From NCBI RefSeq assembly GCF_014696105.1, contig NZ_JACJPO010000038.1, positions 1 through 64,000 on the forward strand: DNA of 64,000 nt, written 5' to 3'. The translations under genes were made by a program, and so were the position numbers. Of the stretch, positions 1-64,000 are shown piece after piece (within the stretch, counting starts at the first letter, position 1; each line of letters starts with the position of its first letter). This DNA comes from Microcoleus sp. FACHB-1515 (GTDB lineage Bacteria > Cyanobacteriota > Cyanobacteriia > Elainellales > Elainellaceae). Under the pieces are notes generated by a model. That model made no database searches. It had not been told where the DNA came from and was given only the letters and a program-made list of their open reading frames with translations.

Positions 1-96
1 CAGGTTGCTGGAGTATGCTTTACTCATGGCTCTCACGGTGCTGCGGACTACTTACTTGCAGCGTACATCCGGAGAGCTTTTTTACGTCATCTTTGA
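1..96 (+). CDS. 3' end of an unrecognised gene (partial)
   Basis: An open frame enters from the left edge and ends at TGA 94-96. It gives 31 residues, including FTHGSHGAADYLL and ending in IRRAFLRHL. The frame is open to the edge and its stop sits just before the convergent gene at 101-577, which is the usual spacing here. The tail is too short to assign a family. It could also be a chance frame. Confidence 0.35.
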   Translation, partial: QVAGVCFTHGSHGAADYLLAAYIRRAFLRHL

Positions 97-100
97 CTTT

Positions 101-577
101 TCAAACCTCCTCTAACTGACTTGTAGAAGAAAGTTTTTGATGCAGTAGTTGCTTTTTGGGATCAAGATGTGACAAATCGCCAAAAGTTCTGGCTTTAAAG
201 AGGTCAAGTAATGACAGATTAGGAATATCTGGTACATAAGTTATAACCCTGCCAGTTAACGCTTTAGCCTCTATCAATTCCTCAAAGGTTTCATACACTA
301 TGTTCCACTTGTTAAGAAAATCAGACTGATTTCCTGCTAACTTGTTAACATACTGGTTCACAAGATAGAAATAAACGCGATCATTTTTTTGAATAAACTT
401 GCGAAAATGAAGAAGATAAGACTCAAGCTGTTCCACTGTTGGTGTGCTTTCAGGCAAAGATCTATCTGAAAATCCAATTTCTTCACCGAAATTGAAATGT
501 TGATAAAACGATTTGGATGTGAGCCTGTTAGCTTCAATAATAAATAATTCTAATTCATTGACAGGAGAACATTTCAT
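101..577 (-). CDS. hypothetical protein, 158 aa
   Basis: No family is recognised. The product is acidic to neutral and soluble-looking, with no signal peptide or membrane segment. The middle part (about residues 50-90) is rich in aromatic residues (FRKF, YFYLVNQY) and looks alpha-helical. The start is ATG at 577 with no clear ribosome binding site. The coding sequence is visibly richer in A/T and uses more AAT, AAA and TTT codons than the genes from 983 onward, and it has none of the HIP1 octamers common elsewhere. It therefore looks like accessory or acquired DNA (inference). It is convergent with the partial gene at the left edge. Confidence 0.55.
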   Translation of the reverse strand: MKCSPVNELELFIIEANRLTSKSFYQHFNFGEEIGFSDRSLPESTPTVEQLESYLLHFRKFIQKNDRVYFYLVNQYVNKLAGNQSDFLNKWNIVYETFEELIEAKALTGRVITYVPDIPNLSLLDLFKARTFGDLSHLDPKKQLLHQKLSSTSQLEEV

Positions 578-982
578 AGTCGTTGAAGTTTAAACTTCCC
601 TCAGTCTACTTGCTTGACCCAAAATACTACACCGGGGGCTTTAAGGATGCCCTTACAGATAACTTAGAGCAACCTAACAATTTATTGTACAGAGCGGATC
701 CGTCTTAGTTGCCTCATCCAGGTAGTTATGCAGACTGCTTGCTGTTTAATCTACTCACACATGCCGTTGAGCAGCAGGCATTGCGTGTATTAATGCTGAT
801 TCGGGTCGTTAGACTGCAAAGCTCTAGATTTGTGCTTCTCGGTGTGAGAAAGAGTGAAGGAGTGTGGCAACTGAAATTGGAAACTCGATCGCCCCTTTCC
901 AACTCGTTTCCGGCAGCGAAGCCATCGCCCACATCCACCGCACTGCTACGATAAAGCGGCAGCGTGCAAAAGGCAATGGCGG
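578..982. other. intergenic stretch with a possible lost 5' part of the protease gene
   Basis: No convincing complete gene lies here. From about 864 to 980 a second frame, entered at a possible GTG at 864 preceded by AAGGAG, encodes residues such as FQLVSGSEAIAHIHRTA. It ends at TAG 978-980, where the frame of the downstream protease takes over with its ATG at 983. A single missing base near 975 would join the two frames. The stretch 600-860 shows no gene. Confidence 0.35.
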
Positions 983-3085
983 ATGGTAGGTTCAACCCCT
1001 GAAGGAACACCGCTTGTTCCGGGCGTTTTGGCTGAGCAAGAAGGCGTAATTTTGCAACGAGGCGGCGAGGAGTTGGCGATCGACAAGCTGAGCGATCGCT
1101 TCACCGTGCGCTTGATGAGTGAAATGGATTTGGAGTCGCTGACGGCGGTGTTGGGAGCGCGATCGAGTCGAGCCATTCCGGGTGTCGATTTGGTGGCCGT
1201 TCAGGTCGAATCCAGTCAGCTTGACGCGACGATGCAGCGGGCGCGAAGTCTCTCCACCGTTGCGTTTGCCAGCCATGTCTATCAGCTTCGCAACAGCCCG
1301 GATACGTTTGTGTATCTGACTGATGAAGTGACCGTGCAGTTTAACGATCGCGTTGCCAAGCAATCGATCGGCATGGAAATGGCACAGTTGGGGCTGCAAG
1401 CCTTTCAACAGGTTGAAGGCGTTCCGCAAACCTTTATCTTTCGGGTTACTTCTCAAGCGCAGGACAATCCGATTAAGCTGGCAAATCAACTGATGCGGCG
1501 GGCAGACGTTTTGCTGGCGGAACCGAACATCGTGGTTCGGCAGGAGTTGCACTATCGGCCTCGCGATCCGCTTTACGCCCAGCAGTGGTATCTCAATCAC
1601 GGCGGCGGACAGCAGCTTGCAGCCGGATCGCATATCTTCGCCGAAGCCGCTTGGGAGATTACAAGGGGAAATCGATCGATCGTGATTGCCATTGCCGACG
1701 ATGCGATCGATCTGAACCACCCGGATTTTCAGGGCAAAGGCAAGATCGTTGCCCCCAGAGATCTCAAGGGTCGCGATGCAATTCCGCTGCCGGAGCAGCC
1801 AGGGGAAAATCACGGAACTGCCTGCGCGGGCGTTGCGGTTGCGGAAGAAAACGGCGTTGGAATTGTCGGGGTTGCTCCGGGCTGTGCGCTGCTGCCAATT
1901 CGCACAACAGGCTTTTTGGATGATTCTGCGGTTGAGCAGGTGTTTAACTGGGCGATCGAGCAGGGCGCCAGCGTCATTTCCTGTAGCTGGGGGCCAAGTG
2001 CCGTTTATTTTCCGCTCTCGCTCCGCCAGCGAGCCGCGATCACCCGCGCCGCCACGCAGGGACGCAACGGCAAAGGCTGCGTTGTTGTGTTTGCAGCGGG
2101 CAATGCCAACCGTCCAATTAACGGCTCGGTGAATGAACAGGGCTGGCAGGCGAATGTCATTCAGGGCGTAACCACTTGGCTAAACGGCTTTGCGGTTCAC
2201 CCCGATGTGATGACGGTGGCGGCAACAACGAGTTTGGGCAAAAAAGCAGCCTACAGCAATTGGGGCGCGGGCATTGCGATCGCGGCTCCCAGCAACAACG
2301 CGCCGCCCGGACTGTGGCTTCAGCGCACGGGCTACACCTTTTCCGCTCCGGTTCTCAAGGGGCCATTTCCCGGTCGGGGCGTTGTGACAACCGATCGCGT
2401 CGCTGCACCAGGCTACAGCACAGACAGCTTCACGGCAGATTTTGGCGGCACGTCGAGCGCGTGTCCGGTCGTGGCAGGTGTAGCCGCGCTGATGCTTTCG
2501 GCCAATCCGGATTTAACAGCGGCTGAAGTCAAGCAAATCATGCAGTCCACCGCCGATAAGTTGATTGATGCCGATGCTGATCCGCAGCTTGGGCTGGCAA
2601 AAGGCACCTATGATAGCAGCGGCTACTCGCAGTGGTTTGGCTTTGGCAAGGTGAATGCAGCCAGAGCAGTGCAGGCGGCACAGAGTCGAATTGCGCCTGC
2701 GCCGATCGCCACACGGCAGGTACAAGGATTGAATTCACAGGCGATCGACATTCCCGACTACGAACCGCAAGGCGCAACCAGCAGCATCAGCATCACAGAC
2801 AGCGGGAATCTGCGCGATATTCAGGTGACGATCGACGTGGAACACAGCTTTTTAGGCGATGTGAGCATCAGTTTGATTGCGCCTAACGGTGCAATTGTGC
2901 TGCTTCAGGGACGGACGTTGGGGCGATCGACGCGCCTCCAAACCACCTACACGCTGCAAACCACGCCGATGCTGAGGCAGTTCTTGAATCGATCGATCTC
3001 AGGACGCTGGCAGGTGCGGCTTGTGGACGCAGCGCTGCTGAACGTAGGTCGATTGCGCGGCTGGCAAATTGTCCTTGGCGTGTGA
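983..3085 (+). CDS. subtilisin-like S8 serine protease with C-terminal P domain
   Basis: Peptidase of the S8/kexin type, 700 residues. The catalytic triad is visible: Asp in IADDAID near residue 239, His in ENHGTACAG near 276, and Ser in GGTSSACPVVAG near 490. An N-terminal region of about 200 residues precedes the catalytic domain and resembles an inhibitory propeptide (LQRGGEELAIDKLSDRF near residue 25). The last about 110 residues form a proprotein-convertase P domain (SISITDSGNLRDIQVTID, LGDVSISLIAPNG). No signal peptide is seen at the ATG used, but the true N-terminus may lie upstream in another frame. The last 87 bp overlap the convergent plsC gene. Family assignment is firm, the start is not. 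Confidence 0.9.
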   Translation: MVGSTPEGTPLVPGVLAEQEGVILQRGGEELAIDKLSDRFTVRLMSEMDLESLTAVLGARSSRAIPGVDLVAVQVESSQLDATMQRARSLSTVAFASHVYQLRNSPDTFVYLTDEVTVQFNDRVAKQSIGMEMAQLGLQAFQQVEGVPQTFIFRVTSQAQDNPIKLANQLMRRADVLLAEPNIVVRQELHYRPRDPLYAQQWYLNHGGGQQLAAGSHIFAEAAWEITRGNRSIVIAIADDAIDLNHPDFQGKGKIVAPRDLKGRDAIPLPEQPGENHGTACAGVAVAEENGVGIVGVAPGCALLPIRTTGFLDDSAVEQVFNWAIEQGASVISCSWGPSAVYFPLSLRQRAAITRAATQGRNGKGCVVVFAAGNANRPINGSVNEQGWQANVIQGVTTWLNGFAVHPDVMTVAATTSLGKKAAYSNWGAGIAIAAPSNNAPPGLWLQRTGYTFSAPVLKGPFPGRGVVTTDRVAAPGYSTDSFTADFGGTSSACPVVAGVAALMLSANPDLTAAEVKQIMQSTADKLIDADADPQLGLAKGTYDSSGYSQWFGFGKVNAARAVQAAQSRIAPAPIATRQVQGLNSQAIDIPDYEPQGATSSISITDSGNLRDIQVTIDVEHSFLGDVSISLIAPNGAIVLLQGRTLGRSTRLQTTYTLQTTPMLRQFLNRSISGRWQVRLVDAALLNVGRLRGWQIVLGV

Positions 3086-3805
3086 CGCCATCACGAGTTC
3101 ACGAGCGGGAACAGGCTGACCTGAAAGTGCTCTCAGCCTCAGTTCTAAATCCACTGTGAGGTGTTTAGCGTCTTGCTTAGCGTTGCCTTGGCAGTAGTCA
3201 GCAACCTGGAGCGGGCGATCGATTTGAATTTTGACATCTGTTCCCCACTGCGGATAGGGATCGCTGTAGTGCAAATTGATCGGCACAATTTTCACATTCA
3301 AGTTCGGCTGACTCAGTTCAGCTTGAATTGCGAGTCTGGCAAGTCCGGGTTTGAGCGGATGCACTTCGTTGTCGCGGAAGATGCCACCTTCCGGAAAGAT
3401 CACGAGCATTTCCTTGTTTTCTAGCACTTCCACGCCGTGCCGGAGGCTAGCGATCGTCGGACGCTTCGTATTGACGGGAAATCCACCCAGGCGACGGATA
3501 AACCAGCCTTGCACGCCGCGCACTTCATCTGCCGACACCATAAAGCGCAAATCGCGTCCCGTTACGTTACGTCCGGTCGCAAACGGAACAAGAATGGCGT
3601 CCCAGCGAGCGCGATGTGTTGGGGCAAGGATGACTGGCCCCTCTGTCGGCAAATGCTCTTGTCCGGTCACGGCGATGTCACCAAAATAAAGCGGCAGCAC
3701 CAAGCGATGAGCGAGCGGATACACGATCGGCGTCAACCAAGGGGAAAACCGCGAATTGACCGCAGCGACAGATTCAGTAGATTTGCCAGAAAAAGGGAAC
3801 ACCAT
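2999..3805 (-). CDS. plsC: 1-acyl-sn-glycerol-3-phosphate acyltransferase (PlsC family)
   Basis: Membrane-associated acyltransferase that makes phosphatidic acid or a related lipid. The HxxxxD motif is present as THRARWDA, followed by the glycerol-phosphate binding FPEGG near residue 137 and a conserved VPINLHY. Length (268 aa from ATG 3805; a GTG at 3811 is also possible) is typical. The C-terminal about 28 residues are encoded within the 3' end of the protease gene on the other strand and lie beyond the acyltransferase core, so they look like a tail formed by loss of an earlier stop (inference). Family assignment is secure; exact acyl substrate cannot be told. Confidence 0.88.
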   Translation of the reverse strand: MVFPFSGKSTESVAAVNSRFSPWLTPIVYPLAHRLVLPLYFGDIAVTGQEHLPTEGPVILAPTHRARWDAILVPFATGRNVTGRDLRFMVSADEVRGVQGWFIRRLGGFPVNTKRPTIASLRHGVEVLENKEMLVIFPEGGIFRDNEVHPLKPGLARLAIQAELSQPNLNVKIVPINLHYSDPYPQWGTDVKIQIDRPLQVADYCQGNAKQDAKHLTVDLELRLRALSGQPVPARELVMASHAKDNLPAAQSTYVQQRCVHKPHLPAS

Positions 3806-3979
3806 AGACACCAGGGAAAAGCTGCTGAAAACTTGATTGCTGCATTTAGCCTACAGACTTTGGCTGCACCTTCCTTCTGACTTCAGGACAGTTCATTTGC
3901 CGTCCTTGCAGTCGGGAGTTCAGCACAGGGAAATACACAAAAGTAAATATACCCAATCCTACGGGGCGATCGCATCCCC

Positions 3980-4462
3980 TCATCTTCTCTGGGAAAACCA
4001 TTGCTGAAGCTGATCGCGACAGTTCGCCTCTAAAATGCCTGCCCAAACGATCGGGCGATGATTTGAGCATGGACTATCGGGAATATTTGCCACCGTCCGC
4101 ACTGAGCCAGTTTTCGGATCGTCTGCCCCATACACCAGTGTTCCCAACCGCGCTGCCACGATCGCGCCCGCACACATCGGGCAAGGCTCCAGCGTCACAT
4201 ACATCGTGCAATGCTCCAAATGCCAAGTATTCAGCTTCGCGCCTGCCGATCGCAAGGCGACAATTTCGGCATGAGCGGTCGGATCACAATCGCGCTCCCG
4301 CCGATTTTCTCCTTCTGCAATCAGTTCATCTCTCGCTACAATCACTGCCCCGACTGGAACTTCGCCCGCCAATCCCGCCGCTTCCGCGAGTTCGATCGCC
4401 CGCTGCATCCAGCGGACGTGATTACGGTAGATCGGATTGTCGGTGGCGATCGAGCTAGGCAT
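3980..4462 (-). CDS. tadA: tRNA-specific adenosine deaminase
   Basis: Deaminates A34 of tRNA-Arg(ACG) to inosine. The zinc site is complete: HAEIVALR with the catalytic Glu and PCPMCAGA with two Cys. The conserved NTWHLEHCTMYVTLEPCPMC region is typical of TadA rather than of cytidine or guanine deaminases. The start at ATG 4462 gives 160 aa, the usual TadA size; the frame is open further upstream but that part has no family similarity and would run through grxC. The chosen start overlaps the end of grxC by 8 bp, suggesting translational coupling. Confidence 0.93.
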   Translation of the reverse strand: MPSSIATDNPIYRNHVRWMQRAIELAEAAGLAGEVPVGAVIVARDELIAEGENRRERDCDPTAHAEIVALRSAGAKLNTWHLEHCTMYVTLEPCPMCAGAIVAARLGTLVYGADDPKTGSVRTVANIPDSPCSNHRPIVWAGILEANCRDQLQQWFSQRR

Positions 4463-4766
4463 TTTCGGCAAGGAGCGCGTCGAGCTTTCCGGCGCGATCG
4501 ATCGCGTACAAATCATCGCAGCCGCCGATGTGTTGATTGTTGATGAAAATTTGAGGGACGCTGCGGCGACCCCCTGCGCGATCGGCCATTTTGACTCGTG
4601 CCGCCCCGTCTCCATCGATTTTGTATTCAGTAAAATTCACGCCTTTCCAGCGCAGCAAAACTTTGGCGCGAATGCAGTAGGGACAGGTTTGCCAGGTGTA
4701 AATTTCAACATTGGCATGAACGCGATCGGAAGGCCGACGCAGCAGGAAATTCATTAACTGATTCAT
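4455..4766 (-). CDS. grxC: glutaredoxin 3
   Basis: Dithiol glutaredoxin of 103 aa. The active site is CPYC in the context TWQTCPYCIRAK, followed by the cis-proline motif SVPQIFI and the glutathione-binding GGCDDL, all expected for the GrxC class. It reduces disulfides with glutathione in the cytosol. It sits between an unidentified gene (26 bp upstream) and tadA (8 bp overlap) on the same strand, so probably belongs to an operon led by argH or the small gene before it. The start may be Met1 or Met5. Confidence 0.93.
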   Translation of the reverse strand: MNQLMNFLLRRPSDRVHANVEIYTWQTCPYCIRAKVLLRWKGVNFTEYKIDGDGAARVKMADRAGGRRSVPQIFINNQHIGGCDDLYAIDRAGKLDALLAENA

Positions 4767-4791
4767 GCTTTTAACTTAACAAGAACTTTGG

Positions 4792-5202
4792 TTAATCTGC
4801 GATCGCTGGAAGAGATACAGATTGAAATTCTCGCTCACCCATCGACCAGGCCAAAGCACCACAAACAATGTCAAGCATGATTGCGCCCTCACAGCGAATC
4901 CAAAAGACTGGTTCAACGGGTGTATCGCAATTCACTTGCCAGCGATCTTCTACAAGCAGCTTTTGTAGTTCTGCTTTTGAAGTAATCAATTCAAGCTTGG
5001 TTTCGCCAACGAAGAACCATTCATCATCGTCTGCTGTTTTAGCCACTCTCAAACGAGTATATTTGCTACAGCGCATGACAATGTCTTCAAGCGAGATAGC
5101 AGGCGCAAAATTAAGAACAATCGCACCGTTTGGAACGTCGATCGAGATGACAAGATCAGCATTACTCAACAAGGTTTTGCAGATTCGTTGTAGTTCTTCC
5201 AT
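4792..5202 (-). CDS. hypothetical protein, 136 aa
   Basis: No family is recognised. The protein is acidic and soluble, with alternating beta-like segments (DLVISIDVPNGAIVLNF, DEWFFVGETKLELI) and two cysteines in the C-terminal half (WIRCEGAIMLDIVCGAL). No signal peptide or membrane helix is seen. It starts 12 bp after the argH stop and ends 25 bp before grxC, all on the same strand, so it is very likely co-transcribed with them. The gene order alone does not reveal its job. Confidence 0.7.
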   Translation of the reverse strand: MEELQRICKTLLSNADLVISIDVPNGAIVLNFAPAISLEDIVMRCSKYTRLRVAKTADDDEWFFVGETKLELITSKAELQKLLVEDRWQVNCDTPVEPVFWIRCEGAIMLDIVCGALAWSMGEREFQSVSLPAIAD

Positions 5203-5214
5203 TCGAGAAACTGT

Positions 5215-6606
5215 CTAGTTCATGCGCTGTTTGGCGCGATCGATCGCCTCTCTCACCTGCTCAAAACCTGTGCCACCATAGCTATTACGAGCCGCCACGA
5301 CTTGGCGAGGCGCGATCGCCTCATAAATATCCGATTCAAACGCGGGATGCAAAGATTTCCACTCGTCGATCGATAGATCTTTGAGCAGTTTGCCCGATGC
5401 GATCGAGGTTTTCACAACTTTACCGACGAGGTTGTAGGCTTCGCGGAACGGCACACCTTTGGCAGCCAGATAATCCGCGACATCAGTGGCGTTGGAGAAG
5501 TCTTCTTCGACGGCAGACTGGAGGCGATCGCGCTTAAATTCCAGTCCTTCTCGCATCAAAATTGTGGTAGCTTCGAGGCAGGCTTGAACAGTTTTTACTG
5601 CGTCGAATAATGCTTCTTTATCTTCCTGCAAATCTTTGTTGTAAGCCAGCGGTAGACCTTTCATTAGCGTGAGCATTGCCTGCAAATGGCCGAAGACGCG
5701 CCCGGATTTACCGCGCACCAATTCCGGCACATCGGGATTTTTTTTCTGCGGCATAATGCTTGATCCGGTTGCACAGCTATCGCGCAGAGTGACGAAGCTA
5801 AATTCTTGAGAAGACCAGTTGATTACTTCTTCAGAAAGTCGTGAGAGATGCACCATGATTAGGCTGGCGGCGGCGAGAAATTCGATCGCAAAATCGCGAT
5901 CGCTGACGGCATCCAAACTGTTACCGTAAACCTGATCAAAGCCGAGCAAATTCGCGCTGAAGTGGCGATCGATGGGAAAAGTGGTTCCGGCCAATGCGCC
6001 TGCACCGAGCGGCGAAATATTCACGCGCTTGTAAACATCGCCCAAGCGTTCCCAGTCGCGCTGCGTCATTTCGACATAAGCCAGCAGGTGATGCGCCAAG
6101 CTGACAGGCTGCGCTCTTTGCATGTGCGTGTAGCCAGGAATTAACGTTTCGATATGCTGTTCGGCCAGACCGATCAAAACTTGCTGAAATTCGCGAATTT
6201 GACTTCGGATGGTGTTAATTTGATCGCGCAAATAAAGGCGGGTATCGGTGCCAACTTGGTCGTTGCGCGATCGCGCCGTGTGCAGTTTTTTCCCCAGGTC
6301 GCCCAAAATTTCGGTCAGACGACGTTCGACGGCAAAATGAACGTCTTCTGCTTCGACGCTGGGACGAAAATAGCCTTGACGATATTCCTGGCGAATTTGC
6401 TCTAGACCATTGACCAGTCGATCGCCTTCGTCGGATGAAATAATTCCGGTGCGGGCAAGCATTTGAGCGTGAGCTTGCGATCCGGTGATGTCATATTCAA
6501 GTAGGGCGATATCAAAATCAATACTGGCATTGAAGCAAGCGATCGCCGGATGCAAAGCCGACTCAAATCGCTGGCTCCAGGTTTGCTGCTGCGGTTCACT
6601 TACCAC
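5215..6606 (-). CDS. argH: argininosuccinate lyase
   Basis: Last step of arginine synthesis, cleaving argininosuccinate to arginine and fumarate. The fumarase/aspartase-superfamily signature [15 protein letters not shown] is intact, as are [12 protein letters not shown] and the catalytic His region [13 protein letters not shown]. The best start is GTG at 6606 (463 aa), which places the conserved [10 protein letters not shown] eleven residues from the N-terminus; the frame is open to a TTG at 6633 that adds nine residues with no family similarity. It leads a minus-strand run with the hypothetical gene, grxC and tadA. Confidence 0.96.
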
Positions 6607-6659
6607 TGACTCTAGCCTTGAGCGACACAACAAAGAACAAACAAATTAAACCGCAAATT

Positions 6660-6884
6660 TTAGCCGTAGCTGGTAAAGCTGCGTACCAAATAGCCCAGCA
6701 CAAGGCCAATTAGAAATGCCCAAACTTGTCCGGACTGAATGAAATTGTCAAGTGCCGCACTGAAGCTGGAAAAAACACGATTTTGAAATTGGGCCAGCAA
6801 CGCTAGATCAACAGACTGCATCTGCTGCGCGAAATCCTGCACGCTGCTGAAATCGCCGATCGCCACTAAATGAATGAAATCCAT
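6660..6884 (-). CDS. small membrane protein, 74 aa
   Basis: Starts at ATG 6884 (ATG 6887 and GTG 6890 are in frame just before) after an AGGAG ribosome binding site. The N-terminal two thirds are amphipathic (VQDFAQQMQSVDLALLAQF). The C-terminal end has one membrane helix (VWAFLIGLVLGYLVRSF). It lies about 50 bp upstream of argH on the same strand. No function can be assigned. The clean ribosome binding site and defined helix argue that it is a real gene. Confidence 0.6.
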   Translation of the reverse strand: MDFIHLVAIGDFSSVQDFAQQMQSVDLALLAQFQNRVFSSFSAALDNFIQSGQVWAFLIGLVLGYLVRSFTSYG

Positions 6885-7009
6885 CATCACTCCTGATCAA
6901 TCCGCACAATCAATAACCGCCCTTAAGTCTGCCATAATCTAGGCTTGCTGAAACGATCGCGATCGATTTTTCTTTGGCAGAAGCGGTCAGTCCGAACCGC
7001 CCTCATCTC

Positions 7010-8449
7010 TCAGGAAGAGGGATTTAGCAAGGGCGGCGGTTCGGCTGCCACCCGCAGCACCACAAGCGTCATATCGTCATCTGCACTGCGAGCCGCGCCG
7101 ACAAACTTTTGCACTTGGGCAAACAGATGTTCCAAAATGGCCTGCGGATCGCTGTAGTTGGTGCAAGCCCACTGGAAGGCGCGAATCAAATTTTCTTCGT
7201 CAAATCGATCGCCCTTCGCGTTTGCCGCATCGGTGAAGCCGTCGGTGTAGTAGATGATCGTGTCTCCCGGTTCAAGCTGAACTTGAGCATCGTGATACTG
7301 CGTGTCCATGTCCAGCCCGATCAGCATTCCCAGCGTGTCCAGTCGGGCGATCGTTTTGGTCGCGGCTTTCCACAACAGCGGCGGGTTGTGCGCGGCATTG
7401 CTGTAGGACAAAATCCGCGACCGCGTGTCGTACTCGGAATAAAACAGCGTCACAAAGCGATTCGAGTTTTCCAAGTCGCCATACATGACGTGGTTGAGGT
7501 GCTGCAAAATCCGAGCGGGCGAGTGGCCGTTCAGCACTTCCGCCCGCAGCATGCCGCGCAGCATCGTCATGATCAATCCGGCGGGAACGCCTTTGCCCAT
7601 CACATCCCCGATCGCCAAGCTCCAGCGGTTCGATTCGGTTCTGCCGGATTTGCGGCTGCGGAGTTTGTCGTAGTTGGCCGGAATGAAATCGTAGTAGTCG
7701 CCGCCGACGCGATTGGCCGTTTGGCAGCGAGCCGCCAATGCGATGCCTTCGATGTTTGGACAGGTGCGCGGCAAAAGCTGATGCTGAATTTCCGCGCCAA
7801 TTTCCATTTCGCGATCGAGCCGTTCTTTCTTTCGCAGCTCGACCGTAAGCTGATCGTTTTCGATCGCCACAGCGGTTTGATCGGCCACCAGCCGCACCAG
7901 CTTTTGGCGCGTTTCCGTCCAGGCATACGCCGGATCGCGACTGAAAACGTACAGCCTGCCACGCTCGGTATTTTTGACCAAAATCGCCGTGCCAAAAAGC
8001 TGCATGTTGCCGCCCAAGTTGCGGCTGAACTGGGCATCGAGGGCAAGCGTGGGCTGGGCGATCGCCTTGCCCGGACTGGCGGCGATCGCGGAAGTCACCT
8101 GTCGAGTCGCGGTTTCCAGCGCTTTGCGGACATCTTGACACTGCTGCGTATCGGGACAGTGCAGGCGTTCCAGCCGCATCTGACCGTTCGGCTTAAACAA
8201 AACGAGTGCGCCGCCGTCGGCATCCGTAACGCGACTGGCGATCAAAGGCGTGAGTTCAAGAAACTGGTTGAGGTTGTTGAAGCTGCGGAGGGCAAAACCG
8301 AGCGAACTGAGCAAATCTTGAATTTTGTTTTGCTCGCGGTTCAGGCGCGAAACCAGTTCCTTCAGCGCAAAAACGGGCGTGATGTCCGAGGGCGCACCAG
8401 GGCGATCGGAAGGTTGAGAAGGCTGTCGAGGAACGGGCGCAGGTGTCAT
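7010..8449 (-). CDS. GAF domain plus PP2C-type (RsbU/SpoIIE) serine phosphatase
   Basis: Predicted cytosolic signalling phosphatase of the RsbU class, about 479 aa from ATG 8449; a TTG at 8512 adds a short, hydrophobic but unlikely N-terminus. A GAF-like sensor domain covers about residues 40-200, with a short coiled stretch (RKKERLDREMEIGAEIQHQLLP) leading into the SpoIIE/PP2C domain. Metal-ligand motifs are visible: GGDYYDF, GDVMGKGVPAG and YYTDGFTDAAN. Such enzymes normally dephosphorylate an anti-anti-sigma factor in a partner-switching circuit, but no STAS or HPK2-type kinase gene is adjacent. The antisense strand carries a long spurious open frame. Confidence 0.88.
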   Translation of the reverse strand: MTPAPVPRQPSQPSDRPGAPSDITPVFALKELVSRLNREQNKIQDLLSSLGFALRSFNNLNQFLELTPLIASRVTDADGGALVLFKPNGQMRLERLHCPDTQQCQDVRKALETATRQVTSAIAASPGKAIAQPTLALDAQFSRNLGGNMQLFGTAILVKNTERGRLYVFSRDPAYAWTETRQKLVRLVADQTAVAIENDQLTVELRKKERLDREMEIGAEIQHQLLPRTCPNIEGIALAARCQTANRVGGDYYDFIPANYDKLRSRKSGRTESNRWSLAIGDVMGKGVPAGLIMTMLRGMLRAEVLNGHSPARILQHLNHVMYGDLENSNRFVTLFYSEYDTRSRILSYSNAAHNPPLLWKAATKTIARLDTLGMLIGLDMDTQYHDAQVQLEPGDTIIYYTDGFTDAANAKGDRFDEENLIRAFQWACTNYSDPQAILEHLFAQVQKFVGAARSADDDMTLVVLRVAAEPPPLLNPSS

Positions 8450-8619
8450 TCGCAGAGGGCTACACAGAACCAATAGGCTGCAAGCTCGAATCAAACGGCC
8501 AAAACTCCGCAACTTGCAAAAACCGGAATTTGGTTGGGTTAAATTCTAACGAATGCGATCGCCATTGCTGGCTTGTCCGAGGTGGAATTTTTGATCGATT
8601 GAATCTAACCCGATCCTGG

Positions 8620-8646
8620 TTGACAGTTGCCATCGCAGGATATGAA
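8620..8646 (+). promoter_or_regulatory. possible sigma-70-type promoter upstream of ribD
   Basis: TTGACA at 8620-8625 is followed after 15 bp by TATGAA at 8641-8646. The spacer is shorter than the ideal 17 bp. It lies 144 bp before the ribD start in a gene-free stretch of about 340 bp (8450-8789) that holds no other recognisable feature and no FMN riboswitch consensus. Confidence 0.25.
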
Positions 8647-8789
8647 TGCTATTGATAGCGTGAATTGTCCATTCTGCCAATAGGCCAGTCGGGTAGATTT
8701 AACGAAATCGCTACAATCGCTGAGGTCTAGGGTTAAAAGTTAGCGAATCGCCAAGCTTGATTTTGGCTACGTGGACTGGGAGGAAGGAA

Positions 8790-9878
8790 ATGATAACGGA
8801 GTTCGATCGCCAGATGATGCGGAACTGTTTGGATTTGGCGCGGCGGGCACAGGGTCAGACAAGTCCAAATCCGCTGGTTGGCTCGATCGTAGTGGCACAT
8901 AGTGAAATTGTCGGGGAAGGGTTTCACCCCAAGGCGGGCGAACCTCATGCCGAAGTGTTTGCGCTGCGGGACGCGGGCGATCGAGCCAAGGGTGCAACGG
9001 TCTATGTCAGTTTGGAGCCGTGCAACCACTACGGACGCACGCCACCCTGCACGGAAGCGCTGATTCAGGCGCAAGTCAGTCGGGTTGTCGTTGGCATGGT
9101 TGATCCCAATCCGATCGTGGCGGGGCGGGGAATCGATCGCCTCCGTGCTGCTGGAATTGCGGTAGAAGTCGGGGTGGAAGAAGCCGCTTGTCAAGCACTC
9201 AATGAGGCGTTTGTGCATCGCATCCGCTTCCAAAAACCGCTGGGAATTTTGAAATATGCAATGACGATCGACGGCAAAATTGCGGCCAGCAGCGGGCATA
9301 GCACCTGGGTGACAAGTCCGGCATCACGGGCGATCGTCCATCGGCTTCGCGCCGAATGCGATGCCGTCATCGTCGGCGGCAACACGGTTCGACGCGATAA
9401 TCCGCTGCTCACCAGTCATGGCGTCGGCCACAATCCCTTGCGCGTCGTCATGAGTCGGACGCTCGATCTGCCGACCGAGGCGCAACTGTGGCAAGTCGAT
9501 TCTGTTCCGACCGTTGTGTTTACGATCGCCCACACTCAGCCGCAAATGCAGCAACACCTCAGACAACAGGGCGTTGAAGTCATGGAACTGCCCGACCTGA
9601 CGCCTGCCGCAGTGAGGGCGAATCTGTTCGATCGCGGCCTCTCTTCGGCTTTGTGGGAATGCGGCGGCACTTTGGCGGCACGAGCGATCGCAGACGGCTC
9701 GATTCAAAAAGTGATGGCGTTTATTGCACCAAAAATGATTGGCGGAGCGAGTGCGCCTTCTCCGGTGGGCGATTTGGGACTGGAGAAAATGACTGAAGCG
9801 ATCAATCTGGTGAATGTGGAGTGGCGATCGATCGAATCTGATTTGCTGGTGACGGGCTATTTGGAAAAAAATCAATGA
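8790..9878 (+). CDS. ribD: bifunctional riboflavin biosynthesis deaminase/reductase
   Basis: Catalyses deamination of the pyrimidine intermediate and reduction of its ribosyl side chain in riboflavin synthesis. The N-terminal deaminase has the zinc motif HAEVFALRDAG and PCNHYGRTPPC (about residues 46-85). The C-terminal reductase begins near 145 (KPLGILKYAMTIDGK, VGGNTVRRDNPLLTS) and ends in the NADPH-domain region ECGGTLAARAI. The start at ATG 8790 follows AGGAAGGA directly and gives 362 aa, a normal size; an upstream in-frame ATG/ATT region at 8757 adds eleven atypical residues. Monocistronic as far as can be seen. Confidence 0.95.
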   Translation: MITEFDRQMMRNCLDLARRAQGQTSPNPLVGSIVVAHSEIVGEGFHPKAGEPHAEVFALRDAGDRAKGATVYVSLEPCNHYGRTPPCTEALIQAQVSRVVVGMVDPNPIVAGRGIDRLRAAGIAVEVGVEEAACQALNEAFVHRIRFQKPLGILKYAMTIDGKIAASSGHSTWVTSPASRAIVHRLRAECDAVIVGGNTVRRDNPLLTSHGVGHNPLRVVMSRTLDLPTEAQLWQVDSVPTVVFTIAHTQPQMQQHLRQQGVEVMELPDLTPAAVRANLFDRGLSSALWECGGTLAARAIADGSIQKVMAFIAPKMIGGASAPSPVGDLGLEKMTEAINLVNVEWRSIESDLLVTGYLEKNQ

Positions 9879-10048
9879 ATCGACTTGACAAATTCAATGA
9901 TTTTTGTGTTTGGCTTGGCAGAAAAATCTGAAAAAATCATTACGAAAAGTCGGATTTTGGGCGATCGCTGTCACACTAGATTTTGTTCAAATGGGGTCAG
10001 CCAATATAAAGACCCTAACTATACAACTTTATAAATGTAACCGCGATT

Positions 10049-10080
10049 GCGCCAGCCTTTCCTTGTGAGAAGCTGGCGCA
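10049..10080. repeat. 9-bp perfect inverted repeat downstream of the aminotransferase gene
   Basis: TGCGCCAGC (10049-10057) pairs with GCTGGCGCA (10072-10080) across a 14-base loop. It lies between the convergent ribD and aminotransferase genes, 21 bp after the aminotransferase stop. There is no T-run on either side, so it is not a classical terminator. It may stabilise the mRNA 3' ends. Confidence 0.4.
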
Positions 10081-10100
10081 TTGCGTCGGCGAAGAATGCA

Positions 10101-11270
10101 TTAAGCAAGAAATCCGGCGATGCGATCGACCGCTTCCGACAGGCGATCGGGTTCATGCACCAAGGCAAATCGCACATAGCCTTCGCCCGACTTACCAAAG
10201 CCTGCTCCTGGTGCGGCAGCGACTCCGGTGGCGGCGACAAGCTGAGTGCAAAATTCGATCGAATTGTTTGACCAGCGATCGGGCAGCTTTGCCCAAATAT
10301 ACATCGTTGCTTCCGGGGTGGGAACTGCCCAGCCGATCCGGTGCAGGGCGGACATAAAGGCATCCCGACGCGCTTTGAACGTTGAAACAGCCAGCGCAAC
10401 CGTCTCCTGAGATCCGGTCAGCGCGGCGATCGCCCCGTTCAAAATACCGCGATACTGATTGAAATCGATCGCCGCCTTCACCTGCCGCAGAGCGCGAATC
10501 AGGTCGGCATTACCGATCGCATAGCCGACGCGAAAGCCGCCCATGTTGTAGGACTTCGACATCGTGAAAAATTCGATCGAAACGGATTTTGTCGGATCAG
10601 CTTGCAGAACCGAGGGCGCAGTGATGCCATCGAACACAAGATCGACGTAGGGAAAATCGTGCGCCAAAACGAGGTTGTGCTCCTGACAGAAGGCGACGGC
10701 CTGACGGAAGAAATCGAGGGAGGCGATCGCCGTCGTCGGATTGTGCGGATAGCTCAGCACCATCAGCCGCGCCTGTGCCAAAACCGGAGCGGGAATCTCT
10801 TCAAAGACGGGCAGAAAGCGGTTTTCAGCCCGCAGCGGCATCAGGTAAACCTGACCGTTCGCCAGATAAACGCCGCCCGTGTGCGAGGGATAACCCGGAT
10901 CTTGCAGCAGAGCAAAATCACCAGGATTAAGGACGGCCAGCGGCAGATGGGCTGTGCCTTCCTGCGACCCGATCAGGGGCAAAACTTCGGTTTCGGGGTC
11001 TACCGCAATGCCAAATTTTTGCCTGTACCAATCGGCGGCGGCTTGGCGAAATGCCCGCGTCCCGTGAAACAGCAAGTAGCCGTGCGTACTCGGATCGGGA
11101 AGCGACTGCGCGATCGCCTCCAGCACATGCGCGGGCGTGGGCAGATCCGATGATCCCAGCGATAAATCGATGATGTCGCGTCCGGCGGCGATCGCTTGGG
11201 CTTTGGCGCGATCCATGTCGGCAAAGACGTTGGCTTGCAGCGGCGCGAGGCGGGAAGCAAATTGAATCAT
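10101..11270 (-). CDS. class I/II PLP-dependent aminotransferase
   Basis: Fold-type I aminotransferase, 389 aa from ATG 11270. The PLP lysine lies in TMSKSYNMGGFRVGYA, and the phosphate and substrate motifs SYPHNPTT and the C-terminal EGYVRFALV are in place. The overall pattern is that of the LL-diaminopimelate/aspartate aminotransferase group often annotated as succinyldiaminopimelate or N-succinyl-type transaminase; substrate cannot be decided from sequence alone. It starts 8 bp after the stop of the thioredoxin gene on the same strand, so the two are most likely co-transcribed. An extra in-frame upstream start overlapping trxA is unlikely. Confidence 0.88.
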   Translation of the reverse strand: MIQFASRLAPLQANVFADMDRAKAQAIAAGRDIIDLSLGSSDLPTPAHVLEAIAQSLPDPSTHGYLLFHGTRAFRQAAADWYRQKFGIAVDPETEVLPLIGSQEGTAHLPLAVLNPGDFALLQDPGYPSHTGGVYLANGQVYLMPLRAENRFLPVFEEIPAPVLAQARLMVLSYPHNPTTAIASLDFFRQAVAFCQEHNLVLAHDFPYVDLVFDGITAPSVLQADPTKSVSIEFFTMSKSYNMGGFRVGYAIGNADLIRALRQVKAAIDFNQYRGILNGAIAALTGSQETVALAVSTFKARRDAFMSALHRIGWAVPTPEATMYIWAKLPDRWSNNSIEFCTQLVAATGVAAAPGAGFGKSGEGYVRFALVHEPDRLSEAVDRIAGFLA

Positions 11271-11278
11271 GATGACAA

Positions 11279-11614
11279 TTAAACGGCAGCAGGCAGGTGA
11301 GCCTTCAGCCAATCTTGCAGTCGCTGTTTGCTGATTGCGCCTTCGATCGCTTCAATTTGTTCGCCATCGCGAAACAAGCGCAGAGCCGGAACGCCTTCAA
11401 CGCCGCAGCGCGACACCGCTTCAGGATTCGGGTCAACTTCAAGCTTGACAATCTTGAGGCGATCGCCATATTCCGCGCTGGTCACATCCATGACCGGAGA
11501 CATCAGGCGACAGGGGCCGCACCAAGACGCCCAAAAATATGCCAAAACAGGCTGAGTTGCGCCTAAGACTTCGGACTCAAACTCGCTGTCGGTAATCGTC
11601 TTTACGTTGCTCAT
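11279..11614 (-). CDS. trxA: thioredoxin
   Basis: Small cytosolic disulfide reductase of 111 aa with the canonical WCGPC site in YFWASWCGPCRLMSP and a cis-proline in GVPALRLF. The overall length and lack of signal peptide fit a classical thioredoxin. Two features are less standard: FWASWC preceded by VLAYF, and an extra Cys in VSRCGVEGVP, both common in cyanobacterial thioredoxins of the non-m groups (family knowledge). It lies directly upstream of the aminotransferase and 80 bp downstream of a membrane-protein gene. Confidence 0.92.
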   Translation of the reverse strand: MSNVKTITDSEFESEVLGATQPVLAYFWASWCGPCRLMSPVMDVTSAEYGDRLKIVKLEVDPNPEAVSRCGVEGVPALRLFRDGEQIEAIEGAISKQRLQDWLKAHLPAAV

Positions 11615-11694
11615 GAAAGGTTGGCCTTGAATGCTCCACCTGATCTAGATTACCTGTTCTGCTTGGCTTCCTGCATTCGGGTTTTCGATCGCGG

Positions 11695-12339
11695 TCAATC
11701 CGGTTCGGGCAAGGGTGGCCGAATGCACAGGTAAATGAGAGCGCCAAATAAAGGAATAACCACGATCGTTTTGAGGAATCGATCGTTGGGAATGCCACGT
11801 CGCGCCATGTCGTCTGCTAATAGCGTGGGATAGGGAAAAAGTAGGGCGAATAGGCAAACGGCGATCGTCATGGCGTGAATGAATTTGTTGGTCAAAAATT
11901 CTTCGATGAAGTTGTTTCGATCGCCCCAAATCAAAGCGAAACTGAGGAAAACAAACGTGCTGAAGCTGAAAATAAAACCTGCAAGTTTCGAGTCAAAAAT
12001 TTTCAGAAAATTATCTTTTTCGCCGCGAAATTCTTGATTCGGTTCTCGCAATGCCAGATAGGGAATTAGCCCGACAATTCCGGTTCCAATTCCGGCAATT
12101 AAAAACGGCCAAGCTGGAAGTCGCTGCATTCGGCCATCCGGCAGCATCACACAGGCATACATCAGCAGGAAAATTCCCACCATGCTGAAAATCGAGATGT
12201 GAATCGGATTGATCAGCGGAATTTTTCCTGATAGCAGCGTGAAAATCGGCGCAAACGTATCCGCTTGAATCGGTGGGGCGAAAAAGAAAACGTAAATTAA
12301 AAATCCGATCAAAATGAACCAAAGGCCATTGCTTCGCAT
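11695..12339 (-). CDS. conserved polytopic membrane protein, 214 aa
   Basis: Six hydrophobic segments are visible: near residues 5-25 (LWFILIGFLIYVFFF), 45-65, 75-95, 115-140 (FIFSFSTFVFLSFALIW), 155-175 and 190-205. Soluble loops are short; one contains REPNQEFRGEKDNF. No catalytic or cofactor motif is seen. The gene starts 6 bp after the stop of the di-heme cytochrome gene, so the two are almost surely one transcription unit. A role as membrane partner of that cytochrome is possible but only inference from position. Similar proteins are familiar from cyanobacteria, but no function is known to me. Confidence 0.75.
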   Translation of the reverse strand: MRSNGLWFILIGFLIYVFFFAPPIQADTFAPIFTLLSGKIPLINPIHISIFSMVGIFLLMYACVMLPDGRMQRLPAWPFLIAGIGTGIVGLIPYLALREPNQEFRGEKDNFLKIFDSKLAGFIFSFSTFVFLSFALIWGDRNNFIEEFLTNKFIHAMTIAVCLFALLFPYPTLLADDMARRGIPNDRFLKTIVVIPLFGALIYLCIRPPLPEPD

Positions 12340-12345
12340 GATTTC

Positions 12346-14367
12346 TTACCTCGCCGCCGATTCTGCGGTCAAGACGATCGGATCGTCATCGAGCGACAGC
12401 ATAAATTCAATCAACGCCGTTTGATCTTCTGTGGAATAGCCCGATCGTCGATCGACCCAATAATTGTGTCCGCTGCCGTCCACATTTGACAGCCGCAAAT
12501 CGCGATTCGCACGATTGGCGGCGATCGCTTTGTTTCGCAAATTGCGATCGACCAAAACGCGCAAACTCGCTGCCGGATCGGGCGAAATAAATTTGAGTGA
12601 TGTGCCTGCCGCGCCGATTTGCGATTCGTCTACGACCTGATAGCGTCCGCGATCGTCAGGGGCGATCGCTTCGGCTGTAGCCGCCACGCCGCCATCGTGC
12701 AAATAGGGCGCAGTGACAGCCAGCCCGATCAGGCTGGGGACTTTGTAGCCGCCAAACGGATCTTTTTGGGCATACGCAAGCTGCTGGGATTTTTGCGGCG
12801 TGATGTCAGTGGGAACCGTCAGAATCGGCGCGTCTTTTGAGGGTGGAACGGATTCGCTGGGCGGAAAGGTGCGCGGCGGATCGGCAAAAATTCGGGTAAA
12901 GGGAGCTAGCGCTTTGGCTCTTGAAGGCTGGCTCTTGATTTCGCGCTCGGAGATGACTTGGTGGTTGGTGAAATAGCGTCCGACATGGCAGCTTGTGCAG
13001 CCTGCTTTGTCGAAAACCTGTGCGCCACGCTGGAGAATTTCGGGATCGGACTGGGCGATCGCAGGCGGAGCTAAGGTATTTTGCCAAGCCGACATGCCGT
13101 TTAGCTCCTGTCCGATCTGCGTACCGGGAGAATTTGCCATCAGGCCATCGAGCATAAAGCGCGACCCTTGCGGATATCCGGGCATCCGAATCACCTCGTT
13201 CATTCCCGGTTCGCCCGGAGTCGGATCGATCGACTCGAAAAACTCGGACGGCTTTGCGCCCTGCGGCAGTCGGAAGCGCGGATTTGAGGAATTCTGCAAA
13301 ATCACGCCCAAATAAGTTTCCTTGTCGATGCCCAACAGTTTTTCGCTGGAATCGGCTCCGGTTGTGGCATCAGAATTCGTGGCGTGGACGTTGTTATTCA
13401 GCGTGGTCAGGCCGTGAAACCAACCGATCGCGCTAAACCCACTCCAGCCATACGGATAATTCTCGAACGTGTAGGAAGCGGGATTTTGCGAGGGATTGTT
13501 GACCATGTTTCCGGTCGAGTCGAAGTTTCCCGGTAGCCAAGTGAGCAACTGTGCGTCAACGGCATCCTCGACTAGCTTGGCATCCGGCAGTCGCGCTTCT
13601 TGCCCTTGACTATTGATGTAGGTGTGATTTCCAGGCGGCAGCTTGGTCGGATTCACCCCAGTTTGGCGAAACAGCGCGGCGGAATTCGTCGCGGAAGCCA
13701 GCAGCAAGCCCATGTTGACATCGTTGTTGGGCGCACCTTCGATCACGCGGCCTGTGGCGCGATCGACCGAGGCATGACACAAGGCGCAGGTAATTCCCGC
13801 TTTCACTTTGCCCGGACGGGCGGAAATCTTCATCCCCAGTGGCGTCAGCGAAAAAGCAGGCACGTCTAATCCCGTGTTCAGCAGCGTTCCTTTCGTGAAG
13901 GTGCGTCCGCCGATCGTCACGTCTTGATTCAGCGGCACTTGCAGATTCGTCGTCGCTTCGCCATGCAGCTTCAAAATTGCCTGACTGATGTTGACCACGT
14001 TCAACACGCCATCGAGCGCTCCGGTCACCTCGGTCTGAAACACTTCGCCGCCAAACGTTTCTTCATAGAACGCTTTGCGCCCGCGATCGATCAGCTTTTG
14101 AGTAATCTGCACCGCTCCATTTTCTGGCGCAAGCTGCAACCGTCCCGCCTCGGTTTGCCGCAGGTCGATCGCTGCGTCGCGGCTGATCACTCGTCCCAGC
14201 AGATCATAAGAACCGATTTCCTGCGTGGTCGGCTGAGTCTCCGGCGTCAGCGTGTTGCGAAGGTTTGGCGTCACGGGCAGCGAAATTTCGATGCGGGCGG
14301 CAACCAGCCCAATGATGAGCAAGAGCGGCAGCAGCAGCAAAATCGATCGAAACGGCGTTTTCTTCAT
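12346..14367 (-). CDS. exported di-heme c-type cytochrome
   Basis: A 673-residue protein from ATG 14367 with a strong N-terminal signal or anchor (MKKTPFRSILLLLPLLLIIG) and two CxxCH haem-c sites: CALCH near residue 195 and CTSCH near 457. The C-terminal half has the TAPYLHDGG segment seen in cytochrome c peroxidase/MauG relatives, so it belongs to that broad superfamily, which also includes RoxA-type oxygenases of similar length. The exact enzyme type cannot be told. The protein should act in the periplasm or thylakoid lumen. The downstream membrane-protein gene follows after 6 bp. An upstream start at 14433 would add 22 non-hydrophobic residues before the signal. Confidence 0.85.
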   Translation of the reverse strand: MKKTPFRSILLLLPLLLIIGLVAARIEISLPVTPNLRNTLTPETQPTTQEIGSYDLLGRVISRDAAIDLRQTEAGRLQLAPENGAVQITQKLIDRGRKAFYEETFGGEVFQTEVTGALDGVLNVVNISQAILKLHGEATTNLQVPLNQDVTIGGRTFTKGTLLNTGLDVPAFSLTPLGMKISARPGKVKAGITCALCHASVDRATGRVIEGAPNNDVNMGLLLASATNSAALFRQTGVNPTKLPPGNHTYINSQGQEARLPDAKLVEDAVDAQLLTWLPGNFDSTGNMVNNPSQNPASYTFENYPYGWSGFSAIGWFHGLTTLNNNVHATNSDATTGADSSEKLLGIDKETYLGVILQNSSNPRFRLPQGAKPSEFFESIDPTPGEPGMNEVIRMPGYPQGSRFMLDGLMANSPGTQIGQELNGMSAWQNTLAPPAIAQSDPEILQRGAQVFDKAGCTSCHVGRYFTNHQVISEREIKSQPSRAKALAPFTRIFADPPRTFPPSESVPPSKDAPILTVPTDITPQKSQQLAYAQKDPFGGYKVPSLIGLAVTAPYLHDGGVAATAEAIAPDDRGRYQVVDESQIGAAGTSLKFISPDPAASLRVLVDRNLRNKAIAANRANRDLRLSNVDGSGHNYWVDRRSGYSTEDQTALIEFMLSLDDDPIVLTAESAAR

Positions 14368-14890
14368 CAAATCCACATCGAGCAAATCAACCTTGCTTCT
14401 AACAAAGGCGATCGATCTGCTTCTACTTCCCAAAGGCGGAGTTGACTGCTGAAGTCAAAACTCGAACCTGTTACGACTAATACGCTCACTGCTACATGGT
14501 GCAAGATCGAGGATGATGGCGAGTGAATGGGCAGTTCGATCGCTGTCCTCAGGCGATCTACGCCAAAAGATAGAACAGGGACTCTGTAAAACGGCAGACA
14601 ATCGAATACATCGTAGTAATGTTTGCCATGCCACATCGAATATCAATCCATCTGTGGTTCGATTAGTCGCGCTGATACAGCGAAAAGCGAGAATATTCAT
14701 TCGAGGATTGCGGCAGCTTGCCGCTGTGCTGAACATTCTGTTGAGCACAGTCAGCGGCTGAAGAGCGGCGGTAGGCAGCCTGCTTTGCTGGCGTTGCGTC
14801 AAAGCGCTTTGGCGGCAAAAAGGGCATCAGGTGCATCTGCGCTGTGAATGCGATCGCCTGCGGCAGCAGTTTGTGCAGGCATAGGGACAG
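14368..14890. other. gene-free stretch before the large hybrid kinase
   Basis: About 520 bp between divergent genes. Short open frames exist on both strands, but none has a ribosome binding site plus coding-like composition. The only clear signal is GGAAGGAG at 14892-14899, just inside the frame of the kinase, which bears on its start. No terminator or repeat was recognised. Confidence 0.5.
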
Positions 14891-17800
14891 GTGGAAGGAG
14901 CACGATTGTTTGTGAATTTTGAGCAGCCTGAGAAAAAGCGCGAGGAAACCGCTCAGAGTGCGGATCTCTATCGCCGTCAGCTTGAAGTCGTCTGCAACAA
15001 TGCGACGCTGGCGATCTTCATCATGAATGAGCAGCAGCAATGCACCTACATGAATCCCGCTGCGGAAAAGCTGACGGGCTATTCACTAGCAGAGGTGCAA
15101 GGGCGAGCGCTGCACGACATCATTCACCACACGCATCCGGACGGTACGCCCTATCCACTGGAAGAGTGCCCGATCGATCGCGCCCTGCCGCAGAACAATC
15201 AGGAGCAGGGCGAAGAAGTGTTTGTCCACAAAGACGGACATTTTTATCCGGTCGCCTACACTGCCAGTCCGATTCGCGATGCGAGCGGCATTGTCGGCAC
15301 GATTATCGAAGTGCGCGACATCAGCGAGGAAAAAGCTGCCGCCCAAGCCAGGGAAGAACTCGATCGCGCCAAAACGATTTTCTTTAGCAACGTTTCGCAC
15401 GAGTTCCGCACGCCGCTGACGCTGATGCTCAGCCCGCTAGAGGAAATGCTGGCAGCAGCAACAGAGGATGAGCGATCGCAGCTTGAAGCGATCTACCGCA
15501 ACGGCCAGCGCTTGCTGAAGCTGGTCAACACGCTCCTGGATTTTTCTCGCATCGAGGCTGGACGCATTCAAGCGGCTTATGAACCGATCGATCTCGCTCG
15601 CTTCACAATCGAACTGGCTAGCTCGTTTCAGTCTGCGCTGGTTCAAGCGGGTATTCGCTTCACGATCGACTGTCCACCCCTGAGTGAAGCGGTGTATGTC
15701 GATCGCGACATGTGGGAAAAAATCGTCCTCAATCTTTTGTCGAACGCCTTCAAGTTCACTTTGGCGGGCGAAATCAGCGTGCGGCTGCGCGAACAAGGCG
15801 ATCGCGTCGAACTTACGGTTCAAGATACCGGAGTCGGCATTCCCGCCGAAGCGCTGCCGCACCTGTTCGATCGCTTCTATCGCGTTCCGGAAGCACGAGG
15901 CCGCAGCTATGAGGGATCGGGCATCGGCCTGTCGCTCGTGCAAGAACTCGTCAAGCTACATAGCGGTACGATCGCCGTCAGCAGTCAGCTTGATCAAGGC
16001 ACAACCTTCACCGTCTCCATCCCCACCGGATCAGCGCATCTACCGATCGATCGCATCACCCCTTCTACTCCTCGCCCCGTCAACGCCAGCGCTTACATAA
16101 CTGCCGCAGGCGATCGGCAATCGCCAGTCATCTCCAAGCCGATACTCGATCAAGACCTGCCGGAACAAACGTCCCACCGCCGGACAGCCCACATCCTGCT
16201 TGCTGACGACAACAGCGACATGCGCGACTACATTCGGCGGCTGCTCAGCCAGCAGTATGCCGTGACAGCAGTCGCCGATGGGGAAGCCGCGATCGCCCAA
16301 ATCCGTCAGCAGCAGCCGGATTTGATTCTCAGCGACGTGATGATGCCGAAGCTCGATGGCTTTGGCCTGCTGGCAGCGCTGCGAGCCGATGCACAGTTGC
16401 AGCATATTCCGGTGATTTTGCTGTCGGCACGGGCAGGCGAAGAAGCCCGCATCGAAGGGCTGCAAGCCGGAGCCGATGATTACATCATCAAGCCGTTTAC
16501 TGCGCGGGAACTGCTGGCACGAGTGGATGCTGCTTTGGAGCGCGATCGCCTCCGCAAACAGGCCGAGTCTGCCTTGCGCGATCGCGAGCAGTTTTTCAAG
16601 AATTTAACCAACACGGTTCCGATCTCGCTGTGGACGGCACGACCCGACGGTGCGCTGGACTTTATCAGCCAGCCTTGGCTCGACTACACGGGCATGAATT
16701 TTGATCCTGAAAATCAGGCAAGCTGGGCAGAAGTGCTTCACCCAGACGATCGCGCCATGACGAACGATCGCTGGCTGACCTGCATTCGATCGGGCGACTC
16801 GGCCTATGAAGTGACGCATCGCGTTCGCCGTGCGGATGGCGAATATCGCTGGTGCATTACCTGCGCCCTTTTGACTCGCGATTCGCAGGGAAATCCGCTG
16901 CGCTGGTATGGCTCAACCATCGATATTCACGGACAAAAGCAAATTGAAACGGCCTTGAGCGCCAGTGAAGAACGCTTTCGGCTGGCGACGCAGGCTGTTG
17001 ATGCGCTGGTGTTTGACTATGATGTGCAAACGGGCGAAGTGTATCGCTCTGAGAAGCTGTATGACCTAATTGGAGTTCATCCTGAAGCAGCGCCCGTTGC
17101 TGCACAGTGGTGGTTCGATCGCATCCATCCTGATGATGCGGCACGGCTCCAAACGCTTCGGCCTAGCTTGTTCGACAGCACGATCGATCGCTACGAAACC
17201 GAATATCGCGTTCGCCATGCAGATAATCGCTGGATCACCGTTTGGGAACAAGGCTGCTTGCTGCGGAACGAGGCTGGAGCAGTTATGCGGATCGTCGGTG
17301 CCACCAAGGATATTAGCGATCGCAAACAGGCCGAACAGCAATTGCAGGAAGCATATGAAGAACTCGCGGCCAGCAACGAAGAATTGCAGGTGGCCGAAGA
17401 AGAACTGCGCCAGCAAAATGAAGAATTGGCGATCGCTCACCAAACGGCAGCCGCCGAAAAGCAGCGCTATCAAGATTTGTTCAGCTTCGCGCCGGACGGC
17501 TATGTTGTAACGGACACGAGCGGCAAAATTGAAGAAGCCAATCAAGCGATCGCCACGCTGCTGCGTGTTCAGCCCGCCGATCTGCTCAAACAGCCGCTCG
17601 CAAATTATGTTCCAGTTGACGATCGTTTCACGTTTCGATCGCTCGTCTATCTGCTCAAGCAGAATCCGCAGCGGCACCGCCAAACTGACGAACTGCACTT
17701 GCAGCCGCTCAGCGGCAATCCGTTTCCCGCTGCGATCACGATCGCTGCCGTGTGCGATCGCCAAAATCAAGCGATCGCCTTGCGCTGGATGATTCGCGAC

Positions 17801-19441
17801 ATCAGCGATCGTCAGCGATCAGAATCAGCTTTGCGCGATCGCGAAACGCGCCTGCGCCTGATTCTCGAAAGCGCCAAGGACTACGCCATCATTACGCTTG
17901 ACCTCAACGGACGCCTCACCAGTTGGAACACGGGCGCACAGCGACTTCTGGGCTACACCGAAGCTGAGATCATCGGGCAACACGGCAGAATTATTTTCAC
18001 ACCCGAAGATCAAGCGGCAGGCAAAGCCGAAGAAGAAATGCGAATTGCCCTCGCGCAAGGCCGCGCCGAAAACGAACGCTGGCACGTCCGCAAAGACCAA
18101 AGCTGCTTTTGGGGCAGCGGACTGGTCATGCCCATGCACGACGAAGCCCGTAACGTTCAAGGCTTGCTCAAAATCATGCAGGATAAAACTGCTGAACGCC
18201 AAGCAGCACAAGAGCGCGAAGCGTTGCTGGAGCGCGAAAGAGCCGCTCGCGAACAAGCCGAAGCCGCCAACCGCATTAAAGATGAATTTCTCGCCGTTCT
18301 CTCACACGAACTTCGCACCCCGCTCAACCCGATTTTGGGCTGGTCGCAACTGCTGCGCGGCGGCAAGCTCGATGCGACCAAAACCAATCAGGCACTCGAA
18401 GCGATCGAACGCAACGCTCGTCTGCAAACGCAACTGATCGAAGATTTGCTCGACGTATCCCGCATTCTGCGCGGCAAACTCAGCCTCAACATGGAGCCAG
18501 TGCCGTTTGCCAGCATCATCGAAGCGGCGATCGACACGGTTCGCCTTGCCGCCGAAGCCAAATCCATCCGGATTCACGTGGATCTTGCCGCGATCGATCC
18601 GGTCTTGGGCGATGCGGCTCGCCTTCAGCAGATCGTGTGGAACCTGCTCACCAACGCGATTAAGTTTACGCCTTCTGGCGGGCGTGTCGAAGTGAAGTTG
18701 GCAGGGCTGGAAGATGAAGCAGAAAGAATGCAGTCCGATCGGCCTTCCTCAGCCCTCGGCTCTCAGCCTGTCGCCCGTCTCACCGTTTCCGATACGGGCA
18801 TCGGCATCTCCCCTGACTTTCTGCCCCATATGTTCGACTATTTTCGACAGGCAGACGGCGCAACCACGCGCAAATTTGGCGGGCTGGGTTTGGGACTGGC
18901 GATCGTCCGCAACTTGGTTGAACTGCACGGCGGCAGCGTTTCCGCTAGCAGCGCAGGCGAGGGTCAAGGCGCAACCTTCACCGTCGAACTACCGCTCCTC
19001 AAAACTGCCGACCCTCGGCCTCTGACCTCCGACCTCCCCGCTTCCTCCTCCGACTTCCCCCTCGCCGGAGTGCAAATTCTTCTGGTCGATGACGAAGCTG
19101 ACACTCGCGATGTCACTGCGTTTACGCTGGAGGCAGCAGGTGCGATCGTCACTCAGGCCAGTTCTGCGATCGAAGCCCTCCAAATTTTTGAAACCGTCAA
19201 GCCAAACCTGCTGATTAGCGATATTGGAATGCCGCAGATGGACGGCTATGCGCTGATGCAGCAGTTGCGATCGAATCTGCGGCAAACCGGAACCAAGGCG
19301 ATTGCCCTGACTGCCTACGCTGGGGAAATCAATCAGCGGCAAGCGATCGCAGCAGGATTTCAGCGACATCTAGCCAAACCTGTTGACCCCGATGAGCTGA
19401 TTGCCACGATCGCCGCTTTGCTCGATCGCGAATTCTGCTAA
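14891..19441 (+). CDS. multi-PAS hybrid sensor histidine kinase with two kinase cores and two receivers
   Basis: Soluble signalling protein of about 1,510 aa. In order: PAS (about 20-150); HisKA with VSHEFRTPLTL (His near 170) and HATPase with NLLSNAFKFT (near 280); receiver 1 (about 433-555, phospho-Asp in LSDVMMP near 482); PAS (563-690); PAS (690-815); coiled coil rich in EE and QQ; PAS (860-985); PAS (985-1105); second HisKA with LSHELRTPLNP (near 1137) and HATPase with NLLTNAIKFT; receiver 2 (about 1395-1512, Asp in ISDIGMP near 1440). No membrane helix is seen. The start is unclear: GGAAGGAG favours TTG 14906 or GTG 14912 over GTG 14891. The stop overlaps the convergent RTX-like gene by 4 bp. 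Confidence 0.9.
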   Translation: MEGARLFVNFEQPEKKREETAQSADLYRRQLEVVCNNATLAIFIMNEQQQCTYMNPAAEKLTGYSLAEVQGRALHDIIHHTHPDGTPYPLEECPIDRALPQNNQEQGEEVFVHKDGHFYPVAYTASPIRDASGIVGTIIEVRDISEEKAAAQAREELDRAKTIFFSNVSHEFRTPLTLMLSPLEEMLAAATEDERSQLEAIYRNGQRLLKLVNTLLDFSRIEAGRIQAAYEPIDLARFTIELASSFQSALVQAGIRFTIDCPPLSEAVYVDRDMWEKIVLNLLSNAFKFTLAGEISVRLREQGDRVELTVQDTGVGIPAEALPHLFDRFYRVPEARGRSYEGSGIGLSLVQELVKLHSGTIAVSSQLDQGTTFTVSIPTGSAHLPIDRITPSTPRPVNASAYITAAGDRQSPVISKPILDQDLPEQTSHRRTAHILLADDNSDMRDYIRRLLSQQYAVTAVADGEAAIAQIRQQQPDLILSDVMMPKLDGFGLLAALRADAQLQHIPVILLSARAGEEARIEGLQAGADDYIIKPFTARELLARVDAALERDRLRKQAESALRDREQFFKNLTNTVPISLWTARPDGALDFISQPWLDYTGMNFDPENQASWAEVLHPDDRAMTNDRWLTCIRSGDSAYEVTHRVRRADGEYRWCITCALLTRDSQGNPLRWYGSTIDIHGQKQIETALSASEERFRLATQAVDALVFDYDVQTGEVYRSEKLYDLIGVHPEAAPVAAQWWFDRIHPDDAARLQTLRPSLFDSTIDRYETEYRVRHADNRWITVWEQGCLLRNEAGAVMRIVGATKDISDRKQAEQQLQEAYEELAASNEELQVAEEELRQQNEELAIAHQTAAAEKQRYQDLFSFAPDGYVVTDTSGKIEEANQAIATLLRVQPADLLKQPLANYVPVDDRFTFRSLVYLLKQNPQRHRQTDELHLQPLSGNPFPAAITIAAVCDRQNQAIALRWMIRDISDRQRSESALRDRETRLRLILESAKDYAIITLDLNGRLTSWNTGAQRLLGYTEAEIIGQHGRIIFTPEDQAAGKAEEEMRIALAQGRAENERWHVRKDQSCFWGSGLVMPMHDEARNVQGLLKIMQDKTAERQAAQEREALLERERAAREQAEAANRIKDEFLAVLSHELRTPLNPILGWSQLLRGGKLDATKTNQALEAIERNARLQTQLIEDLLDVSRILRGKLSLNMEPVPFASIIEAAIDTVRLAAEAKSIRIHVDLAAIDPVLGDAARLQQIVWNLLTNAIKFTPSGGRVEVKLAGLEDEAERMQSDRPSSALGSQPVARLTVSDTGIGISPDFLPHMFDYFRQADGATTRKFGGLGLGLAIVRNLVELHGGSVSASSAGEGQGATFTVELPLLKTADPRPLTSDLPASSSDFPLAGVQILLVDDEADTRDVTAFTLEAAGAIVTQASSAIEALQIFETVKPNLLISDIGMPQMDGYALMQQLRSNLRQTGTKAIALTAYAGEINQRQAIAAGFQRHLAKPVDPDELIATIAALLDREFC

Positions 19442-20511
19442 TTCGTCACAAAGCTGTTTGCCGTCACGGTGCTGGCCTGAACTCCGCTCAAGGTGGCTAG
19501 AATTTCGTTGCTGTTCCGCAGGCGAATGACCGTATCGCGGCTGGCTGTGCCTGTGCCCTGACTGATGCTGAGTTGCTGAAAAGTCATGCCTGTCAACTGC
19601 ATCCAGTCTTGGCCGATCGTGAAATCAGTGATGCGATCGCTGCCCGTTCCGGCTGTGAGAACAAAGCGATCGCGCCCGATGCCGCCCGTGAGCGTGTCGC
19701 TTCCCTGTCCACCGCGCAGCAAATCGTCGCCGCTCAGTCCGACAATTTGGTCGTTGCCGCCTTGACCGTTGATCACGTCGTTGGAGCGATCGTATCCCCA
19801 AACCATATTGTTGAGGTCGTTCAAAAACGTCACGGTATTGCGGTTGTAGAGATGGCTTTGGATGCTGTTCGCATCAAATACATCAAAGCTGTCATCCACT
19901 CGGCTCTGACCGTGAAAGCGAATGTTGCCTGCGTTGACCGATGCGCCAGTGGTAATTTGCAGGTTGTCCAGATTTTCCAGGCTGAAGTTGCGTAGTGTCA
20001 CTTGTGTTTGCGACACGCCTTCAAAGCTAATCACCAAATCGCTACCCTGCTGCGTCAACAGCATGTTGCGAGCGATCAATCCTTCACCTTGAAATTCGAT
20101 CGTGTCCAGATTGGCGATCGCTGCCGCTGTTGGAACAGACCCAATGCCAATTCCGCCAAAGTCGGTGATTGTGTCCAATCCGTCGCCAGCGCGAATGATG
20201 AATATGTCGCTGTCTCCGCCTCCGGTCAGTTCATCGTTTCCCAAACTGCCCAGGATCGTATCGTTGCCGCCCATGCCGTTGATTCGATCGCTGCTGTTGC
20301 CGCCGCTAATCCGATTCGCGCTGGCATTTCCAGTCAGCATCAGCGGCGTTACGGTTGGCATTGACACAGTCGGCGGTGGCACGATCACAGGAGGCACGAT
20401 CGAAGGACGGCTAGCGCGATTGGGCGGAATCATCACCGGAGGCTGAAGGGCAGCAAGCGATCGCGTCAGTGGTGTATCGCCAAAATTAAGCCAGTTGATT
20501 TGGGTGGTCAT
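19438..20511 (-). CDS. RTX/hemolysin-type calcium-binding protein, 357 aa
   Basis: Two clusters of nonapeptide-like calcium-binding repeats are visible: near residues 70-105 (GGNSSDRINGMGGNDTILG, LGNDELTGGGDSD) and near 245-290 (GQGGNDQIVG, GDDLLRGGQGSDTLTGG). Each is followed by an ITDF-type segment as in RTX C-terminal repeats. The N-terminal part has a proline-rich stretch (PPVIVPPPTV). Such proteins are normally exported without a cleaved signal by a type I system, but no ABC/HlyD genes are in this window. No enzymatic domain is seen, so it may be structural or surface-associated. The starts at ATG 20511 and the overlap with the kinase stop are clear. Confidence 0.85.
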   Translation of the reverse strand: MTTQINWLNFGDTPLTRSLAALQPPVMIPPNRASRPSIVPPVIVPPPTVSMPTVTPLMLTGNASANRISGGNSSDRINGMGGNDTILGSLGNDELTGGGDSDIFIIRAGDGLDTITDFGGIGIGSVPTAAAIANLDTIEFQGEGLIARNMLLTQQGSDLVISFEGVSQTQVTLRNFSLENLDNLQITTGASVNAGNIRFHGQSRVDDSFDVFDANSIQSHLYNRNTVTFLNDLNNMVWGYDRSNDVINGQGGNDQIVGLSGDDLLRGGQGSDTLTGGIGRDRFVLTAGTGSDRITDFTIGQDWMQLTGMTFQQLSISQGTGTASRDTVIRLRNSNEILATLSGVQASTVTANSFVTN

Positions 20512-20682
20512 GTCTTTTCTAAATGACTTGAGGCAGCGTTTGCAGGACGTTTCTTCAAGCTAGAAGACAAAACGTTTTAATAACAGATAGGAATTAACGA
20601 TCGAGGCGATCAGGCGATCTGAATGATTCAGCGGAAATACGGTTGGCGATTATTGGAACACGCGATCGAGCAGAATTTTTTC

Positions 20683-20713
20683 AAAAAAAGATGAGCCTGA
20701 TCTCAAGCTCATC
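20683..20713 (-). terminator. intrinsic terminator of the 86-aa gene
   Basis: On the minus strand GATGAGC pairs with GCTCATC across a 10-base loop and is followed by seven T. It lies 24 bp after the stop of the gene at 20737-20997. Confidence 0.8.
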
Positions 20714-20736
20714 CATTACTGATTCAAATATTCAGT

Positions 20737-20997
20737 TTAGAAGCTGTAGCGCTCATCGAGCCAAACACGCACCTCTTGCTCGGACGTAAAGCTGAGCGAT
20801 CGATTGGTCTTCGGGTCAAAAACGCGCCAGTTGTCTTCACGAATGCGCTGAATTTTCGGATCGGAATTGCCAGCGAAGAAGGTGATCAACTGCTGCCAAA
20901 GCTGATTGATTTCTTTACGAGGATTACGGCTGCTGCTTGCGTTCGATCGTGCTGTAATTTGTGGAGTGCTGTGAATGAATTCGTGTGTTGCTCTCAT
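20737..20997 (-). CDS. small conserved-looking protein, 86 aa
   Basis: No named family is recognised. The C-terminal half (EINQLWQQLITFFAGNSDPKIQRIREDN and WRVFDPKTNRSLSF) looks like a compact soluble domain with a short helix and a beta-rich segment ending in EQEVRVWLDERYSF. The N-terminal 27 residues are rich in Ser, Thr and Arg and look disordered. The gene has its own intrinsic terminator, and its ATG at 20997 is preceded by GGAGCC within AAGAGGAGCCAGAGAAA, a fair ribosome binding site. The independent terminator argues for a monocistronic unit. Confidence 0.7.
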   Translation of the reverse strand: MRATHEFIHSTPQITARSNASSSRNPRKEINQLWQQLITFFAGNSDPKIQRIREDNWRVFDPKTNRSLSFTSEQEVRVWLDERYSF

Positions 20998-21153
20998 TTT
21001 CTCTGGCTCCTCTTTGAGGATTCAATTCTTCTTTTTCTTGCCACTCTTTTAATATATAAAACCGTTTACAAAGGTTCAAAATACGATACGCATCACATCT
21101 ATGAATGTCTTGCATGGAAGTTCAGCCCTGCGAATGAGCGCGATTTTGCTCAC

Positions 21154-21178
21154 AAAAAAAGGGGTTCTGTGAACCCCT
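21154..21178 (-). terminator. intrinsic terminator of psaC
   Basis: On the minus strand AGGGGTTC pairs with GAACCCCT across a 3-base loop, followed by seven T. It lies about 37 bp after the psaC stop, with nothing else between. Confidence 0.85.
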
Positions 21179-21214
21179 GATCGATTACTTCGCGTTGAAT
21201 GGGCGTGAATGACG

Positions 21215-21508
<294 letters not shown>

Positions 21509-22079
21509 GCGCTTGGGCTGAACCCCCTACCAAGACCGATCGACTGAGTGTTCGCCGAACTTCCAGCCAAAGCCGAAAAGTTCGATTGGCATTAGTTTAC
21601 AGCAGCGCTTTTACCCGATTCTGCAATCTGACAGAAAACTTCAAACAACGTAATGTTGGAGATCTACAGAAGATAAGCGTTGCATCGACTAGCGTACAGG
21701 CCGACGCAGCAGGCGCAGGCACATCCCAAAGCGTTAGGCGTTCTCTTTTGCATTGGGCGAGGGATACTTGGGCAGGGACGCTGAAAGCACAAAACACACC
21801 CGTAAACAGCAGCGCCAGCAAAGACGTTTGCATTCCTGAAGTCATCGCTTCTTGACTGATTTGGCGCAGGAAGGGGAAAACCGATCGCGGCACAGGGTTC
21901 ATCACGGCTGCCGCTACTTCTCGGCGGAAAAGCGTCTGAATCATTTCTTGCAACGTGGCGAATCGCCGCCAGCCGATCTGCCCATCTACTTGCTCATCGT
22001 TTCACCCCTAGATGTGAATGGCAGTTATCACTACTCCAAGGCTTGGTACATCGTGATCCGATTCGGTGCACAAGCTGAA
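21509..22079. other. stretch of about 570 bp without a firm gene
   Basis: Apart from the low-confidence small exported-protein frame at 21597-21845, nothing convincing is seen. The stretch carries few HIP1 octamers and no terminator was found for the upstream minus-strand gene. Confidence 0.4.
21597..21845 (-). CDS. possible small exported protein, 82 aa (weak)
   Basis: From ATG 21845, or ATG 21833, the frame encodes a signal-peptide-like start: a hydrophobic core LLALLFTGVFCAFSV and a VSLAQ that could be a cleavage site. The rest has several Cys (SACTLVDATLIFCRSP, RCLKF) but no known motif. The ribosome binding site is weak (AAGAAG). It lies about 140 bp upstream of psaC on the same strand. 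It may be a chance frame. Confidence 0.25.
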   Translation of the reverse strand: MTSGMQTSLLALLFTGVFCAFSVPAQVSLAQCKRERLTLWDVPAPAASACTLVDATLIFCRSPTLRCLKFSVRLQNRVKALL

Positions 22080-22766
22080 TCACAAAGTTGCGGTCAAGTT
22101 TGCAACGATCGCGACACAGTCTTGAACCGGAGCGCGGTTTTGCATCGCTTCCACCAGCGCATCGTAAGCCGATCGATGCGTTTCAAGCAGCGCTTTGGCC
22201 TGAAGTGCTGCCCATCGCGCTTTGAGTTGCGCCTCAGTCAGGGGTCGGCGAAGCTGCTGCCACAGTAGAACGAGCTTGGCGCGATCGTCTGCACCGCCTT
22301 CTGCCGCACCATAAACTAAATCTTCCGCCGCAACTCCGGCCATCCAAACAGTGCAGAGGCGATCGATCGTTTGTGTGGAAATTGTGCCGCCTGCGATTTC
22401 TGCTTCGATCGCCGTCGTGTCAAAGCTGACGCCGCCCGCTCCAACTTGACCTTGCCGCCACGCTTCCCACGCGCTCAGCGTGTAGCCCGTCACGGGAATG
22501 TCGAGCAGCAAGGCGGCGAGGAAATGTCCGGCTTCGTGGCGAATGACGCGATCGCGATGGTCAGGCGAAAAGCGAGCCAGGCTATCGAGCAAAAGGGCAC
22601 GGCCTTGACCTTGAAAACTCCAGGTGTCGATCGTTGCCAGTCCGAGAATGCTAGCCATCACAACAGCAGGAACAGCAGGCGACAGATGCACCAGCGGCCC
22701 CAGCAGACTGGACATCACGAGAGTAAAAATAGTGATTGCGATCAGGTTCAGCGACAGTTGGTTCAC
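22080..22766 (-). CDS. membrane metalloprotease-like protein with HEAGH motif (M41-like, no ATPase)
   Basis: 228 aa from GTG 22766. Two hydrophobic segments near the N-terminus (about 5-45) precede the zinc motif in IRHEAGHFLAALLLDIP, with a possible third ligand in MAGVAAEDLVYG and GGADDRAKL. This layout matches the peptidase half of FtsH (M41) but without the AAA+ ATPase, a type known in cyanobacteria and plastids (FtsHi-like or small M41 homologues). The role is unknown. Its GTG overlaps the TGA of the preceding VanY-type gene (GTGA), indicating translational coupling. The longer frame to 22844 would overlap that gene and is unlikely. Confidence 0.82.
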   Translation of the reverse strand: MNQLSLNLIAITIFTLVMSSLLGPLVHLSPAVPAVVMASILGLATIDTWSFQGQGRALLLDSLARFSPDHRDRVIRHEAGHFLAALLLDIPVTGYTLSAWEAWRQGQVGAGGVSFDTTAIEAEIAGGTISTQTIDRLCTVWMAGVAAEDLVYGAAEGGADDRAKLVLLWQQLRRPLTEAQLKARWAALQAKALLETHRSAYDALVEAMQNRAPVQDCVAIVANLTATL

Positions 22767-23626
22767 GGTTGCGATCGAGGTTGAGAACGAGCACGGTAAA
22801 AGGTTTCCAGGCTGGTGCGATCGCCAACAAACCGCCAGTGCCAAGGCTCATAGCTAACGCCCTGCGGATTATTGCGCGGAAACGACATCTCAAAGCCGTA
22901 GCGCGGCGCATTCTGCTGAAGCCAGCGAAATGCCGCTGTGTTTTGAAAGCTTTGCTGCAAGTCGGTAGCCGGATTTGCACCATCGCCAATGTCGATCGCG
23001 TATCCGGTGTGATGTTCACTGTAGCCTGGAGGGGCACTGACAGCGGCTCGCTGATGCACCTGCTGGCCGCGTTCGGCTTTCACATCGAAAAATATATGTT
23101 CCTGTTCGCTGAGCGATCGAAATCCTGAAATTGGCCGGAGCGCTATGCCTTGCGCGTTGGCCGCCTTCACCATTTCGACAAATCGCGTTGCAGCAGGCTG
23201 CCGAAGCTTGATGCTGCCGTCGGAAACGATCGCCGCCAGCGAAGCAGCGGGCGCTTGTGCATACGGAAAATGTCCGAGTAGCGGTGGAGGCAACGGGCTG
23301 GGCGTGACGGCAAGACGATCGGCAGACTGATCAAGTCCGGCAACGGCAGAAGAAGCAGAACGCCCGATCGAGGATTGAGCGATCGGCAACTGCATTTGCT
23401 GCCAAACCACAAATCCCAATGCAGCCGCACTCAAAACGACGGCTCCCCACAAGAACGGCAGCCGCAACGGACGCGATCGCGCAGGCGGAACGGAGGCATT
23501 CGGCTCGGCTCGAAGCGCTTCGGGGATGTCGTCACCGCGCAGCGAATTAGGCCGGGATGGTTTTTCAGAGCGATCGCGACGCGCTCCCGGAACGGTATCG
23601 ATCGAATCTACAGACTTGTTCTGCAC
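22763..23626 (-). CDS. D-alanyl-D-alanine carboxypeptidase, VanY/M15B family
   Basis: Zinc peptidase that trims peptidoglycan stem peptides. After a soluble, low-complexity N-terminus of about 55 residues comes one membrane helix (LPFLWGAVVLSAAALGFVV) and a linker, placing the catalytic domain outside the membrane. The M15B motifs are complete: SGFRSLSEQEHIF, SEHHTGYAIDIGD and EPWHWRFVG. The start is probably GTG 23626 (287 aa); an ATG-like start at 23671 adds 15 residues. The N-terminal linker contains SIDTVPGARRDRS, encoded by the short repeat at 23581-23600. The gene is coupled to the HEAGH protease downstream. Confidence 0.9.
   Translation of the reverse strand: MQNKSVDSIDTVPGARRDRSEKPSRPNSLRGDDIPEALRAEPNASVPPARSRPLRLPFLWGAVVLSAAALGFVVWQQMQLPIAQSSIGRSASSAVAGLDQSADRLAVTPSPLPPPLLGHFPYAQAPAASLAAIVSDGSIKLRQPAATRFVEMVKAANAQGIALRPISGFRSLSEQEHIFFDVKAERGQQVHQRAAVSAPPGYSEHHTGYAIDIGDGANPATDLQQSFQNTAAFRWLQQNAPRYGFEMSFPRNNPQGVSYEPWHWRFVGDRTSLETFYRARSQPRSQP
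23581..23600 (+). repeat. short interspersed repeat, copy 1
   Basis: Core GCGCTCCCGGAACGGTATCG, inside the VanY-type gene, where it encodes TVPGARRD-like residues on the minus strand. Identical to copy 3 at 46611-46630; copy 2 at 40441-40460 differs at one base in the opposite orientation. The flanks, including CGATCGCGA before the core, also match copy 3. Confidence 0.75.
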
Positions 23627-23740
23627 GCAGCAACCTCGTTCTTTTGACTCACGCGACTTTTGTGTTGCCACCCCTTCGTGATTGTAGACTGAGGCAGACC
23701 AGGCTTGCGGGTCTGCTTCTTGTCCTTTCCATTCTGTCGC

Positions 23741-24664
23741 ATGTCGGGTTTAGGTGTGAATCTGCTCAGACTGTATGCCCCACTGATAGGCTGGGTCGGC
23801 TTGGGTGTATTGCTCGGCTGGCAACTGCCGCAGCGAATTCCTGCTTTGCTCGGTAAATTTTTGTTTTGGATTGGCGTGCCGCTCAGCATCATTGGCTTTT
23901 TGCAGCAGGCAGATCTGCACGCAGCGGTGTGGATAGCGCCGATTGTAGCCTGGAGCGCAATCACGCTGAGTGCCAGTTTTGCTGGGCTGTGGCTGCGGCG
24001 ATCGCCCCTCAGTAAACCTACTCAAGGAAGCTTTCTGCTGTCAGCAATGGTCGGCAACACAGGCTATCTGGGCTATCCGGTTGTGCTAGCGCTGGTGGGC
24101 GAAAGATTTTTTGCCTGGGCGGTTTTGTACGACACGATCGGCAGCACGCTGGGCGCTTACGGATTGGGGGCTGCTTTGGCCGCTCGCTTTGGCAGCAAAA
24201 GCCGCAGCCGGAGTGAATTTTTGCTGGCCGTCATTAAGAATCCGGCTTTGTGGAGTTTTTGGATCGGGCTGGGATTGCGATCGATCGCGCTTCCCTCGGT
24301 GATGACGGATGTGCTGCGCGGCTGTGCCTGGACAATGATTGCGATCGCGCTGCTGCTGCTGGGAATGCGGCTGAGTCACATTCCGTCTGGCTTGAGCTTT
24401 CGCAGTGCTGCCGTCAGCCTGAGTATCAAAATGCTGATTGTGCCCTTGCTGGTGGGAATGGCGCTGCCGCGATTTGGCATTCATGGCGCACCGCAGTTGG
24501 TCTTGGTGCTGCAAATGGCGATGCCGCCTGCGTTTGCGACGCTGGTGTTGACGGAGGCATATGACCTCGATCGCGAACTGACCGTGACGGCACTGGCGAT
24601 CGGTTCAATTTTGCTGCTGGTGCTGCTTCCGGTTTGGCTGTGGCTTTTTTCCACCGAGATATAA
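23741..24664 (+). CDS. AEC-family permease (auxin efflux carrier type)
   Basis: About 307 residues from ATG 23741, with ten hydrophobic segments spread over the whole protein, as usual for bacterial AEC/PIN-like transporters of organic acids (malate permeases). Conserved features include an early NTGYLGYPVVLAL segment, typical of the helix-breaking crossover, and the C-terminal PPAFATLVLTEAYDLD. Transported substrate cannot be told. The gene is divergent from the VanY-type gene, with about 110 bp between starts. An upstream GTG/ATG at 23705 would add 12 residues and is less likely. Confidence 0.85.
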   Translation: MSGLGVNLLRLYAPLIGWVGLGVLLGWQLPQRIPALLGKFLFWIGVPLSIIGFLQQADLHAAVWIAPIVAWSAITLSASFAGLWLRRSPLSKPTQGSFLLSAMVGNTGYLGYPVVLALVGERFFAWAVLYDTIGSTLGAYGLGAALAARFGSKSRSRSEFLLAVIKNPALWSFWIGLGLRSIALPSVMTDVLRGCAWTMIAIALLLLGMRLSHIPSGLSFRSAAVSLSIKMLIVPLLVGMALPRFGIHGAPQLVLVLQMAMPPAFATLVLTEAYDLDRELTVTALAIGSILLLVLLPVWLWLFSTEI

Positions 24665-24736
24665 CAAATTCGCTCAATCTTAGAAATTAAGCGGGAAAGC
24701 TGCGGATAGCCGGATGGAGTGGCGATCGAATCAGTT

Positions 24737-25189
24737 TCAACCGACCCAATTGACATCGCCATCCGTTGATTTCACCGAGGGCAACGGCTTCGAGATCGGC
24801 GCCTCTCGGCGGACAAAGCGATCGGGCGTTGGAGCAGGACGAACAGGCTCAACTGGTGGTGCAGGCGAATTGACACGAGCAGCTTCGGCCTGCTTGCGGC
24901 GTTCGGGCACGACAAGCTTCTTCATAAAGTAGTCGATCGTTTGCTGCTTGACCCAGCCGCGAGTTGCCAAAATTTCACCAAACTTCATCGGTGTGCCTTC
25001 TTGCTTGGCGAGGTGCTGATCGTTGAGGGCAACGTCAATTTGGGCTTTGGTGAGCAGTCCGGCTTCAACCAGATAGTCGCCGAGCCGTTTGCGAGCTTGT
25101 CGATCGCCAGCTTGCGAGGCGGCCTGCTGGTGCGCCTTGCCGATAACAGACACTTTAGAAACTGGGTTGCGATCGATTCTGTCACGCAT
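24737..25189 (-). CDS. PilB/GspE N-terminal-domain-like protein, 150 aa
   Basis: The central part (about residues 33-95) matches the N-terminal MshEN/T2SSE_N-type fold: RLGDYLVEAGLLTKAQIDVAL followed by FGEILATRGWVKQQTIDYFMKK. In PilB and MshE this domain binds regulators such as c-di-GMP, but the ATPase is absent here. The C-terminus is proline-rich and unstructured (PAPPVEPVRPAPTPDRF). No membrane segment is seen. A role in pilus or exopolysaccharide regulation is possible by analogy only. The start at ATG 25189 has a modest ribosome binding site (GGAGTG). Confidence 0.65.
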   Translation of the reverse strand: MRDRIDRNPVSKVSVIGKAHQQAASQAGDRQARKRLGDYLVEAGLLTKAQIDVALNDQHLAKQEGTPMKFGEILATRGWVKQQTIDYFMKKLVVPERRKQAEAARVNSPAPPVEPVRPAPTPDRFVRREAPISKPLPSVKSTDGDVNWVG

Positions 25190-25504
25190 AACTCACTCCG
25201 AAAATCCGCTTGAAAATGAGATGAAGTTGCTTACAGTGCTTGAGTGGTGGGCACTATGTCAGGCTGGTAGGGCGACGAAGCGCCGAGCCGCAGCCAAGCA
25301 CTTGCGATCGCATCTTTACTCAAGCGTAGGTTTACCAAAATCAGCCCTCCGAGTCGCTTCTAGCTTCTGCTTTCCAGGAAACTGACGGAGTTTGGGTATC
25401 GATATTCTATATTCCGGGCTGTGGTTTCACATAGTATAGCAACTAATTCATTAAAGCTTTACCTAATTTGATGCGTCTTGCGCCTTGACGTTTTGCTTCA
25501 GGAA
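25190..25504. other. gene-free stretch with a possible structured RNA
   Basis: About 315 bp. No open frame of quality is present. AGTGCTTG (25235-25242) can pair with CAAGCACT (25295-25302), enclosing an inner hairpin with GGCT/AGCC and GGCG/CGCC arms. The right part (25390-25480) is A/T-rich and could hold the promoter of the minus-strand gene at 24737-25189. Confidence 0.4.
25235..25302. other. candidate structured RNA or leader element
   Basis: An 8-bp perfect closing stem (25235-25242 with 25295-25302) encloses further complementary arms: GGCT 25263-25266 with AGCC 25286-25289 and GGCG with CGCC around an ACGAAG loop. It lies in the leader of the minus-strand gene at 24737-25189. No known RNA family was recognised. 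Transcription strand is unknown. Confidence 0.3.
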
Positions 25505-26083
25505 TCACTTGCTTTGAGGCGTGACGACCTGAGCGCCATGACTGCGGGGATCTGCCGATCCGGATGTTTCGATCGGCACTTCGACCTGTGAGGTTTGACC
25601 GTTGGTTTGCAGATGCGGCAGCGGCACATCGGCAATAAGCGCATCGAGATTTTCTGCGACAATGCTGCGCGGCTGTTCGCCGACCGAACTGGCGATCGAT
25701 TCTCCTTTTCCATTGAGAAAGACAAAGTGCGGAATGCCATCAACCCGATAGTGCAACATTTCAGGCAGCCACTTGGAGTTATCGACGTTGAGCATAACGA
25801 AGTTGACGCGATCGTCATACTCCTGCTTAAGCGCATACAGGTCGGGAGCCATTGCCTGACACGAGGTACACCAGTTGGCATAGAACTCCATCAAGGTTGG
25901 TTTACCGTTTGCCAAGGCGGTTTCGAGCGGCATTGCAGACTCGGCCATTGCCGTGAGCGAACTCGCGTTTGTCTTAGAATTGAGGCCAAAAAAGACTGCA
26001 ACGCTCAGCCCGATCGCCACCAAAACAATTAATAAGTTACGCAGGCGTGCTGCGATTCCAGTTGAATTTGAGCCAGCCGTCAT
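25505..26083 (-). CDS. txlA: TxlA/HCF164-type membrane-anchored thioredoxin-like protein
   Basis: 192 aa with an N-terminal hydrophobic anchor (LLIVLVAIGLSVAVFFGL, about residues 17-34) and a lumenal/periplasmic thioredoxin domain with the WCTSC site in EFYANWCTSCQAMAPDL, plus the cis-proline GIPHFVFLNGKGE. This is the pattern of cyanobacterial TxlA, the relative of plastid HCF164 needed for cytochrome b6f assembly and thylakoid redox balance (family knowledge). The last 40 residues are a polar tail. It is divergent from the NIL ferredoxin gene, with a shared 60-bp spacer. Confidence 0.88.
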   Translation of the reverse strand: MTAGSNSTGIAARLRNLLIVLVAIGLSVAVFFGLNSKTNASSLTAMAESAMPLETALANGKPTLMEFYANWCTSCQAMAPDLYALKQEYDDRVNFVMLNVDNSKWLPEMLHYRVDGIPHFVFLNGKGESIASSVGEQPRSIVAENLDALIADVPLPHLQTNGQTSQVEVPIETSGSADPRSHGAQVVTPQSK

Positions 26084-26142
26084 AGAGTCAATTGCGTAGA
26101 ATAAACGAAAGCTGTTTATTAGTGTAGCGATCGCAAGCGACT

Positions 26143-26547
26143 GTGAAAAAGCGGGTCACTTTGATTTTTCCCAAGCGATCGGTTCACATGCCGATCACCT
26201 ATCGGCTGGCGAAAGATTTCAACGTCGCCGCCAACATCATTCGCGCTCAGGTTGCACCCAATCAAATCGGCACGCTGGTCGTGGAACTGTCCGGCGATAT
26301 TGACCAGCTTGATGCCGCCCTAGAGTGGATGCAGTCACAAAACATCGGCGTTTCCCTGGCGAGTCGCGAAATTGTAATCGATGAAGAAACTTGCGTCGAT
26401 TGCGGCTTGTGTACGGGCGTGTGTCCGACTGAAGCTTTAGCGCTGCATCCACAAACGTTTCAACTGACCTTTACGCGATCGCGCTGTGTGGTCTGCGAAC
26501 AGTGCATTCCCACCTGTCCAGTACAAGCCATTTCAACCAATCTTTAG
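26143..26547 (+). CDS. NIL-domain 4Fe-4S ferredoxin
   Basis: 134 aa starting at GTG 26143. The N-terminal about 75 residues form a NIL domain (FNVAANIIRAQVAPNQIGTLVVELSG). The C-terminal half has two [4Fe-4S] motifs: CVDCGLCTGVCP and CVVCEQCIPTCP. Fused NIL-ferredoxins are common in cyanobacteria and are thought to support sulfur or iron-sulfur metabolism, but the partner is unknown. No signal peptide is seen. Divergent from txlA. Confidence 0.9.
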   Translation: MKKRVTLIFPKRSVHMPITYRLAKDFNVAANIIRAQVAPNQIGTLVVELSGDIDQLDAALEWMQSQNIGVSLASREIVIDEETCVDCGLCTGVCPTEALALHPQTFQLTFTRSRCVVCEQCIPTCPVQAISTNL

Positions 26548-26573
26548 CACAAGCAAGGGTGAGGCGATCGAAC

Positions 26574-27155
26574 ATGAGCGGAGTCATCACAGCCAAATGG
26601 ACGATCGAGGACTATCACCGCATGATCGCGGCGGGCATTCTTGACGATCGCCAGGTTGAGCTATTGAACGGAGAAATTGTTGAGATGCCTCCGGAAGGTA
26701 CGCCCCACGCGGCTTACTCGCAAAACGCAGCGGACTACCTGCGATTGCTGCTGGGCGGTCGCGTCCGAATTCGCGAGGCCAAACCCGTCACCCTGAGGCC
26801 CAACGATTCGGAGCCAGAGCCAGACATCGCGATCGTTGCACCGCACTCGGTCGCGGTGTATTTGCAGCATCACCCGTACCCGGAAGATATCTTCTGGCTG
26901 ATTGAATACTCGGATTCTAGCTTGAAAAAGGATCTGGAGGTTAAGACCCAAATCTACGCAGCAGCGGGTATTCGCGAGTATTGGGTGATTAATTTGAAGG
27001 CTAAAGAGTTAATTGTGTTTCGATCGCTCAAAGTGGCCGGAACGGACTCGCCTACAGCAGCGGGCTACCAGTCCAAACAGACCTTCGCAGGGGGCAGCAT
27101 CAATCCCCTGGCCTTTCCAGATGTCTCGGTTTCGGTGCAGCAGTTGTTTAGTTAG
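26574..27155 (+). CDS. Uma2-family (DUF820) putative nuclease, 193 aa
   Basis: PD-(D/E)XK fold protein typical of cyanobacterial genomes, where it is present in many copies. The motifs are WTIEDYHRM near the start, VELLNGEIVEM, the acidic catalytic strand EPDIAIVAP and the Glu-Lys region LIEYSDSSLKKDLEVK, ending in GIREYWVINL. Activity has not been shown for most members. ATG 26574 follows GGGTGAGG; the frame is open 24 codons further back into the ferredoxin gene, which is unlikely. It ends 13 bp before the convergent Mrr-like gene. Confidence 0.88.
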   Translation: MSGVITAKWTIEDYHRMIAAGILDDRQVELLNGEIVEMPPEGTPHAAYSQNAADYLRLLLGGRVRIREAKPVTLRPNDSEPEPDIAIVAPHSVAVYLQHHPYPEDIFWLIEYSDSSLKKDLEVKTQIYAAAGIREYWVINLKAKELIVFRSLKVAGTDSPTAAGYQSKQTFAGGSINPLAFPDVSVSVQQLFS

Positions 27156-27168
27156 AAGGTTACCGAGA

Positions 27169-28068
27169 TTAAACCTGAAACTCTTTGAAGAAGTGAAGAT
27201 CGACATCAAATGTTTTTCGAGGCGTTAAACCGAGTTCCAAATTCTCAAACATATCGAGAAGCTTTTCACCGTGAACTAACTCGATCGGTGGAACGCTATC
27301 TCTGACCGCTTCTTTTTGCGCGTCTGATGTAAATGTTCCAGTTGTTAAGATGATGCCTTTATCGGCTCTGCCCATCATTGCCCCCCGAAAATCTCTCACC
27401 TGAGAAACCGAGACTGCTCCTGTGTATCGCTTGCACTGAAACAGTACTTTAAAGCTGACAAATGGATTGACCTGTAAAATTCCCTGTCCATCAATTCCAC
27501 CATCGCCCGATCGCCCTGTCACGACTACTTGCTCAAAACCTGACTCGCGGAGGAGTCGCTGACATAAACGTTCAAACCCCGCAGGTGGCAAGGATATAAG
27601 TACATCAAGTAACCGCTTTCGATAGACGGAATCGTCATTAACCGAAGTATCGTTCGGTGCGATGTCCTCCTCGGTTAATTCGTCTTGCGGGGAGAATTCT
27701 TTTGTGTCCTTTTCGCCTTCAAATTCAGCGTGAACCTGCTTAAACAGCGACAGCGATTCTTTTGTAGATAGCGTGTCGATCGCCCGTCCTTTATCACTTA
27801 AACTCCAAACGCCTCGTTTAGAAGAATCGAGTAATCCTGCTTTAACAAGGTAGAATCTTGCCCAGGCAATTTGATTATCAAACCGAGGCGCACCTCCTTC
27901 TAATAATTCAGTTTTTTCTTGCTCAGAAATATTTAACTGTCTCGCAATTACCTCTCTGACTTCAGCCGGACGCCCTGAGCCGCCCAGTTCTTTTAGCGCT
28001 TGAATAACTGGAGAAAAGTATCGAACAAATTTGGGGCCGCTCATTGCGGTTACTGCGATCTTGCTCAT
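27169..28068 (-). CDS. Mrr-like restriction endonuclease
   Basis: About 299 aa from ATG 28068. The N-terminal about 110 residues fit the Mrr_N winged-helix domain (YFSPVIQALKELGGSGRPAEV, WARFYLVKAGLLDSSKRGVW). The C-terminal nuclease domain has the catalytic motif TGRSGDGGIDGQG and QCKRYTGAVSVSQVRDFRGAM, the D-(x)n-QxK signature of Mrr. Mrr proteins cut methylated DNA and are stress-linked in E. coli (family knowledge). No methyltransferase gene is adjacent. It is convergent with the Uma2 gene. Composition is slightly more A/T-rich than neighbours, suggesting a mobile defence gene (inference). Confidence 0.88.
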   Translation of the reverse strand: MSKIAVTAMSGPKFVRYFSPVIQALKELGGSGRPAEVREVIARQLNISEQEKTELLEGGAPRFDNQIAWARFYLVKAGLLDSSKRGVWSLSDKGRAIDTLSTKESLSLFKQVHAEFEGEKDTKEFSPQDELTEEDIAPNDTSVNDDSVYRKRLLDVLISLPPAGFERLCQRLLRESGFEQVVVTGRSGDGGIDGQGILQVNPFVSFKVLFQCKRYTGAVSVSQVRDFRGAMMGRADKGIILTTGTFTSDAQKEAVRDSVPPIELVHGEKLLDMFENLELGLTPRKTFDVDLHFFKEFQV

Positions 28069-28132
28069 TTGAATTATTGCTGTCCTGAGGTGAGGCGATC
28101 GATTCAGTTGCCACATCCAAGATACCCAAAAT

Positions 28133-28171
28133 GTAAAATAAAGCCCTGCTCGATCGATAACCAAGCAGGGC
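28133..28171 (-). terminator. intrinsic terminator of the phosphoketolase-like gene
   Basis: On the minus strand GCCCTGCT (28164-28171) pairs with AGCAGGGC (28143-28150) across a 13-base loop, followed by TTTATTTT. It lies 24 bp after the stop at 28195, and 65 bp before the Mrr-like start on the same strand. Confidence 0.8.
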
Positions 28172-28194
28172 GTTCCCTCAAATTTGAATGGCTT

Positions 28195-30405
28195 TTATTG
28201 GGTTAGCGCAATGGCGCGTTGGGCGATCGACTCTCCGGTAATGCCGTTAAATCCCATCAGTTGAGCAGGAGTGGCCGTTGTTTCGCCGCGCTTCCAGGCA
28301 AACGTGTCGCGCTTGGCTGTGCTGCGAAGCATGATTGGTTCCAGCATTCCGCTCGCTCCGCCTGTGATGCCAATTAGGACATCGCCGCCAAAGACGCGAT
28401 CGAACGTGGCGTCATCCATAAAGCCGCCATCCGGTTCTGAGCAGGTATCCCAACTCACATCGGAAGCGCGGTAGAGGCGACGGGGAGAAACGATCGACAC
28501 GACGCGCACCTTCAGCCCTTGTGCCTCAATTTGAGTGGCGGCTTCGAGGGCGGGCATCAAGGTCATGTCGCCAATCACGGCGAGGACGATCGTTTTGGCT
28601 CCGGGTGTTTCGCCCGCTGTTTCTTCCAGGACGATCGCGCCCTCCTGCAAGCCTTGGCGAGTTTGCTCTAGCGTCGTGTAGATCGGCAGCGGCGATTTGC
28701 TGGCCGTAATCACCACGCCTTTGTTGCGCTGAGTCAGTGCCCAGTCGTAGCAAACTTGGATGCTGTTGGCGTCGGGTGGAAACAAAGGGAAGATGTTGCC
28801 GTTTCGCATCATAGCGGCAAAATATGCTTCAATCTCCGGGCGCTGGTGCGTCCAGCCGTTGCGTCCTTGCTCTAGTGCGCCCGCTGTGAACAGCGTGACG
28901 GTGGCGGGCGTAGGGCGGCGCAGTTCGGCCATTGCCTGCGTGACCGTTTGCCAGATCGGGAGGCCATTGATCGCGAATGACTCATAGGAACACCAAAGCG
29001 ATCGCCCGCCCATCAATGCCAATCCCACTGCCAACCCCGCGCAGGCATCTTCGCTCAAGGGTTCGTATACCTGACCTTTTGGCTGCTGATTATACAGATC
29101 GTCGGCTGTAGGGTGAATGATTTTGAGGGCTTGGTTGATATTGGCGATGCCTGATGCTTCATTGCCGTCGGCATTGGTGACAAGGTAGCGATCGTCCTTT
29201 TTGCCCACAGCGGCGACCAGACGCCCCATCGCCGTTGTTGCAACTTTCTTCTCACCGCCGATCGCATACTCTTCTAGCGGCAGCGTACCAAGGTCGGGAA
29301 TCTCCAGAATCGATTCGGTGACGGCCACTTTTGAGGCCGAGCCGCCGCCCGCGCGTTCGGCATTCGATCGCACCAGTTGCCACGCAGCGGGCGACAAAGC
29401 ACGAGCTTGCAGCGCCGAAACAATGTCGGCATTGTCGAGCGTGTGATGCGCGTAGAGGTTGTGCGACTTGGAGCCGCGAGCATGAACGCCTGCTCCTTTG
29501 AGCTGCTTGATGATTAAAACGGTGAGTTTGCCGCCGAGCGCGTTTTTTGCCGCTTGGTCAGCCGCTTCCAGAACCGCTTGTGTAAAAGCCATGCGCTGCT
29601 CAAAGGAAAAAGCCGTGCTGTCTACATAGTCGCCCGCTTGATTTTGGTCGTCAAAATCTTTGGCATTGACCAAGACGACTTCATCGAAGCCGTTGCCTTT
29701 CCAGTAGGCGATCATCGAGTCGTTCGACTGCGTAGACACCATGCTGTGATGCTCTTGCGAATAGCCGTTCCAGACCAGCACAGGCAGGAAATTCGTGACG
29801 CTGGGATAGGCCGTGTGGAAGTGGCCGATCGAACTCATCACATACGGTTCACCCAGTCCGCCATCGCCGATCGTGACGGGAAACAGCTTGCCAGGGTGAA
29901 GGAGGGCAGCGGCCATTGCAAAATGTTGGCCTTGTCCAAGGGGGCCAGCCGGGGCAAGAATGCCGGGAATGAAGCCGGATAGATGTCCCAGCAGGCCGTG
30001 CTGTTCGCGGAAGCGATCGCGCAACTGTTGAACGGTCACAATCCCCATATCTTCCAGGGAGCGATCGAGGAACATGGCGCTATAGAAACCGGGCGCGTGG
30101 TGTCCCACTTCCGTCACGATATTTTTATGACCGAGCATCACCAGTGCCGCATACGCCTCGACCTGACTGGCGAACCCGCCCGGATGCCCCGATGCTTTGC
30201 TGGCCGTAACTTGCAGCGTCAAATAGCGCAGGGCATCAGCCGCGAGCAGCGTTTGATAAACCGCAGCAGGATCGGTGGGGTCGGCGATCGCCTGCTCACC
30301 TTCGGCAATCACGGCGGTTTTGCCGTAGCGATCGAATTGGGGCAGGTTGTCGTTGAAGTACTGGATGCCTTCGCAAAAGGTAGGAAGTTGGGTAACGGCA
30401 GTCAT
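28195..30405 (-). CDS. thiamine-diphosphate-dependent phosphoketolase/transketolase-like protein (Sll0529 type)
   Basis: 736 aa from ATG 30405. The TPP-binding segment VTIGDGGLGEPYVMSSIG and SKASGHPGGFASQVEAYAALV are present, as are GHHAPGFYSAMFL and YESFAINGLP further on. This is the pattern of the second, divergent phosphoketolase-like protein of cyanobacteria (Synechocystis Sll0529), which lacks the strict phosphoketolase signatures of XpkA and has been called transketolase in some annotations. Sugar-phosphate splitting to acetyl phosphate is plausible but not certain. It ends at a strong terminator and appears monocistronic. The GTG/ATG frame 22 residues upstream is an unlikely start. Confidence 0.85.
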   Translation of the reverse strand: MTAVTQLPTFCEGIQYFNDNLPQFDRYGKTAVIAEGEQAIADPTDPAAVYQTLLAADALRYLTLQVTASKASGHPGGFASQVEAYAALVMLGHKNIVTEVGHHAPGFYSAMFLDRSLEDMGIVTVQQLRDRFREQHGLLGHLSGFIPGILAPAGPLGQGQHFAMAAALLHPGKLFPVTIGDGGLGEPYVMSSIGHFHTAYPSVTNFLPVLVWNGYSQEHHSMVSTQSNDSMIAYWKGNGFDEVVLVNAKDFDDQNQAGDYVDSTAFSFEQRMAFTQAVLEAADQAAKNALGGKLTVLIIKQLKGAGVHARGSKSHNLYAHHTLDNADIVSALQARALSPAAWQLVRSNAERAGGGSASKVAVTESILEIPDLGTLPLEEYAIGGEKKVATTAMGRLVAAVGKKDDRYLVTNADGNEASGIANINQALKIIHPTADDLYNQQPKGQVYEPLSEDACAGLAVGLALMGGRSLWCSYESFAINGLPIWQTVTQAMAELRRPTPATVTLFTAGALEQGRNGWTHQRPEIEAYFAAMMRNGNIFPLFPPDANSIQVCYDWALTQRNKGVVITASKSPLPIYTTLEQTRQGLQEGAIVLEETAGETPGAKTIVLAVIGDMTLMPALEAATQIEAQGLKVRVVSIVSPRRLYRASDVSWDTCSEPDGGFMDDATFDRVFGGDVLIGITGGASGMLEPIMLRSTAKRDTFAWKRGETTATPAQLMGFNGITGESIAQRAIALTQ

Positions 30406-30595
30406 GAATTTTGATGCCTCTTGGTTAGGAATGATCGAAACTGCCTGACACGAATAAGCTGCGTGACGCAATGCAGTTCAAATAAAATTGAGGTGAGTTT
30501 TATCCTACCCCTAAGAGGTTACGAAAAGAAAATCTTTGTTAAGAAACTCAAAACTTGATTTTGGCAGGAATTAACACGTAGTTTGATTCGACGGA

Positions 30596-31666
30596 TTAAT
30601 TGGATAGGAATCTCCCTTGGCGATCGATGAACCCATACCTGCCTTCAGTTTGCACCCAGGCAAATCCTTCCGAAAATTTACCGACATTGCTGAAACTTGG
30701 CTGAATAACAAAGTTTCCAGACGAGTCAATAAACCCATATTGGCGATCGATTTGCACAGCAGCAAACCCTTCAGAAAAATCAGCCGCAAAATCAAATTGA
30801 GCCGGAATTACAAATGTGCCGTTGCGATCGATATAGCCCCATTTGCTGCCAACTAAAACAGCAGCAAAACCGCCTGAGAAATCCATTGCAAAATCAAACT
30901 GCGGCGCGATTTTGAGGCTGCCAGAGGCGTCCACATAGCCCCACTGTGATCCCTTGCGAATTCGGCCTAATCCCTCTGCAAAGGTAAATGCACCATCAAA
31001 TTGTGGTGCGATCGCCATCTTGCCTTCCCGATCGATATAGCCCCATTGATTGCCATAGCGAACGGTGGCGCGATCGTCTGCAAAGCTCCAAGCATCCTCG
31101 AATTGGGCAGGAATAACGGTGCGACCTTGGCGATCGATATAGCCATATTTTCCGTCAATTTTGATGGAAGCAAGCTGTTGAGAAAAATCGCCTGCTAGAT
31201 CGAATTGCGGTTCAATTTCTAGCTCGCCTGCTCGATTGATGTAGCCGTATTTTGTCCCCATGCGGACAGCGGCAAGTCCGTCTTGAAATGAGTTAGCGCT
31301 GAGATATTGCGGGTCAACGATTATCGTTCCAGCCGTATCAATATAGCCGCTAATGTTGTTGACTCTAGCAACAGCTCGCTGCTCAGAGAAAGCAGAAATA
31401 CCGTCGAAATCCGGATTGACTTCGATCGCGATACTGCCCGATCGATCGATATAGCCAAAGCGGTCTGTAATTCGGACAGCGGCGAATCCTTCGGAAAAAT
31501 CAGCGGCAAAATCAAAGGGAAAAGATGAGGGCATCGCAGCGGAAATTGGAGAAACAACCATTGCAGATCGATCGGATGCAGGACGATTGGCGGCAGACGA
31601 CGCAAAATTGCAGGCAGCAAAGGTCAAGGCGATCGCAACGAGCAGAGTCAATCGGAGGAGCAACAT
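30596..31666 (-). CDS. WG-repeat lipoprotein, 356 aa
   Basis: N-terminal lipoprotein signal MLLLRLTLLVAIALTFAAC places Cys19 as the lipid attachment site, so the protein sits in a membrane facing the periplasm. The rest is about ten WG/KWG-type beta repeats, each with a Gly-Tyr-Ile-Asp core (KYGYIDRQGRTVIPAQFEDA, QWGYVDASGSLKIAPQFDFA). WG repeats form propeller-like folds and function as binding modules (family knowledge). The minus-strand DNA carries the corresponding repeated GATCGATAT, which explains its internal near-repeats. No neighbour gives a role. Confidence 0.85.
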   Translation of the reverse strand: MLLLRLTLLVAIALTFAACNFASSAANRPASDRSAMVVSPISAAMPSSFPFDFAADFSEGFAAVRITDRFGYIDRSGSIAIEVNPDFDGISAFSEQRAVARVNNISGYIDTAGTIIVDPQYLSANSFQDGLAAVRMGTKYGYINRAGELEIEPQFDLAGDFSQQLASIKIDGKYGYIDRQGRTVIPAQFEDAWSFADDRATVRYGNQWGYIDREGKMAIAPQFDGAFTFAEGLGRIRKGSQWGYVDASGSLKIAPQFDFAMDFSGGFAAVLVGSKWGYIDRNGTFVIPAQFDFAADFSEGFAAVQIDRQYGFIDSSGNFVIQPSFSNVGKFSEGFAWVQTEGRYGFIDRQGRFLSN

Positions 31667-31952
31667 TTTTATTCCGGTGTAATTTTATCGGGAGTTGGTT
31701 GACCCGTGAAGTGATAAATCACACTTCTAAACCAAAAGATAGATGAATGTCGGATTTTCGATCGCCCAATTGCATCATTTGCGTTTTCAGAACACTTCAA
31801 GTCAAAACGATTTCTCACTTGAGGGGGATGAAGCAATCGCGCAATTTCGAGGATCTTAAACTACAGTATTACTTTGCCTGAAAAGGGGCAGCACTGCGAT
31901 CGCGCGAGTTCTTTCAAGACTGCGCGGCGGCAACTTTGAAGAGGAAAGATCA
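31667..31952. other. intergenic stretch before the repeat membrane protein
   Basis: 286 bp. A short frame starting at ATG 31742 (about 38 codons) has no ribosome binding site and is unlikely to be a gene. The GAGGAAAG before ATG 31953 is the only clear translation signal. Confidence 0.4.
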
Positions 31953-34900
31953 ATGTTTCAAACTATGCTTAATGCGGCATTGCCCTTGCAGTTTTTAGCG
32001 ACGGCAGTGGTTGCTGAACCCGCAAGACCCGAAGATGCGTCGCTGGTATTTTCTGGCCCGCGCTTTTGGATTGCGGTCATTTCAGGAATTCTTTTAGCTT
32101 TTGCATTTCAGATTGTCCTGACCAATTTATCGGTCGCCACCGGAATTTCGATTCTGGGCAAATCTTCAGATCACGATGACCACGACGACCACAAATCCGG
32201 CAGCTTCGGCTCAACCGTGAAAAAAATCGGCGCAGCCGTAGGCATTTGGACACTTGTTACCGTCACGCTGGCGTTGTTTTTCGCCTGCTATCTCGCCGTC
32301 AAGCTCAGCTTGCTCTCTGATGACGGACTGGGCGCGATCGTCGGCCTTGTCATCTGGGCGGGCTACTACTGCCTGTTGGTTTTCTTCAGTTCCACAACGG
32401 TCGGATCGCTGATCGGCTCGGTTGTGAATTCGGCGACATCAGGTTTCCAGGCAATTTTGGGAACGGCGACGGCAGCTTTGGGTGGACGTGCCGCGAGCAA
32501 TCAGGTCGTTGCCACTGCCGAAGCCGCCGCCGCTGCCGTGCGCCGCGAACTCGTGCCCAACGTTGATCCCGGTCGCGTTCGAGACACGATCGAAGACTAC
32601 ATCGATCGCATTCGTCCCGCCGATCTGGACATCGCCAGCATTCGCCGCGAATTCGAGTCGATTTTGAGCGATCCCGAAGTGCGGTCGATGGTGGGGCCGC
32701 AAGGCGTTCAGGTCGATCGCCAGAAATTCGTCGATCTGGTCAGCAGCCGCACCGATTTGTCGAAGCGCGATGTCGATCGAATTGCCGCGCAGCTTGAGTC
32801 GGTTTGGCAGCAAACTTTGGGCAGAACGCAGCCTGGACAAGAGCCAAAGCCGGATCAGATGACCCAACTGATCGACTATTTGCGATCGACGCAGGAAGGC
32901 CAAATCGACAGCAAAGAAGTGTCGAACAAGCTCGACCAGTTGATTGCTGAAATCCGCAACTCGCGTCAAACCGAGCAGCAAAGCGACGAGCAGCAAAATA
33001 AATCGAGGTCGCGTCTGCAAGCAATTCAGGCGAACGTGATGCCGATCGTGGGAATGTTGATGGGTCGCACCGATCTGTCTGACCTGAGCGTTGAAAAAAT
33101 TGTTGGTCAACTGAAATCGGCACAAACAACAGTCGGGGATCAGGCAAACAAAATTGCCGCGCAAGTGTCCGATGAGCCAGTCAGTACGGTTCGCGCTGAT
33201 ATTGAAAACTACCTGCACAACGCTTATTTTTGGGAACTCAGCCGCGATGCGATCGATCGCGAATTCCGCGAGGTGATCTACGATCCCGCTGCTGATCCAA
33301 GAGCAGTGCGCGAACAGCTAGAGCGGATCAATCGATCGGATTTTGTGTCGATCTTGAGCGATCGCGGCATGTTCACGCAGGCTCGCATTCAAGAAATTGC
33401 CGATCAGCTTGAGTCGATTCGCCGCGAAGTGATCACGACCGCCCGCGCTGCGGAAGAACGTCAAGCCGCGCTCGAACTGCGTCAGATGGTGGAAACCTAC
33501 CTCACCCTGACCCCCGTAGACCGCTTCTACCCCGAAGAAATTCAGCGGGCGTTTGGCGCAATTCTCTCGGATGCCGAGGCCGATCACGACACGCTGACTT
33601 TGCGCCTGGCCGCTTACGATCGCGCCACACTGCGGGAAATTCTTTCGCGTCGATCGGACATTGCTCCTGCCCAAGTCGATCCGATTCTCGATGCGCTAGA
33701 GCAAACGCGCGATCGCGTCCTGTTCGAGTCGCAAAACCTCGCTGACCAAGCTAAGCAGCGCACCGAAGCAACCTGGACGAAGCTGCAAGACTACCTGCGA
33801 AACACGGGCAAAGACGAACTGAATCCGGATGCAATCCGAAACGAATTGCAGCTTTTGCTCAACGATCCGCAGGCGGGAATGGCCGCGCTCCGCAATCGAG
33901 CTTCGCATTTCGATCGCGACACCTTGGTACAGTTGCTCAACCAGCGGCAAGACCTGAGCGAAGACCAAATCAACGATGTCCTTAATCAGGTGGAAGGCTC
34001 GTGGTATCGCGTCACCCATGCACCGCAGCAGCTTACGGCAGCGGCCAAGGATCAATACGATCAGGTGACAAGCAGCCTCTCCGACTACCTGCGGAACACG
34101 GGCAAAGATGAACTGAATCCGGAAGGCATTCAGCGCGACCTAAACTTGCTGTTCAACGATCCGCAGGCGGGCATGTATGCACTGCGGCGGCGTTTGTCGC
34201 AGGTCGATCGCGACACGCTCGTCAAGCTGCTGAGCCAGCGTCAAGACCTGAGTGAAGAACAGGTCAACCAGGTGATCGATCAGGTGCAGGAAAATATCCG
34301 CCGCATCACCGGAGCGCCCCGCCGCCTTGCTTTGCGGACGCAGCAGCGCGTCATGGACTTCGAGACGGCGATCGAGCAATATCTCCGCAACACGGACAAA
34401 GAAGAACTCGATCCCGAAGGCATCAAGCGCGATCTGCAACTGTTGGCTCGCGATCCCCGCTTGGGCATGAGCAACTTGGGTCAGCGGCTTTCGCGCTTCG
34501 ATCGCAACACGATCGTCGCTTTGCTCTCGCAGCGTCCCGACATGACACCGGAAGAAGCCGAGCGGGTCGTGGCGCAAATTGAATCGCAGCGCGATCGAAT
34601 TTTGCTGCAACTGCAAGATGTGCAGTACCGCATCCAAGGCGCGATCGACAATATCTTCGCGCGGATTCGCCGCTACCTGAACAGCCTGGAACGGCCTGAA
34701 CTGAACTACGACAGCATCAAGGCTGACCTGCGAACGATGATGGATGATCCCCAAGCCGGATTTGACGCGCTCCGTCACCGTTTGGGACAGTTCGATCGCA
34801 ATACGCTCGTGGCTCTGCTGAGTTCGCGTCGCGACATTTCAGAGGCAGATGCCAACCGTTTAATCGATCAGGTGGAAACAGCTCGCACCAGCGTTTTGCA

Positions 34901-35075
34901 GCGTGCAGAACGCATTCAGCTTGAAACGCAGCGTCGCTTGGAAGACGTGAAGCGCCAAGCGCAAAAGCAAGCGGAAGACACGCGCAAAGCAGCCGCAACA
35001 GCAGCCTGGTGGCTGTTTGCGACCGCAGTGGTTTCGGCGATTGCTTCGGCAGTCGCGGGCGCGATCGCCGTCTAG
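31953..35075 (+). CDS. large membrane protein with eight tandem ~75-residue helical repeats
   Basis: 1040 aa. The N-terminal part has hydrophobic segments at about 36-58, 96-120 and 127-180, separated by a His/Asp-rich loop (DHDDHDDHKSG). Eight related units follow at about 213-288, 308-394, 420-496, 516-590, 614-690, 712-787, 810-885 and 908-982. Each starts Tyr-Leu-Arg-like, has DP near the middle, then FDRDTLVxLLSxR and ends in a helix ending QVE. Units 5-8 are most alike. A coiled coil (about 985-1015) and one more helix (1018-1040) end the protein. No enzyme motif is seen and function is unknown. Its own terminator follows. Confidence 0.9.
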   Translation: MFQTMLNAALPLQFLATAVVAEPARPEDASLVFSGPRFWIAVISGILLAFAFQIVLTNLSVATGISILGKSSDHDDHDDHKSGSFGSTVKKIGAAVGIWTLVTVTLALFFACYLAVKLSLLSDDGLGAIVGLVIWAGYYCLLVFFSSTTVGSLIGSVVNSATSGFQAILGTATAALGGRAASNQVVATAEAAAAAVRRELVPNVDPGRVRDTIEDYIDRIRPADLDIASIRREFESILSDPEVRSMVGPQGVQVDRQKFVDLVSSRTDLSKRDVDRIAAQLESVWQQTLGRTQPGQEPKPDQMTQLIDYLRSTQEGQIDSKEVSNKLDQLIAEIRNSRQTEQQSDEQQNKSRSRLQAIQANVMPIVGMLMGRTDLSDLSVEKIVGQLKSAQTTVGDQANKIAAQVSDEPVSTVRADIENYLHNAYFWELSRDAIDREFREVIYDPAADPRAVREQLERINRSDFVSILSDRGMFTQARIQEIADQLESIRREVITTARAAEERQAALELRQMVETYLTLTPVDRFYPEEIQRAFGAILSDAEADHDTLTLRLAAYDRATLREILSRRSDIAPAQVDPILDALEQTRDRVLFESQNLADQAKQRTEATWTKLQDYLRNTGKDELNPDAIRNELQLLLNDPQAGMAALRNRASHFDRDTLVQLLNQRQDLSEDQINDVLNQVEGSWYRVTHAPQQLTAAAKDQYDQVTSSLSDYLRNTGKDELNPEGIQRDLNLLFNDPQAGMYALRRRLSQVDRDTLVKLLSQRQDLSEEQVNQVIDQVQENIRRITGAPRRLALRTQQRVMDFETAIEQYLRNTDKEELDPEGIKRDLQLLARDPRLGMSNLGQRLSRFDRNTIVALLSQRPDMTPEEAERVVAQIESQRDRILLQLQDVQYRIQGAIDNIFARIRRYLNSLERPELNYDSIKADLRTMMDDPQAGFDALRHRLGQFDRNTLVALLSSRRDISEADANRLIDQVETARTSVLQRAERIQLETQRRLEDVKRQAQKQAEDTRKAAATAAWWLFATAVVSAIASAVAGAIAV

Positions 35076-35103
35076 TTAATTCACGCTAGAAAAAGAATTG
35101 ATG

Positions 35104-35130
35104 AAGCTCCTCAGTTGAGGAGCTTTTTTT
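35104..35130 (+). terminator. intrinsic terminator of the repeat membrane protein gene
   Basis: AAGCTCCTC and GAGGAGCTT form a 9-bp stem with an AGTT loop, followed by TTTTTTT. It lies about 30 bp after the stop at 35075. Confidence 0.85.
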
Positions 35131-35218
35131 GGCAAAATCCTGATCGAGCAGTGAATCTACTGAGCTTATGATCAAACTATCACTCTTGCGATCGTGCGAT
35201 CGAGGGCTGCACGACTAG

Positions 35219-36361
35219 ATGATCCAAATTCTAACAGTTGACGATGATCCGATTATTCAAATGGTGCTGAAGCGCACACTTGAAGAACAAGGCTATGAAG
35301 TGATTGCAGCCCAAAATGGGGAGGAAGGTTTAGTTTTAGCTCAGCAATTTCAGCCCGCACTGATCTTGTGTGACTGGCAAATGGACGGAATTGACGGGCT
35401 AGAAGTTTGTCGGCAAATTAAATCCAATCCTGCTTTGTCTAGCACCTTTTTTATTTTGCTGACCGCTCGAACTGCGATCGCCGATCGCATCATTGGACTC
35501 GATGCTGGAGCCGATGAATTTTTGCCCAAACCGATCGAAGTGAACGAGCTAAAAGCCAGAGTTCGCGCCGGATTGCGGCTGTATCGATCGAATCAAGAAC
35601 TGCAAAAACTCGCCGCCGATTTACAGCTTCAAACGCAGCGACTTGAAGCGGAATTTGCCGAAGCTGCGGATTATGTGCGATCGCTTTTACCAACCGCAAT
35701 GGCTGGAAAAGTATCGATCGATTCGCGCTTTTTGCCGTCTCAGCAGTTGGGTGGCGACTGTTTCGATTACTTCTGGCTTGATCCAGACTATCTTGCTTTT
35801 TATTTGCTTGATGTGTCAGGACACGGACTAAAATCCGCGCTCACTTCCGTATCGATTCAAAATTTGCTGCAATCGCGATCGCTACCCGAAACGAATTTCT
35901 ATCAGCCGCAAGCGGTTTTAACCGCGCTCAATGATACGTTTCAAATGAGCGATCATGGCGATCAATATTTCACCATTTGGTATGGCGTTTATAACTGCCT
36001 GACGCAGCAGCTAACTTACGCCAGTGCAGGTCATCCGCCTGCAATTTTGTTTCATGAAACAAACGTGCAGCTTCTCAAAACTGCTGGAGTGCCGATCGGT
36101 TTTTTTGACGGCGTGCAGTATGCCTGCGATCGATTCACAATTCTTCCTAACAGCACGCTTTATGTATTTAGCGACGGCATTTATGAACTGCGGCAGCAAA
36201 AAGACTGGCGCCTCGAAGATTTCGTCAATCTAATTCAAACTTGTCATCAGCAGGGCAGCGATCGCCTGGAAGAAATTTTGCAGCGGATTCAGCAGCTTAA
36301 CCATTTTGAACCCTTGAAAGACGATTGTTCGCTGTTACAGTTGCGCTTTGGCAAATCCTGA
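35219..36361 (+). CDS. response regulator with PP2C-type (RsbU-like) phosphatase output
   Basis: 380 aa. Residues 1-120 form a receiver: acidic pocket DDD, phospho-Asp in ILCDWQM (near 54), Thr/Ser in LLTARTA and Lys in FLPKPIEV. A coiled linker (about 125-150) leads to a SpoIIE/PP2C phosphatase (about 155-375): QQLGGDCFDYFWLD, LDVSGHGLKSAL, YASAGHPPAI and FSDGIYE carry metal-ligand Asp and Gly motifs. It should dephosphorylate an anti-anti-sigma factor under phosphorelay control. No cognate STAS gene lies nearby. Start ATG 35219 fits. Confidence 0.92.
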   Translation: MIQILTVDDDPIIQMVLKRTLEEQGYEVIAAQNGEEGLVLAQQFQPALILCDWQMDGIDGLEVCRQIKSNPALSSTFFILLTARTAIADRIIGLDAGADEFLPKPIEVNELKARVRAGLRLYRSNQELQKLAADLQLQTQRLEAEFAEAADYVRSLLPTAMAGKVSIDSRFLPSQQLGGDCFDYFWLDPDYLAFYLLDVSGHGLKSALTSVSIQNLLQSRSLPETNFYQPQAVLTALNDTFQMSDHGDQYFTIWYGVYNCLTQQLTYASAGHPPAILFHETNVQLLKTAGVPIGFFDGVQYACDRFTILPNSTLYVFSDGIYELRQQKDWRLEDFVNLIQTCHQQGSDRLEEILQRIQQLNHFEPLKDDCSLLQLRFGKS

Positions 36362-36409
36362 TGCTGAACCGTTGGAAGCATTGTAGAATGAGCTATTTTC
36401 GCAAGCTCG

Positions 36410-37060
36410 ATGATGTACTATCCAACCTGGCGATCGCCTGAGCGCATACCGCTGAGCGGTCAATTTGTTACTTTGATGCCGCTGGTTCCGGCCAGAGATG
36501 TCGCTGGACTTTACGCCGTTTCACATGGCACACCGGAAAAAGAAGCCGTCTGGAACTATTTGTTCTATGGCCCATTTAGAAGCTCGATTACGATGAAAGC
36601 CTGGCTTGAAAACGACATGGTTGGCAAAGCCAATATTCTCACTTGGACGGTGTTTGAAAATGCGAGCGAAACCCAAGTTGGCATTGTGGCATTGCAGGCG
36701 ATCGTCCCTGAACATGGCCGTGCTGAAATTAGTCACGTTTGGTTTTCGCCTGCTGTTCACAAAAGCAAAGTGAATACCGAGTCGCAATTTTTGCTGCTTT
36801 GTCATTTGTTTGATCAGCATCGCTATCGACGAGTGGAATGGAAATGCGATGCGCTCAATCATGCCAGTCGAACGGCAGCAATGCGAATGGGATTTTTGCA
36901 TGAAGGTCGTTTTCGTCAGCACATGATTGTGAAGGGAAAAAACCGCGATACCGATTGGTTTGCAATGACCGATAAAGAATGGCCGCGCTGCAAAACCAAC
37001 TTTGAAAAGTGGCTCTATTCAGATGAAAAACTATCGCTGATGGAACTCAATAACGGTTAG
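36410..37060 (+). CDS. GNAT-family N-acetyltransferase, RimJ/RimL type
   Basis: 216 aa. The acetyl-CoA core is visible as VGIVALQAIVPEHGRAEISHVWFSP, and NHASRTAAMRMGFLHEGRFRQHM is the typical RimJ/L C-terminal motif (R/K-A-x-R-x-G-F-x-x-E-G). Such enzymes acetylate proteins or amines; substrate unknown. It starts ATG 36410 (or 36413), 48 bp after the regulator and 2 bp before the RluA-like gene on the same strand, so the three could share a transcript. Confidence 0.85.
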   Translation: MMYYPTWRSPERIPLSGQFVTLMPLVPARDVAGLYAVSHGTPEKEAVWNYLFYGPFRSSITMKAWLENDMVGKANILTWTVFENASETQVGIVALQAIVPEHGRAEISHVWFSPAVHKSKVNTESQFLLLCHLFDQHRYRRVEWKCDALNHASRTAAMRMGFLHEGRFRQHMIVKGKNRDTDWFAMTDKEWPRCKTNFEKWLYSDEKLSLMELNNG

Positions 37061-37062
37061 AA

Positions 37063-37971
37063 ATGAGCAAATTAAATCGCGGCTGGATTTATCGCGATCG
37101 CATCACCCCAACCAGCTCAGGCTGCACCGTCCTGGAATTTTACACTCAGCGCTATTCGCACTCGATCGAATCCGAATGGCAGCAGCGAATCGAGGACGGA
37201 CAAATTTTGCTCAACGATCGCCCCACCACGCCAGCAACCCGCCTCAAAGCCGGACAAGAATTGCAGTATCACCGTCCGCCTTGGGTCGAGCCGCCTGTGC
37301 CCCCTTTTGCGATCGCCTATGAAGATGCCGATTTGCTGGTTGTCAATAAGCCTGCCGGACTGCCTGTTTTGCCTGGAGGCGGCTTTGTCGAGCATACGCT
37401 GTTGGGACAGTTGCGACAGCGCGATGCGATCGATTTGCCAACACCCATTCACCGCTTGGGACGAGGAACGTCAGGTCTGATGCTGCTGGCTCGATCGCCC
37501 CAGGCCCGCGCCCACCTAAGTCAGCAAATGCGCGATCGCCAAATTCTCAAGATTTATCGCACTTTAGTTTGCGGTGGCGACATGCCCGACGAGTTCACAA
37601 TTACGCAGGCGATCGGCAAAGTCGCCTACCCGCCTCTAGGCGATTTGTATGCGGCAGTCGATGCAGGTCTGGAGGCGCGAAGCGATTGCCGTGTGGTGCA
37701 TCGATCTCAGACAAGCTTGCTGGACGTGTCGATCGCCACTGGTCGCCCGCATCAAATTCGCATTCATCTCGCCGCCGCAGGCTACCCGTTAGTCGGCGAT
37801 CCGCTGTATGCTCCTGGTGGCCTGCCTTATTCAAATCAGCAAGCGCTTCCGGGCGATGGTGGTTATCACTTACACGCGATGCGGCTCGCTTTCATTCATC
37901 CTCACAGCCAGGAGCAGCTTGAACTGGTGTGCGATCCGCCTGTGCCGCTGGCGATCCCCAGGCAATACTGA
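37063..37971 (+). CDS. RluA-family pseudouridine synthase-like protein with variant catalytic motif
   Basis: 302 aa. An S4-like N-terminal region (residues about 15-60) is followed by the RluA fold: VNKPAGLPVLPGGGF, PIHRLGRGTSGLMLLA, KIYRTLVCG, HQIRIHLAAAGYPLVGDPLY. The standard family has the catalytic Asp in HRLDxxTSG, but here the position is Gly (HRLGRGTSG). A group with this Gly variant is known in plants and cyanobacteria. Either another residue supplies catalysis or the protein binds RNA without modifying it. Everything else looks complete. Confidence 0.85.
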   Translation: MSKLNRGWIYRDRITPTSSGCTVLEFYTQRYSHSIESEWQQRIEDGQILLNDRPTTPATRLKAGQELQYHRPPWVEPPVPPFAIAYEDADLLVVNKPAGLPVLPGGGFVEHTLLGQLRQRDAIDLPTPIHRLGRGTSGLMLLARSPQARAHLSQQMRDRQILKIYRTLVCGGDMPDEFTITQAIGKVAYPPLGDLYAAVDAGLEARSDCRVVHRSQTSLLDVSIATGRPHQIRIHLAAAGYPLVGDPLYAPGGLPYSNQQALPGDGGYHLHAMRLAFIHPHSQEQLELVCDPPVPLAIPRQY

Positions 37972-38077
37972 ATTGAGCAGGAAAAAATGCTTGAACAATC
38001 GAGAACAGCCCGCTATTGTTAGGAAGAAGCAAGTTTAAGATTTTATTTATATTTGCTGTAGCGATTGCTCACGAACA

Positions 38078-38515
38078 ATGGACAGTATTCAAACAGTGAG
38101 TCCAGATGTGGATCAGCCAGCAGATTTTACCAATCTCCGCGCCCTCGTAGTTGACGATTGTTTTGACGATCGCCTGCTGCTTAGCGTCATGCTCGAAATT
38201 CACGGCCTTCAAGTAACCGCCGTGTCTTCAGCAGCAGAAGCGATCGCGACCTTGCCTGAGTTGCGACCTGACCTGATGTTTAGCGATCTTGCCATGCCGT
38301 TTGAAGATGGCTACACGCTAATTCGTCGCGTGCGATCGCTCGATGTGGGGCGGTGTTTGCCTGCGATCGCCGTCAGCGCTTTGTCACCCTCGGAAGAAGA
38401 GTTGAGCAGTTTGGCAGCAGGCTTTCAAGCGTATGTGATTAAACCTGTAGAGCCGCAAGCGATCGCCGCTGCCATTCATAAAGCTTTGCTATCGCAATCT
38501 CGCTGGTCTGCCTAG
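38078..38515 (+). CDS. stand-alone response regulator receiver, 145 aa
   Basis: A receiver domain with about 20 extra residues at the N-terminus. The phospho-acceptor Asp is in FSDLAMP (near 70), acid residues lie in VVDDCFDD, Ser in AVSALS and Lys in VIKPVEP, so all key sites are present. There is no output domain, so it acts through a partner (kinase, HPt or CheY-like target), not by DNA binding. It starts ATG 38078, about 100 bp after the RluA-like gene, and no kinase is adjacent. Confidence 0.88.
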   Translation: MDSIQTVSPDVDQPADFTNLRALVVDDCFDDRLLLSVMLEIHGLQVTAVSSAAEAIATLPELRPDLMFSDLAMPFEDGYTLIRRVRSLDVGRCLPAIAVSALSPSEEELSSLAAGFQAYVIKPVEPQAIAAAIHKALLSQSRWSA

Positions 38516-38579
38516 TCGAGCGCGCAGACTCAGTTAGTGGTTCGACTGCTGAACGCGATCGCTTCAAGCAATTCAACGA

Positions 38580-39029
38580 TTAGCAAAACAAATCCTGACC
38601 GCTACGATTTTTGGGTGCATCAGCGGCTTGACTTCTGCTTGGTCTTAAAGAAAAGCCAAATTGATATTCATAGCTAGTTGGCAGGAACGCTTGTGAAGTG
38701 ATTCGGATGTAGTAGGTTCCTGGTTTTCGAGTTAGAGCGACAAAAGAGTTCATTTCTTGCGGACGAAGCGAAAGTTGTCCAATGCGCTGGCCGAGACCTT
38801 TTCGATCGCTTGGACGAAAGAAAACCTCAAACTTGGATTGACTAGCCGTTCTACCGGAAAAATAAAAAAGCGCTCCACTTGAGGATCGTCCAGTGGAACG
38901 AAACGAAAACCAGTCTGTTCGTTCGTCTGCGAAAATAACGCCCGGAAAAACTCGAAAATTCGGCCAGCGATAAGTTCCCAGCGATTTTGCATCCTGCCAG
39001 CTATTACCACCATCAACGTTGCCAACCAT
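38580..39029 (-). CDS. hypothetical protein with PPC-like beta domain, 149 aa
   Basis: No signal peptide is obvious (start ATG 39029, MVGNVDGGNSWQDAKSLG). The middle part (WFSFRSTGRSSSGALFYFSGRT, LSLRPQEMNSFVALTRKPGTYYIRI) resembles bacterial pre-peptidase C-terminal domains, which are small beta-sandwiches in secreted enzymes, but no catalytic domain is fused. The tail ends in RSGQDLFC. The composition is more A/T-rich than neighbours. It is convergent with the receiver gene. Treat the domain call as tentative. Confidence 0.6.
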   Translation of the reverse strand: MVGNVDGGNSWQDAKSLGTYRWPNFRVFPGVIFADERTDWFSFRSTGRSSSGALFYFSGRTASQSKFEVFFRPSDRKGLGQRIGQLSLRPQEMNSFVALTRKPGTYYIRITSQAFLPTSYEYQFGFSLRPSRSQAADAPKNRSGQDLFC

Positions 39030-39532
39030 CTTAATACCTCATTTTAGAAGTGAAAAAGCTGCTTGAGCTTTAATCTTAAGCTTGGAAAAACCGCTAGTTT
39101 TTGTCTTTTTGTGCAAACGTTCTTGGAGGTTTATGTCAAGATTTTGGCGATCGCTTCAGCTTTAGCAGCGATCGCTAAAGTTCATGAAACGTTGCGTTTC
39201 AATTCCTGAAACCGCGATCGATCGAGCGGTAAAGATTTGGTATTACAAAGAACTTTTGGGAGGTGAAATAAAGCTGTGCCAATGAATGTGCGGATTAAAA
39301 AGCGTCCTACAGGTGCGGCCTAAGAGTTAGAAGCAGACGGTAGAGTGTATCGAGTATCGGGAATGCAGTCATATCACGCTGATTTTGCCGATTCGATCGA
39401 GCAGCACGGTCACTCTAGTTCATGTCACTCTGGTTCGATGGTTTGATGGAGCAGCTTTGCCACTCTTGAACTGCCTCGATTCTGATTTACTTAGCGTTCG
39501 TAGTAATTTTGCGACTGGAGAAGGTTTTAGTC
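39030..39532. other. 500-bp stretch upstream of sigG with a broken small frame
   Basis: Between divergent genes. Holds the interrupted small frame at 39276-39446 and the sigG leader, including GGAGAAGG at 39518-39525 just upstream of the ATG. The rest (39030-39275) is A/T-rich and holds no gene I can support. Confidence 0.4.
39276..39446 (+). pseudogene. small reading frame broken by an in-frame TAA
   Basis: GTG 39276, nine bases after a GGGAGGTG ribosome binding site (39259-39266), begins MPMNVRIKKRPTGAA, then TAA at 39321-39323. The same frame continues without break for 40 codons as ELEADGRVYRVSGMQSYH and onward to TGA 39444-39446. The continuation looks like a coherent protein, the TAA sits where an aromatic (TAT/TAC) would fit, and one base change would restore it. 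No family is recognised. It may be a pseudogene, a sequencing error, or a true short peptide. Confidence 0.4.
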
Positions 39533-40219
39533 ATGTCACTCACCCCCCAATCGGGAACATTTCAGGCTCAATCCATGCCTCCGGCTTGGGCAGCAGAAAC
39601 GGCGACGCCTGCCACTCCTCTGCGAGCCGACAAACTTTCTAACTACGACTTGATCTTGCAGTGTCAAACAGGCGTGCGTCCTGACAAAGCCGCCTTTGCT
39701 GAACTGCTCCGTCGCTACCAGTCGCATATTGACAAAATTCTTTATCACCTTGCACCGGACTGGTCGGATCGATCGGATTTGGCGCAAGAAGTGTGGATTC
39801 GCGTTTATCGCAACATTCGTCGCCTCCAAGATCCCAGCAAGTTTCGGGGCTGGCTGAGCCGCATCGCCACGAACTTGTTCTATGACGAACTGCGTAAGCG
39901 CAAACGCAACAACAATCCGCTGTCGCTGGATGCACCGCGCACAATGGAAGACGGCGAAATGGATTGGGAAATTCCCTCAGACGATCCGGGGCCTGCGGAA
40001 GCACTCGTCACCCGCGAGTTTTATGACCAGCTTCACGACGCGATCGCGGATCTGCCCGAAGTGTTTCGCACCACGATCGTTCTGCGTGAAATTGAAGGCA
40101 TGGCCTACGAAGAAATTGCGGAAATCACCGGAGTTTCCCTAGGGACAGTGAAATCTCGCATTGCCAGAGCGCGGCAACGTCTGCAAACGCAACTGCAAAA
40201 CTACCTAGATGGCCGCTAG
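39533..40219 (+). CDS. sigG: ECF-type RNA polymerase sigma factor, SigG type
   Basis: 228 aa from ATG 39533. Region 2 (about residues 50-115) has DLAQEVWIRVYRNIRRLQD and FRGWLSRIATNLFYDELRKRK. Region 4 (about 165-220) has EEIAEITGVSLGTVKSRIARARQR, a canonical helix-turn-helix. An unusual N-terminal extension of about 40 residues (rich in Pro, Ala, Thr) precedes region 2. In cyanobacteria SigG is an essential or stress-linked ECF factor that sits next to its membrane anti-sigma gene (family knowledge); the same arrangement is seen here, 138 bp downstream. Confidence 0.93.
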   Translation: MSLTPQSGTFQAQSMPPAWAAETATPATPLRADKLSNYDLILQCQTGVRPDKAAFAELLRRYQSHIDKILYHLAPDWSDRSDLAQEVWIRVYRNIRRLQDPSKFRGWLSRIATNLFYDELRKRKRNNNPLSLDAPRTMEDGEMDWEIPSDDPGPAEALVTREFYDQLHDAIADLPEVFRTTIVLREIEGMAYEEIAEITGVSLGTVKSRIARARQRLQTQLQNYLDGR

Positions 40220-40265
40220 AATATCCGCCTACAGATGTAGTCAGTTTGACGAGATGCAAAAACAG

Positions 40266-40283
40266 GTTTCGCTATAGTGAAAC
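40266..40283. promoter_or_regulatory. imperfect palindrome between sigG and the anti-sigma gene
   Basis: GTTTCGCTATAGTGAAAC matches its reverse complement in 16 of 18 positions. It lies in the 138-bp gap between the two genes. It could be an operator or part of a hairpin, but no regulator can be named. Confidence 0.2.
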
Positions 40284-40357
40284 TATTGCGGTGCATTGCA
40301 AGTCTATGTGCGTGTGCGAGTGCAAAGCTTGCTCAATCTTCGATGTGATTAGTAAAC

Positions 40358-40918
40358 ATGACTTCCAACTCGTTTGACGCTCACGATTCTGCTCGCCCTT
40401 CGTCGATCGATGGTGACTCGGCACAAAGTCAATCTCAGCGCGATACCGTACCGGGAGCGCTGCGCGACCGCTTCGAGCTTTTAAGCGCCTATCTCGATGG
40501 AGAAGTAACGGCAAACGAACGTCGCCAAGTTGAAGCGTGGCTCAAGCATGACCCGCAGGTGCAGTGCCTCTATTCCAGATTGCTGAAGCTGCGGCAGGGA
40601 ATGCACGCGATGCCAATTCCTGCCGATCGCCCGATTGAGCAAACCGTTGAGCGCGTCTTGTCGCAACTCGATCGGCGTCGGCGCAAGCTGGTTGTGTGGG
40701 GCGGCATGGCGATCGCTGCACTGTTTGTCGGAGCCGTTTCGGTGAATCTTCCGAGCGCACAATACGCCACCTCGCAAATTGACACAACTGCGGCTCAGCC
40801 TGATTCGGATGCGCTGATGATCGCGCTCGATCGCCCGATCCTCGAAATTCCCAAAGCGCCCGTTTCCCCGCAAACCGCGGCCACTGGAACTGCACCCAAC
40901 CCTGCACAAATGCCCTAG
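40358..40918 (+). CDS. membrane-anchored anti-sigma factor partner of SigG
   Basis: 186 aa. The N-terminal 30 residues are polar (Ser/Gln-rich). Then FELLSAYLDGEVTANERRQVEAWL matches the anti-sigma domain common in RseA/ZAS-type proteins, but the zinc ligands of classic ZAS proteins (HxxxCxxC) are not seen, so it looks like a non-zinc type. One membrane helix (KLVVWGGMAIAALFVGAVSV, about 117-136) follows, and a short acidic/Pro tail faces the periplasm. It follows sigG. Residues RDTVPGALRDR near 28-38 come from the short repeat at 40441-40460. Confidence 0.82.
   Translation: MTSNSFDAHDSARPSSIDGDSAQSQSQRDTVPGALRDRFELLSAYLDGEVTANERRQVEAWLKHDPQVQCLYSRLLKLRQGMHAMPIPADRPIEQTVERVLSQLDRRRRKLVVWGGMAIAALFVGAVSVNLPSAQYATSQIDTTAAQPDSDALMIALDRPILEIPKAPVSPQTAATGTAPNPAQMP
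40441..40460 (-). repeat. short interspersed repeat, copy 2
   Basis: Same 20-bp core as copies 1 and 3, in opposite orientation with one base difference (CGATACCGTACCGGGAGCGC on plus). It encodes DTVPGAL in the anti-sigma gene. Flanks are weaker than between copies 1 and 3. Confidence 0.7.
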
Positions 40919-40921
40919 CGC

Positions 40922-41356
40922 TCAAAACTCGATCGATTCGGCATTTCCCGTCCACATGCCATTCGGCAACCAGTGGCCCCGCAGCGTCAAGATGCGCTTG
41001 AGTTCCATTCGGTATGTCCAAGCTTTGCCGATCGAATTTTGCGCCAGATCAAACACTTCCACTTCAATCCGCTCATATTCGTTGTCGCCTGCCGCACGAG
41101 TCGGATCGTAATCTTCCAGTTCATCGATCGCCTCAAGCGCGTCGGATTTGAGATGCAGCAGGTAGCCTTGCACCCAATCGCTGCCTGCTGCTAAAGCCGG
41201 ATAGCCGAGCGGCAGGGCAAACAGCAGTCCCCGCACGATCGCTGCTTGAGCTGAAATCAGATGAGCTTCGCAATAGCGTGAGTAGAAAAATTCACCGGGT
41301 TTCAGTGTGCCGTAGACGAAGAGAGAAATCGAGTGTTGCGAATCAAGAAAATTCAT
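40922..41356 (-). CDS. gamma-glutamylcyclotransferase-like (AIG2/GGCT) protein
   Basis: About 144 aa from ATG 41356. The GGCT-fold signature is visible: LFVYGTLKPGE near the start, GYPALAAG and a candidate catalytic Glu in AIDELEDYDP. Members of this broad fold cleave gamma-glutamyl or related dipeptides; the exact substrate is unknown. The upstream part to 41404 is probably not translated. It ends 3 bp from the convergent anti-sigma stop. Confidence 0.82.
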   Translation of the reverse strand: MNFLDSQHSISLFVYGTLKPGEFFYSRYCEAHLISAQAAIVRGLLFALPLGYPALAAGSDWVQGYLLHLKSDALEAIDELEDYDPTRAAGDNEYERIEVEVFDLAQNSIGKAWTYRMELKRILTLRGHWLPNGMWTGNAESIEF

Positions 41357-41462
41357 TGGCTGAAATTGCAGCACGATCGCCAAATCTATTTGACACCCTA
41401 TCACCCTTGGCCTCTTAGAATGGTCTCATTGGAAACCCGATGACAAGCAGGAGTTGCGTTCA

Positions 41463-44033
41463 GTGGAGTCCCGTTACAACCCGACCGCGATCGAGGAAAA
41501 GTGGCAGCAGCGTTGGGCAGAACAAAAGTTAGATCAAACCGCTGACGGCGGCGATCGACCCAAATACTACGCGCTGTCGATGTTTCCGTATCCGTCGGGC
41601 AATCTGCACATGGGGCATGTCCGCAACTACACGATTACCGATGTGATCGCCCGTGTGCATCGGATGCAGGGCTTTCGCGTTTTGCACCCGATGGGCTGGG
41701 ATGCGTTCGGGCTTCCGGCAGAAAATGCGGCGATCGATCGGGGTGTGAGTCCGGCCAGTTGGACGTATGAAAATATTGCCCAGATGCGTAAACAGCTTCA
41801 GCGCTTAGGTTTGTCCTACGACTGGAATCGCGAAGTCGCCACCTGTTCACCGGACTATTACAGGTGGACGCAGTGGCTTTTTTTGGAATTCTTCAAAGCC
41901 GGACTCGCCTATCAAAAAGAAGCCGCCGTCAACTGGGATCCGATCGATCAAACTGTCCTCGCCAATGAACAGGTTGATAGTCAAGGTCGATCGTGGCGAT
42001 CGGGCGCGATCGTCGAGCGTCGCTTGCTGCGTCAATGGTTCCTCAAAATCACCGACTACGCGGAACAGCTTTTGAACGATTTGGACAAGCTCAAAGGCTG
42101 GCCGGAGCGCGTCAAGCTGATGCAGGAAAATTGGATTGGGCGATCGACTGGCGCACAAGTCATTTTCCACACCGAAGCCGGAGACGAACTGCCAGTCTTC
42201 ACGACCAGGCCGGATACGTTGTGGGGTGCAACGTTTATGGTGCTGTCGCCCGAACATCCGCTGGTTGGGCAATTAACCACACCCGATCAAGCAGAGAGCG
42301 TCAAGGCATATCAGGCAGAAGCGGCGACCAAAAGCGACATCGATCGCACTGCGGACGATCGCGAAAAATCCGGCGTTTGGACGGGCAGCTACGCGATCAA
42401 TCCGGTCAACGACGAAAAGATTCCAATCTGGATTGCCGACTATGTGCTGATGGGCTACGGAACTGGCGCAATTATGGCGGTTCCCGCGCACGACCAGCGC
42501 GACTTTGAGTTTGCGCGGAAGTTTGGGCTGGCGATCGTCGTCGTGGTGCAGCCGCCGGATCGAGCGATCGATGCCGACACGATGACGGAAGCTTGGGCGC
42601 ATGAAGGCGTCATGGTTCACTCTGGCGCGTTGGACGGAATTCCGGCAGGGAAGGGCGCGGGGCAAAGTGTCGAAAAGGCGATCGAATGGCTGGAAGCCAA
42701 CGGCAAAGGCAAAGGCACAATCAACTATCGCCTGCGCGACTGGCTAATTTCGCGGCAGCGCTATTGGGGCGCACCGATTCCCGTCATCCACTGTCCCAAC
42801 TGCGGCATCGTTCCGGTTCCCGATGTTGATTTGCCCGTGCGTCTGCCGGACAATGTGGAATTTACCGGGCGCGGTGCTTCGCCTTTGTCGCAGTTGGCCG
42901 ACTGGGTAAATGTCACTTGTCCAAGCTGTGGCACAGCGGCGAAGCGCGAAACCGACACGATGGATACGTTCATCGATTCCTCGTGGTACTTTTTGCGCTA
43001 TCCCGATGCTCGCAATGAGCAGCAGGCATTTGATCCGGCCAAGACCAACGACTGGATGGCGGTTGATCAATATGTCGGCGGCATTGAACACGCGATTTTG
43101 CATTTGCTGTATTCGCGATTTTTTACAAAAGTGCTGCGCGATCGCGGTCTGTTGAACTTCGATGAACCATTTGAGCGGTTGCTAACGCAGGGGATGGTGC
43201 AGGCGGCAGCCTACAAAAATCCGGTGACGGGCAAGTACATTGCGCCGAGTCAAATTGCGGATTTGGCGAATCCCACTGATCCCGAAACGGGCGATCGGCT
43301 GGAAGTCTTTTACGAAAAAATGTCGAAGTCGAAATACAACGGCATCGACCCGGAACAGGTTTTGGGCAAGTATGGCGCAGATACGGCGCGGATGTTTATT
43401 TTATTCAAAGCGCCGCCGGAAAAGGATTTGGAGTGGGACGATGCGGACGTGGAAGGGCAGTTTCGCTTTCTCAATCGCATCTGGCGCTTGATTGCTGAAT
43501 TTGTCGAGAAAAATTCAACGGCAAAATCGACGGGCGAACTGTCCAAGCCGGAAAAAGATTTGCGGCGATCGATCCACACGGCAATTCAAGCTGTGACGGA
43601 AGACCTCGAAGGTGACTATCAGTTCAACACTGCCGTCTCGGAGATGATGAAGCTGAGCAACGCCTTGACCGATGCAAGCAGCAAAGATTCGCCTGTCTAC
43701 CGTGAAGGCATCGAGACGTTGATTTTGCTTCTAGCGCCGTTTGCGCCACACATTGCCGAGGAATGCTGGCATCTGCTCGGCCACTCGGATTCAGTGCATC
43801 TGGCAGCGTGGCCTGCGGTCGATGAGTCTGCCCTCGTGGTCGATGAGATTCCCCTAGTGATTCAGATTATGGGCAAGACCAGAGGCACGATTCAGGTTCC
43901 CGCCCAGGCCGATCGCCAAGCCTTGGAACAGTACGCCCGTGATTCAGAACTGGCGCAAAAGTACATTGCCGGAAAGGAAGTCAAGAAAGTGATCGTCGTT
44001 CCGGGTAAACTCGTCAATTTTGTGGTGGCGTGA
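41463..44033 (+). CDS. leuS: leucyl-tRNA synthetase
   Basis: Charges tRNA-Leu. Motifs are intact: the HIGH motif is HMGH in [11 protein letters not shown], and KMSKS lies in [10 protein letters not shown] near residue 617. Length (856 aa from GTG 41463, ten bases after AGGAG) is typical. An alternative TTG at 41454 sits too close to that ribosome binding site. The editing domain ([37 protein letters not shown]) is complete. Next gene starts 1 bp after the stop. Two tRNA-Leu genes also lie in this window, about 8-11 kb away. Confidence 0.98.
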
Positions 44034-44034
44034 A

Positions 44035-44685
44035 ATGCAGCGAATGATCGCGATCGGACTGGCAATCTTTTTAGGCGGCTGTCTTCCCCAAGCAGAAGCG
44101 CCCACCGTTTCACCTGCTGCGACGACGGCTGCTCCAGAAGAATCGATCGCCAGCCCAACGCCTGCGCCAACGACATCGCCCGATGCCGCACCCAGAACGG
44201 CCACGTTCAATGTGGAAGGTGAACCGACTCAGGTTGAGCTAGAGCGCTATGAAACGCCGCAGTTTATCGCTGACATTCCCGAAGGCCAGTTTGTCGCAAC
44301 GCCAGAATCGGCAGATGACGGAACTGGCGTGCGGTTCAAGTTCAGCCCAACTGGAACGCCGGACGAGCAAGCCTATGTGCAGGTGTTCTTTCCCAATGAA
44401 GCACTCAGCGCAGATGATTTGACGCAGCAGCTCATCGCTCCTGATGGTCTGCTGGCGAGCAATGGCTGGAAGACGATCGCCAGCGACAGTTCGCCGCCCT
44501 ACGATTGGGCGCGATCGGTGATCAACTACGAACAGCCCAACACCACTGACGACATTACAGGCAGAATTTATGTCGGTGAGCATGAAGGCAAAGCGTTTCT
44601 GGTTTACACGCACTACCCGATCGAATATGCCGAAGGCTTCATTCCCAGAGCCGATTTGATTCTCGAAAGCTTTGAACCGCGCTAG
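44035..44685 (+). CDS. lipoprotein, 216 aa, unknown function
   Basis: From ATG 44035 the start MQRMIAIGLAIFLGGC is a lipoprotein signal with lipobox LGGC (Cys16). A Pro/Thr/Ala-rich linker follows (to about residue 60), then a globular region with a PsbP/Cyanop-like feel (TPQFIADIPEGQFVATP, VQVFFPNEALSADD) but no clear family. It starts right after the leuS stop, so may be co-transcribed with it. Surface or periplasmic location is expected. Function unknown. Confidence 0.75.
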   Translation: MQRMIAIGLAIFLGGCLPQAEAPTVSPAATTAAPEESIASPTPAPTTSPDAAPRTATFNVEGEPTQVELERYETPQFIADIPEGQFVATPESADDGTGVRFKFSPTGTPDEQAYVQVFFPNEALSADDLTQQLIAPDGLLASNGWKTIASDSSPPYDWARSVINYEQPNTTDDITGRIYVGEHEGKAFLVYTHYPIEYAEGFIPRADLILESFEPR

Positions 44686-44688
44686 CTG

Positions 44689-46995
44689 ATGCTGAAGAGG
44701 GCGCTAGAGCAATATCGGGCTGGACAGTTGGCACAAGCCGCGCAAATCTGTCAGCAACTGTTGCAGCAGCAGCCCGATCACGTTGGAGCGCTGCATCTGC
44801 TTGGCCTGATTGCGGCAAGGCAGGGAGATTTAGAAAAGGCAATCGCCCTCTACGATCGCGTCATTCACCAACAGCCGCAGCACCTCGAAGCGCACAACAA
44901 TCTGGGGATTGCGCTGATGCAGCTTGGCCGACTGGCGGAATCGATCGCGGCCTACCGTCAAGCGCTGAAGTTTGCGCCGCGATCGCCTGAAGTGCTGGTT
45001 AATTTAGGGAATGCACTGCAATCGCAAGGCAACCTCACCGAATCGATTCACTGCTATGAGCAAGCTTTGGCGCACAATCCCAAGTTGAGTGCAGCACACA
45101 AGAATTTGGCGCATGTGCTGCGAATGCAGGGGCAAACCGCCGCTGCAATTGTGCATCATCAAAGCGCGATCGCCCTCGCCCCCAACGATGGGGAAGCCCA
45201 CTTTGGCTACGCCTTCACGCTGCTGATCAACGGCGATTTGCAGGCCGGATTTGCCGAATATGAATGGCGCTGGCGACTCGCTTACAATCCGCCGCGCCAA
45301 TTTCCGCAGCCGCGCTGGGACGGTGCGCCGCTGAATGGAAAAACCTTGCTGCTGTGGGCAGAACAAGGCTTTGGCGATACGCTGCAATTTGTGCGCTATG
45401 TGTTGCTGCTGGCGAATCAGGGGCGCATCATTGTCGAATGTCAGCCGAGTTTGCGATCGCTGCTCACCTCCGTTCCAGGCATCGCTCAGGTCATTTCGCA
45501 AGGCGAACCGCTGCCGCCTTTTGATTGGCAAGCTCCGCTGCTGAGCCTTCCTCATTTGATGAAGACTGCGATCGACACGATTCCTGCTCGCGTTCCATAC
45601 TTGCATCCACCGCAATCTGTCAACTTGCCAGGCTCATTCAAAATCGGCATCGCTTGGGCAGGCGATCCCAAAAATCCGATTAACCAGCGGCGATCGTGCC
45701 CCGTCGAGCAATTTCTCAAGCTGCGCTCGATCCCCGGTGTCACGCTCTACAGCCTACAAAAAGATCAGGCAGTCGAACTGCCAGAAGACGTCATCGATCT
45801 GAGCGATCGCCTGCGAAATTTTGCTGATACTGCCGCGATCGTGGCCGAGCTAGATTTGGTCATTTCGATCGATACCGCTTTGGCGCATCTCGCGGGCGCA
45901 CTGGGAAAAGCCGTCTGGGTCGTGCTGCCATTTTCTCCAGATTGGCGCTGGCTGCTGCATCGATCCGATTCCCCTTGGTATCCAACGATGCGCCTGTTTC
46001 GTCAGCCGCAGGCAAACGATTGGGACAGCGTTTTTGCTCAGGTTGCAGCGGAATTACAACGATCAAGTGGTCGGGTGCGATCGATCGACACGCTTGCTTT
46101 GCACTGCGCCACCTGGACAGAAGCCGCAATTAATCTTGCGCTTCAGCTTCAGCGCCACTGCCGCCTCAAGCTGCTGTCTCCGCCGAATCTTCAGGCGATC
46201 GCCAATCCGCTCAATCGCTATCTGTTGGCACAGTTGCCCGTCATTGCCAGCGCAGACTGTCCGGTTTTACATCTGCTCGATCGTGATGCAGATCGATCGA
46301 TCGCCGCTCCTGTGAAAATCGGCTGGATTCTGTCTGATGCTCCGCCGAAAATAAACGACAACGATTACAGTGCACTCATTGCTTCTGTTCCGGTGGCGAA
46401 ACAGCTAGAAGCTCAGGGCATCAAGTGCGTTCATGCGATCGATCCTGGCATTGATCCCACCATTTTTCATCCTGTTGAGCGATCGCCGCACCGGAAGCGT
46501 TTTGCAATTTTTGCCGCAGGTGAACCGAGCGACTTGGTTCTGGCCGCATTCGATCGATTTTCAACAGAGCATCCGGAAGCGCAACTGCTGACCAGTTGGC
46601 CGATCGCGAAGCGCTCCCGGAACGGTATCGATAGTTCTCTCCCTGGCTTGCATCTGGGAGTTCTCAAGGACGCAGCACTCGCACAGGTGTTTCACTCCGT
46701 CGATGCAGTGGTGGCGATCGATTCCACACCTGCGGTGAGCGTCACCGCCGCCCTGTCTTGTGGTCTGCCTGTTGTGATCACCGCCGATTTTGACTGGGTG
46801 AATGATTCGATCGCGTTTGTTTTGCCCGCTGTAACGGTTGAGGGTGTGGTCGATCGCCTCCGGCAAATCCGCCGCGATCCCGCAACCGCCCAAGCCAAAG
46901 GTTTAGCCGCCTCCCGACAGATGCAAGATTGTACTTGGGAGCGCCAAACGCTCAAGCTGCTCTCGGCCTTGCAGCAGAGCTTCACTGCTGGCTAG
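44689..46995 (+). CDS. TPR protein with glycosyltransferase-like domains, 768 aa
   Basis: Residues 1-200 contain five or six TPR units (ALEQYRAGQLAQAAQIC; AHNNLGIALMQLGRLAESIAA; VLVNLGNALQSQGNLTESI). The middle (about 320-440) resembles family-9 glycosyltransferases (KIGIAWAGDPKNPINQRRS, LVISIDTALAHLAGALGKAVWVVLPF). The last about 220 residues look like a GT-B half (KIGWILSDAPPKIND, VHAIDPGIDPTIFHP). Such fused proteins work on surface sugars; substrate unknown. The short repeat at 46611-46630 falls in the last domain (SWPIAKRSRNGIDSS). It starts 3 bp after the lipoprotein stop and overlaps the convergent peptidase stop by 4 bp. Confidence 0.85.
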   Translation: MLKRALEQYRAGQLAQAAQICQQLLQQQPDHVGALHLLGLIAARQGDLEKAIALYDRVIHQQPQHLEAHNNLGIALMQLGRLAESIAAYRQALKFAPRSPEVLVNLGNALQSQGNLTESIHCYEQALAHNPKLSAAHKNLAHVLRMQGQTAAAIVHHQSAIALAPNDGEAHFGYAFTLLINGDLQAGFAEYEWRWRLAYNPPRQFPQPRWDGAPLNGKTLLLWAEQGFGDTLQFVRYVLLLANQGRIIVECQPSLRSLLTSVPGIAQVISQGEPLPPFDWQAPLLSLPHLMKTAIDTIPARVPYLHPPQSVNLPGSFKIGIAWAGDPKNPINQRRSCPVEQFLKLRSIPGVTLYSLQKDQAVELPEDVIDLSDRLRNFADTAAIVAELDLVISIDTALAHLAGALGKAVWVVLPFSPDWRWLLHRSDSPWYPTMRLFRQPQANDWDSVFAQVAAELQRSSGRVRSIDTLALHCATWTEAAINLALQLQRHCRLKLLSPPNLQAIANPLNRYLLAQLPVIASADCPVLHLLDRDADRSIAAPVKIGWILSDAPPKINDNDYSALIASVPVAKQLEAQGIKCVHAIDPGIDPTIFHPVERSPHRKRFAIFAAGEPSDLVLAAFDRFSTEHPEAQLLTSWPIAKRSRNGIDSSLPGLHLGVLKDAALAQVFHSVDAVVAIDSTPAVSVTAALSCGLPVVITADFDWVNDSIAFVLPAVTVEGVVDRLRQIRRDPATAQAKGLAASRQMQDCTWERQTLKLLSALQQSFTAG
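46611..46630 (+). repeat. short interspersed repeat, copy 3
   Basis: Core identical to copy 1 at 23581-23600, here on the coding strand of the TPR-glycosyltransferase gene, read in a frame encoding RSRNGI. The matching flanks (CGATCGCGA before the core, ATCGAT after) extend the identity beyond the core. Confidence 0.75.
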
Positions 46996-47942
46996 TCGGC
47001 TCGATCGACCATTACACCCGATCCGGACTCTAAACTGTCGCCCATGCGATCGCCCGTGTGGTACGCAGCCAAAATCACTTCGCTGGTTTTGCCCCAGACG
47101 ATCGCGCCTGTTCGATCGATGGCGATCGCCCCCAGATCGCGCTGATTGTGGGCGGCTTCGGTGAACGATCGCTCAAATGCAGCTTGAAGCGACAGTCCAT
47201 CCGTAGCGCGAACGACAATGCGGGCGGCAAGGCATTCGTCAATGATGTCTTCGCCGATTCCGGTGCAGCTTACGGCAGCGTGAGGTGTCGCGTAGTTTCC
47301 GGCTGGCATGGCGCTATCGCTGACGCGCCCAATGCGCTCAAAGCCTTTGCCGCCTGTGGAGGTGCCGACTGCCAAGCGGCCTTGACCGTCAAGGGCAACC
47401 ACGCCGATCGTGCCGCGCCCGGCTTCGCTGCTGACCAGTTCTTTTTCGGCGACGACGCCCGCCATTTCTTTTGTGAAGTTGCCGCGTCGTTCTTGAATCC
47501 ATTCTTGCAGGCGAATTTCGGTCAGCGGGTCGTGCAGGGGAACTTGCAGTTCGCGCATCAAATCGGCGGCTCCGTGTTCGGACAAGACGCGATCGGGCGA
47601 AGTCTGCAAAAATTCGGCCAGATCGATCGGATTTTTGAGGCGCGAAACGTTGATCACGCCGCTGAAGCGCTGAGCTTGTCCGTCCATCAGCGCGGCACTC
47701 ATGCGAATTTGCCCGTCCGATTGCAGCACCGATCCGGTTCCGGAATTGAAGCGCGGGTCATCTTCCAGCAGTTGACAGCCCCGCACAACCGCAGCAGATG
47801 CGTTGGTTCCATCCAGCAAGAGCGCGTAGACGGCTTCGATCACGTCATAGAGCGATCGCCGCACGGCCTCGACGCCCGATTTACCTTTCAAAGAACTGCC
47901 TGCTCCGCCGTGAATGATGAGTTTGGGTTGCACTGCCTGCAT
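46992..47942 (-). CDS. isoaspartyl peptidase/L-asparaginase, Ntn-hydrolase type
   Basis: 316 aa from ATG 47942. The IIHGGAGSS start, FNSGTGSVLQ and the auto-cleavage motif in EAGRGTIGVVAL (nucleophile Thr after Gly, about residue 180) and STGG are the plant-type asparaginase pattern. The enzyme cleaves isoaspartyl dipeptides and asparagine after self-processing into two chains. The frame open to 48080 overlaps the DUF2256-like gene and is not used. The stop overlaps the convergent TPR-glycosyltransferase by 4 bp. Confidence 0.9.
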   Translation of the reverse strand: MQAVQPKLIIHGGAGSSLKGKSGVEAVRRSLYDVIEAVYALLLDGTNASAAVVRGCQLLEDDPRFNSGTGSVLQSDGQIRMSAALMDGQAQRFSGVINVSRLKNPIDLAEFLQTSPDRVLSEHGAADLMRELQVPLHDPLTEIRLQEWIQERRGNFTKEMAGVVAEKELVSSEAGRGTIGVVALDGQGRLAVGTSTGGKGFERIGRVSDSAMPAGNYATPHAAVSCTGIGEDIIDECLAARIVVRATDGLSLQAAFERSFTEAAHNQRDLGAIAIDRTGAIVWGKTSEVILAAYHTGDRMGDSLESGSGVMVDRAD

Positions 47943-47998
47943 GATTGCTGCGATCGAAGGAACATCATATTCTAGCGCTCTCCTTTCGATCGATTTGC

Positions 47999-48160
47999 TC
48001 AATCTGGCAGTTTTGCCTCGGTGCGATGGCGACGGCAGCGATCCGAGCAGTATTTCACTTCGTCCCAGCAGTTTTCCCACTTTTTGCGCCAGGTGAAAGG
48101 ACGCTGACAGACCGGACAGATTTTAGTTGGCAAATCGGATTTTTTAACGCCGCGCGGCAT
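47999..48160 (-). CDS. DUF2256-type small zinc-binding protein, 53 aa
   Basis: A short gene below the usual length cut-off. From ATG 48160 the protein begins [18 protein letters not shown], followed by [11 protein letters not shown] and a second pair of Cys in [12 protein letters not shown]. The four-Cys, basic layout is that of DUF2256 proteins found widely in bacteria and cyanobacteria; function unknown. It lies 56 bp upstream of the isoaspartyl peptidase start on the same strand. Confidence 0.85.
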
Positions 48161-48273
48161 AGTTACAAAACGAAACAATCTATCTTCATTTTAACGAGTC
48201 GGTCGCTTCGCGATCGCCCTTCTAGCTGGCTTCCGCAAAACGCTAGGATAAAATCGAGCTTTGAGGAAACTCG

Positions 48274-48474
48274 ATGAATCGGCCAAAACGCAGCATCTCG
48301 CAACTGAGACCGGAAACGATCGTCTTTCTATTTTTTCTGGGAATTACGATCGCCATTTGGGTGTTGCGCGGATTGGCGCTGCTCGCCTTTCTGCCCGGAT
48401 GGATCATTTGGCTGTTGATTTTTCTCACCTTTGGCGCGGGAATTGTCGAATTTCTCCAGCGCACCAAGCGTTAG
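48274..48474 (+). CDS. small two-helix membrane protein, 66 aa
   Basis: The start ATG 48274 (MNRPKRSISQLRPET) is followed by two hydrophobic helices: about 16-36 (IVFLFFLGITIAIWVLRGLA) and about 38-58 (LAFLPGWIIWLLIFLTFGAG), and a basic tail. It is preceded by GAGGAAAC, a fair ribosome binding site. No family name is recognised, but similar short proteins occur in cyanobacteria. It overlaps the convergent BrkB-like gene by 4 bp. Confidence 0.7.
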   Translation: MNRPKRSISQLRPETIVFLFFLGITIAIWVLRGLALLAFLPGWIIWLLIFLTFGAGIVEFLQRTKR

Positions 48475-49358
48475 ATTTTTTGCGAGGCGGCCTGTTTCTG
48501 CATCGCTTCGCCGACTGTAACGTTGAGCTGATCGCCGACCAGCATCACCAAACAGCCCAGATACAGCCAGATTTGCAGCACGATCACCGCGCCGATCGCG
48601 CCATACGCTCGATTGTAGTCGCCAAAGTTTGAGACATACAGGCGAAAGCCGCTCGACAGCAATGCCCACGATACGGCAGCAACAACGGCTCCCGGCAAAA
48701 TCGGCTGACCGGGATTCCAGCGGCTGGGGCCATAGCGGTAGACAAAGGCAAAAGCGATCGAAATGATTCCCAGCGCCAGCGGCCAAGTCAACAGTCGCCA
48801 AGTCGTGAGCAATCCGGGTTCGAGTCCTCCGCTTTGGCTGGCAATTCGCCGCACTGCCCAATCACCAACGAACAGCAAAATCGACGCAGCCAGCAGCAGC
48901 AAAATCGTTCCGATCGTCAGGCCGATCGACACGAGCTTGCGCTTCCAAAATGGTCGCCACTGAGACAGCGGAATTTGGTGAATCTGGTCGAGCGCAGTCA
49001 TGGCAGCAACCAATGCGCCAGATGAAGTCCACAGCGCGATCGCAAAGCTGAGCGAAAATAATCCGCCGTTGCGACTGGTGCTAATGTCGCCTGCGAAATC
49101 CTGCACGATCGTCAGCACCTCGACCGGAGCAATCTCGCTGATTTGAGTCGTAAGCTGATTGAAGGCGGTCGTCAAGGGAGCAAACAGACCGATCGCCGTC
49201 AGCACCGCAAGAATAGCCGGAAACATCGCGAGCAGCGTATTGTAAGCCATTTCTGCCGCCAGTCCGGTTAGCCGCTGCTGGCCGACTTTGGCGATCGTCT
49301 TGCGAAGGGTATGCAGATTCAAATGTCCAAAAAATCGAAAAAACCGCGCAGAAACCAT
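48471..49358 (-). CDS. YihY/BrkB-family inner-membrane protein
   Basis: About 295 aa from ATG 49358 (a GTG at 49373 is also possible). Six membrane segments and family features are present: LAAEMAYNTLLAMFPAILAVL near the start, WRPFWKRKLVSIGLTIG, then RYGPSRWNPGQPILPGA and LYVSNFGDYNRAYGAIGAVIV near the end. This is the classical YihY/BrkB (formerly RNase BN) pattern. No nuclease motif is present, and its physiological role is unknown. Confidence 0.9.
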   Translation of the reverse strand: MVSARFFRFFGHLNLHTLRKTIAKVGQQRLTGLAAEMAYNTLLAMFPAILAVLTAIGLFAPLTTAFNQLTTQISEIAPVEVLTIVQDFAGDISTSRNGGLFSLSFAIALWTSSGALVAAMTALDQIHQIPLSQWRPFWKRKLVSIGLTIGTILLLLAASILLFVGDWAVRRIASQSGGLEPGLLTTWRLLTWPLALGIISIAFAFVYRYGPSRWNPGQPILPGAVVAAVSWALLSSGFRLYVSNFGDYNRAYGAIGAVIVLQIWLYLGCLVMLVGDQLNVTVGEAMQKQAASQKI

Positions 49359-49428
49359 TGCACTTGCTCCCAAGTTGCTGCCAGTCAGTGTAGGCGGTTC
49401 TTGCTCACTTCGCTAGAGCAAATTGCCT

Positions 49429-51720
49429 TCATTGGCGCTCTTGGAACTGCGTCAGCAGGCGCACGGTGAAGGTTGTCCAGCCTTGTGCGCTTTCGACCTG
49501 AATTTCTCCTTGAAGGCGATCGACAAATTTTTGCACAAGCGCCAGTCCCAGCCCAGTTCCGCCCTGCTTCCAAGGATCAGCGTCAGGAATGCGGTAGAAT
49601 TTTTTGAAAATATGCGGCAGTTCAGCGGCGGGAATTTCCGCTTGATTTTGCAGTTGAAACACGGTGAACCCTTCTTCTTGCCAAACGGTGAGCAAAATTT
49701 CGTGATCGCTAGCCGTGTATTTGCAGGCGTTGTTCAGGAGTTCCGCCAAAATCCGCTGGAGCATTCCGAAGTCACAGGTCATTGGCTGAAGGTTGGCCGG
49801 ACAGTTGACCTGCAAGCGCTGTTGCCGATGCGAAATTCGCGTCTTAAACGGTTCAATCAGGGCAAGCAGCCAGCGCTGGAGCGCTAAAGTTTCCAGCGTG
49901 ACTGGCCCTGCTGCCACTTCAAGCCGCTGCAAATCAAGCAAATCGTTGATGAGTTCGGCTTCGCGGGTCGATTCGGCTTCGAGAATCTGCAAATAGCGCT
50001 GGCGGCGCGTTTCATCGGGCGTATTTTTCAGCATGTGGATCGCCATTTTCACGTTAGAAATTGGCGTCCGCAACTCGTGCGACACGGTGCTTAAAAAGTC
50101 ATCCTTGAGGCGGTTGAGCTTTTCAAGTTCTTTGACCTGCGCTTGCGAAGCTTGAAAGAGGCGGGCTTGGCGGATGGCGATCGCACACTGGTTTGCCACC
50201 TGCTGCACCAATCGAATTTCATCGTCGTTAAATTCGTAATCTTTGTGATTGATCAGCCACAGATCGCCCAAAACCGCTTGATCCATGCCTTGCGACGAAG
50301 CAGGATCGACAAAAATCGGGCAGGCCAACATTGCGACCTGTCCGCGCACTGGATTGGGCAGCAGCGAGCAAAACTGAAAGTACAAGCCGTCCTTAAGCTG
50401 ACTGTAGATTTCTGGAAATCGATCCATTTGTGCGACTCGTCCCTGATAGGTCGGAATCGAATTGGTGTAGTCGTAGCAAATGGTTGAGATGCCCTGATCG
50501 AGATCGTACAGGGCGGCATTGCAGCCGCTTAGCTCCAAAACCAGCGTCAGTTCGCGCACGGCGGCATCGAGAATTTGACCTTCATCGAGCGAATCACGGA
50601 CGCGATCGGTAATTCGCTTCAGCATCGACTCAAAATTCAGGGCACGTTCAACTTCTTCGGTGCGCCTGCGGACTTTCTGCTCTAAATCGGCATTAAGCTG
50701 CTGCGCCTGCTGATACTTTTCGGACTGAGCGATCGCGATCGCAATCTGGTCAGCCAACTGCTGCAACAAATTCGCCTCATCAACTTTCCACTGGCGCGGA
50801 GCCGCACACACATGGGCACAGATTAATCCCAGCAGCTTATCGTCTTGCAAAATCGGCGTTACCATAGCGGCTTTGATTTGATGCTGCTGCACCAGCGATT
50901 GCACTTCGGGCGGCAAAGCAATTTGCTCAGCATCATCGATCGCTGCAAAGCCGCGACTTTTGTAGAAGGCGATTCGCTGTGCCATCCGGTCAGGATCGAT
51001 CGCGGTGCCTAAAACCGAAGGCCATGCCGCATTCACGGATTCTGCCACGATCGCAGCACTGCCATTGGCCGCAATCCGGTAGACGACAACGCGATCGGTC
51101 TGGAGAAACTGTCGCACTTCAGCCACCGCACTGCTAAGAATTTCTTGTGGATTTAGCGATAGGCGAATGCGACGCGCAATTTGACCAATCAGTTCTCCTT
51201 GTTCAACGCGCTGCCGAAGCTGCTGCTCAACAAGCTTGCGATCGCGAATGTCGTGCAGCAGCCAGCGCAGTTGAATCAGGCGATCGGCTTGCCGCTGGGC
51301 AGAACCGCTCAGCAACACATAAATAGGTTCCGGGTGATGCAGCAAGCAAACTTCTTGCGTTTGCGTAAGTGCGCCTTGCTCAAATGCGCTGAGCATTTCG
51401 CTCCACTGCTGGCGAGATGCATCTGTCAGCAAGTGATGAAAAGGCTGCTGGATAAGGTCATCTGGCGATCGATCGAGCAATCTTGCCGCTGCTTGATTGA
51501 CGGTGAGAATCTGGCCTTGCGCGTTGGTGACGATATAGGCATCGGGTGCAAATTCAAACAAATCTTGATAGTGCTGCGATCGATCTTCGAGGCGGGCGAT
51601 CGTCTGTGTGAGCTGCGCTAGCGTTTCCCGGACGCTGGCAAGCACGGGTGAATCAATGCACAGCGCATTCAGTCGATGCTGCACCAGCTCGATTTGCTGG
51701 TCGAGGCGGTCTTGCTCCAC
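49429..51720 (-). CDS. PAS-GAF-GAF sensor histidine kinase
   Basis: 763 aa from GTG 51720, preceded by GGGAGAG; the longer frame to 51828 is unlikely. Domains: PAS (about 45-165, YIVTNAQGQILTVNQ); GAF 1 (about 175-335, VVYRIAANGSAAIVAES); coiled stretch; GAF 2 (about 365-525); HisKA with phosphorylatable His in STVSHELRTPISN (near 547); HATPase (about 645-755, ELLNNACKYT, GGTGLGLALV). No receiver or membrane helix is seen, so it is a soluble hybrid-free kinase. A GAF with Cys could bind a bilin but the candidate pigment site is not obvious. The partner regulator is not adjacent. Confidence 0.9.
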   Translation of the reverse strand: MEQDRLDQQIELVQHRLNALCIDSPVLASVRETLAQLTQTIARLEDRSQHYQDLFEFAPDAYIVTNAQGQILTVNQAAARLLDRSPDDLIQQPFHHLLTDASRQQWSEMLSAFEQGALTQTQEVCLLHHPEPIYVLLSGSAQRQADRLIQLRWLLHDIRDRKLVEQQLRQRVEQGELIGQIARRIRLSLNPQEILSSAVAEVRQFLQTDRVVVYRIAANGSAAIVAESVNAAWPSVLGTAIDPDRMAQRIAFYKSRGFAAIDDAEQIALPPEVQSLVQQHQIKAAMVTPILQDDKLLGLICAHVCAAPRQWKVDEANLLQQLADQIAIAIAQSEKYQQAQQLNADLEQKVRRRTEEVERALNFESMLKRITDRVRDSLDEGQILDAAVRELTLVLELSGCNAALYDLDQGISTICYDYTNSIPTYQGRVAQMDRFPEIYSQLKDGLYFQFCSLLPNPVRGQVAMLACPIFVDPASSQGMDQAVLGDLWLINHKDYEFNDDEIRLVQQVANQCAIAIRQARLFQASQAQVKELEKLNRLKDDFLSTVSHELRTPISNVKMAIHMLKNTPDETRRQRYLQILEAESTREAELINDLLDLQRLEVAAGPVTLETLALQRWLLALIEPFKTRISHRQQRLQVNCPANLQPMTCDFGMLQRILAELLNNACKYTASDHEILLTVWQEEGFTVFQLQNQAEIPAAELPHIFKKFYRIPDADPWKQGGTGLGLALVQKFVDRLQGEIQVESAQGWTTFTVRLLTQFQERQ

Positions 51721-52040
51721 TGCGTCTCTCCCGTTTCGCCTGCGCTGATTGGCTCGCTGTTTTTGACAATAACATTTAGGCAAACTTCCTGAGAAGCGCA
51801 AAACCGACAGGATGGCGCGATCGCCCAATGAATTCGACTTTCGTATAGTTTTTCTGAGTTTTCGCGGCTAAAAAACGAGGGAAGATGAACTCCTCCCTCG
51901 CTTGCGGATTGATTGGATTTGAGCTTTTGGCGAAGTTGCTGCTGCTGTTTGCGAAGCTGCCTTGCTCTTGCAGAGCCACCTTTGCCTTTGTCGTTACGAC
52001 CCGATCGCCGAGGAGATTCCCAGCGCTTGAGTTGAGCCAT
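51669..52040 (-). CDS. small basic protein, 123 aa or shorter
   Basis: ATG 52040 is preceded by a very good GGAGG ribosome binding site six bases away. The first 45 residues are strongly basic and Gln-rich (LKRWESPRRSGRNDKGK, RQLRKQQQQLRQKLK), like an RNA- or DNA-binding peptide. After about residue 45 the character changes (VHLPSFFSRENSEKLYES), and the frame runs 52 bp into the kinase gene. A frame break or an earlier true end is possible. No family is recognised. Confidence 0.45.
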   Translation of the reverse strand: MAQLKRWESPRRSGRNDKGKGGSARARQLRKQQQQLRQKLKSNQSASEGGVHLPSFFSRENSEKLYESRIHWAIAPSCRFCASQEVCLNVIVKNSEPISAGETGETQWSKTASTSKSSWCSID

Positions 52041-52137
52041 GTTCCACCTCCAGGAAATGCCCGTATCAGCTTCCACACCAGTTGCGATCGATTTCCCGCA
52101 CAGCTACCGGAGTTGGAAAATCGATTGTGAACTGCAT

Positions 52138-52218
52138 GGGCAGAGAGAGACTCGAACTCTCATACCTTTCGGTGCCACATTTTGAGTGTGGTGCGTCTAC
52201 CAATTTCGCCATCCGCCC
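52138..52218 (-). tRNA. tRNA-Leu(CAA)
   Basis: Minus strand, 81 nt. The acceptor stem GGGCGGA pairs with TCTGCCC (one G-U). The D arm contains GGTAGACGC, the anticodon arm CCACA-CTCAAAA-TGTGG gives anticodon CAA (reads UUG), and the T arm is GAGAG-TTCGAGT-CTCTC. A long variable arm fits leucine. No CCA is encoded. Its 5' 22 bases (52197-52218) also carry the 3' end of the M48 gene. Confidence 0.93.
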
Positions 52219-53087
52219 TGGATGTCTTTGCTGGGTTGACCAGCTTCATCATTATAGCGAACCGGACGCGATTTGAGTAGGGTTTGATAATCTTGGCTGC
52301 TGGCCCAGCGATCGATTTCTCGTGCTCGCAAAACCGGAACCGGATGGCTGAGCTGGCTAGTTTGCGCCTGCTTCAGCAGTTCACCCAGTTCGCTGCTGCT
52401 GACATCATCGTAAGAGCGAGCTTGTTCAAGAAAGGCATCCAGGTTCAGCAGTGGCGCAAGCGTGGGAGAGCCGCCGGACAGCTTCATCAAAACAGAAGCG
52501 ACGACACGCGGATCTTGGGCAACGAGGAGGGCAGCGCGATCGCAGGTGAATTCGGCACAGCGCACCCATTCGAGCAGTTGGGCTTGCAGACCTTGAGCGA
52601 TCGCCGCTCCGACCGAGGGCAGTTGCGCTGTTGCCAAAACTGCAATGTTCGCCAGCGTCAGGTAAACGCCGTGATCGCATTTAAGATGGCCGAGTTCATG
52701 CGCGAGAACCGCCTGAATTTCTTCGGGCGTCAGCAGTTCGATCAGCGAAGTGTGAACGACAATGAATGGCTGGCGTCCGCGCATGGCGAAGGTGTAAGCG
52801 TTGGGGATCGGGTGCTGCCGAATGTAGAGTTGCGGCACTTCCAGATCGAGAATTTTGCAGGCTTCCACCAGCAGTTTATGCAGGTCGGGCAGTTGCTTTT
52901 CGCTCACCAAGACGCTCGACGCGATATTTTCCAGATAGAAGAATTGCTCTGCGATCGGTCCCAGCAAATTTCGCACGACCAAATCCATTCCCGGCAGTTG
53001 CTTTAAGGCCTGAGTCGCCTGCAAATCAAGCGGATGGCGGAAGTGATCGGACTTGAGACCCAACAGCAGAGTTTTAGAAAGTGACAT
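52197..53087 (-). CDS. M48-family zinc metalloprotease (HtpX-like)
   Basis: 296 aa from ATG 53087. The zinc motif is in VLAHELGHLKCDHG, with a third Glu in WVRCAEFTCDRAALL, as in M48 proteases. An N-terminal leader of about 100 residues differs from classical HtpX, and only weak hydrophobic segments are seen, so it may be peripheral or soluble-facing. The last residues, DIQGGWRNW, and the TAG stop are encoded inside the tRNA-Leu gene, an overlap of 22 bp. Role: probably quality control of membrane proteins (family knowledge), specific target unknown. Confidence 0.88.
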   Translation of the reverse strand: MSLSKTLLLGLKSDHFRHPLDLQATQALKQLPGMDLVVRNLLGPIAEQFFYLENIASSVLVSEKQLPDLHKLLVEACKILDLEVPQLYIRQHPIPNAYTFAMRGRQPFIVVHTSLIELLTPEEIQAVLAHELGHLKCDHGVYLTLANIAVLATAQLPSVGAAIAQGLQAQLLEWVRCAEFTCDRAALLVAQDPRVVASVLMKLSGGSPTLAPLLNLDAFLEQARSYDDVSSSELGELLKQAQTSQLSHPVPVLRAREIDRWASSQDYQTLLKSRPVRYNDEAGQPSKDIQGGWRNW

Positions 53088-53099
53088 ATCAAACGCAAT

Positions 53100-53127
53100 T
53101 GCCGCTACAAAATTGATTGTAGCGGCA
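53100..53127. repeat. 10-bp perfect inverted repeat between murA and the M48 gene
   Basis: TGCCGCTACA (53100-53109) pairs with TGTAGCGGCA (53118-53127) across an 8-base loop. It fills the 62-bp gap between the two minus-strand genes. There is no T-run, so it is not a clear terminator; it may be a partial terminator, an mRNA stabiliser or a processing site. Confidence 0.55.
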
Positions 53128-53149
53128 GGCAATCGAGACTGACAGCAAT

Positions 53150-54535
53150 CTAAGCGACGGGTGCGGGCGTCGGGGCGATCGATTGGGCACTCATATCTGG
53201 GTCAGCCTTGACGCGCTGAATCCGTGCCCCCAGCTTCAGCAGTTTGCCTTCGATGTTGTCGTAGCCGCGATCGAGGTGATGCAGTCCTTGAATGGTTGTC
53301 ATTCCTTCAGCGGCGAGTCCGGCCAGCACCAGAGCGGCGGAAGCACGCAGATCGCTGGCGACAACAGGCGCACCCGACAGAAACGAGACGCCGCGCACGA
53401 TCGCATGACGACCCTTGACGCGAATATCGGCTCCCATCCGGTTGAGTTCCGCGACGTGCTGGAGGCGATTTTCAAACACGGTTTCGGTGATGACGCTATC
53501 GCCTTCGCTCAAGGTCAGAAGTGCCATAAACTGCGCCTGCATGTCGGTGGGAAAACCGGGGTAGGGCAGCGTTTCGATATCCGTTGCAATGCGCGGCTGA
53601 CGGGAAACGATCGTCAGGCGGTTCGGTGCTTCGGTGATGATTTGAGCGCCGATCGCTTGCAGCTTCGAGATGACAGCCGTTAGATGATCCGGGACAACGG
53701 GCGCGATCGAGATTTCCGAGTGCGTGATCGCTCCGGCAACCAGGAAGGTTCCAGCTTCGATGCGATCGGGGATGATCGAGTAATCAACAGAGTGCAGCGA
53801 AGGAACGCCGGAGATGACGATCGTGTTCGTTCCGGCTCCCCGAATTTTTGCGCCCATTGCCCGACAGAAGTTTGCCAGATCGACGACTTCCGGTTCTTGG
53901 GCGGCGTTTTCGAGGATCGTTTCGCCATCGGCCAAGGTTGCCGCCATCATCAGCGTTTCGGTCGCGCCAACGCTGGGATAGTCGAGGTAGATTTTAGCGC
54001 CTTTGAGTCGCTTGTTGACGCCGCGAATGTAAGCATGAACCGTGCCATGCTCGATTTGCACATCGGCGCCCATCGCCTGCAAGCCGCGCACATGCAGATC
54101 GACCGGACGCGCTCCGATCGCACAGCCGCCAGGAAGCGGAATTCTCGCCACGCCCATTCGTGCTAGCAGCGGGCCAATGATGAAGAAGCTGGCTCGCATC
54201 CGGCTGACAAGTTCGTAGGGCGCTTTCGACTGGCTGACGTGGCGAGCGTCAATTTCCAGCACGTCGTCTTGGCGATCGAGCTTGAGTCCCAAGGCCGACA
54301 GCAGGTCGCACATCTTGGCAACATCGGCAACGGCAGGCAAATTTCGCAGGCGGCAATCTTGCGGACAAAGCAGCGCACCCGCCATGATCACCAGCGCCGA
54401 GTTCTTGGCTCCGCTGATTTTGACTTGGCCTGCTAGCGGCGTTTTGCCCCAGACTTGCAGCATGGACTTGTCTTGTTCAGGCTGAGCCTGAGAACTGGTT
54501 GGGGTGAATGAAGCGGTAATGGCTTTGTCCTCCAA
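53150..54535 (-). CDS. murA: UDP-N-acetylglucosamine 1-carboxyvinyltransferase
   Basis: First committed step of peptidoglycan synthesis. The catalytic Cys is in [15 protein letters not shown], with [19 protein letters not shown] near the N-terminus and the C-terminal domain [16 protein letters not shown] and [14 protein letters not shown] intact. The start is unclear: TTG 54535, or an ATT at 54520 that sits 7 bases after GGAGG, or ATG 54463 (437 aa), which leaves MLQVWGK before the core. It lies just upstream of the M48 gene on the same strand. Confidence 0.96.
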
Positions 54536-54734
54536 GAATTTATGCTTACGCGGAAGTAAATTTGGTTTCGATTCTACAGGAAAGTTTCAGAATGTCTAGT
54601 ATTCAAGAAACTGCAAGCAAGGCAAATTTGATGTTACCGTTGTCTGACCGTGCTTTGCCATTTTCTGTTTGAAACAGCAGTTGACAAAGAAGTCGATCTG
54701 CGTAAAGATTGTAAATCGCAGTCGAAAAACGCTA

Positions 54735-54816
54735 GCGGAACTGGCGGAATTGGTAGACGCGCATGATTCAGGTTCATGTGCCGCAAGGCTTCCGGGTTCA
54801 AGTCCCGGGTTCCGCA
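54735..54816 (+). tRNA. tRNA-Leu(CAG)
   Basis: Plus strand, 82 nt. Acceptor GCGGAAC pairs with GTTCCGC, followed by discriminator A at 54816. The D arm has GGTAGACGC, the anticodon arm CATGA-TTCAGGT-TCATG gives anticodon CAG (reads CUG). A long variable arm and the T arm CCGGG-TTCAAGT-CCCGG complete a class-II leucine tRNA. No CCA is encoded. Confidence 0.95.
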
Positions 54817-55064
54817 TTCTTAACAGATTCGATCGCTGCCATTGCGCTGACTGAAGGCTGATTTTTCAAAGGCGGTTAGGTTCGATCGCTGCCGCTTTGC
54901 TTTTAGATGAAGTCTGTGTAAAGACCGGACTCAAATTGCTCACTGCGATCGTCTGCAAGCTTACGATTGCAAGATTATTTCGGTGCATTTGCCAGATCGT
55001 GACTTGTCTTGCATGAAGACAGTAATTCCTTTTGGATTTGAACAGCCACCAGATTTGAGCAGCC

Positions 55065-56777
55065 ATGTTTCCAGTCAAGCCGTTGACCCAGTTGACCGCG
55101 ATCGCCTTCCTCTTCGGCCTGAGCGCAGGCAAAGCGATCGCCTCTCCATCCACCGAAATCAAAGCCAGACTGTTCTCCGAAATTGGCTTTGAATATGCCG
55201 CACTGGGCAGCGATCGCGCTGTTGAAGTGTTTGATCAGGCGCAGCAATCGATCGACGCAATGACCAATCGCTGCTATCAAGCGAATCCGGTTCTGAGAGT
55301 CGGCGGCGGCTATTGGCTGCTAGAGCGGCCAGAGGGCGAACGCCTCTTGGCTGAAGCGATCGAGATTGCCAAAGCGCAAGAAAGAACAGGCTGTAGCAGC
55401 AGCGCGACTTCTCCAACCGAATCGCTGGCAAATCGAGCCAGAGAATTTGCCGAGGCTGGACATTTGGATTTGGCGATCGAGGTTAGTACAAGACTGGGCG
55501 ATCCGGTTTCGCTGGCAGAATTTTCTACTGAGCTAGCCAAAGCGGGTGAAACGGAACGGGCGGATGCAGTTTTAGATCAGGCGATCGATTTTCTCCAACA
55601 GGTTGAAGCGCCAGGGCAAAGCGAGGCAGCATGGTGGAGAACGCTGATTCTTACCGTCATGGGCGAACAACTTCTTGCCGCAGAACGCCCAGAAGCCGCC
55701 CAGCAAGTTTTCGATCGCGCTCTTGAAAGCGTTTCAGAAATTGAAGCACCTGCCACCGAAGCGGCTGCACTCAATCAAGCTGCATTCAATCAAATCCATT
55801 CAACGCTGCGAATTGCGACTGCACTGGCAGACAGCGGCGCGACCCAGCAGGCGATCGAACTGCTCAATCAAACCGTTCCAAAAATTCGGGCACTGGAAGC
55901 AAGGGGAGAGTCGCTTGAATATCTTGTAATTTCAAAAGTGGGCCTTTTTGTTGATGCCGCGATCGCCTATCACAAACTCGATCAGCCAGATCAAGCGATC
56001 GCGCTGCTCACTGAAGTTCGAGATCTCGCCCCTCGCCGTCCGCAGGTGTTAGCGAGAGTGACAGAAGGCTACGCGCGAATTGGCGAGTTTGAGCAGGCGT
56101 TGCAAATTGCGCGATCGATTTCGTCTGCATCCGAGCGACAAATGGCGCTTCGGCAAATTGCGCTGACGTATGTTGCAGCAGGCAATGAGGCGGAAGCGGT
56201 GAAAATCGCCCAGTCGATCGACAATCCCAGCGCGATTTACGACAGCATTGTTCAGCACTATCTGTTTCGCCAGCAACCCGATCGCGCCTTGAATTTCGCG
56301 CAAGCTCGGCAAGTGACCGACATGAATTCCGACTTGGCAACCGCATTTCTCGAAGCCGGACAGCCCGACCGCGCCCTGCAAATTGTGCAGGCTAATAATC
56401 TTGAAGGCTTCGCGCCCGACATTGCCCAAAGCTTTGCCGAGAACGGACAGCCCGATCGCGCGATCGCCCTGATTCGCGAGCAGTGGATTTTGCCCAGTTT
56501 TGCTGGAAGCTTTGCTGAAAACGGACAGTTCGATCGCGCCCTGCAAATTGCCGAATCGATCAGCAATCCTGAATTCAAGGCGCAAGCGTTCATTGCGATC
56601 GCCCAAGCCTACAGCCAGGATGCACCAGCGCAGAACGCCGTTCAATCTTGGTTCTCTCACCTGGTTGAGCAGGTCGAGTCGATGTTTGGCACATCCGATC
56701 GCGAACGCGCTGCCGAAATGCTCGATCGCGCCCTGGAAGTCACCGAGTCGATCACCGCAGCGGACGTTCCTCGGTAA
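55065..56777 (+). CDS. secreted TPR-like helical repeat protein, 570 aa
   Basis: The start MFPVKPLTQLTAIAFLFGLSA is a signal peptide, with a likely cleavage after AIA. The rest is built from helical repeats of about 35 residues with A-x-A and D-x-A patterns (DRALQIVQANNLEGFAPDIAQSFAENGQPDRAI; FDRALQIAESISNPEFKAQAF), as in TPR/SEL1-like proteins. Early part includes two Cys (NRCYQANPV, RTGCSSSA). Expected location is periplasm or lumen; partner unknown. It ends 34 bp before the methyltransferase gene on the same strand. Confidence 0.8.
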   Translation: MFPVKPLTQLTAIAFLFGLSAGKAIASPSTEIKARLFSEIGFEYAALGSDRAVEVFDQAQQSIDAMTNRCYQANPVLRVGGGYWLLERPEGERLLAEAIEIAKAQERTGCSSSATSPTESLANRAREFAEAGHLDLAIEVSTRLGDPVSLAEFSTELAKAGETERADAVLDQAIDFLQQVEAPGQSEAAWWRTLILTVMGEQLLAAERPEAAQQVFDRALESVSEIEAPATEAAALNQAAFNQIHSTLRIATALADSGATQQAIELLNQTVPKIRALEARGESLEYLVISKVGLFVDAAIAYHKLDQPDQAIALLTEVRDLAPRRPQVLARVTEGYARIGEFEQALQIARSISSASERQMALRQIALTYVAAGNEAEAVKIAQSIDNPSAIYDSIVQHYLFRQQPDRALNFAQARQVTDMNSDLATAFLEAGQPDRALQIVQANNLEGFAPDIAQSFAENGQPDRAIALIREQWILPSFAGSFAENGQFDRALQIAESISNPEFKAQAFIAIAQAYSQDAPAQNAVQSWFSHLVEQVESMFGTSDRERAAEMLDRALEVTESITAADVPR

Positions 56778-56811
56778 GCTGGCTGTAGATTGAATTTCAG
56801 AAGGCGATCTT

Positions 56812-57591
56812 GTGCTCACCAGCTTGCAAAATCCGCTCATTAAACAACTCCGCAAGCTGCAAAAGGCGAAAGAGCGGCACGAACAGCAGCTTAGTTTGCT
56901 GGAAGGAACGCATCTGATTGAAGAAGCGATCGCCACCGATCGATCCTTGGCGACACTTTGCTGCACCGAGTCTTGGCAGCGTCAGCATCTTGCGCTGTAT
57001 GAGCGAGCGATCAATCGCTGCGATCGCGCCGAGATTGTCAGTCCTGAAGTGCTGGCGGCGATCGCCACAACGGTGAATCCGGATGGTGTCGTGGCAACGA
57101 TCGATCGGTTGCTGCCGATCGAGCCACCCACAGATCCCAAACTGGGCGTCTTGCTCGATACGCTGCAAGATCCCGGAAATCTCGGTACGATTATTCGCAC
57201 GGCTGCGGCTGCAAACGTTGATGGCTTGTGGCTGAGCGGCAACAGCGTCGATCTCGATCATCCGAAGGTGCTGCGGGCTTCGGCTGGACAGTGGTTTCGT
57301 CTGCCAATGGCCGAATCTGACGATTTGCCGACTTTGATCGAGCAGCAGAAACGGCAGGGCGTTCAGATTGTGGCAACGCTGCCGAATGCCGACCGCCTCT
57401 ACTGGCAGGCAGATTTGCGATCGCCCACGCTCCTCCTGCTCGGAAACGAAGGCGCAGGACTTTCGCCAGAACTGGCAGCAATGGCTGACCTTGCGGTGAG
57501 CATTCCCCTAGCGCGAAACGTGGAATCTTTGAACGTGGCGATCGCCTGCGCTCTGATTCTCTATGAAGCGCAACGACAGCGACAAAGCTAA
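56812..57591 (+). CDS. SpoU/TrmH-family RNA 2'-O-methyltransferase
   Basis: 259 aa from GTG 56812. The three SPOUT motifs are clear: LDTLQDPGNLGTIIRTA, LLLGNEGAGLS and IPLARNVESLNVAIA, which build the knot and S-adenosylmethionine site. An N-terminal RNA-binding substrate domain (VKLRKL-like, ending around 95) is present. It methylates a ribose in rRNA or tRNA; which one cannot be told. The stop overlaps the convergent small gene by 4 bp. Confidence 0.88.
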   Translation: MLTSLQNPLIKQLRKLQKAKERHEQQLSLLEGTHLIEEAIATDRSLATLCCTESWQRQHLALYERAINRCDRAEIVSPEVLAAIATTVNPDGVVATIDRLLPIEPPTDPKLGVLLDTLQDPGNLGTIIRTAAAANVDGLWLSGNSVDLDHPKVLRASAGQWFRLPMAESDDLPTLIEQQKRQGVQIVATLPNADRLYWQADLRSPTLLLLGNEGAGLSPELAAMADLAVSIPLARNVESLNVAIACALILYEAQRQRQS

Positions 57592-57764
57592 GAATTGCGC
57601 TGCTGCATAAACTGCTCAATGTCGGCTAGTACCTCGTCGATCGTTGCTTCTTGATTTTTTGCCTTCGCGGGGCTAGTTTGCTGCACATTGCGCTCAAGCT
57701 GTTCAAGCGACTGCTGAAACTCGCGGGCAGCAGCACGACGCAATTCACGCGGATTGTTGGTCAA
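57588..57764 (-). CDS. small conserved-looking protein, 58 aa
   Basis: TTG 57764 lies seven bases after GGGAGAAG, the best ribosome binding site. The product MTNNPRELRRAAAREFQQSL is helical, with a second half (TIDEVLADIEQFMQQRNS) acidic. A longer frame from GTG 57803 adds 13 residues. The sequence looks like a small cyanobacterial helical protein with no assigned function. Its stop overlaps the methyltransferase stop by 4 bp. Confidence 0.6.
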   Translation of the reverse strand: MTNNPRELRRAAAREFQQSLEQLERNVQQTSPAKAKNQEATIDEVLADIEQFMQQRNS

Positions 57765-58027
57765 AGCAACTTCTCCCAAGCAAAAAGTGACACGGCAGAT
57801 CACCTGAACGCACAGGTAATTCTGTTATCGGCGATCGCTCGTTCTAAAAGTAGCGAAAATTTTCGGAAATGTCGCGATCGAATGGTGGCAAGCTTGCGTG
57901 GAAAGGCAGAAGGTTTGGAAAGAAGACGCTTGCCGCCGCCGGATACCCACCCGCCGACACCCATTGTCGAATTGACCGTCTCCAGTTGAAAATTAATGAA
58001 GGAATGCAACACCTACGGGGAATAGCA

Positions 58028-59458
58028 GTGAACGGATTTGATTACGACTTGATCATTGTCGGCGCGGGCGTGGGTGGACATGGAGCCGCCCTGCACGCTG
58101 TTAGCTGCGGTTTGAAGACGGCGATCATTGAAGCGGCAGACATGGGCGGAACCTGCGTCAATCGCGGCTGCATTCCTTCCAAAGCGCTGCTAGCGGCTTC
58201 GGGTCGTGTGCGCGAGTTGCGAAATGCCCATCATCTCAAATCGTTTGGCATTCAAGTCGAGAATGTGGTGTTTGAGCGGGAAGCGATCGCCAACCACGCC
58301 AGCAACCTCGTCTCAAAAATTCGCGGCGACATGAGCAACAGCCTCAAGCGCTTGGGCGTAGACGTAATCACAGGCTGGGGCAAGCTGGCCGCACCGCACA
58401 AAGTTTCCGTCCAAACGGCGGAAGGCGAAAAGACGTTGACCGCACAAGACATCATTTTGTCTCCGGGTTCCGTGCCGTTTGTGCCACCGGGAATTGAAAT
58501 CGACGGCAAAACCGTGTTCACCAGCGACGATGGCCTGAAATTGGACTGGTTGCCGCCTTGGGTTGCAATTATCGGCAGCGGCTACATCGGTCTGGAATTC
58601 TCTGACATCTACACGGCACTCGGCAGCGAAGTGACGATGATCGAAGCGCTGCCGCAACTGATGCCCGGATTTGATCCTGACATCGCCAAGCTTGCCCAGC
58701 GCGTGCTGATTGCGCCCCGCGATATTGAAACCAAAGTCGGACTGCTGGCGAAAAAAGTCACACCGGGATCGCCCGTCGTGATTGAACTGGCGGATGCAAA
58801 GACGAAAGAAACTGTTGAAATTTTGGAAGTAGACGCTTGCCTGGTGGCGACAGGTCGGATTCCCGCGACGCAGAATTTAGGGTTGGAATCGGTTGGGCTA
58901 GAACCCGATCGACGCGGCTTCATCACGGTCAACGACGAAATGGCCGTTTTGAGTGACGGAGAGCCTGTGCCGCATCTGTGGGCGATCGGGGACGCGACCG
59001 GAAAGCTGATGCTGGCTCATGCCGCTTCTGCCCAGGGAATCACCGCTGTTGAAAATATCTGCGGACGCGCTCGTCAGGTAGACTACCGCAGCATTCCCGC
59101 TGCTGCTTTCACGCATCCCGAAGTCAGCTTTGTTGGCTTGAGCGAACCTGCCGCGCAGGAACTCGCGAAGGAAGAAGGCTTCAAAGTGGGTACGGTGCGG
59201 ACGTACTTCAAGGGCAATTCCAAGGCGATCGCCGAAGGCGAAACGGACGGCATCGCCAAAGTGATCTACCGTCAAGATACCGGGGAAGTGTTGGGCGCTC
59301 ATATCTTTGGGCTTCACGCCTCAGATTTGATTCAAGAAGCGGCCAATGCAATCGCTCAGCGGCGCACCGTTCACGAACTGGCTTTTCTTGTCCACACGCA
59401 CCCAACCCTTTCAGAAGTCCTCGACGAAGCCTACAAACGCGCCGTCACTACTCATTAA
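58028..59458 (+). CDS. lpdA: dihydrolipoyl dehydrogenase
   Basis: FAD-dependent E3 subunit for pyruvate dehydrogenase and the glycine system. The FAD motif [19 protein letters not shown], the redox disulfide [19 protein letters not shown]-binding [15 protein letters not shown] and the C-terminal His-Glu motif [13 protein letters not shown] are all present. The start is GTG 58028 (476 aa), the usual size; an ATG at 57869 would add 53 non-homologous residues. trpC starts 4 bp after its stop. Confidence 0.97.
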
Positions 59459-59462
59459 ATCA

Positions 59463-60353
59463 ATGCAAATTCGTCGTCGTCCTCCCAATCCCGCTGTTGC
59501 GGTCGATATTTTGCGCTATCAGGTCGCGATGCCGGATGCGGAACCGCGCCATATTCTCGAAGAAATTGTGTGGCACAAAGAAGTCGAAGTGGCGCAACGG
59601 CGCGATCGCGTTCCGTTAATCGAACTGCAAAAGCAAGTCGCCAAAACTGCCCCTGCGATCGATTTCATTGCCGCCCTGAAAAATGCCCGAACGCAGCCTG
59701 CCCTAATTGCCGAAGTCAAGAAAGCATCACCGAGCAAAGGCGTCATTCAGCCGAACTTTGATCCCGTCGCGATCGCTCAAGCCTACGAGCAAGGCGGCGC
59801 AGCCTGCATTTCCGTTTTGACCGATCAGCGCTTTTTTCAAGGCAGTTTCGAGTATTTGCAGCAGATTCGCACTGCCGTCTCAGTTCCTTTATTGTGCAAG
59901 GATTTTGTCATCTACCCGTATCAAATTTATCTAGCGCGAGCAGCGGGTGCAGACGCAATTTTGCTGATTGCAGCCATCTTATCCGACCAAGATCTGCAAT
60001 ACTTTGTAAAGATCGTCAATGCAATTGGCATGACGGCATTAGTGGAGGTGCACACATTAGCCGAACTCGATCGTGTCCTTGCCATTGAGGGCGTGAAACT
60101 GGTCGGAATCAACAATCGCAACCTAGAAGATTTTTCAGTCAGCCTGCAAACAACAAGCGATCTGTTGCGCGATCGCGCCGCTGACCTGCAAGCTCGCCAA
60201 ATTACCGTTGTCAGCGAATCGGGATTGCACACCGCAGTGGATTTGCAGCAGGTTTCCCAAGCTGGTGCAACTGCGGTTCTGATTGGCGAATCCATCGTCA
60301 AGCAACCTGATTGTGCTGCGGCGATTCGATCGCTGTTCATGCCTTCCGCCTAG
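59463..60353 (+). CDS. trpC: indole-3-glycerol phosphate synthase
   Basis: Ring-closing step of tryptophan synthesis. The Lys/Glu motifs are in place: [69 protein letters not shown] and [11 protein letters not shown] 59463 gives 296 aa, with a cyanobacterial N-terminal extension of about 40 residues ([10 protein letters not shown]). A possible longer start at 59346 overlaps lpdA. The gene follows lpdA by 4 bp, so the two are likely co-transcribed though metabolically unrelated. Confidence 0.96.
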
Positions 60354-60386
60354 ATTCAATCATTCTTAGGAACATCGTTGGGTTTC

Positions 60387-60638
60387 ATGGAGCCAATTCC
60401 TCTTCCCTCTCATATCCACTACGAACTGGTGCTGCAACTTTTGGAGCGGCAAACGATGTTCGCGCTGAATCGATCGCCCCAGCAAGAACAGGTACAAGAA
60501 CTGATTATCACGCTACGCAAAGCCTTCGCCCAGCAAAAGCACCTGGAAGAAAGCTGCCGCCGCGCCAATTTACCGATCGATTACCGCTGGTCGCTGAACG
60601 AGCAGAAACCCGCACCCCTGCCGCCAAAATCGGTGTGA
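60387..60638 (+). CDS. small conserved cyanobacterial protein, 83 aa (DUF5340-like)
   Basis: MEPIPLPSHIHYELVLQLLERQ at the start and VQELIITLRKAFAQQKHLEES in the middle resemble the small cyanobacterial DUF5340 family (assignment from memory, moderate). The protein is helical and soluble, no signal. It starts 33 bp after the trpC stop on the same strand. ATG 60387 is preferred over ATG 60378. Confidence 0.7.
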   Translation: MEPIPLPSHIHYELVLQLLERQTMFALNRSPQQEQVQELIITLRKAFAQQKHLEESCRRANLPIDYRWSLNEQKPAPLPPKSV

Positions 60639-60788
60639 CGCGCAGTTTTCAAAATCTTCCGTAGAATCGCCCAAGATTTGAAACAATCCTGTAGACTGTA
60701 GCGAAGACTTTTGGCTTGTGCCGCGCCGAAAGTGATGTGCCCGTTGTGGCTGCTGGATTGAAGTGCGGTGCTTGTGGGAGGTTGTGGA

Positions 60789-61979
60789 GTGTCACGCCCG
60801 GACGAAGCGGTTTGGTCTACAAACGATGTGGCGATCGAGTTGCCGCCTGACGGTGCGATTTCTGCCGCCGCCTATCAAGCTTTGCTCGATGACCTGGCGC
60901 AGGCGCAAACGCTCGACCATGAGCGGGTTGGCCGCATCTATCACCTTGAACAAGCGCTTGACCAAGCTTTGGCCTGCATTGAAGATCTGAAGCTGCAAGT
61001 TCACGATCAGGCGTTTCTTGAAGCGCAGTTGGCAACGACAGAGGAGTTTGCCTATGTGCAGCAGCAGGCGATCGCGCGTCTCAAACTGCAACTGAATCAG
61101 CAGCGGCAACTGATTGAAGCGCAAGCCAGCGAAGGCGAACTTCGCGATCAGGCCGTGCAGTCAGTTTTGAGTACGACCGAATCGATCGCCCAAGGTCAGC
61201 AGGACGTGTTAGAGCAGTTGCGATCGCGCCTTGCCCAAGATCAAGCCGAAGTTTACGCCCATCGCCGCCGCTTGGAAAAGCAGCTTCAAGATTTGCAGAT
61301 CGCCCTTGATTCGCGTCAGCAGCGCATTCTTGAACTCGAATCGGAATCACTAACCAGCCGCATGACAACGGCCAGTTTAGAAGTGCAGCTTGCCGCCGCT
61401 CAGCAGCAAATTCGCAATCTTTGCCTTAGTCTGAATCAGCATCAGGCCAGCCTCGCGAATCTGGAAGCGCAACTCACCGCGAATGGCGTCACGCAGCTTT
61501 CGCTTGAACCGCTGATGCAAACTGAGTTGCAGCAGGAATTGGCGATCGCGCAAGGCAAAGTCGAAGAACTTGAAACGCAACTCGATCGCTTGCTCAAGCA
61601 GCAAGCGGTCTGGCAGCAAAACTATCAGGAATTAGAAGGCGATCGCGCGGGCAATCACGCCAGAATCGAAGCAATGGAGCGTGAAGCGGCAGAAATGCAA
61701 GAGCAAATTTTGCAACAAGCGCGGCAAGCCGAAGAATACGAAACTGCCGTGCAGCACTGGAAAGACCGCTACACGACCAGTCAAACTCAGCTTTTGCAGC
61801 TACGCGAACTGCTGCGAGGCGCGATCGATTCGGGCAGCACAGTGGCAAGCGTGTGGGCGGCAATCGAGCCGCTGTTGCCCGCTGCCGATGACGAGCTACC
61901 GTCCACTAAACCTCGATTTCAGTCGATCGATCTGCCCGATTTTCTGGTACGACGACGAGCCTATCGCAGCAAATCCTAA
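60789..61979 (+). CDS. long coiled-coil protein, 396 aa
   Basis: From GTG 60789, seven bases after GGGAGG. Nearly the whole protein (about residues 45-350) is predicted coiled coil with heptads rich in Leu, Gln, Glu and Ala (LEAQLATTEEFAYVQQQAIA; LEKQLQDLQIALDSRQQRI; LEAQLTANGVTQLSL). A short Ser/Pro/Asp-rich C-terminal segment ends in LPDFLVRRRAYRSKS. No membrane segment or enzyme motif. Possible cytoskeletal, polar or division-related role is only inference. It is separate from the upstream small gene by 150 bp. Confidence 0.8.
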   Translation: MSRPDEAVWSTNDVAIELPPDGAISAAAYQALLDDLAQAQTLDHERVGRIYHLEQALDQALACIEDLKLQVHDQAFLEAQLATTEEFAYVQQQAIARLKLQLNQQRQLIEAQASEGELRDQAVQSVLSTTESIAQGQQDVLEQLRSRLAQDQAEVYAHRRRLEKQLQDLQIALDSRQQRILELESESLTSRMTTASLEVQLAAAQQQIRNLCLSLNQHQASLANLEAQLTANGVTQLSLEPLMQTELQQELAIAQGKVEELETQLDRLLKQQAVWQQNYQELEGDRAGNHARIEAMEREAAEMQEQILQQARQAEEYETAVQHWKDRYTTSQTQLLQLRELLRGAIDSGSTVASVWAAIEPLLPAADDELPSTKPRFQSIDLPDFLVRRRAYRSKS

Positions 61980-62209
61980 ATGCGCTAGAGTACTTAGTCC
62001 CCATCATCCAGCCACAATCGCTCCTCTGTGCTGATCCTCGACGTTCGACATTCAATTTCCATTTCCCCTTTGCAATCGATCGCCCAGGCTTTAATATCTC
62101 TGTGATTCGCTGCGGCAAAATTCACCGAAATTGAGTTACGGTTTTGGCAGCGATCGATCGGGTGCAAGTCGCGTATCGTTGAGCGTTCTTTTCTTTGCGT
62201 GTGTCAGCA

Positions 62210-63559
62210 ATGTCTAGCATTCTTAAACAAGCGCTTCGCGCGTTAAGGCAATCGCGCGAGTCAAACGGGCGCGTGCAGCGCTGGTTTAAGTGGCTTGCGC
62301 CAGGGCTGTCGGTGAAGCGCTGGCTGCTGATGAGCGTGGCGGGCGTGCTGATGGTCGCGTTGGGCGCGGCAATTTGGACGAACCAAACTCCGGTTTTTTA
62401 TCTGACGCGGTTCATCGGTCGGCTGCTCAATACAATCACCAATGTGCTGCCCAGCCATGTCAGCGGACCGATCGCGATCGCCATTGGCCTGTTGTTCATC
62501 TTCTGGGGACAAACGCGCAGCCTGGGCGCGATTACTGAAGTGCTGATGCCTGAAGGCGATGCAGAACTGATTGATGTGCTGATGACGCATCGCCGCTTGC
62601 ATCGCGGTCCCAAGGTCGTCGTGCTGGGCGGCGGAACTGGACTTTCCACCTTGCTGCGCGGGCTGAAGGCTTACAGTGCGAACATTACGGCGATCGTCAC
62701 GGTTGCGGATGACGGCGGCTCATCCGGGCGACTGCGGCGCGAAATCGGCGTCTTGCCGCCCGGAGATATTCGCAACTGTCTCGCGGCACTGGCGGACGAG
62801 GAAAAATTACTGACTGAACTGTTTCAGTATCGCTTTCAGGCCGGAGACGGGCTGAGCGGGCACAGCTTCGGCAATTTGTTTTTGACCGTGATGAGCGAAG
62901 TGACCGGAGATCTGGAGCGGGCGATCGCCGCCATCTCGAAAGTTCTCGCCGTGCGCGGTCAAGTGTTGCCCGCAACGCTGGCCGACGTGCGCCTGTGGGC
63001 AGAATTGACGGATGGCCGCTTGATCGAAGGCGAATCGAACATCACCGAGGCGGGAGGAACGATCGCCCGCTTTGGCTGTACGCCTGCGAATCCGCCTGCC
63101 TTGCCCCGCGCCGTTCAAGCGATCGAAGAAGCGGACTACATCATCATCGGGCCGGGTTCGCTCTACACGAGCGTGTTGCCGAATCTGCTTGTGCCAGAGA
63201 TTACTGAGGCGATCGCCCGTCGCGAGGTGCCGCGTATTTACGTCTGCAACATCATGACGCAGCACGGTGAAACGCAGGGCTACACCGTCTCGGATCACAT
63301 TGCGGCGATCGATCGCACCTGTGGCAAAAAGCTGTTTGATGCCGTTTTGATTCAGAAAAAAACGCCTTCCGCGCAAGCTCTGATTCGCTATGCACAGGAA
63401 AATTCGCATCCGGTTTATTTCGATCGCGAAGCGGTTTTGCAAACCGGACGGCGAATCGTGATTGCCAACGTGATGCAGGAAAACGATCGTACCGGACAGC
63501 TCAGGCACGACAGCGATCGACTGGCAAGAATTTTGCTGCGCTGGTACAGCCGCAGCTAG
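62210..63559 (+). CDS. CofD/YvcK-family protein (gluconeogenesis factor type) with N-terminal membrane anchor
   Basis: 449 aa from ATG 62210. Two membrane helices occupy about residues 35-60 ([20 protein letters not shown]) and 85-105. The cytosolic domain begins [19 protein letters not shown] and has [27 protein letters not shown] and [15 protein letters not shown], all YvcK/CofD hallmarks. YvcK binds UDP-GlcNAc and affects carbon flow, cell shape and peptidoglycan precursors in other bacteria (family knowledge). The N-terminal membrane anchor is a cyanobacterial addition. The stop overlaps the convergent gene by 4 bp. Confidence 0.9.
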
Positions 63560-63993
63560 CGAAATGGGCGAATTTGGCGGGGCGGGCGACGCGCTCTGCG
63601 GACGGTTTGCGGCAAAACGCCAACCAGCAGGGCAAAGGCTTCGTCGGGAATGCTGGCGATCGTGCCCGCATCGAAATAGTTTTCAAACTGAGTCAAAATC
63701 ATCTGGGCACGCTGGAGCGGCACTGACTGGTCGGTAAACTGCTGCGTCAAGCGAATCCACTGACGGCGAATCAGATAGGCTTTTTGGCGTTCTTCGTGCG
63801 ACTCCGGCGGAACCAGCGATAGATCGCCAACGGCAATCACTTTCTGGCAGTCTTTGTCAAACACACCGCCCACAACGGCTCCTGGCCCTGCAAATTCGGC
63901 GTAGTAGCTTTTATACAAAATCAGCCCGTTGCGGCGGCGACTGTTCACCAGCAGCAACTGACCGCTTTTGATTCGGCTCAAGATGTCTGTCAC
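63556..63993 (-). CDS. conserved-looking hypothetical protein, 145 aa
   Basis: No named family is recognised. The N-terminal part ([34 protein letters not shown]) and [20 protein letters not shown] look like a compact beta barrel; the C-terminal half is helical, then a basic [14 protein letters not shown] tail. ATG 63993 is close to the right edge. It sits convergent with the YvcK-type gene and may be transcribed from a promoter beyond the window. Confidence 0.65.
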
Positions 63994-64000
63994 CTCAACA

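Follow-up and report, generated by a model that had tools for sequence, protein, structure and literature searches.

The gene at positions 31953-35075 on the forward strand of the window (the 64,000-nt stretch of Microcoleus sp. FACHB-1515 that was analyzed) encodes a 1040-residue membrane protein, in which eight related units with a period of 98 residues are flanked by three transmembrane (TM) helices at the N-terminal end and a single one at the C-terminal end. With a probability of about 0.5, the protein is a fixed-length, doubly membrane-anchored helical scaffold or spacer of the stressed plasma or thylakoid membrane. The anatomy is well supported, the function weakly supported, and the mechanism presented below is one that we infer. 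The features of the gene and its 3' flank are as follows.

31953-35075, forward strand: entire gene for the predicted membrane-anchored rod protein of eight helical units, 1040 aa (open reading frame; relatives)
32058-32132, forward strand: TM1, residues 36-60 (hydropathy; helix in the model; in-register alignment with PhnA-like TM1)
32223-32309, forward strand: TM2, residues 91-119 (hydropathy; in-register alignment)
32322-32393, forward strand: TM3, residues 124-147 (hydropathy; in-register alignment)
32397-32489, forward strand: Gly/Ser/Ala-rich helix after TM3, residues 149-179 (modelled helix, low confidence; partly hydrophobic)
32589-32843, forward strand: unit 1, residues 213-297 (profile of units 5-8, 49.7 bits)
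32868-33164, forward strand: unit 2, residues 306-404, the most diverged (20.0 bits; shuffled maximum 10.4)
33201-33461, forward strand: unit 3, residues 417-503 (47.8 bits; PHROG 379 match at 451-494)
33489-33749, forward strand: unit 4, residues 513-599 (50.7 bits)
33783-34043, forward strand: unit 5, residues 611-697 (in the training profile)
34077-34337, forward strand: unit 6, residues 709-795, 62% identical to unit 5 (in the training profile)
34371-34631, forward strand: unit 7, residues 807-893 (in the training profile)
34665-34925, forward strand: unit 8, residues 905-991 (in the training profile)
34797-34955, forward strand: match to PF00216, the HU family of Pfam, at residues 949-1001 (limited to a helix hairpin; beta arm lacking)
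34989-35072, forward strand: C-terminal TM helix, residues 1013-1040 (hydropathy; invariant columns)
35104-35130, forward strand: likely intrinsic terminator, AAGCTCCTC-AGTT-GAGGAGCTT and a T run (direct reading of the sequence)

The open reading frame, its coordinates and its length were confirmed. The proposal in the first-pass annotation that the gene is transcriptionally self-contained is plausible: the upstream neighbor is divergent and lies across a 286-nt gap, and a hairpin with a T run follows the gene at about 35104-35130. This hairpin was missing from the list produced by a pattern scan for terminators. The product of the divergent neighbor (30596-31666, reverse strand) carries WG repeats (PF14903, nine stretches) and has an N-terminus resembling that of a lipoprotein, while that of the downstream gene (35219-36361, forward strand) combines response-regulator and SpoIIE-type PP2C phosphatase domains in an RssB-like layout. 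Adjacency to the eight-unit orthologues was not kept for either gene.

The repeat array was analyzed within the protein itself and across its orthologues. Self-comparison gave diagonals at 98, 196, 294, 392, 595 and 693 residues; the period is therefore 98 residues, with a conserved core of approximately 87 residues, rather than the ∼75 residues originally assigned. That the eight units are truly related was borne out by a profile trained on units 5-8 only, from 30 family members, which recovered units 1-4 with 49.7, 20.0, 47.8 and 50.7 bits, respectively, beyond the maximum of 10.4 bits obtained with 1000 shuffled copies. Units 5-8 are mutually the most alike, as had been noted, with 39-62% identity versus 16-34% in pairs that involve units 1-4. 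The recent duplication of units 5-8 suggested earlier was ruled out, since the units are orthologous by position: among the 30 family members, the closest match of almost every unit was the same-numbered unit in another species. Absence of the repeats from orthologues had been raised as the argument that could overturn the array, and the unit count was eight in all 94 orthologues examined, in most of which the spacing across units 4-8 was 98 residues, the rest being within a few residues of that value. In view of this constant count and the unit-by-unit orthology, the array is ancestral and its duplication not recent, and the 62% identity between units 5 and 6 of the window protein is no sign of a recent event. 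A period of 98 residues corresponds to 14 heptads, which would preserve a coiled-coil register from one unit to the next.

Hydropathy analysis of the 1040-residue protein delineated hydrophobic segments at residues 36-60, 91-119 and 124-159 near the N-terminus and at residues 1013-1040 at the C-terminus. The helices said to frame the units thus correspond to three N-terminal TM helices with a Gly/Ala-rich helix, and to one C-terminal TM helix. The Gly/Ser/Ala-rich helix (residues 149-179) is possibly a short fourth membrane segment. In the columns of the family alignment, the start of the C-terminal TM helix is marked by a near-invariant TRKAAA..AWW.F motif. A His/Asp-rich loop, initially considered a potential metal binder, proved not to be conserved (mean of 0.86 His, with no His in 21 of 58), and metal binding was dropped.

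AlphaFold was applied to the full-length protein (30 sequences) and to units 7-8 plus the C-terminus (61 sequences). Both models were all-helical, with mean pLDDT values of 60 and 64, respectively; the rod shape stays a prediction owing to this low to middling confidence. The modelled unit comprises three short helices and one helix of ∼45 residues, and in the whole-protein model the best-modelled part was units 3-4 (pLDDT mostly 73-91). Family searches of the protein gave no enzyme family, consistent with the reported lack of an enzyme motif. The claim of an undescribed scaffold was held to depend on the unit matching no characterized fold, and searches of the PDB by sequence and by fold gave nothing above noise, with no significant relative in a Foldseek comparison of the models. 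The two-unit model came closest in Foldseek to designed rods made by fusing three-helix modules of Protein A (PDB 5h7a and 5h7b), in which three-helix beads are likewise coupled through a shared long helix; with E about 0.1 and a TM-score below 0.2, this likeness is an analogy only. Spectrin-like repeats, i.e., three-helix coiled-coil repeats of ∼106 residues with a shared linker helix, were also compared: the modelled unit has one long and three short helices, and the 1040-residue protein gave neither a Pfam spectrin match nor a confident PDB fold match.

Relatives were found in 41 of 60 related genomes and, in a search of genome contigs, at 516 loci. Among 291 high-completeness genomes spanning the phylum, 43 had relatives, and the carriers were mostly larger than 4.5 Mb. 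Named carriers include Nostoc, Fischerella, Scytonema, Tolypothrix, Trichocoleus, Gloeocapsopsis and members of the Leptolyngbyaceae. This large membrane protein of many filamentous and other complex cyanobacteria appears to be without a described function; the literature, broader searches and guessed Anabaena locus tags yielded no paper on the eight-unit protein. Several paralogues per genome are common in the carriers, and every size shares both ends. The sizes include ∼920-1100 aa (roughly five to seven recognizable units), 734 aa (three units) and 495-590 aa (one recognizable unit), and lengths intermediate between the short and eight-unit forms are about 500-740 aa. Cyanobacterial proteins of ∼220 aa have the N-terminal region in common with the eight-unit protein and a hydrophobic helix at their C-terminal end. 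The family thereby forms a natural size series, with no units, one to three, and up to eight. The window genome carries a short paralogue of its own (∼220 aa; G000:C6, L004:1270-1962, reverse strand), and 19 further loci of this type are among L196-L215.

A wider kinship became apparent from a tblastn search of 72,556 plasmid records, in which all of the significant matches were alphaproteobacterial and, where annotated, mostly PhnA-like or hypothetical. The N-terminal TM region matched the family of PhnA-like and short membrane proteins with a tblastn E of 4e-7 and profile HMM scores of 30-40 bits. The N-terminal TM helices were aligned in register by hhalign with those of the PhnA-like (99% probability) and short cyanobacterial proteins (97%), in pairwise comparisons whose significance is uncalibrated for membrane segments. 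The alignment to the PhnA-like proteins runs on into unit 1, and a second, weaker match connects unit 8 and the C-terminal TM helix with the PhnA-like spacer and C-terminal TM helix (89.5%). Since tblastn, HMM and architecture agree, common descent with the PhnA-like proteins is the simplest reading, whereby the eight-unit protein would be an expanded relative of the ∼300-aa PhnA-like and ∼220-aa cyanobacterial membrane proteins. The family would then join uncharacterized proteobacterial stress-membrane proteins to photosynthetic bacteria.

The PhnA-like proteins (e.g., WP_080623361.1 from Paracoccus yeei and WP_232389167.1 from Methylobacterium currus) are themselves uncharacterized. Their name is a product label and probably a carried-over misnomer, and literature searches for a membrane PhnA-like family retrieved no paper. 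They resemble the eight-unit protein in their three N-terminal TM helices, helical spacer and C-terminal TM helix, but are only ∼300 aa long, with at most one degenerate unit-like hairpin in the spacer instead of eight units; moreover, the opposite orientation is predicted from their charge, and their genes occur in stress-gene islands. The short cyanobacterial proteins share the N-terminal TM region and the C-terminal TM helix, but are devoid of repeat units and have the opposite predicted topology, and Usp or PRC-barrel/DUF2382 genes adjoin some of their loci. The eight-unit protein retains one family trait, a helical spacer that ends in a C-terminal TM helix, as seen in hydropathy and in the hhalign match, whereas at 1040 aa and eight units it departs from the short spacer and total length of about 220-320 aa of the small members.

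The predicted topology also sets the large and small members apart. Positive charges in the long members lie at three places: within loop 1, behind TM3 and ahead of the C-terminal TM helix. The bias in favor of a cytoplasmic rod was seen in 70 of 70 long sequences in one count and in 92 of 94 in another, and again in 16 of 16 medium-sized and other long paralogues. The short cyanobacterial proteins showed the reverse bias in 19 of 19 cases, as did the proteobacterial PhnA-like proteins in 5 of 7 (with two ties) or, in a cruder count, in 7 of 10 (two ties, one opposed). From charge counts alone, the positive-inside rule predicts that the long members have the N-terminus out, the rod in the cytoplasm and the C-terminus out. 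The charge distribution of the small relatives predicts an N-terminus inside and a spacer facing outward, an arrangement that the 92 of 94 sequences reverse. If this prediction is right, the family inverted its topology on gaining units, and would represent a candidate case of topology inversion inside one protein family.

The gene neighborhoods of the small members often include general-stress genes. The proteobacterial PhnA-like genes are accompanied by genes for YsnF/AvaK, CsbD, GlsB/YeaQ/YmgE, DUF892, cation:proton antiporters and response regulators, and at five plasmid loci (L116, L169, L171, L172 and L175) they lie within general-stress islands (YsnF/AvaK, CsbD, GlsB/YeaQ/YmgE). A PRC-barrel/DUF2382 (YsnF/AvaK-type) gene adjoins the short cyanobacterial gene in 5 of 20 loci, and a gene for a universal stress protein (Usp) follows the short copy in the window genome. 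Judging by these contexts, the small members seem to belong to a general stress set. A stress role for the eight-unit protein is suggested by its relatives only.

In the Nostocales and allied genera, the eight-unit gene has a conserved, almost constant divergent partner, namely the photoprotective high-light-inducible protein (HLIP) genes. Among the named loci with at least 1200 bp of upstream sequence (n=69), divergent HLIP genes occurred within 2 kb of the eight-unit gene in 60, which do not represent 60 independent events, since the Nostocales loci share ancestry. These neighbors are one-helix proteins of LHC-type identity, encoded by one to three tandem genes (L034-L113, e.g., L037, L050, L079 and L084), and the exceptions to the pairing are mostly Leptolyngbya-like organisms. 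Beyond the HLIP genes the flanking genes vary, in two or more arrangements on the upstream side and many on the downstream side; as the more distant genes differ between loci, the pair has evidently been conserved through rearrangement. The HLR1 motif, through which RpaB controls light-responsive genes, hli genes among them (motif definition, PMC13421787), usually lies between the divergent genes. With up to two mismatches, it was present within the upstream 700 bp at 46 named loci out of 68, versus 5.0 expected, and may serve the HLIP gene alone. For the window gene and its close relatives, the upstream motif was found in 0 of 27; no HLIP gene was observed near the eight-unit gene among 20 loci spanning up to 15 kb from the window's own (Leptolyngbya-like) family, nor were any conserved neighbors, general-stress genes included. 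The link to light therefore characterizes the Nostocales and allies. Stress-induced Nostoc genes have been described that include one for a four-TM protein near an HLIP (PMC7660261); no link between that protein and the eight-unit family was found.

Taken as a structural, non-enzymatic membrane protein, the product would be anchored at both ends of a rod of ∼790 residues by its three N-terminal and one C-terminal TM helices in the plasma or thylakoid membrane. The rod would be all-helical, consisting of eight 98-residue units, with the ∼45-residue helix of each unit continuing into the next, and by the positive-inside rule it would lie on the cytoplasmic side. The small stress-associated relatives would keep the same ends with a short spacer, of which the eight-unit form would be the expansion, and the resulting scaffold or spacer of set length would hold partners or membrane surfaces at a fixed distance. 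Rod shape, membrane side and scaffolding are thus all presumptive. The undescribed envelope or thylakoid scaffold envisaged at the outset is still the best class of explanation, given that no enzyme family or PDB relative was found, although the unit length, recent duplication and metal loop that accompanied it did not survive. If the protein does space or scaffold thylakoids, this would bear on the organization and protection of cyanobacterial thylakoids.

Three rival functions were considered, here in order of falling likelihood. A doubly membrane-anchored helical rod could also belong to a stress sensor or signalling receptor, whose N-terminal TM bundle would sense the state of the membrane and whose rod would relay it to partners, as in chemoreceptors or tethered adaptors. 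Response regulators are common beside the proteobacterial relatives, and a gene for a response regulator/PP2C-type phosphatase lies downstream in the window; however, that regulator is not conserved in the relatives, and the protein has no kinase, HAMP, MA or PAS family match, such that a receptor appears unlikely. A somewhat smaller chance is given to an apolipoprotein-like surface protein, the amphipathic long helices of which would lie on a membrane or lipid droplet and stabilize it under stress. Pfam Apolipoprotein A1/A4/E matched 15 of 30 family members, and ApoA-I chains were among the best PDB profile matches (E 0.0014), but such matches are typical for helices rich in Gln, Glu and Arg. 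The hydrophobic moments were mostly within the shuffled expectation (z above 2 in 2 of 6 long helices), and the period is 98 residues, not the 11/22-residue amphipathic periodicity of PF01442.

The least likely of the rivals, and quite improbable, is a membrane-tethered DNA-binding or nucleoid-anchoring protein, in which the eight units, each with an HU-like element, would anchor the chromosome at the membrane. Unit 8 scored 37.9 bits with PF00216 (curated cut-off, 22.4), which matched 29 of 30 family members at E<=0.01; PHROG 379, "DNA binding protein", matched unit 3 (451-494), and the rod is predicted to be cytoplasmic. The PF00216 match, however, spans profile positions 3-55 of 90, i.e., the N-terminal helix hairpin only. 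The likeness to HU/IHF is thus to the hairpin of the dimerization body, matched by unit 8 and, in PHROGs, by unit 3; here the hairpin sits inside a helical repeat with no beta saddle, and the DNA-binding beta-ribbon arms are absent, the models showing helix in their place. Comparison with cyanobacterial HU from the same genome group by hhalign gave 2-12% probability over 27-35 columns, again confined to the hairpin, and acidic residues outnumber basic ones in the rod (136 D+E versus 112 K+R). Because the match covers the helix hairpin only and profile-profile support is weak, DNA binding is unsupported, and a function derived from the Pfam HU match was dropped.

A further reading, as a molecular ruler, is also doubtful, being placed between the lipid-binding and DNA-anchoring alternatives. 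Here, the N- and C-terminal anchors would lie in two different membranes, either neighboring thylakoids or a thylakoid and the plasma membrane, and the eight 98-residue units would set the gap between them. The role would have been gained with the topology inversion, as the spacer turned cytoplasmic, and other unit numbers would give other distances. A defence or phage origin was rejected: PADLOC gave nothing beyond a weak match to Csn2 on helical sequence, and there was no phage homologue. In one draft genome of the window's genus (G001:C306, L029), the orthologue is broken into three fragments that lie in different frames, most probably as a result of assembly or sequencing errors.
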